In this document: positions 1 through 14,499 of the stretch, one piece after another
How the letters are laid out: each line of letters starts with the position of its first letter
Numbering within the stretch: position 1 is the stretch's first letter
Assembly: GCA_016196905.1 (NCBI GenBank)
Contig: JACPWV010000034.1
Location: forward strand, 1-14,499
DNA length: 14,499 nucleotides
Direction: 5' to 3'
Source of the DNA: Chloroflexota bacterium
Lineage (GTDB): Bacteria > Chloroflexota > Anaerolineae > UBA7937 > JACPPX01
Notes under the pieces: model-generated
Database searches by the model: none
What the model was told of the DNA's origin: nothing
What the model saw: only the letters and a program-made list of their open reading frames with translations
Translations under genes and position numbers: made by a program

Positions 1-882
1 GTTCTCCCAGTGGCCAAAGGGTTGAGAGGAGAGGATCAAGCTCATTTCTTGAAGCGTGAAACCGCGCTCGTAGAGCAGGGAGATTGCCTCGGTGTTGAGG
101 CCCGGGACGCGCACGCTGAAGCGATCCACTCCTTGATCCGAGAGCCGCTCCAGGGCGAAATTGAGAATGGGCCGGACATCGTCCTGGCGCAAGGTGGCCA
201 GCGGCCCGATGGTCCCATCATCGGAAAGATAAGCATAGGCCACCGGGTTGCCGGCGCGGTGGAACAGGTACGAACGCATCCCCGGCACCCCCAGCCAGAA
301 GCGGTGGTCCACCTCCCGGCGTACGCCGCGGACCTCCTCATCCAGAGCGCCCAAGGCTCGCAGGGTCTCCTCAGAGAGCTGGGCCACTTCGAACTCGGGG
401 GGTTGCTTCTCCTCAGCCGGCGGCGCGATCTCGGTGATGCTCCCTTGCAGGTGAAGGAGAGGGACTCGAGGGAACAGGCCATGGCGGGCATAGAGGGAGA
501 CCGAAACCCAGTTGGCGGTGTCGGCGTAGGCGGCGCGCACCTCGATCCGCCCGCGGTAACTCCCCTCCAGGACGCGGGTCAATAGCTCGCGAGCGATGCC
601 CTGCCCCTGGTATTCGGGGTGCACCACCAGGTAAGAGAGATACCATAAGCGATCCCGCGGGATGCTGCAGGTGAACCCCACCAGGCGATCCTTGGCCTCA
701 GCCACCCAGAACCCGCCCTCGCTGGTGCCCAAAAAATGGCGCCACAAGGGTAAAGAGTCCTGGAAGTCGATCTCCAGCAAAGGCTGGTTGCGTTCCCGCG
801 CCGACTGATTGAGGGCTTCGATCAGAGCCTGGTGGGCACCGTGCAGATCACGCTCCTCGGCCAGACGATAAGCGATCTTCAC
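1..882 (-). CDS. Tandem GNAT-family N-acetyltransferase (3' end outside window)
   Basis: A GTG start gives 294 codons that stay open to the window edge, so the C-terminus is missing. The first domain (about residues 1-145) is a GNAT acetyltransferase: residues 85-97 read LVVHPEYQGQGIA, the motif A acetyl-CoA pyrophosphate loop (Q/R-x-x-G-x-G/A), followed by the usual helix and, near 128-137, the SLYARHGLF segment. The second half (about 160-294) repeats the fold without a readable Q-x-x-G-x-G loop but ends in LLYERGFTLQEMSL, a typical GNAT C-terminal strand, so it is probably a degenerate second GNAT domain. The start is supported by GAAAGG ten bases upstream (893-898) and by a strong promoter further out. 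Substrate is unknown; tandem GNATs include mycothiol synthase and many uncharacterised proteins. The GNAT assignment is firm, the acceptor is not predictable. Confidence 0.85.
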   Translation of the reverse strand, partial: MKIAYRLAEERDLHGAHQALIEALNQSARERNQPLLEIDFQDSLPLWRHFLGTSEGGFWVAEAKDRLVGFTCSIPRDRLWYLSYLVVHPEYQGQGIARELLTRVLEGSYRGRIEVRAAYADTANWVSVSLYARHGLFPRVPLLHLQGSITEIAPPAEEKQPPEFEVAQLSEETLRALGALDEEVRGVRREVDHRFWLGVPGMRSYLFHRAGNPVAYAYLSDDGTIGPLATLRQDDVRPILNFALERLSDQGVDRFSVRVPGLNTEAISLLYERGFTLQEMSLILSSQPFGHWEN

Positions 883-945
883 CTACTGGCAACCTTTCTA
901 GGAATGAGGCCATCGATTTAGGACAACACTGAGGGGACGCTAGGC

Positions 946-974
946 ATTATAGCGCGAGGCGTGAACAGCGTCAA
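946..974 (-). promoter_or_regulatory. Sigma70-type promoter of the GNAT gene
   Basis: On the minus strand a -35 TTGACG (969-974) and a perfect -10 TATAAT (946-951) are separated by exactly 17 bases. Transcription would begin near 939, giving a leader of roughly 55 bases before the GTG at 882. The rest of the 298-base gap between the GNAT gene and the anti-sigma gene (975-1180) holds no gene that I can support. Confidence 0.8.
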
Positions 975-1180
975 AGCGATGATACGCCGGGCGAATGTGC
1001 AGGTCCCGAGATTCAGCCTCGATGTCTCGCCCTCTCGTGAGGATCGGCGTTTGCAAGACAGCACGGGGGACTCGGCCCGCCATGGTACCGGTCCCAGATC
1101 GCCCACGAAAACGGGAGCCCCCCATCCATGGCGAGGGTCGATGAGGAGCAGAACTGAGCTGCGGCAGAGCGAGAGGCCGC

Positions 1181-1858
1181 TCAGCGAGCTCGGCGGCGCC
1201 AGGTCAGAGTGCCCAACACGAGGGTCGCCGCCAAGGCGAGAATCTCGAGCGCCCGTAGAGGTGAGAGGGTGAAAGGAGACTCACCCTCAAAGGTCTCGCC
1301 CATGCCGGGCACGCGGGGAGCGATGGGAGCCGGGGTAGGGATCGGTGTGGGCGGGGGAGTGGCCAGGCCTAGGTCGGCCGCGCCGGCAGTCTCGGTGGGC
1401 TGAGGTGTGGGTGCCTCGGCCGCTGTGTAGGGGGCCTGGGGGGCGGGTGTGCCTACTTCCAGAGCCCGGGATTCCTCGGAGGGCGCTGGTGCGGGGGCCG
1501 CGGGGAAAAACATAGCGGGCCCCGCGAAGAATTGGGATCCCACATCGATGCTCAGCATGCAGACGAAGACCGCCGCGGCCAGCGCGGTGGCCCCGCGCAG
1601 TGTGGCGTACCCCCGACCGATGGAAGGTGACGGGATCAGACCCGCGGCGAAATCGCGCGGGAGGGGGAGCGGGGGCAGGCGGTGCACCCAATCTACGGTC
1701 TGACGCAGTGTCTCCAATTCGCGAGCACAACTCGTGCAGCCCCGAAGATGCGCATCGACCTGTGCGCGCTCGGCAGGGGGGAGCCGCTCGTCCAGGTAGG
1801 CGGAGAATAGCTCCTGGATGCGCTGGTGCTCGTTTCTTCGCCAACCTTTCCAGATCAT
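1181..1858 (-). CDS. Zinc-finger anti-sigma factor with two membrane segments
   Basis: A 225-residue protein encoded directly downstream of an ECF sigma gene. The N-terminus is a cytoplasmic zf-HC2/ZAS anti-sigma domain: residues 11-52 contain the H37-x3-C41-x2-C44 zinc-binding signature after a helix of the FSAYLDERLPPAER type. A first membrane helix lies at about 90-112, followed by a Pro/Ala/Thr-rich stretch (118-186) that should be outside the membrane, and a second hydrophobic helix (about 201-220) with a terminal RRRAR. It should bind and inhibit the sigma factor until released by a signal, commonly by proteolysis in this family. The ATG is preceded by AAGGG five bases upstream. A 99-base gap separates it from the sigma stop; a small hairpin, GTATC/GATAC, sits just before the Shine-Dalgarno. 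The second, C-terminal helix is unusual for the simple single-pass class. Confidence 0.85.
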   Translation of the reverse strand: MIWKGWRRNEHQRIQELFSAYLDERLPPAERAQVDAHLRGCTSCARELETLRQTVDWVHRLPPLPLPRDFAAGLIPSPSIGRGYATLRGATALAAAVFVCMLSIDVGSQFFAGPAMFFPAAPAPAPSEESRALEVGTPAPQAPYTAAEAPTPQPTETAGAADLGLATPPPTPIPTPAPIAPRVPGMGETFEGESPFTLSPLRALEILALAATLVLGTLTWRRRAR

Positions 1859-1957
1859 GTTTGCCCTTGTATCCCTAATCGATACGCTTCATCGCCTAGA
1901 GAGTCCGTGGGTCGCCATCAAAATAAACTGAATCTCCAGCTAGTCGGTCGAAGAAAG

Positions 1958-2551
1958 TTATGACCCGACCTTAAGACGGTAGCGCTGAGGCAAAAGTTCC
2001 CCATGGGCCAGCAGATAATCGCGCAGGGCGGAGCGGCCTCGGCTGAGGCGAGATTTCACCGTGCCCAGTTGGGTCTGAGTGATGTGGGCGATCTCCTCGT
2101 AGCTCAGCCCCTGGATGTCCGCCATCACCAGGATCACGCGCTGCTCGGGGGGCAGAGAGTCAATCCCCGCTTGAATCACCCGCTCCAACTCGCGGCCCAT
2201 AACCTCTTCTTCGGGGGCGCGGCCGGGATCCCGGAATTCGATCTCGCTCTCTTCGCTCGCCATGAGCTCTTCAAGGGAGAGCGCGGGTCGACGTTGGCGA
2301 TGGCGCAGCTGATCATAGCAGGAGTTGGTGACGATGCGCAGCAGCCAGCCTTTGAAGGACCCTCCCCGAAAGCTGCGCAGGGCGCGGTAGGCGTGCAGGA
2401 AGGCGTCTTGGGTGGCGTCGGCTGCAGCCTCGCCATCGCCGAGGACGCGATAGGCCAGGTTGTAGACCAGGCCTTGGTAGGCGCGCACCAGCTCCTCGAA
2501 GGCGCGCGCATCCCCATCCCGCGCCGCGGCGATGAGCGTTGCTTCATCCAT
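1958..2551 (-). CDS. ECF (group IV) RNA polymerase sigma factor
   Basis: A 197-residue extracytoplasmic-function sigma factor. Region 2 (about 17-86) has the characteristic DATQDAFLHAYRAL helix and the FKGWLLRIVTNSCYDQLR segment, which contact core polymerase and the -10 element. Region 4 (about 120-178) has LPPEQRVILVM and the helix-turn-helix LSYEEIAHITQTQLGTVKSRLSRGR, which reads the -35 element. The two are joined by an acidic linker (92-118), and there is no region 1 or 3. The ATG has GAGG four bases upstream. It is followed in the same direction by its likely anti-sigma factor. The divergent tRNA-Leu promoter lies immediately upstream; I could not identify a convincing ECF-type autoregulatory promoter (GGAAC...CGTC) for this gene. 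Length and domain order are normal for the RpoE/SigW-like class. Confidence 0.93.
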   Translation of the reverse strand: MDEATLIAAARDGDARAFEELVRAYQGLVYNLAYRVLGDGEAAADATQDAFLHAYRALRSFRGGSFKGWLLRIVTNSCYDQLRHRQRRPALSLEELMASEESEIEFRDPGRAPEEEVMGRELERVIQAGIDSLPPEQRVILVMADIQGLSYEEIAHITQTQLGTVKSRLSRGRSALRDYLLAHGELLPQRYRLKVGS

Positions 2552-2562
2552 CAGGCCTCGAC

Positions 2563-2591
2563 TTGACGCATCCCTGCGTGGATTCTATAAT
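2563..2591 (+). promoter_or_regulatory. Sigma70-type promoter of tRNA-Leu
   Basis: TTGACG (2563-2568) and a perfect TATAAT (2586-2591) with a 17-base spacer, pointing at the tRNA. The expected start point near 2598 leaves a leader of about 92 bases before the mature tRNA, which would be removed during tRNA processing. The same -35/-10/spacing combination occurs at the GNAT gene. Confidence 0.8.
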
Positions 2592-2611
2592 CATCTTGTA
2601 TTACACCGAGT

Positions 2612-2667
2612 TTCGCATCGACGGAGTCATGGGAATGCGTCCCCCCCGGGCGTTCCGTCGATTCGAA
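2612..2667. repeat. Large inverted repeat in the tRNA leader / sigma upstream region
   Basis: The arms TTCG-c-ATCGACGGA (2612-2625) and TCCGTCGAT-t-CGAA (2654-2667) pair over 13 of 14 positions around a 28-base loop. The loop itself holds GGGA/TCCC and a run of seven C. It lies downstream of the tRNA start point, so it would be in the precursor leader, and upstream of the divergent sigma gene, so it could equally be a DNA operator. No U tract follows, which argues against a simple terminator. Confidence 0.7.
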
Positions 2668-2690
2668 GATCTTACTTACTGATCTACCCT

Positions 2691-2776
<86 letters not shown>

Positions 2777-2822
2777 TCATTATAACGGAGATCGCCTTCT
2801 CTGTTAGGCGAACTCAAGAGCG

Positions 2823-2836
2823 TCCGCCTAGGCGGA
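2823..2836. repeat. Perfect 14-base palindrome upstream of the paralogue pair
   Basis: TCCGCCTAGGCGGA is a perfect palindrome. A near copy of its core follows 20 bases later (CCGCCTAGGC at 2824-2833, CCGCCTGGGC at 2844-2853), placing the repeats across the -35 region of the next gene. A second small hairpin, GGCCC-GCCT-GGGCC (2841-2854) followed by G-TTT, could be a weak terminator for the tRNA. The set could be an operator or tRNA end structures; the sequence alone does not decide. Confidence 0.5.
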
Positions 2837-2862
2837 AAAGGGCCCGCCTGGGCCGTTTCGCT

Positions 2863-2868
2863 TATAAT
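2863..2868 (+). promoter_or_regulatory. -10 box positioned for a leaderless transcript
   Basis: A perfect TATAAT ends six bases before the ATG at 2875, so the normal start point would fall on or next to the A of the start codon. No -35 hexamer is recognisable at the right distance; the palindromic repeats occupy that place. No Shine-Dalgarno precedes the ATG, which agrees with leaderless translation. Confidence 0.5.
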
Positions 2869-2874
2869 GACTTC

Positions 2875-3228
2875 ATGCGGGAGTGGCTGTCGTCTCCTCT
2901 CCGTGTGGGAAGCATTGCTCTCGCCCTGGGCGTGGCTCTGGGGTTGCTCATCGGCTATGGGGTATGGCCGGTGGAGTACACCGATGTGGACCCCATCGAT
3001 CTCAGCCAGCCCGAGCAGGAGGCCTATATGCTGTTGGTCGGGCAGGCCTTCACCTACGACGGTGATTTGGCCCTGGCCCGCCAGCGATTGGCTGCCCTGG
3101 GGCGGGCGGATTACGGCGTCGATGTGATGCGCTTGGCCGAGGAGTATGCAGCGCGTCCCGACAAAATCGGGAAGGTGGCTACGGCATTGGAAGCGCTGGC
3201 CGAGGCGCTGCGCTCAGGCTCCCAGTAA
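2875..3228 (+). CDS. Small single-pass membrane protein of unknown function (paralogue A)
   Basis: I do not recognise a named family. The 117-residue protein has a short basic N-terminus, one membrane helix (about 12-30) and a soluble, mostly helical remainder containing AYMLLVGQAFTYDGDLALA (50-68) and RLAALG. The next gene carries the same pattern (A-Y-x2-D-G-x-L-x2-A-x2-RL-x2-LG) right after its own membrane helix, so the two are tandem paralogues. I chose the ATG at 2875, because upstream in-frame starts lie inside the tRNA and this one gives a clean N-terminal membrane anchor. It is eight bases ahead of paralogue B and is probably co-transcribed with it. The soluble part is probably extracytoplasmic, but orientation cannot be proved. 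The gene could also be reached by read-through from the tRNA promoter. Confidence 0.75.
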   Translation: MREWLSSPLRVGSIALALGVALGLLIGYGVWPVEYTDVDPIDLSQPEQEAYMLLVGQAFTYDGDLALARQRLAALGRADYGVDVMRLAEEYAARPDKIGKVATALEALAEALRSGSQ

Positions 3229-3236
3229 ACCCGGCC

Positions 3237-3995
3237 ATGCGTAGCTTGCAGTTCGCTTTGCTGATCGGGATGGTGGCCGGCACGGCTATCGGATTGAGCA
3301 CCGCCTGGTTGATTTTCCCTTCCCCGCTGGCCAACGCCAAATGGGCCCAACTGCGCGAGGAACACAAGCGCGATCTCGTGGCCATGATCGCCGCGGCCTA
3401 CGCCGTGGATGGGAATCTGACCGTTGCCCAAGCGCGGCTCTTTCGCCTGGGCCTCTCTGACCTGCGAGCCACCCTATCTGAACAGGCGGGCGGGGATCCC
3501 GCCAGCGCCCGCCTGGCCGCTGCGCTCTTCCCCGAAACGGCACCCAGTCCGGCCACGGTACCCAGCCCGTCCTCAGTCCAGGCCACTCCGACGCGCAGCG
3601 CCGTCGCCCGTTCGAGTCCCACAACGGCCGCGCGCCCGACGGCCACCCCGCGTGAGGCGCGGTATCGCCTGGCGGAGGCCCTGGACCTGGGGTGCAGTGC
3701 CGATCATCCCCAGGATGCGATCGCGATCTATGTTCGAGCCAGCGATGGGCAGGGCCTCCCCTGGGTGGCGATTCGGCTGGGGGGTCCCCGGGGCGAAGAT
3801 CTCTTCTACACCGGCCTGCGCCCTCAGGTCGATCCCGGCTACGCGGATTACTTGGTGACCGCCTACGGGAGCTATGAGATCGGCTTGGCCGACGAAGAGC
3901 AAAACGCCTCAGCCAAGCTCAGGTTCGAGGGTTGCCTGAGCGAGGACGGGGAACAACATCGCGTGTGGCGGGTGATCTTTGAAAGGGAACCCTGA
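3237..3995 (+). CDS. Membrane-anchored protein of unknown function (paralogue B) with extra C-terminal domain
   Basis: A 252-residue protein. Residues 6-28 form a membrane helix; 36-75 resemble paralogue A (AAAYAVDGNLTVAQARLFRLGL); 100-140 are a Pro/Ser/Thr/Ala-rich linker; and 141-252 form a separate compact domain with two cysteines (C153, C233) that could make a disulfide outside the cytoplasm. The C-terminal domain is not one I can name. The layout (anchor, conserved stalk, flexible linker, globular head) suggests a surface-exposed protein whose head was added to, or lost from, one copy after duplication. The start lies eight bases after the stop of paralogue A with no clear Shine-Dalgarno, so translation may be coupled. 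The promoter of the PrsW-family gene begins at the end of this gene. Confidence 0.8.
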   Translation: MRSLQFALLIGMVAGTAIGLSTAWLIFPSPLANAKWAQLREEHKRDLVAMIAAAYAVDGNLTVAQARLFRLGLSDLRATLSEQAGGDPASARLAAALFPETAPSPATVPSPSSVQATPTRSAVARSSPTTAARPTATPREARYRLAEALDLGCSADHPQDAIAIYVRASDGQGLPWVAIRLGGPRGEDLFYTGLRPQVDPGYADYLVTAYGSYEIGLADEEQNASAKLRFEGCLSEDGEQHRVWRVIFEREP

Positions 3996-4006
3996 GATGG
4001 TATACT
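3979..4006 (+). promoter_or_regulatory. Promoter of the PrsW-family protease gene
   Basis: TTGAAA (3979-3984) and TATACT (4001-4006) are 16 bases apart, with an extended -10 TG at 3998-3999. The start point would be near 4013, about 20 bases before the start codon. It overlaps the end of the preceding gene, so the protease gene can be expressed separately from the paralogue pair. Confidence 0.6.
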
Positions 4007-4030
4007 CGATCAGGTTGGGCCTGGCTGGGT

Positions 4031-5260
4031 GTGGCCATGAACACGAGTAAACGGATCGGGCAGACCGCGCTGGTGGTGAGCGGTGGGTTGTTGTTGGCGG
4101 TGGGACTGGTTTGCGGGTTGATCTATGTTGCCCTTCCTTTATTTTATCGAGCCGCTGATCTCATCCAAACCCATTTGCTGCCGGCCTCTTGCGCCGGTTT
4201 GGCCCTCCTGGGAGGAGCCCTCCTGGCTTACCAGGGTATTCGCGGCCTGTTGGATCGCCCCTCCCGCCTTTTCCGACCTCCCCGCCCCGGATGGCTGATC
4301 GCGCTGTTCTTATTAGCCTTGCTGGCAGGGGAAGGCATCCTTCTCCTGGGCAGGCGCTCTCCCCAGATAGCGGCCTATCTCTTTCCTCCCTGGCATTTCA
4401 TGGCAGCGCTGATCCCCTCCTGGGCCGTGCTGGCCTTTGTGGCGCGACAGATCCCGGCGCGGGAGGGCTCGCCCAACTCCTGGCGGATGATGATCGTGCA
4501 GTCGGCCTACGGGGCGATGATGGTTCCTCTCTTGGCCTTCGCCCTGGAGGCGAGCATCGTGGGGTTGGCCTCCATTCTTCTGTTCCTGGGTCTCTCGAGC
4601 ATCCCCGGAGGAGTTGAGCGTCTGCGCGAGATCGTCTCCCTTCTACAAAGCCCTTCGCTTCCCCAGGACCCGCAACAGATCGGCGCGCTTATTTTGTGGC
4701 CGCCCATCGCGGCCTTGATCGGACTGGGCCTGGTGGTGGTGGCGCCTTTGGTGGAGGAGCTCTTGAAGCCGCTGGGCGTGGCCTTGGCCGCGCGGCCCGG
4801 GGTCCAGCGGAGCGATGCCTTTCTGTGGGGGGTGGCCGCCGGGGCCGGCTTCGCCGCGGCGGAGAGCCTGTTCAACGGCCCCCTCCTTTTGGACGCCTGG
4901 GGGGCGGGGATGCTCGCGCGTGGGGGCGCTACCCTGGTTCATACCTTGGCCAGTGGCTGGATTGGGCTGGGGTGGTACGCAGCGATCGTGGAGGGGCGCT
5001 GGCTGCGCTTGCTGAGGAACATCGCCGGTGGCTTCGCTCTGCACGCCTTGTGGAACGGGCTGATCGTGACCCTGGGCCTATTGGCCCTGGCCAGCACGAC
5101 CCAGCTCCCGGTTTTGGAAGGCAGCCTGCTAGCGGGCCTTATGGGCCTGTTTCTCGGTGGTTCGTTGTTGGTCTATTCGGTCATCCTGGCGGTGACCCTG
5201 CTGCGCCTCAGCCGGCGACTCGGCGGCGAGTCAATCGTGGGCGAATTAGCACCTCCGTAG
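4031..5260 (+). CDS. PrsW-family intramembrane metalloprotease
   Basis: A 409-residue polytopic membrane protein with the PrsW signature in order: VEELLK (241-246, the E-E-x2-K motif), AGFAAAESLFN (272-282, glutamate E278), VHTLA (303-307, H304) and LHALWN (337-342, H338). These glutamates and histidines form the proposed metal site of this CAAX-protease-related superfamily. Extra N-terminal helices (about 12-35, 52-70, 86-106, 119-138, 155-190) make it longer than Bacillus PrsW, which is the site-1 protease for anti-sigma RsiW. An ECF sigma/anti-sigma pair is encoded about 2.2 kb away, making the anti-sigma factor a plausible substrate; this is inference. The GTG at 4031 and an ATG at 4037 are both possible starts and neither has a clear Shine-Dalgarno. 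The gene has its own promoter and is followed by the hydrolase gene after 50 bases. Confidence 0.88.
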   Translation: MAMNTSKRIGQTALVVSGGLLLAVGLVCGLIYVALPLFYRAADLIQTHLLPASCAGLALLGGALLAYQGIRGLLDRPSRLFRPPRPGWLIALFLLALLAGEGILLLGRRSPQIAAYLFPPWHFMAALIPSWAVLAFVARQIPAREGSPNSWRMMIVQSAYGAMMVPLLAFALEASIVGLASILLFLGLSSIPGGVERLREIVSLLQSPSLPQDPQQIGALILWPPIAALIGLGLVVVAPLVEELLKPLGVALAARPGVQRSDAFLWGVAAGAGFAAAESLFNGPLLLDAWGAGMLARGGATLVHTLASGWIGLGWYAAIVEGRWLRLLRNIAGGFALHALWNGLIVTLGLLALASTTQLPVLEGSLLAGLMGLFLGGSLLVYSVILAVTLLRLSRRLGGESIVGELAPP

Positions 5261-5310
5261 GTGAGTCGCGATCGCCCGGAAGCGAGGCCGTGGGGTGAGA
5301 AGCTGGTGAC

Positions 5311-6300
5311 ATGAGCTTATTCCTTCTGATCCTTGTCGTGCTCGCCGGGGTCCTCCTGGTGGAGGCCGCCCGCCTGGTGGCGCGTGGAGCGGATGAACTT
5401 ATCCGCCGCGAGTCGCCCGACCCACCGCAAAGCCCGGCCGACTACGGACTGCCCTATGTGGAGGTGTGGTTCCTCAGTCGAGATGGGCTGCGTCTGCACG
5501 GTTGGTTCATCCCCGCGCAGGGATCTCCGCTGCGCTCTCGGGACGATCCCCAGTGGTCGATGGGCAACCGCGGAGTGGTCATCTTCTGTCACTGCCGTTT
5601 CGGAAGCAAGGACCCCGATCTGAAATACGTCCCCGATTTCCACACAGCGGGTTACGGCGTGCTGCTTTTCGATTTTCGCGGGCATGGGCGCAGCGAAGGA
5701 CGCTACAGTTCCTTCGGGTACTACGAACGAGGCGATCTCCAGGCCGCCATTGATCTTCTGGAATCGAAGGGCTACTCCCGCGTGGGCGTGTTGGGCTTCT
5801 CCCTGGGTGGCGCGGTGGGGATCTCCACCGCGGCCATCGACCCGCGCATCGTCTGTGTGGTTTCTGACGGGGGTTACGCGGAGCTGAGCAAGGTGGTTAG
5901 GGCCGGGAGCGTGGAGCGGGGCTACCCCCCTTGGCTGTCGAAGGCCTTCGCTCCGCTGGTGCTGTGGTGGGCCAAGCGGCGGATGGGCTGCCGCCTGGAA
6001 GAGGCGGATCCCATCCGCTGGGTGGCGCGCATCGCCCCGCGGCCTCTTTTTCTCATCCACGGTGAGATCGATCCATATATCACCAGCGACGATGTTCGCC
6101 GCTTGTTCGCCGCTGCCGGAGAACCCAAGGAGTTGTGGATCGCCCCCGGGGCGGGGCATCGTCGCGTAGAGGAAAGATATCCAGTCGAATATGGCCAGAG
6201 GGTGCTCGGCTTCTTCGACCGCTACCTGGGTTCCGCTGGGGGGTTATATAAACAGGCGATGCCTGCGGAGGGTGAGCATGAAGCCGCTGCGCCCCTTTGA
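5311..6300 (+). CDS. Membrane-anchored alpha/beta hydrolase
   Basis: A 329-residue protein. Residues 2-20 form an N-terminal membrane anchor or uncleaved signal. The rest is an alpha/beta-hydrolase fold of the YqkD/BAAT-like kind: DGLRLHGWFIP (58-68), an oxyanion region HCRFGSK (94-100), FDFRGHGRSEG (120-130), the nucleophile elbow GFSLGG (162-167, Ser164), the acid in HGEIDPYI (Asp254) and the histidine in GAGHRR (His283). The complete triad predicts an active serine esterase, lipase or peptidase; the substrate is not predictable. The position of the catalytic domain relative to the membrane is uncertain. The start follows a weak GGTG-like site. The 3' end overlaps the MFS transporter start by 23 bases, so the two are almost certainly co-transcribed and possibly coupled; a transporter-hydrolase pair may handle a common ester-containing or glycosidic compound. 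Confidence 0.88.
   Translation: MSLFLLILVVLAGVLLVEAARLVARGADELIRRESPDPPQSPADYGLPYVEVWFLSRDGLRLHGWFIPAQGSPLRSRDDPQWSMGNRGVVIFCHCRFGSKDPDLKYVPDFHTAGYGVLLFDFRGHGRSEGRYSSFGYYERGDLQAAIDLLESKGYSRVGVLGFSLGGAVGISTAAIDPRIVCVVSDGGYAELSKVVRAGSVERGYPPWLSKAFAPLVLWWAKRRMGCRLEEADPIRWVARIAPRPLFLIHGEIDPYITSDDVRRLFAAAGEPKELWIAPGAGHRRVEERYPVEYGQRVLGFFDRYLGSAGGLYKQAMPAEGEHEAAAPL
6267..6272 (+). promoter_or_regulatory. Ribosome binding site that fixes the MFS start
   Basis: GGAGGG lies five bases before the ATG at 6278, inside the end of the hydrolase gene. It favours this ATG over the longer reading from an upstream in-frame ATG at 6191, whose extra residues are an out-of-frame copy of hydrolase coding sequence. 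Confidence 0.8.
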
Positions 6301-7606
6301 TTTATTGGCTATCAACCTTTACTGGTTCTCGCTGTCCTTCTTCTTAAATGGGCTGGGACGGTTTATCCAGCCCGTTTTGGTGGCGGCCCTGGTGGCCCCC
6401 GAGATCAAAAATACGGCTCTGGGGGTGCTGACCGCCTCGGGGCTGGTGGTGGCCACCGTAGTCCAGCCCCTGATGGGCGCCGTCAGCGACCACTCGACGC
6501 TTCGCTGGGGCCGGCGGCGCCCCTTCATATTAGCCGGCACCCTTCTAGATTTCGGCTTCCTCGTTCTCATCGGCCTCTCCGGGAACTACCTCCTTCTGTT
6601 CGTGGCCATCCTCCTTGTGCAGTTCTCAACCAATACCGCCCACGGGGCTCTGCAGGGGTTGATCCCCGACTTGGTCCCACCCTCCCAACGGGGTAAGGCG
6701 GTAGGGGTCAAGCAGTTCCTGGAGTTTGCGGGGCTGATCTTAACTTCTATCATCACCGCCCGCTTTCTGGATCAAGCCCAGGGTTTCTTCGAGAGGGGGC
6801 AGCCAGCTCAGGCCCTGGGCCCCATCTTCACCGCCCTGGGGATCATTATCGCCTTGCTGGCCGTGGGGCTGGTCCCGACCCTGCTGTGGGTTCGGGAGCG
6901 ACCGCTGGGTGCGAGTTCGGAAAACAGGGCTCGGCCGAGAATCAGCGATGTCCTGAGGGTCGATGTCCGAGCCAATGGGGACTACTTCTGGCTCCTGGCG
7001 GGACGGGTTTTCATCTTGGTGGGGCTGAGCGTGATCACCACCTTTGCCATCTATTTCTTCTCCGACGTAGTCCGCCTGCCCAACCCCGTAGCGGTCACGG
7101 GTAACCTGATCGTCACCGCCGGTTTGCTCACCCTCCTGGTCACCTATCCCGCCGGTTATCTGACGGACCGCCTGGGCCGTAAACCCTTGAACCTCATCGC
7201 GGGCCCCCTGGCCGCGGCCGCGGCCCTGGGGCTGCTCACGGTGACCAACCGCACCCTCTTCCAGCTGGGTCCCCTGGCGGTGACTGACATCCTGGCCTAC
7301 GCCACCCTCTTGGGGTTGGCCTCTGGCGTCTTTCTCAGCGCCAACTGGACCTGGGCCACGGATCTGATCCCCCCTGCGGAAGCTGGCAAATACCTGGGCC
7401 TGGCCAACCTGGCCAACGCCGGTTCGGGGGTCCTGAGCGGCTTCGTAGGCGGGCCGATCATCGACTTCTTCAACGCACAAGGGCCCGGACTGGGCTACAA
7501 CGTGGCCTTCCTTCTGGCCGCGGCCAGTTTCTTGCTGGGGACGCTGTTGATGGCCCGCGTTCGGGAGACGCGGACAAGGCCCGCGCTGGTGCCGGAAGGG
7601 GTCTGA
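6278..7606 (+). CDS. Major facilitator superfamily transporter (sugar:cation symporter-like)
   Basis: A 442-residue polytopic protein with about 12 hydrophobic segments. Loop 2-3 carries the MFS motif A in the form GAVSDHSTLRWGRRRPF (67-83), where the insertion before WGRRRP resembles the SUT/SLC45 sucrose-type and GPH carriers. The second half repeats it as YLTDRLGRK (294-302). Residues 353-371 (LSANWTWATDLIPPAEAGK) and the following GLANLANAGSG helix are also reminiscent of that group. A sugar or glycoside is therefore a reasonable guess for the substrate, but not established. The start is set by the GGAGGG site. The gene overlaps the alpha/beta-hydrolase gene and ends just before a terminator-like hairpin, so it closes the transcription unit. 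Length is normal for the family. Confidence 0.88.
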   Translation: MKPLRPFDLLAINLYWFSLSFFLNGLGRFIQPVLVAALVAPEIKNTALGVLTASGLVVATVVQPLMGAVSDHSTLRWGRRRPFILAGTLLDFGFLVLIGLSGNYLLLFVAILLVQFSTNTAHGALQGLIPDLVPPSQRGKAVGVKQFLEFAGLILTSIITARFLDQAQGFFERGQPAQALGPIFTALGIIIALLAVGLVPTLLWVRERPLGASSENRARPRISDVLRVDVRANGDYFWLLAGRVFILVGLSVITTFAIYFFSDVVRLPNPVAVTGNLIVTAGLLTLLVTYPAGYLTDRLGRKPLNLIAGPLAAAAALGLLTVTNRTLFQLGPLAVTDILAYATLLGLASGVFLSANWTWATDLIPPAEAGKYLGLANLANAGSGVLSGFVGGPIIDFFNAQGPGLGYNVAFLLAAASFLLGTLLMARVRETRTRPALVPEGV

Positions 7607-7610
7607 ACTC

Positions 7611-7654
7611 GAGCCGCCGAGTCACAGGAACGCTGCTCGGTCCCGGCTCTTTCT
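7611..7654 (+). terminator. Rho-independent terminator after the MFS gene
   Basis: GAGCCG-CCGAG (7611-7621) pairs with CTCGG-(tcc)-CGGCTC (7636-7649): 11 base pairs with a three-base bulge, a 14-base loop, then TTTCT. It begins four bases after the MFS stop codon. The short U tract makes it less than ideal. Confidence 0.55.
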
Positions 7655-7708
7655 ATGTGAATGTTTGACCCCGCGCTTCACTGAGTAGCCCACTCATCGT
7701 TGTCGGAC

Positions 7709-8464
7709 ATGGATCGCACCGGCAGCAGACGGGGTTTTCCTTCTCCAGCCTGGGGTCTGACCATGTTGGCCCTGCTGGCCAGCGCTTGCTGGGCCCCACC
7801 TTCCCCACCCACGCCCACGTCACCCTCGTCCTCGACCCCGACGCCGCCTCCCGCTCACACGCCAGCCCCAACCTCGACTCGGATCTACGGTTTGGCCGAC
7901 GAGTATGAAGTAGGGGTGGCTCTACTGGTAGGCGGGCGCTATGAGGAGGCGATCGCCGCCTTCGACCGCGCCATCGCCCGCAGTCCCCAGGATAGCCAGG
8001 CCTACTTCAGTCGGGGGCAGGCCCACCTGAGCCTGGGAAATTACCGCGCCGCCGTCCGCGATTTTACGCAGACCATCGCCTTGTCGCCGACCAACGGGGA
8101 GGCGTACTACCTGCGCGGCGTCGCCCGCGCCAAATTGGGGGAGTACGCCCTGGCGGTGGCCGACTACTCCCAGGCCATCCAGATCGATCCCCAGTTCGTA
8201 GAGGCCTATTTGGGACTGGGCGAGGTGCTCCCCTATCTCGGCCAACTGGAAGAGGCGCTCGCTCAGCTCAACGTCGCCCGCTCGCTGGCGCCCGACAACC
8301 CGGAGATCTACCACCTGCGGGGTGTAGTCTATGCCCAACTGGGCCGCTACCCGGAGGCCATCGCCGATTTTCAACGCTATCTGGAGCTCTTCCCCGAAAG
8401 CCCTCTGCGATCCGAGGTGGAGTTCGTCATCCGCATCCTGCGTGAGCGTCAGGAACCCTTCTAA
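7709..8464 (+). CDS. TPR-repeat lipoprotein
   Basis: A 251-residue exported protein. The N-terminus (MDRTGSRRG, a hydrophobic run to LLASAC) is a lipoprotein signal peptide with the lipidation cysteine at C27. A Pro/Ser/Thr-rich spacer (28-58) follows, then about five tetratricopeptide repeats from residue 60 to near the end, each showing the TPR consensus spacing (for example GRYEEAIAAFDRAIARSPQD, YLRGVARAKLGEYALAVADY). The repeats form a helical solenoid for protein-protein contacts; no enzymatic domain is present. I chose the ATG at 7709 over a TTG at 7700, because the extra three residues add nothing. A start at the later methionine in the signal would leave the signal peptide without its basic region. 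It is monocistronic between two terminators. I found no convincing promoter or Shine-Dalgarno. Confidence 0.85.
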   Translation: MDRTGSRRGFPSPAWGLTMLALLASACWAPPSPPTPTSPSSSTPTPPPAHTPAPTSTRIYGLADEYEVGVALLVGGRYEEAIAAFDRAIARSPQDSQAYFSRGQAHLSLGNYRAAVRDFTQTIALSPTNGEAYYLRGVARAKLGEYALAVADYSQAIQIDPQFVEAYLGLGEVLPYLGQLEEALAQLNVARSLAPDNPEIYHLRGVVYAQLGRYPEAIADFQRYLELFPESPLRSEVEFVIRILRERQEPF

Positions 8465-8482
8465 TTCCCCGACTGCCACAGC

Positions 8483-8519
8483 AAAAACGAGCCCGCCAGA
8501 GGCGGACTCGTCGTTTTTT
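8483..8519. terminator. Bidirectional rho-independent terminator
   Basis: ACGAG-c-CCGCC (8487-8497), loop AGA, GGCGG-a-CTCGT (8501-8511): ten base pairs with one C/A mismatch. It is followed by six T on the plus strand (8514-8519) and flanked by five A (8483-8487), which become a U tract on the minus strand. It separates the convergent TPR and DedA genes and can serve both. Confidence 0.85.
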
Positions 8520-8554
8520 AAGGGCACGATCGATTATCGGCCTAGAGATCCTCT

Positions 8555-9202
8555 CTATTCACTGCGCTCCTCCACGGAGAGCGCGATCTGGCGCGATCCG
8601 CGACGGAGGTGGCGATAGATGAACACCCCGCCCAGCGCCAGGAGGGCCACTGCAATGGGGATATCGAAAGGACGCAGGAACTCGCGCACCTCCCACCAGT
8701 GCTCGCCGAAGAAGTACCCGCCCCAAGCCAGGGCCAGGCACCAGGGGAAGGAACCGGCGAAGGTATAGAACAAGAACTTGGGGAAATTCATACGGGCCAC
8801 CCCCGCCGGGAAGGAGATGAAGGTGCGCACGATGGGCAATAGACGGGAGAAGAAAGCGGTGGCTTCGCCATATCTACGGAACCAGCGCTCACCGACCTCC
8901 AGGTCGTGGGTCGAGATGAGCAAGAAGCGACCGTAACGCTGGAGGAAAGGCCGGCCTCCCAGGGTGCCCAGCCAGTAGGAGGCGGCCGAGCCGATGGTGC
9001 AGCCCAGAGCACCGTAGAACCCGGCCCAGAGGAGGCCGCCGGGCTCCTCCACCAGCATCCAGCCGGCCAGGGGCATGATGATCTCGCTAGGTAGCGGGAT
9101 GTTGGCGCTCTCGATGGCCATGGCCACCACCACCCCGCCCCAACCGATGCCCTGCATCAACTGCTGTAGAAACAGCACGATCTGCTCTTCGATGGCTTGC
9201 AT
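8555..9202 (-). CDS. DedA-family membrane protein
   Basis: A 215-residue polytopic protein of the DedA/SNARE-associated (VTT-domain) family, whose members act in lipid scrambling or polyprenyl-phosphate recycling and envelope homeostasis. Family motifs are visible: ESANIPLPSE (31-40, with the early acidic and proline residues), GSAASYWLG-x-LGG (71-83) and FFSRLLPIVRTFISFPAG (117-134), the F-x-R-x2-P-x2-R-x5-A/P-G signature. The ATG at 9202 is chosen because GAGGA lies seven bases upstream (9210-9214), while the TTG reading at 9226 would begin inside the -10 box. It has its own promoter and ends at the bidirectional terminator. A polyprenyl-phosphate role would suit its position beside a glycosyltransferase locus, but that link is only inference. 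Confidence 0.92.
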   Translation of the reverse strand: MQAIEEQIVLFLQQLMQGIGWGGVVVAMAIESANIPLPSEIIMPLAGWMLVEEPGGLLWAGFYGALGCTIGSAASYWLGTLGGRPFLQRYGRFLLISTHDLEVGERWFRRYGEATAFFSRLLPIVRTFISFPAGVARMNFPKFLFYTFAGSFPWCLALAWGGYFFGEHWWEVREFLRPFDIPIAVALLALGGVFIYRHLRRGSRQIALSVEERSE

Positions 9203-9225
9203 ACCAGTGTCCTCGAAACGCGACA

Positions 9226-9254
9226 ATTATACAGATGGGTGATCGATCAAGCAA
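9226..9254 (-). promoter_or_regulatory. Promoter of the DedA gene
   Basis: On the minus strand TTGCTT (9249-9254) and a perfect TATAAT (9226-9231) are 17 bases apart. The start point falls near 9219, leaving a leader of about 17 bases that contains the GAGGA ribosome binding site. Confidence 0.7.
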
Positions 9255-9293
9255 TCGCTCAAAGGTACCATTTCGAAAATCGCCGCTTGGGAA

Positions 9294-11435
9294 TCAGGAG
9301 CGACGACGAGGCCTCGCAGCCGATCTCAGGCCGCTGGCCAACAGCGCAGATAGGGTGAGGCCGGTGATGGCGTAACCTACCCATTCGTCTAGAGTCCGCC
9401 CATGTCGAAGCTCGATGGATACCTCGGGGCCGGGCTGCGGAGACAAGACCATAAAACCCACTGGATCTGGATGGATCGGAATGGGTCGGCCATCTTGATA
9501 GGCTTGCCATCCTGGGTGATAAGATTGTTTGACCAAAATGCCCTCTCCCTCTTCTAGCGGAGTACGGATGAGGATGACATCCGGGCTGAGCGAGTTCCAA
9601 CGCAACGAGCCGCGGGGCGCCCTTTCTACAGCCTGCACATAGGCCTCCAGAGCCGGGCGATCCAGGACGCTTTGAATAGTCGGCAGCCGCGCGAAGTCCT
9701 CGAGGCTGACCAACTGTACCATTTGCGGCTGGGCCAGGGGCACCTCGTAAACGATGTCGCCGTTGTAGTCGTAGATCTCTGGCAAGAGTCCCTCGAATTT
9801 CTGGGGGTAACTGAAATCGCGGTACTGGACCTGGAAATAGGCCCTCGATTCAAAGGTGTTAACGACCAGGTATCGGATATTCAGGGCCTTCGCCCAAAGC
9901 ACAGACAGCTCACCATCCTCGCCCTTACGAATCTGGAAATCGACGTGGTCCCACCAAGGATGAACGGCGGCAAAATCGGCTCCGCCCCTCAATTGAGGGA
10001 CATCGGTGAGTACGTTCAACCAGAAGGCATGCGTACCGGCAGCATAGACCCGCTCGCCATCCTGGTGATCCGCTAACCAACGGGCGATTTGAAATTCGCT
10101 GGTTTGCTCTACATCCGCCTGGCCCACCGTAATCGCCCAGGCTTGGCTTAGGAAATTAAAGCTCAGGGCAGTTATGGCCAAGGCGCTGACTGGGAATAAT
10201 CCGCGTCTCAGCTCGCGCTGAAAAGGAAGCTCCTTGTCCCGGAGAGCCTCTGAGCCTGCATGGAACAACGTTCCCAGCAAAAGGGCGAAAGACATCTCCC
10301 ACTCGGGGATATAACGGGATGCGAAGGGGGTGATCCGCCCCACGTACCAGGCCAGGGCCGCCAGGCCATATAAGAGCGTGGCTCCCAGTCCGATGAAGAG
10401 CGCCTGGCCTTGCGGTTTGTCTATTAAGCTCCTCACCAGCACCACTCCCATCAAGAGGCCGATGACGACTAGAACTAGGATGTTCGCCAGTAAGCCACCT
10501 CCCCCGCCGAACTCCAGAGCGGCGGCGATGAAGGGGAGATTGTACCAAAAGGCAGACAACCCAAAAGCCCAAAGCGCGCAGGCGACAGTCACTCTAAGCT
10601 TTCGGGCGAGATGGCCCTGGAAGGCTTCTGAGATAAACAAGACAAGCGCCAACAGCGCGAAGCCATAAAGGGCCGTCGTGCTGGTAAGGGCGATGAGGCT
10701 GATCAGAACCGCAGTGGCGAGGTAGCCCCGGCGCTGGCCATGGCGTAAGGCGTACAAGAAGGCGAGGCCGGCTAAAGGCACGAAGGTCAAGGCGGCGATG
10801 TGCGGGCCCTCTCCATAGAGTAGGAGGACGACCAGCCGCCAAGGGGCGTAGCCCAAATGGGCCCCTACAGACCCAACCTCGGGGAAAAGATAGCCCAGTG
10901 AAGGGATGACGGAGTAAATCCAGGCCGCGAGGAATGCGGAAGAGGGGCGGCGGGTCAGATGGTACACTAACATATACAGTGCTGCCGGGTTCAATACGTA
11001 GAATGAACCGGTCACCACGCGATAGGCCTCCGAGAGCGACAGGTCAGGGGCGATTCCGTGGAGAGCGGCGATCAGAAAGGGGAGTAAGGGCATGTAAAAC
11101 AGGTGGAAGGGGAATCCGGAGTACCACACAGGGTTCCAGCTGAGGTGAGGAAAGTTTTGGGCGATAAAGCGCGCATCGGCGATAAAGGCCGATTCGATGG
11201 ACGCGATATAGCGGGTATAGGCGCTGTTGAAGAGGGGATATACCAGGGCGATGTTCAGGGCGAGGATGAATAGGAAGCCACCCACCATTTTTAATCTCGA
11301 GAGGAGGTTATCGTCTGAGGATCCCGTATAGAGCGGTTGCACTCGATGGCGATGAGGGATCGACATCGGACTATGTGAAAAGGGGGCAGCGAGCGTAGGA
11401 CCTGTTCCTGGTTTTCCAGCGTTAGAGGATTCCAT
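9294..11435 (-). CDS. Large polytopic membrane protein, YfhO / PTPS_related-like (possible GT-C-type enzyme)
   Basis: A 713-residue protein. After a polar N-terminus (1-49) come about 11-13 membrane helices up to residue 440, then a soluble, presumably extracytoplasmic C-terminal region (about 445-683) and a last helix (686-702) with a basic tail. The first outer loop holds acidic and aromatic residues (E81, D87, W100, W104), as in GT-C lipid-linked-sugar transferases. The C-terminal segment YHPGWQAYQDGRPIPI (639-654) followed by a beta stretch resembles the YfhO-family end domain. From memory it fits the 'membrane protein, 6-pyruvoyl-tetrahydropterin synthase-related' group (PF10131), whose function is unknown. 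A role in transferring sugars from polyprenyl carriers is plausible, not shown. It lies downstream of the exosortase gene with its own promoter. The ATG lacks a good Shine-Dalgarno; methionines 24 and 50 are alternative starts. Confidence 0.78.
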   Translation of the reverse strand: MESSNAGKPGTGPTLAAPFSHSPMSIPHRHRVQPLYTGSSDDNLLSRLKMVGGFLFILALNIALVYPLFNSAYTRYIASIESAFIADARFIAQNFPHLSWNPVWYSGFPFHLFYMPLLPFLIAALHGIAPDLSLSEAYRVVTGSFYVLNPAALYMLVYHLTRRPSSAFLAAWIYSVIPSLGYLFPEVGSVGAHLGYAPWRLVVLLLYGEGPHIAALTFVPLAGLAFLYALRHGQRRGYLATAVLISLIALTSTTALYGFALLALVLFISEAFQGHLARKLRVTVACALWAFGLSAFWYNLPFIAAALEFGGGGGLLANILVLVVIGLLMGVVLVRSLIDKPQGQALFIGLGATLLYGLAALAWYVGRITPFASRYIPEWEMSFALLLGTLFHAGSEALRDKELPFQRELRRGLFPVSALAITALSFNFLSQAWAITVGQADVEQTSEFQIARWLADHQDGERVYAAGTHAFWLNVLTDVPQLRGGADFAAVHPWWDHVDFQIRKGEDGELSVLWAKALNIRYLVVNTFESRAYFQVQYRDFSYPQKFEGLLPEIYDYNGDIVYEVPLAQPQMVQLVSLEDFARLPTIQSVLDRPALEAYVQAVERAPRGSLRWNSLSPDVILIRTPLEEGEGILVKQSYHPGWQAYQDGRPIPIHPDPVGFMVLSPQPGPEVSIELRHGRTLDEWVGYAITGLTLSALLASGLRSAARPRRRS

Positions 11436-11480
11436 AGCTAAGGTGTGGGTGGGATTTTGGTTGGATTGGCAGGTGCGTTT

Positions 11481-11508
11481 ATTATCCCCTGGGGTCCAAT
11501 CTTGTCAA
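11481..11508 (-). promoter_or_regulatory. Promoter of the large membrane protein gene
   Basis: On the minus strand a full-consensus TTGACA (11503-11508) and GATAAT (11481-11486) are 16 bases apart. The start point would be near 11474, about 39 bases before the ATG at 11435. Together with the terminator just upstream it makes this gene a separate unit from the exosortase operon. Confidence 0.7.
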
Positions 11509-11533
11509 AACAGGCTGGGAAGATCTTCCCTCG

Positions 11534-11565
11534 AAAATAGATCGCCCCTCGTTCAGAAGGGCGAT
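11534..11565 (-). terminator. Terminator after the exosortase gene
   Basis: On the minus strand ATCGCCCTTC pairs with GAGGGGCGAT (10 base pairs with one G-U) around a five-base loop, followed by CTA and four T (11534-11537). It begins about 25 bases after the exosortase stop and ends the glycosyltransferase-exosortase transcript. Confidence 0.7.
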
Positions 11566-11589
11566 GCCTGGATCGCACAAACCGAAAGG

Positions 11590-12222
11590 TCAAGCCAGCG
11601 CAGGTTCCTCGTCCCAGTCCTCCGGCTCCTCTAGGGGGACAAGGATGAACCGATGCGAGAAGTGCCACAGAGCGAAGAGCCATAAGATGATGAGTAGGGT
11701 GCCGGCGTAGTCGTGGAAGATCACTGCGGGGAGCTGGCCGAAGTGGAAGGCCACCAGCGCCACCACGGCGATGCGAAGTAGATTCAGAAGAAAAGTGCCC
11801 AGGAAGCCAAAGGCCACCGTCTCCCACTTGCTCCTGCGGGAATAAGAGCCTTGCAGGCCGGTGACCAGTGAGAGGGCAAAAAGGATGAAAGCTTGCCAGC
11901 CTACGCAGTTCCACGAAATGAAGAGGCTGACCGTCTTGGAGCCTGCCTGCAAGTAGAGCATCTGATCGCTCACCGAGGCGGAGATGCCTAGGGGCCACAA
12001 GAGCACGGCGATGAGGCGGGCTTCGACGGGTGCCACCCATTGGCGCAAGATGAGATCCCCGCCCAGCCGCATCACTAGGGCGGTCAAGAATTCGTTGAAG
12101 GTGGTGATGAAGGGCATGAACAGGAACAGGAAAGCTGCGGCCAGCAGCAGCCACCGGTAGGCCGACCGCTCGCCTCCCTGGGGGATCGGGTAGCTCTCGA
12201 TCAAGGTCTGCGGTTCCCTCAT
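11590..12222 (-). CDS. Exosortase/archaeosortase-family transpeptidase-like membrane protease
   Basis: A 210-residue polytopic protein with about six to seven membrane helices. The three conserved active-site positions of the exosortase/archaeosortase superfamily are present in order: the cysteine in SWNCVGWQ (C106), the arginine in LLNLLRI (R150) and the histidine in FHDYAG (H170). Enzymes of this family cut C-terminal sorting signals of the PEP-CTERM type and are thought to attach the substrate to an envelope component. The ATG overlaps the stop of the upstream glycosyltransferase gene (ATGA) and has a strong AAGGGAGG site eight bases ahead, so the two are translationally coupled. The upstream protein ends in a PEP-CTERM-like signal, which makes it the likely, perhaps only, substrate. 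The C-terminus is acidic and cytoplasmic. The C-V-G-W context differs from the common C-S-G and recalls the XrtG-type group; the subgroup is uncertain. Confidence 0.88.
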   Translation of the reverse strand: MREPQTLIESYPIPQGGERSAYRWLLLAAAFLFLFMPFITTFNEFLTALVMRLGGDLILRQWVAPVEARLIAVLLWPLGISASVSDQMLYLQAGSKTVSLFISWNCVGWQAFILFALSLVTGLQGSYSRRSKWETVAFGFLGTFLLNLLRIAVVALVAFHFGQLPAVIFHDYAGTLLIILWLFALWHFSHRFILVPLEEPEDWDEEPALA

Positions 12223-14499
12223 CGCACCCGCCTCCCTTGGAACAAGGCGCGGCGGCCCCTACCCAGCCGGGAGGCCAGGAAGGGGATGGCCAGGGCCAGG
12301 GGCAGGAAGGCCAGAGAGGCCTCGGGCACGGTGATCACCGGCGTATCCACCCTGGACATCTGAGCCGAGTTGTCATAGCGGATTTCGAGGTCGGGCCCGC
12401 TCAGATAATGGAACCCAAGGCGCAGCCGTTGTGGGTTACTGGCGCTAAAGGTAGCCCCGTTCGTTGAGAAGCTGATGGTCATCGGGCTTGTGCTTGAGCT
12501 GGTGAGGGTTTGATTGGCCGATTGCCCTAACACCTGGCAGGAAGTGCCATCCGCATTGCAGGAGCTCAGGGTCACATAGAAGGTGAAATCGCCGTTGGTA
12601 CCTGGAAAGTAGAGGATCACACTGGTGGGGCCCGCCGCGATCCCTCCATCGTCGTTCCCGGTGGGATAGATCTCCGTGTACCAGAACCTTTCGGGGTTGC
12701 TGGCGTTGAGGAGCAGCTTGTCCACGGCGCCCGTCTCCGCCGCTCCATTGGTGTTCATCCACCGCCCGGAGCTGGGCGCGGGGCTGCCCGGGGGCGCGCT
12801 GGGATGGAAATAGAGGCTGTCCGGGTTACCCACCGCGGTGGGCACGAAAACGGACATCCCGAACAGGGTCATCAGGGTGGCTGCCATCATGGCCGCCACA
12901 GCCTGAGCCAGGCGCGGCCGCTGCGACTGGCGCCGGCTCATCAAACGGATCGGCCATAAGGTCAGGGTGCCCCGTCCATGGGGATAAGCGCTGGCGGCCA
13001 ACCCGGGGACGGGCGCCGGCTTGCGGCGCGGCCCGCGGGGCAGGAGCCAACTGAATTTCTTGCCAAAGCGGAGCTTTCCAATCGCCTCGGTGATCCGCCC
13101 TGACTTGGGCGTGCGATGCCAACCGCCCTCGTCTTTTTCCAACAGGCCCTTCAAAGCGGCATACCCCTGGTAGGGCACCAGCAGATAGGTCAGCAAGATG
13201 AAGGATAATATCCCGCTCCAGTTGCGTCGAACCCCTTTCTCTAGAAACAGGCCAGAGAGGTTCATCAGGATCAGAGCCAGGGCGTTGGTGAAGACCAGCG
13301 ACCAGCCGAGGAGGGAGGTCCAGTAGGGGATGTACTGGTGGAAGACGAGTTCGGAGAAGAACCAGGCAGCGGTGCCGGCGATGAAAAAGACGGACTGGAG
13401 GTAATAGGGGGCGTAGTAAATGAACTCCAGTTTCTCAGCCAGGGACAGTTTGGGCGAACGGAGGATGCGCGTGAAGTAATTCTTGACGTTGAAGGTATGG
13501 CCTTCGGCCCAGCGCATCCTCTGGCGGGTGAGGCGTTGGAAGGTAGAGACGCACTCGGCCGGGGCCTGGATGTAAGGGGTATAGAGGATCTTAAAGCCCT
13601 CTAAATACAGGCGCAGGGTGAGCTCCCAGTCCTCGGTGATGCTGGTGCCCCAGCGGAGTTGGCGCAGAAGGTCGGCACGGATCATGAAGACGGAGCCGGA
13701 GATCATCTTCATGGAGCCGATGAATTCCTGCACCGGCCGCTCGATGACATAGCTGCCGCTGAATTCGGCGCGGATGCCTCGGGTGATCCAGTTCTCGCCC
13801 GCGTTGAGCATGTGCCATTGATAACCCTGGACCACGGCCACGCGCGGATCGCTCAGCACCGGCCCCTGCTCGTCGTAGGCCACATCCCCGTTGGTGCCGT
13901 AGAAATAGGCCAGGAACTGCTGGAGGATGTCACTGGGGGGAACGAAGTCAGCGTCGAAAACCACCACGAACTGGGTGCGTGGATCCATGCGTTCCAGGGC
14001 GTTCTGCAACGCGCCGCCCTTAAAGCCACGCCGGTTGGACCGATGCAGCACGCGAACCCGGGGGTGCTGGGCCCAACGCTCCAGGACCTGCATCGTCTCA
14101 TCGGTGGAATCATCGGCCACCAGGACCTCGTAATTCTCGTAGTCCAAGGTCGTGCAGGCGGTCAACAGGCGGTCGACCACTTCGGGCTCGTTGTAGAGGG
14201 GGAGGTGGATTGAAATGAACGGCTCCTCTTTGAGGCGCACCGCGGGGATGCGACCGTTAAGACCGTGGGAGCCGTTGCTCCCGTTGCTTCCCAACACCAG
14301 GGCCACTCCGCCGTAGTACTTCAAGGCGTAGATGAAAAAGAGAAAGCCGAAGAGCAGCCCCAGCAGGGCCAAGCCGTAGGTGGCGACAAAGGTCAGGGAA
14401 GAGAGAAGGATCAGGGCGATGGTAGCCAACGCCAACGCCGGCCAGCGGAGGGTGCGCAGCCCGGCCAGCCTCGCCTTAGCAGGCAGATCCAGCGCGGAA
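12219..14499 (-). CDS. GT2-family membrane glycosyltransferase fused to an exosortase substrate domain (5' end probably outside window)
   Basis: Residues are numbered from the in-window TTG at 14435. Two helices (1-42) and a Gly/Asn/Ser linker (49-61) precede a cytoplasmic GT2 domain of the cellulose-synthase/ceramide-glucosyltransferase type: ADDST (107-111), FDADF (160-164), TED (268-270) and QRMRW (305-309), the D, DxD, ED and QxxRW motifs of processive enzymes. Further helices (346-428) and a basic segment (429-510, with EGGWHRTPKSGR) follow. Then come a signal-peptide-like helix (499-536), a Ser/Thr/Asn-rich beta domain (537-700, cysteines 626 and 633) and a sorting tail: VPEAS (703-707), hydrophobic stretch, RLGRGRR. 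It probably makes or extends a surface polysaccharide using a nucleotide sugar. The TTG has no Shine-Dalgarno, and the frame stays open with a basic, membrane-type N-terminus to the window edge, so the true start probably lies outside. It is coupled to the exosortase gene by ATGA. Confidence 0.88.
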   Translation of the reverse strand, partial: SALDLPAKARLAGLRTLRWPALALATIALILLSSLTFVATYGLALLGLLFGFLFFIYALKYYGGVALVLGSNGSNGSHGLNGRIPAVRLKEEPFISIHLPLYNEPEVVDRLLTACTTLDYENYEVLVADDSTDETMQVLERWAQHPRVRVLHRSNRRGFKGGALQNALERMDPRTQFVVVFDADFVPPSDILQQFLAYFYGTNGDVAYDEQGPVLSDPRVAVVQGYQWHMLNAGENWITRGIRAEFSGSYVIERPVQEFIGSMKMISGSVFMIRADLLRQLRWGTSITEDWELTLRLYLEGFKILYTPYIQAPAECVSTFQRLTRQRMRWAEGHTFNVKNYFTRILRSPKLSLAEKLEFIYYAPYYLQSVFFIAGTAAWFFSELVFHQYIPYWTSLLGWSLVFTNALALILMNLSGLFLEKGVRRNWSGILSFILLTYLLVPYQGYAALKGLLEKDEGGWHRTPKSGRITEAIGKLRFGKKFSWLLPRGPRRKPAPVPGLAASAYPHGRGTLTLWPIRLMSRRQSQRPRLAQAVAAMMAATLMTLFGMSVFVPTAVGNPDSLYFHPSAPPGSPAPSSGRWMNTNGAAETGAVDKLLLNASNPERFWYTEIYPTGNDDGGIAAGPTSVILYFPGTNGDFTFYVTLSSCNADGTSCQVLGQSANQTLTSSSTSPMTISFSTNGATFSASNPQRLRLGFHYLSGPDLEIRYDNSAQMSRVDTPVITVPEASLAFLPLALAIPFLASRLGRGRRALFQGRRVR
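12222..12329 (-). other. PEP-CTERM-like C-terminal sorting signal of the glycosyltransferase fusion
   Basis: Residues 703-738 of the fusion show the tripartite layout of an exosortase signal: a V-P-E-A-S motif (canonical VPEPS with the second proline changed to A), a hydrophobic helix (about 707-721), and a basic cluster RLGRGRR followed by a short polar end. The gene for an exosortase begins at the last base of this segment. The motif is divergent, so a standard PEP-CTERM model might score it poorly. Confidence 0.75.
12231..12238 (-). promoter_or_regulatory. Strong ribosome binding site for the exosortase gene
   Basis: AAGGGAGG on the minus strand, eight bases before the exosortase ATG and inside the last codons of the glycosyltransferase gene. 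It fixes the exosortase start and explains how the overlapping gene is well translated. Confidence 0.85.
12828..12941 (-). other. Internal signal-peptide-like helix within the fusion
   Basis: Residues 499-536 read as a textbook export signal: Met and a basic stretch (MSRRQSQRPR), a hydrophobic core (about 511-531) and an A-V-G/N signal-peptidase-like site (534-537). In the fusion it acts at least as a membrane-crossing helix placing the beta domain outside. No Shine-Dalgarno precedes the internal ATG at 12941, so separate initiation is unlikely. Confidence 0.6.

Follow-up and report, generated by a model that had tools for sequence, protein, structure and literature searches.

A GT2 synthase gene that runs in frame into an exosortase-type tail and adjoins an exosortase gene: a candidate substrate–enzyme pair in Chloroflexota

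RESULTS

Organization of the locus

We analyzed a window of 14,499 nucleotides, meaning the whole stretch of DNA at hand, from a Chloroflexota bacterium whose draft genome is 1.41 Mb with a completeness of ∼65%. The genes described here lie on contig C190 of this genome and are read from the minus strand. An ORF of 759 codons (12219..14498) encodes a GT2 synthase followed by a predicted exported jelly-roll domain and an exosortase-type tail. Its true start is missing, because the ORF is open at the contig end, where its 5′ end is cut; the 738-aa version given in the preliminary description starts at a TTG inside it.

From the N-terminus, hydropathy places membrane helices at residues 14–74 (14277..14459; AlphaFold helix 18–74). 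The GT2 catalytic domain follows at residues 90–345 (13464..14231), with DAD at 182–184, TED at 288–290 and QRMRW at 326–330, and then a set of post-GT helices at residues 366–453 (13140..13403; AlphaFold helices 368–385, 392–419 and 427–453). The next segment, WHRTPKSG (residues 460–467; 13098..13121), has an invariant R-T-P-K-x-G and is one that we take to resemble the gating loop of synthases. A basic linker, assigned from the sequence and modelled by AlphaFold with low confidence (residues 468–527; 12918..13097), leads to an internal signal-peptide-like segment (12828..12917) with a helix at 528–549 and AVG^N at residue 557. The jelly-roll domain, defined by AlphaFold and structure comparison, spans residues 558–722 (12333..12827), and the tail (12222..12329) consists of VPE (724–726), a helix and a basic end; its full form is VPEAS-helix-RLGRGRR, then ALFQGRRVR.

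The gene for the exosortase-family protein (210 aa; 11590..12222) shares the bases of its ATG with the TGA of the fusion, as ATGA, and GGGAGG (12231..12236), its likely ribosome-binding site, lies 8 bases before this ATG. Both the in-frame run of a GT2 enzyme with processive motifs into a VPE-helix-basic tail and this overlap with its ribosome-binding site had been reported in the preliminary description, and both were borne out. The gene after the exosortase encodes a 713-aa membrane protein (9294..11435). Its relatives lie beside such pairs or fusions at loci L055 and L136 (322 and 328 bits), and weak matches were seen at L046 and L052.

The synthase and the exosortase

GT2 models of Pfam matched the fusion far above their cut-offs. 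In an alignment of 19 fusions, the GT core was rich in invariant columns, and D182-A183-D184, T288-E289-D290, Q326, R329 and W330 were invariant. Its motifs, of the D,D,D,QxxRW type, and its fold are those of processive GT2 synthases of the BcsA/PgaC/HAS type. By structure comparison, the GT fold resembled BcsA and HAS, while the jelly roll was closest to CocE C-terminal domains, then to BcsB and CBMs, among the matches listed, so that families absent from these match lists are not thereby excluded. The score against the PgaC/IcaA model TIGR03937 was 92 bits (cut-off, 422.3), and no PilZ was found.

The neighboring protein scored 35.6 bits against TIGR04178 (exo_archaeo; cut-off, 23), and this model was over its cut-off in all 16 genomes used for the tail counts below. 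C106, R150 and H170, which are presumably the catalytic Cys, Arg and His, were invariant in five aligned exosortase sequences. The protein did not reach the cut-off of any named exosortase subfamily; assignments to XrtG, XrtX, ArtC or ArtF were thus rejected. Comparison of the exosortase with solved structures gave no credible match.

The tail and the internal signal-like segment

Next, we examined the C-terminal half of the fusion. Among 28 aligned tails, the P of the motif was invariant (28/28); the next residue was E in 27 and D in the other. At least 90% had another P within the helix. Past residue 470 of the 19-row alignment, P725 and P739 were the sole invariant columns, and E726 was conserved in at least 90%. 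The preliminary description had proposed a profile search of the tail against PEP-CTERM and variant CTERM models; none of the NCBIfam and Pfam CTERM models was over its cut-off on the 28 tails, the best being MYXO-CTERM (E 0.0039), with 7 of the 28 members at E ≤1. In build, however, the tails are tripartite (motif, helix and basic end) and their genomes contain an exosortase, two traits by which PEP-CTERM proteins are recognized.

Ahead of the jelly roll, a basic and then a hydrophobic stretch lead to a signal peptidase I-type site. We observed [AV]x[AG] at window residue 557 in 17 of the 19 rows, AVG^N of the window being a weaker form of this site. Only three columns among 696 had [AV]x[AG] so conserved; the two others fall in the QxxRW region and between the post-GT helices, and residue 557 alone directly follows an exported-type helix. 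Because of this conserved signal-like segment, the ORF resembles a GT gene to which a CTERM gene of the usual secreted kind has been joined. We also considered whether translation of the CTERM part might begin at an internal start of its own and rejected this: the window has a Met before the segment, but on reading the segments most relatives have none there.

Conservation of the gene pair

We searched 400 Chloroflexota genomes with an exosortase alignment and obtained matches in 22, the window's own genome included. With G001, G005 and G447 added to the survey genomes, 29 Chloroflexota exosortase loci were examined. L008 and L060 were dropped as duplicates of L035 and L005, respectively. An ORF ending in [VI]P[E/D], helix and basic end lay directly upstream of the exosortase at 27 of the 29 loci, the exceptions being L056 and L058. 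GT sequence was visible in 23 of these 27 tail ORFs (at L006 and L037 as the GT end only), and the other four (L036, L044, L054 and L055a) were too near contig ends to judge. Visible GT and tail therefore adjoined the exosortase gene at 23 of the 29 loci, this being the adjacency that the preliminary description had proposed to score. When the candidate start codon nearest to the fusion stop was used and the second pair of L055 was left out, 22 of the 26 Chloroflexota pairs scored had a 4-base ATGA/GTGA overlap. As the same fusion recurs in many independent assemblies, we rejected the possibility, raised in the preliminary description, that its C-terminal part is an assembly artefact.

The nearest named relative of the window was locus L005 of a Chloroflexi MAG, and in searches of the window's own genome neither the exosortase nor the fusion matched anything but itself. 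Fusions lacking a neighboring exosortase were found at L087, L088, L145 (in G447) and L190 (in G460), the last being a GT fusion of 3592 codons that ends in a VPE tail and is located away from its exosortase. The preliminary description had named homologs that lack an adjacent exosortase and have lost VPE as evidence against its proposal. The first part of this description applies to these four; however, all keep VPE, and their genomes all hold the exosortase. The nearest case to a loss of P-E with the exosortase kept was one P-D fusion, at L055.

In genomes labelled Patescibacteria, we found 11 strong exosortase loci. A tail ORF was located upstream, directly or within two ORFs, in seven (L007, L161, L162, L163, L168, L169 and L170); it was masked at L165 and absent at L164, L166 and L167. 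The gene pair thus recurs in two bacterial phyla.

Regulatory domains

Seven Chloroflexota fusions with a sufficient N-terminus were scanned, and a receiver domain preceded the GT in five (L005, L059, L055, L056 and L145, not L047 or L048), with MshEN, a domain that binds cyclic di-GMP, in L055 and L056. Just upstream, L005 and L059 have genes for a GAF histidine kinase and for a response regulator of the LuxR type; L146 and L055 have one for a LuxR-type regulator. In the Patescibacteria, the three fusions scanned (L161, L164 and L170) carried helix-turn-helix domains in place of the receiver. The receiver, sometimes with MshEN, at the N-terminus of some relatives suggests that one switch may act on both synthesis and delivery to the surface.

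Co-occurrence of synthase and exosortase

A GT-core profile was built from nine fusions beside exosortases and used at a threshold of E 1e-60. It matched 20 of the 400 Chloroflexota genomes, all 20 within the 22 exosortase genomes. In the remaining two, G227 and G302, the exosortase lies near the contig start, and the ORF beside it in G227 holds the GT end. Among the 286 genomes labelled Patescibacteria, nine had the exosortase (one weakly) and eight had the GT, seven being common to both; G540 had the GT only, and G446 and G496 the exosortase only, although a GT end adjoins the exosortase at L007 of G446. Hypergeometric values for this co-occurrence were 8e-32 in Chloroflexota and 1e-11 in Patescibacteria, values which ignore phylogeny and depend on a GT profile derived from fusions neighboring exosortases.

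The exosortase and GT distances correlated with r 0.96 over 20 of the 21 pairs (L053 left out), and none of 5000 permutations reached as high; much of this correlation would be expected from shared descent alone. More informatively, the second pairs of G309 and G264 (L035 and L038, with IFIPE tails) were mutually nearest in both proteins and not nearest to the VPE pairs of their own genomes (L046 and L045). Therefore, the pairs travel as units.

Tails per exosortase

The preliminary description had inferred a one-substrate system. A profile built from these tails, which other kinds of tail would escape, gave 24 strong matches (E 3e-8 or better) in 16 genomes, the next match being at E 0.013, and the same genomes held 19 exosortases. 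The two counts were equal in 14 of the 16 genomes and cleanly so in 13, among them G264 and G309 with two pairs each. G005 was not counted as clean because its counted tail lies on another contig than its exosortase and is followed by a second, partial exosortase. More tails than exosortases were present in G179 (five vs two), where a 698-codon tail ORF without GT lies beside a GT fusion, in G215 (three vs one) and in G595 of the Patescibacteria (four tails at E 1.2e-4 or better vs one exosortase).

As for other CTERM proteins, PF07589 was over its cut-off in none of the 16 genomes; since it also misses the fusion tails, this blank cannot exclude other substrates. A possible tail at C179 in the window's own genome belonged by reading to an MFS-like protein with no P-E and was set aside as a chance match. 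We concluded that the exosortase is probably dedicated to the adjacent fusion in most genomes, but not in all, so the one-substrate claim stands for the 13 clean genomes and fails for G179, G215 and G595.

DISCUSSION

Sequence comparison establishes that GT and tail are fused, that the tail and the signal-peptidase-like site are conserved, that the fusion and exosortase genes form a pair and that GT and exosortase co-occur. On this basis, we propose, with a probability of roughly 0.6, that a single ORF specifies both a polysaccharide synthase of the membrane GT2 type and an exported, exosortase-tagged jelly roll, and that the translationally coupled next gene encodes its exosortase. The GT would make a glycan and, like BcsA, pass it through the membrane. 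The helix that follows the basic linker would export the jelly roll, and signal peptidase I would cut behind it, at least partly. The exosortase would then cut at or near VPE and may transfer the jelly roll to a membrane lipid or glycolipid. The domain would thereby remain next to the synthase on the cell surface and could, like BcsB, guide the polymer or bind it.

The sorted substrate would thus probably be the exported jelly roll behind an internal, perhaps signal-peptidase-cleaved, segment and not the polytopic enzyme as such. With the jelly roll delivered by an internal segment, the ORF reads like a polyprotein, for parts of which AcsAB and LtaS may serve as precedents.

It is also conceivable, though less probable, that no signal peptidase cuts and that the whole polytopic synthase is the substrate, removal of its last helix anchoring or regulating the intact enzyme. 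This is near the view of the preliminary description, which had a polytopic enzyme being sorted; its GT2–tail fusion proved real and conserved, but the exported domain that follows the signal-like segment is the likely substrate. The predicted topology would fit without a cut, as the last two helices could equal the final BcsA-like pair with the jelly roll between them, and the fusion itself is conserved. However, the segment before the jelly roll has an n-region that is basic and an h-region, and [AV]x[AG] occupies a single column in 17/19 rows, which argues for cleavage, and PMC3237569 describes PEP-CTERM proteins as always bearing a signal peptide.

Within the preferred reading of an exported, tagged jelly roll, a bolder and unlikely version is that of a self-anchoring machine, a candidate in which signal peptidase splits the product and the lipid-linked glycan of the same synthase serves as the acceptor to which the dedicated exosortase attaches the jelly roll. 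If so, each synthase would supply a polymer and also its protein anchor.

Alternatively, the exosortase might cleave and free the jelly roll, with no new attachment. Nothing at the locus indicates an acceptor, which would suit such release, yet the substrates of archaeosortase A (ArtA) are lipid-anchored at the new C-terminus after cleavage, according to PMC7157517, and exosortases are proposed as transpeptidases in PMC11980579; we consider release alone improbable. A further alternative, that the tail is simply the terminal membrane helix and that the exosortase has other proteins as its targets, seems very improbable. In its favor, no NCBIfam or Pfam CTERM model places the tail over its cut-off, and certain exosortases have no tail next to them. 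Against it, P and E stay conserved in a C-terminal half that diverges elsewhere, the gene overlap recurs and the tail profile gave no further strong tails in 13 genomes.

The pair bears on two questions, the acceptor to which bacterial exosortases attach their cargo and the reason for their presence among exopolysaccharide genes. A minimal pair narrows the acceptor question to one substrate, one enzyme and one candidate glycan, and could reveal the cargo acceptor of these sorting enzymes. The pairing now also includes Chloroflexota and genomes labelled Patescibacteria. In titles and abstracts of the open literature we found no description of a GT with an exosortase tail, which leaves prior publication possible.

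Comparison with known systems

In PEP-CTERM/exosortase (EpsH) systems, we recognize the same Pro-Glu, helix and basic end, the same exosortase fold family and a link to exopolysaccharide. Such systems usually have many substrates per exosortase, as described in PMC3237569 and PMC1569441, whereas the system of the window has mostly one, fused to the synthase. The XrtP-associated glycosyltransferase NF053846 is likewise a GT2 tied by name to an exosortase; its model has 440 positions and therefore no fused tail, and the window GT scored 61.1 bits against it (cut-off, 520).

The LtaS protein of Staphylococcus aureus, in which SpsB cuts the exported part from the polytopic part (PMC10865820), has the same order as the window ORF, a polytopic part and then an exported domain. 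The exported part of LtaS, however, is the catalyst and has no sorting tag, whereas the jelly roll of the window is tagged. AcsAB is described in PMC4877109 as a fused, processed synthase. Compared with BcsA-BcsB and AcsAB, the window has a single jelly roll and no PilZ found, and an exosortase tag plus an exosortase in place of a plain anchor.

The XrtG system of Lactobacillaceae, according to PMC12854382, comprises a Firmicu-CTERM protein, XrtG and two XrtG-associated GTs. There, as in the window, a protein of the exosortase family occurs together with a CTERM protein that depends on an exosortase and with glycosyltransferases of the GT2 type, but as separate genes, whereas the CTERM part and the GT of the window form one ORF. 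The window proteins fall below the cut-offs of both XrtG-system models (exosortase against TIGR03110, 25.4 bits, cut-off 102.75; GT against the XrtG-associated GT model TIGR03111, 33.5 bits, cut-off 363.95). The fusion unites in one chain what the XrtG system keeps apart, which argues that the GT and the CTERM protein cooperate there too. The XrtG system and BcsA-BcsB are the closest known systems.

Other genes in the window

We observed that the pair, that is the GT2 fusion and its exosortase gene, is adjoined in the window by a gene for a membrane protein (9294-11435, minus strand), relatives of which also adjoin fusions in two of the related loci, L055 and L136. A Pfam scan of the window's membrane protein gave no match, and its relative in L136 gave a weak YfhO match in the domain scan. 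The window also has genes for an ECF sigma factor (1181-2551, minus strand) and a PrsW-family protease (4031-5260, plus strand). A likely anti-sigma gene, assigned by reading the sequence only, adjoins that of the sigma factor.

Domains added to the fusions

At the N-terminus of the fusions in five loci, we observed a receiver domain: L005 (residues 64-173), L059 (14-123), L055 (50-160), L056 (123-199) and L145 (9-119). The L055 and L056 fusions have MshEN besides the receiver domain, ahead of the GT2 synthase. Genes for a kinase and a LuxR-type regulator lie upstream of some receiver-bearing fusions. A further receiver-GT fusion, in genome G215 (locus L090, ORF 5345-8992, minus strand), has a frame that breaks off past the GT region.

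The L059 fusion (ORF 3312-6674) has an insertion of RNA polymerase alpha C-terminal-like domains, located after the GT and ahead of the signal-like segment, with three matched stretches, the best copy being residues 701-758. In L161, L164 and L170, from genomes labelled Patescibacteria, the N-terminal part has fused transposase-like helix-turn-helix domains preceding GT2.

Departures from the usual arrangement

Genome G005 carries the exosortase at two differing places, L058 (3335-3844, plus strand) and L059 (6530-6898, plus strand), and one of the two, L058, is without a tail ORF upstream. In L007, a gene for a Beta-lactamase2-family protein (2055-3101, plus strand) separates the tail ORF and the exosortase. 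Directly after the GT fusion in G179 (locus L087) lies a 698-codon ORF with the tail and without a GT (6999-9095, plus strand). In L147, the exosortase is followed by a second GT2, and the ORFs 5646-7118 and 7119-12908 are split by an in-frame stop in the linker; the repetitive ORF after the stop has VLDP at the first helix in place of a P-E motif.
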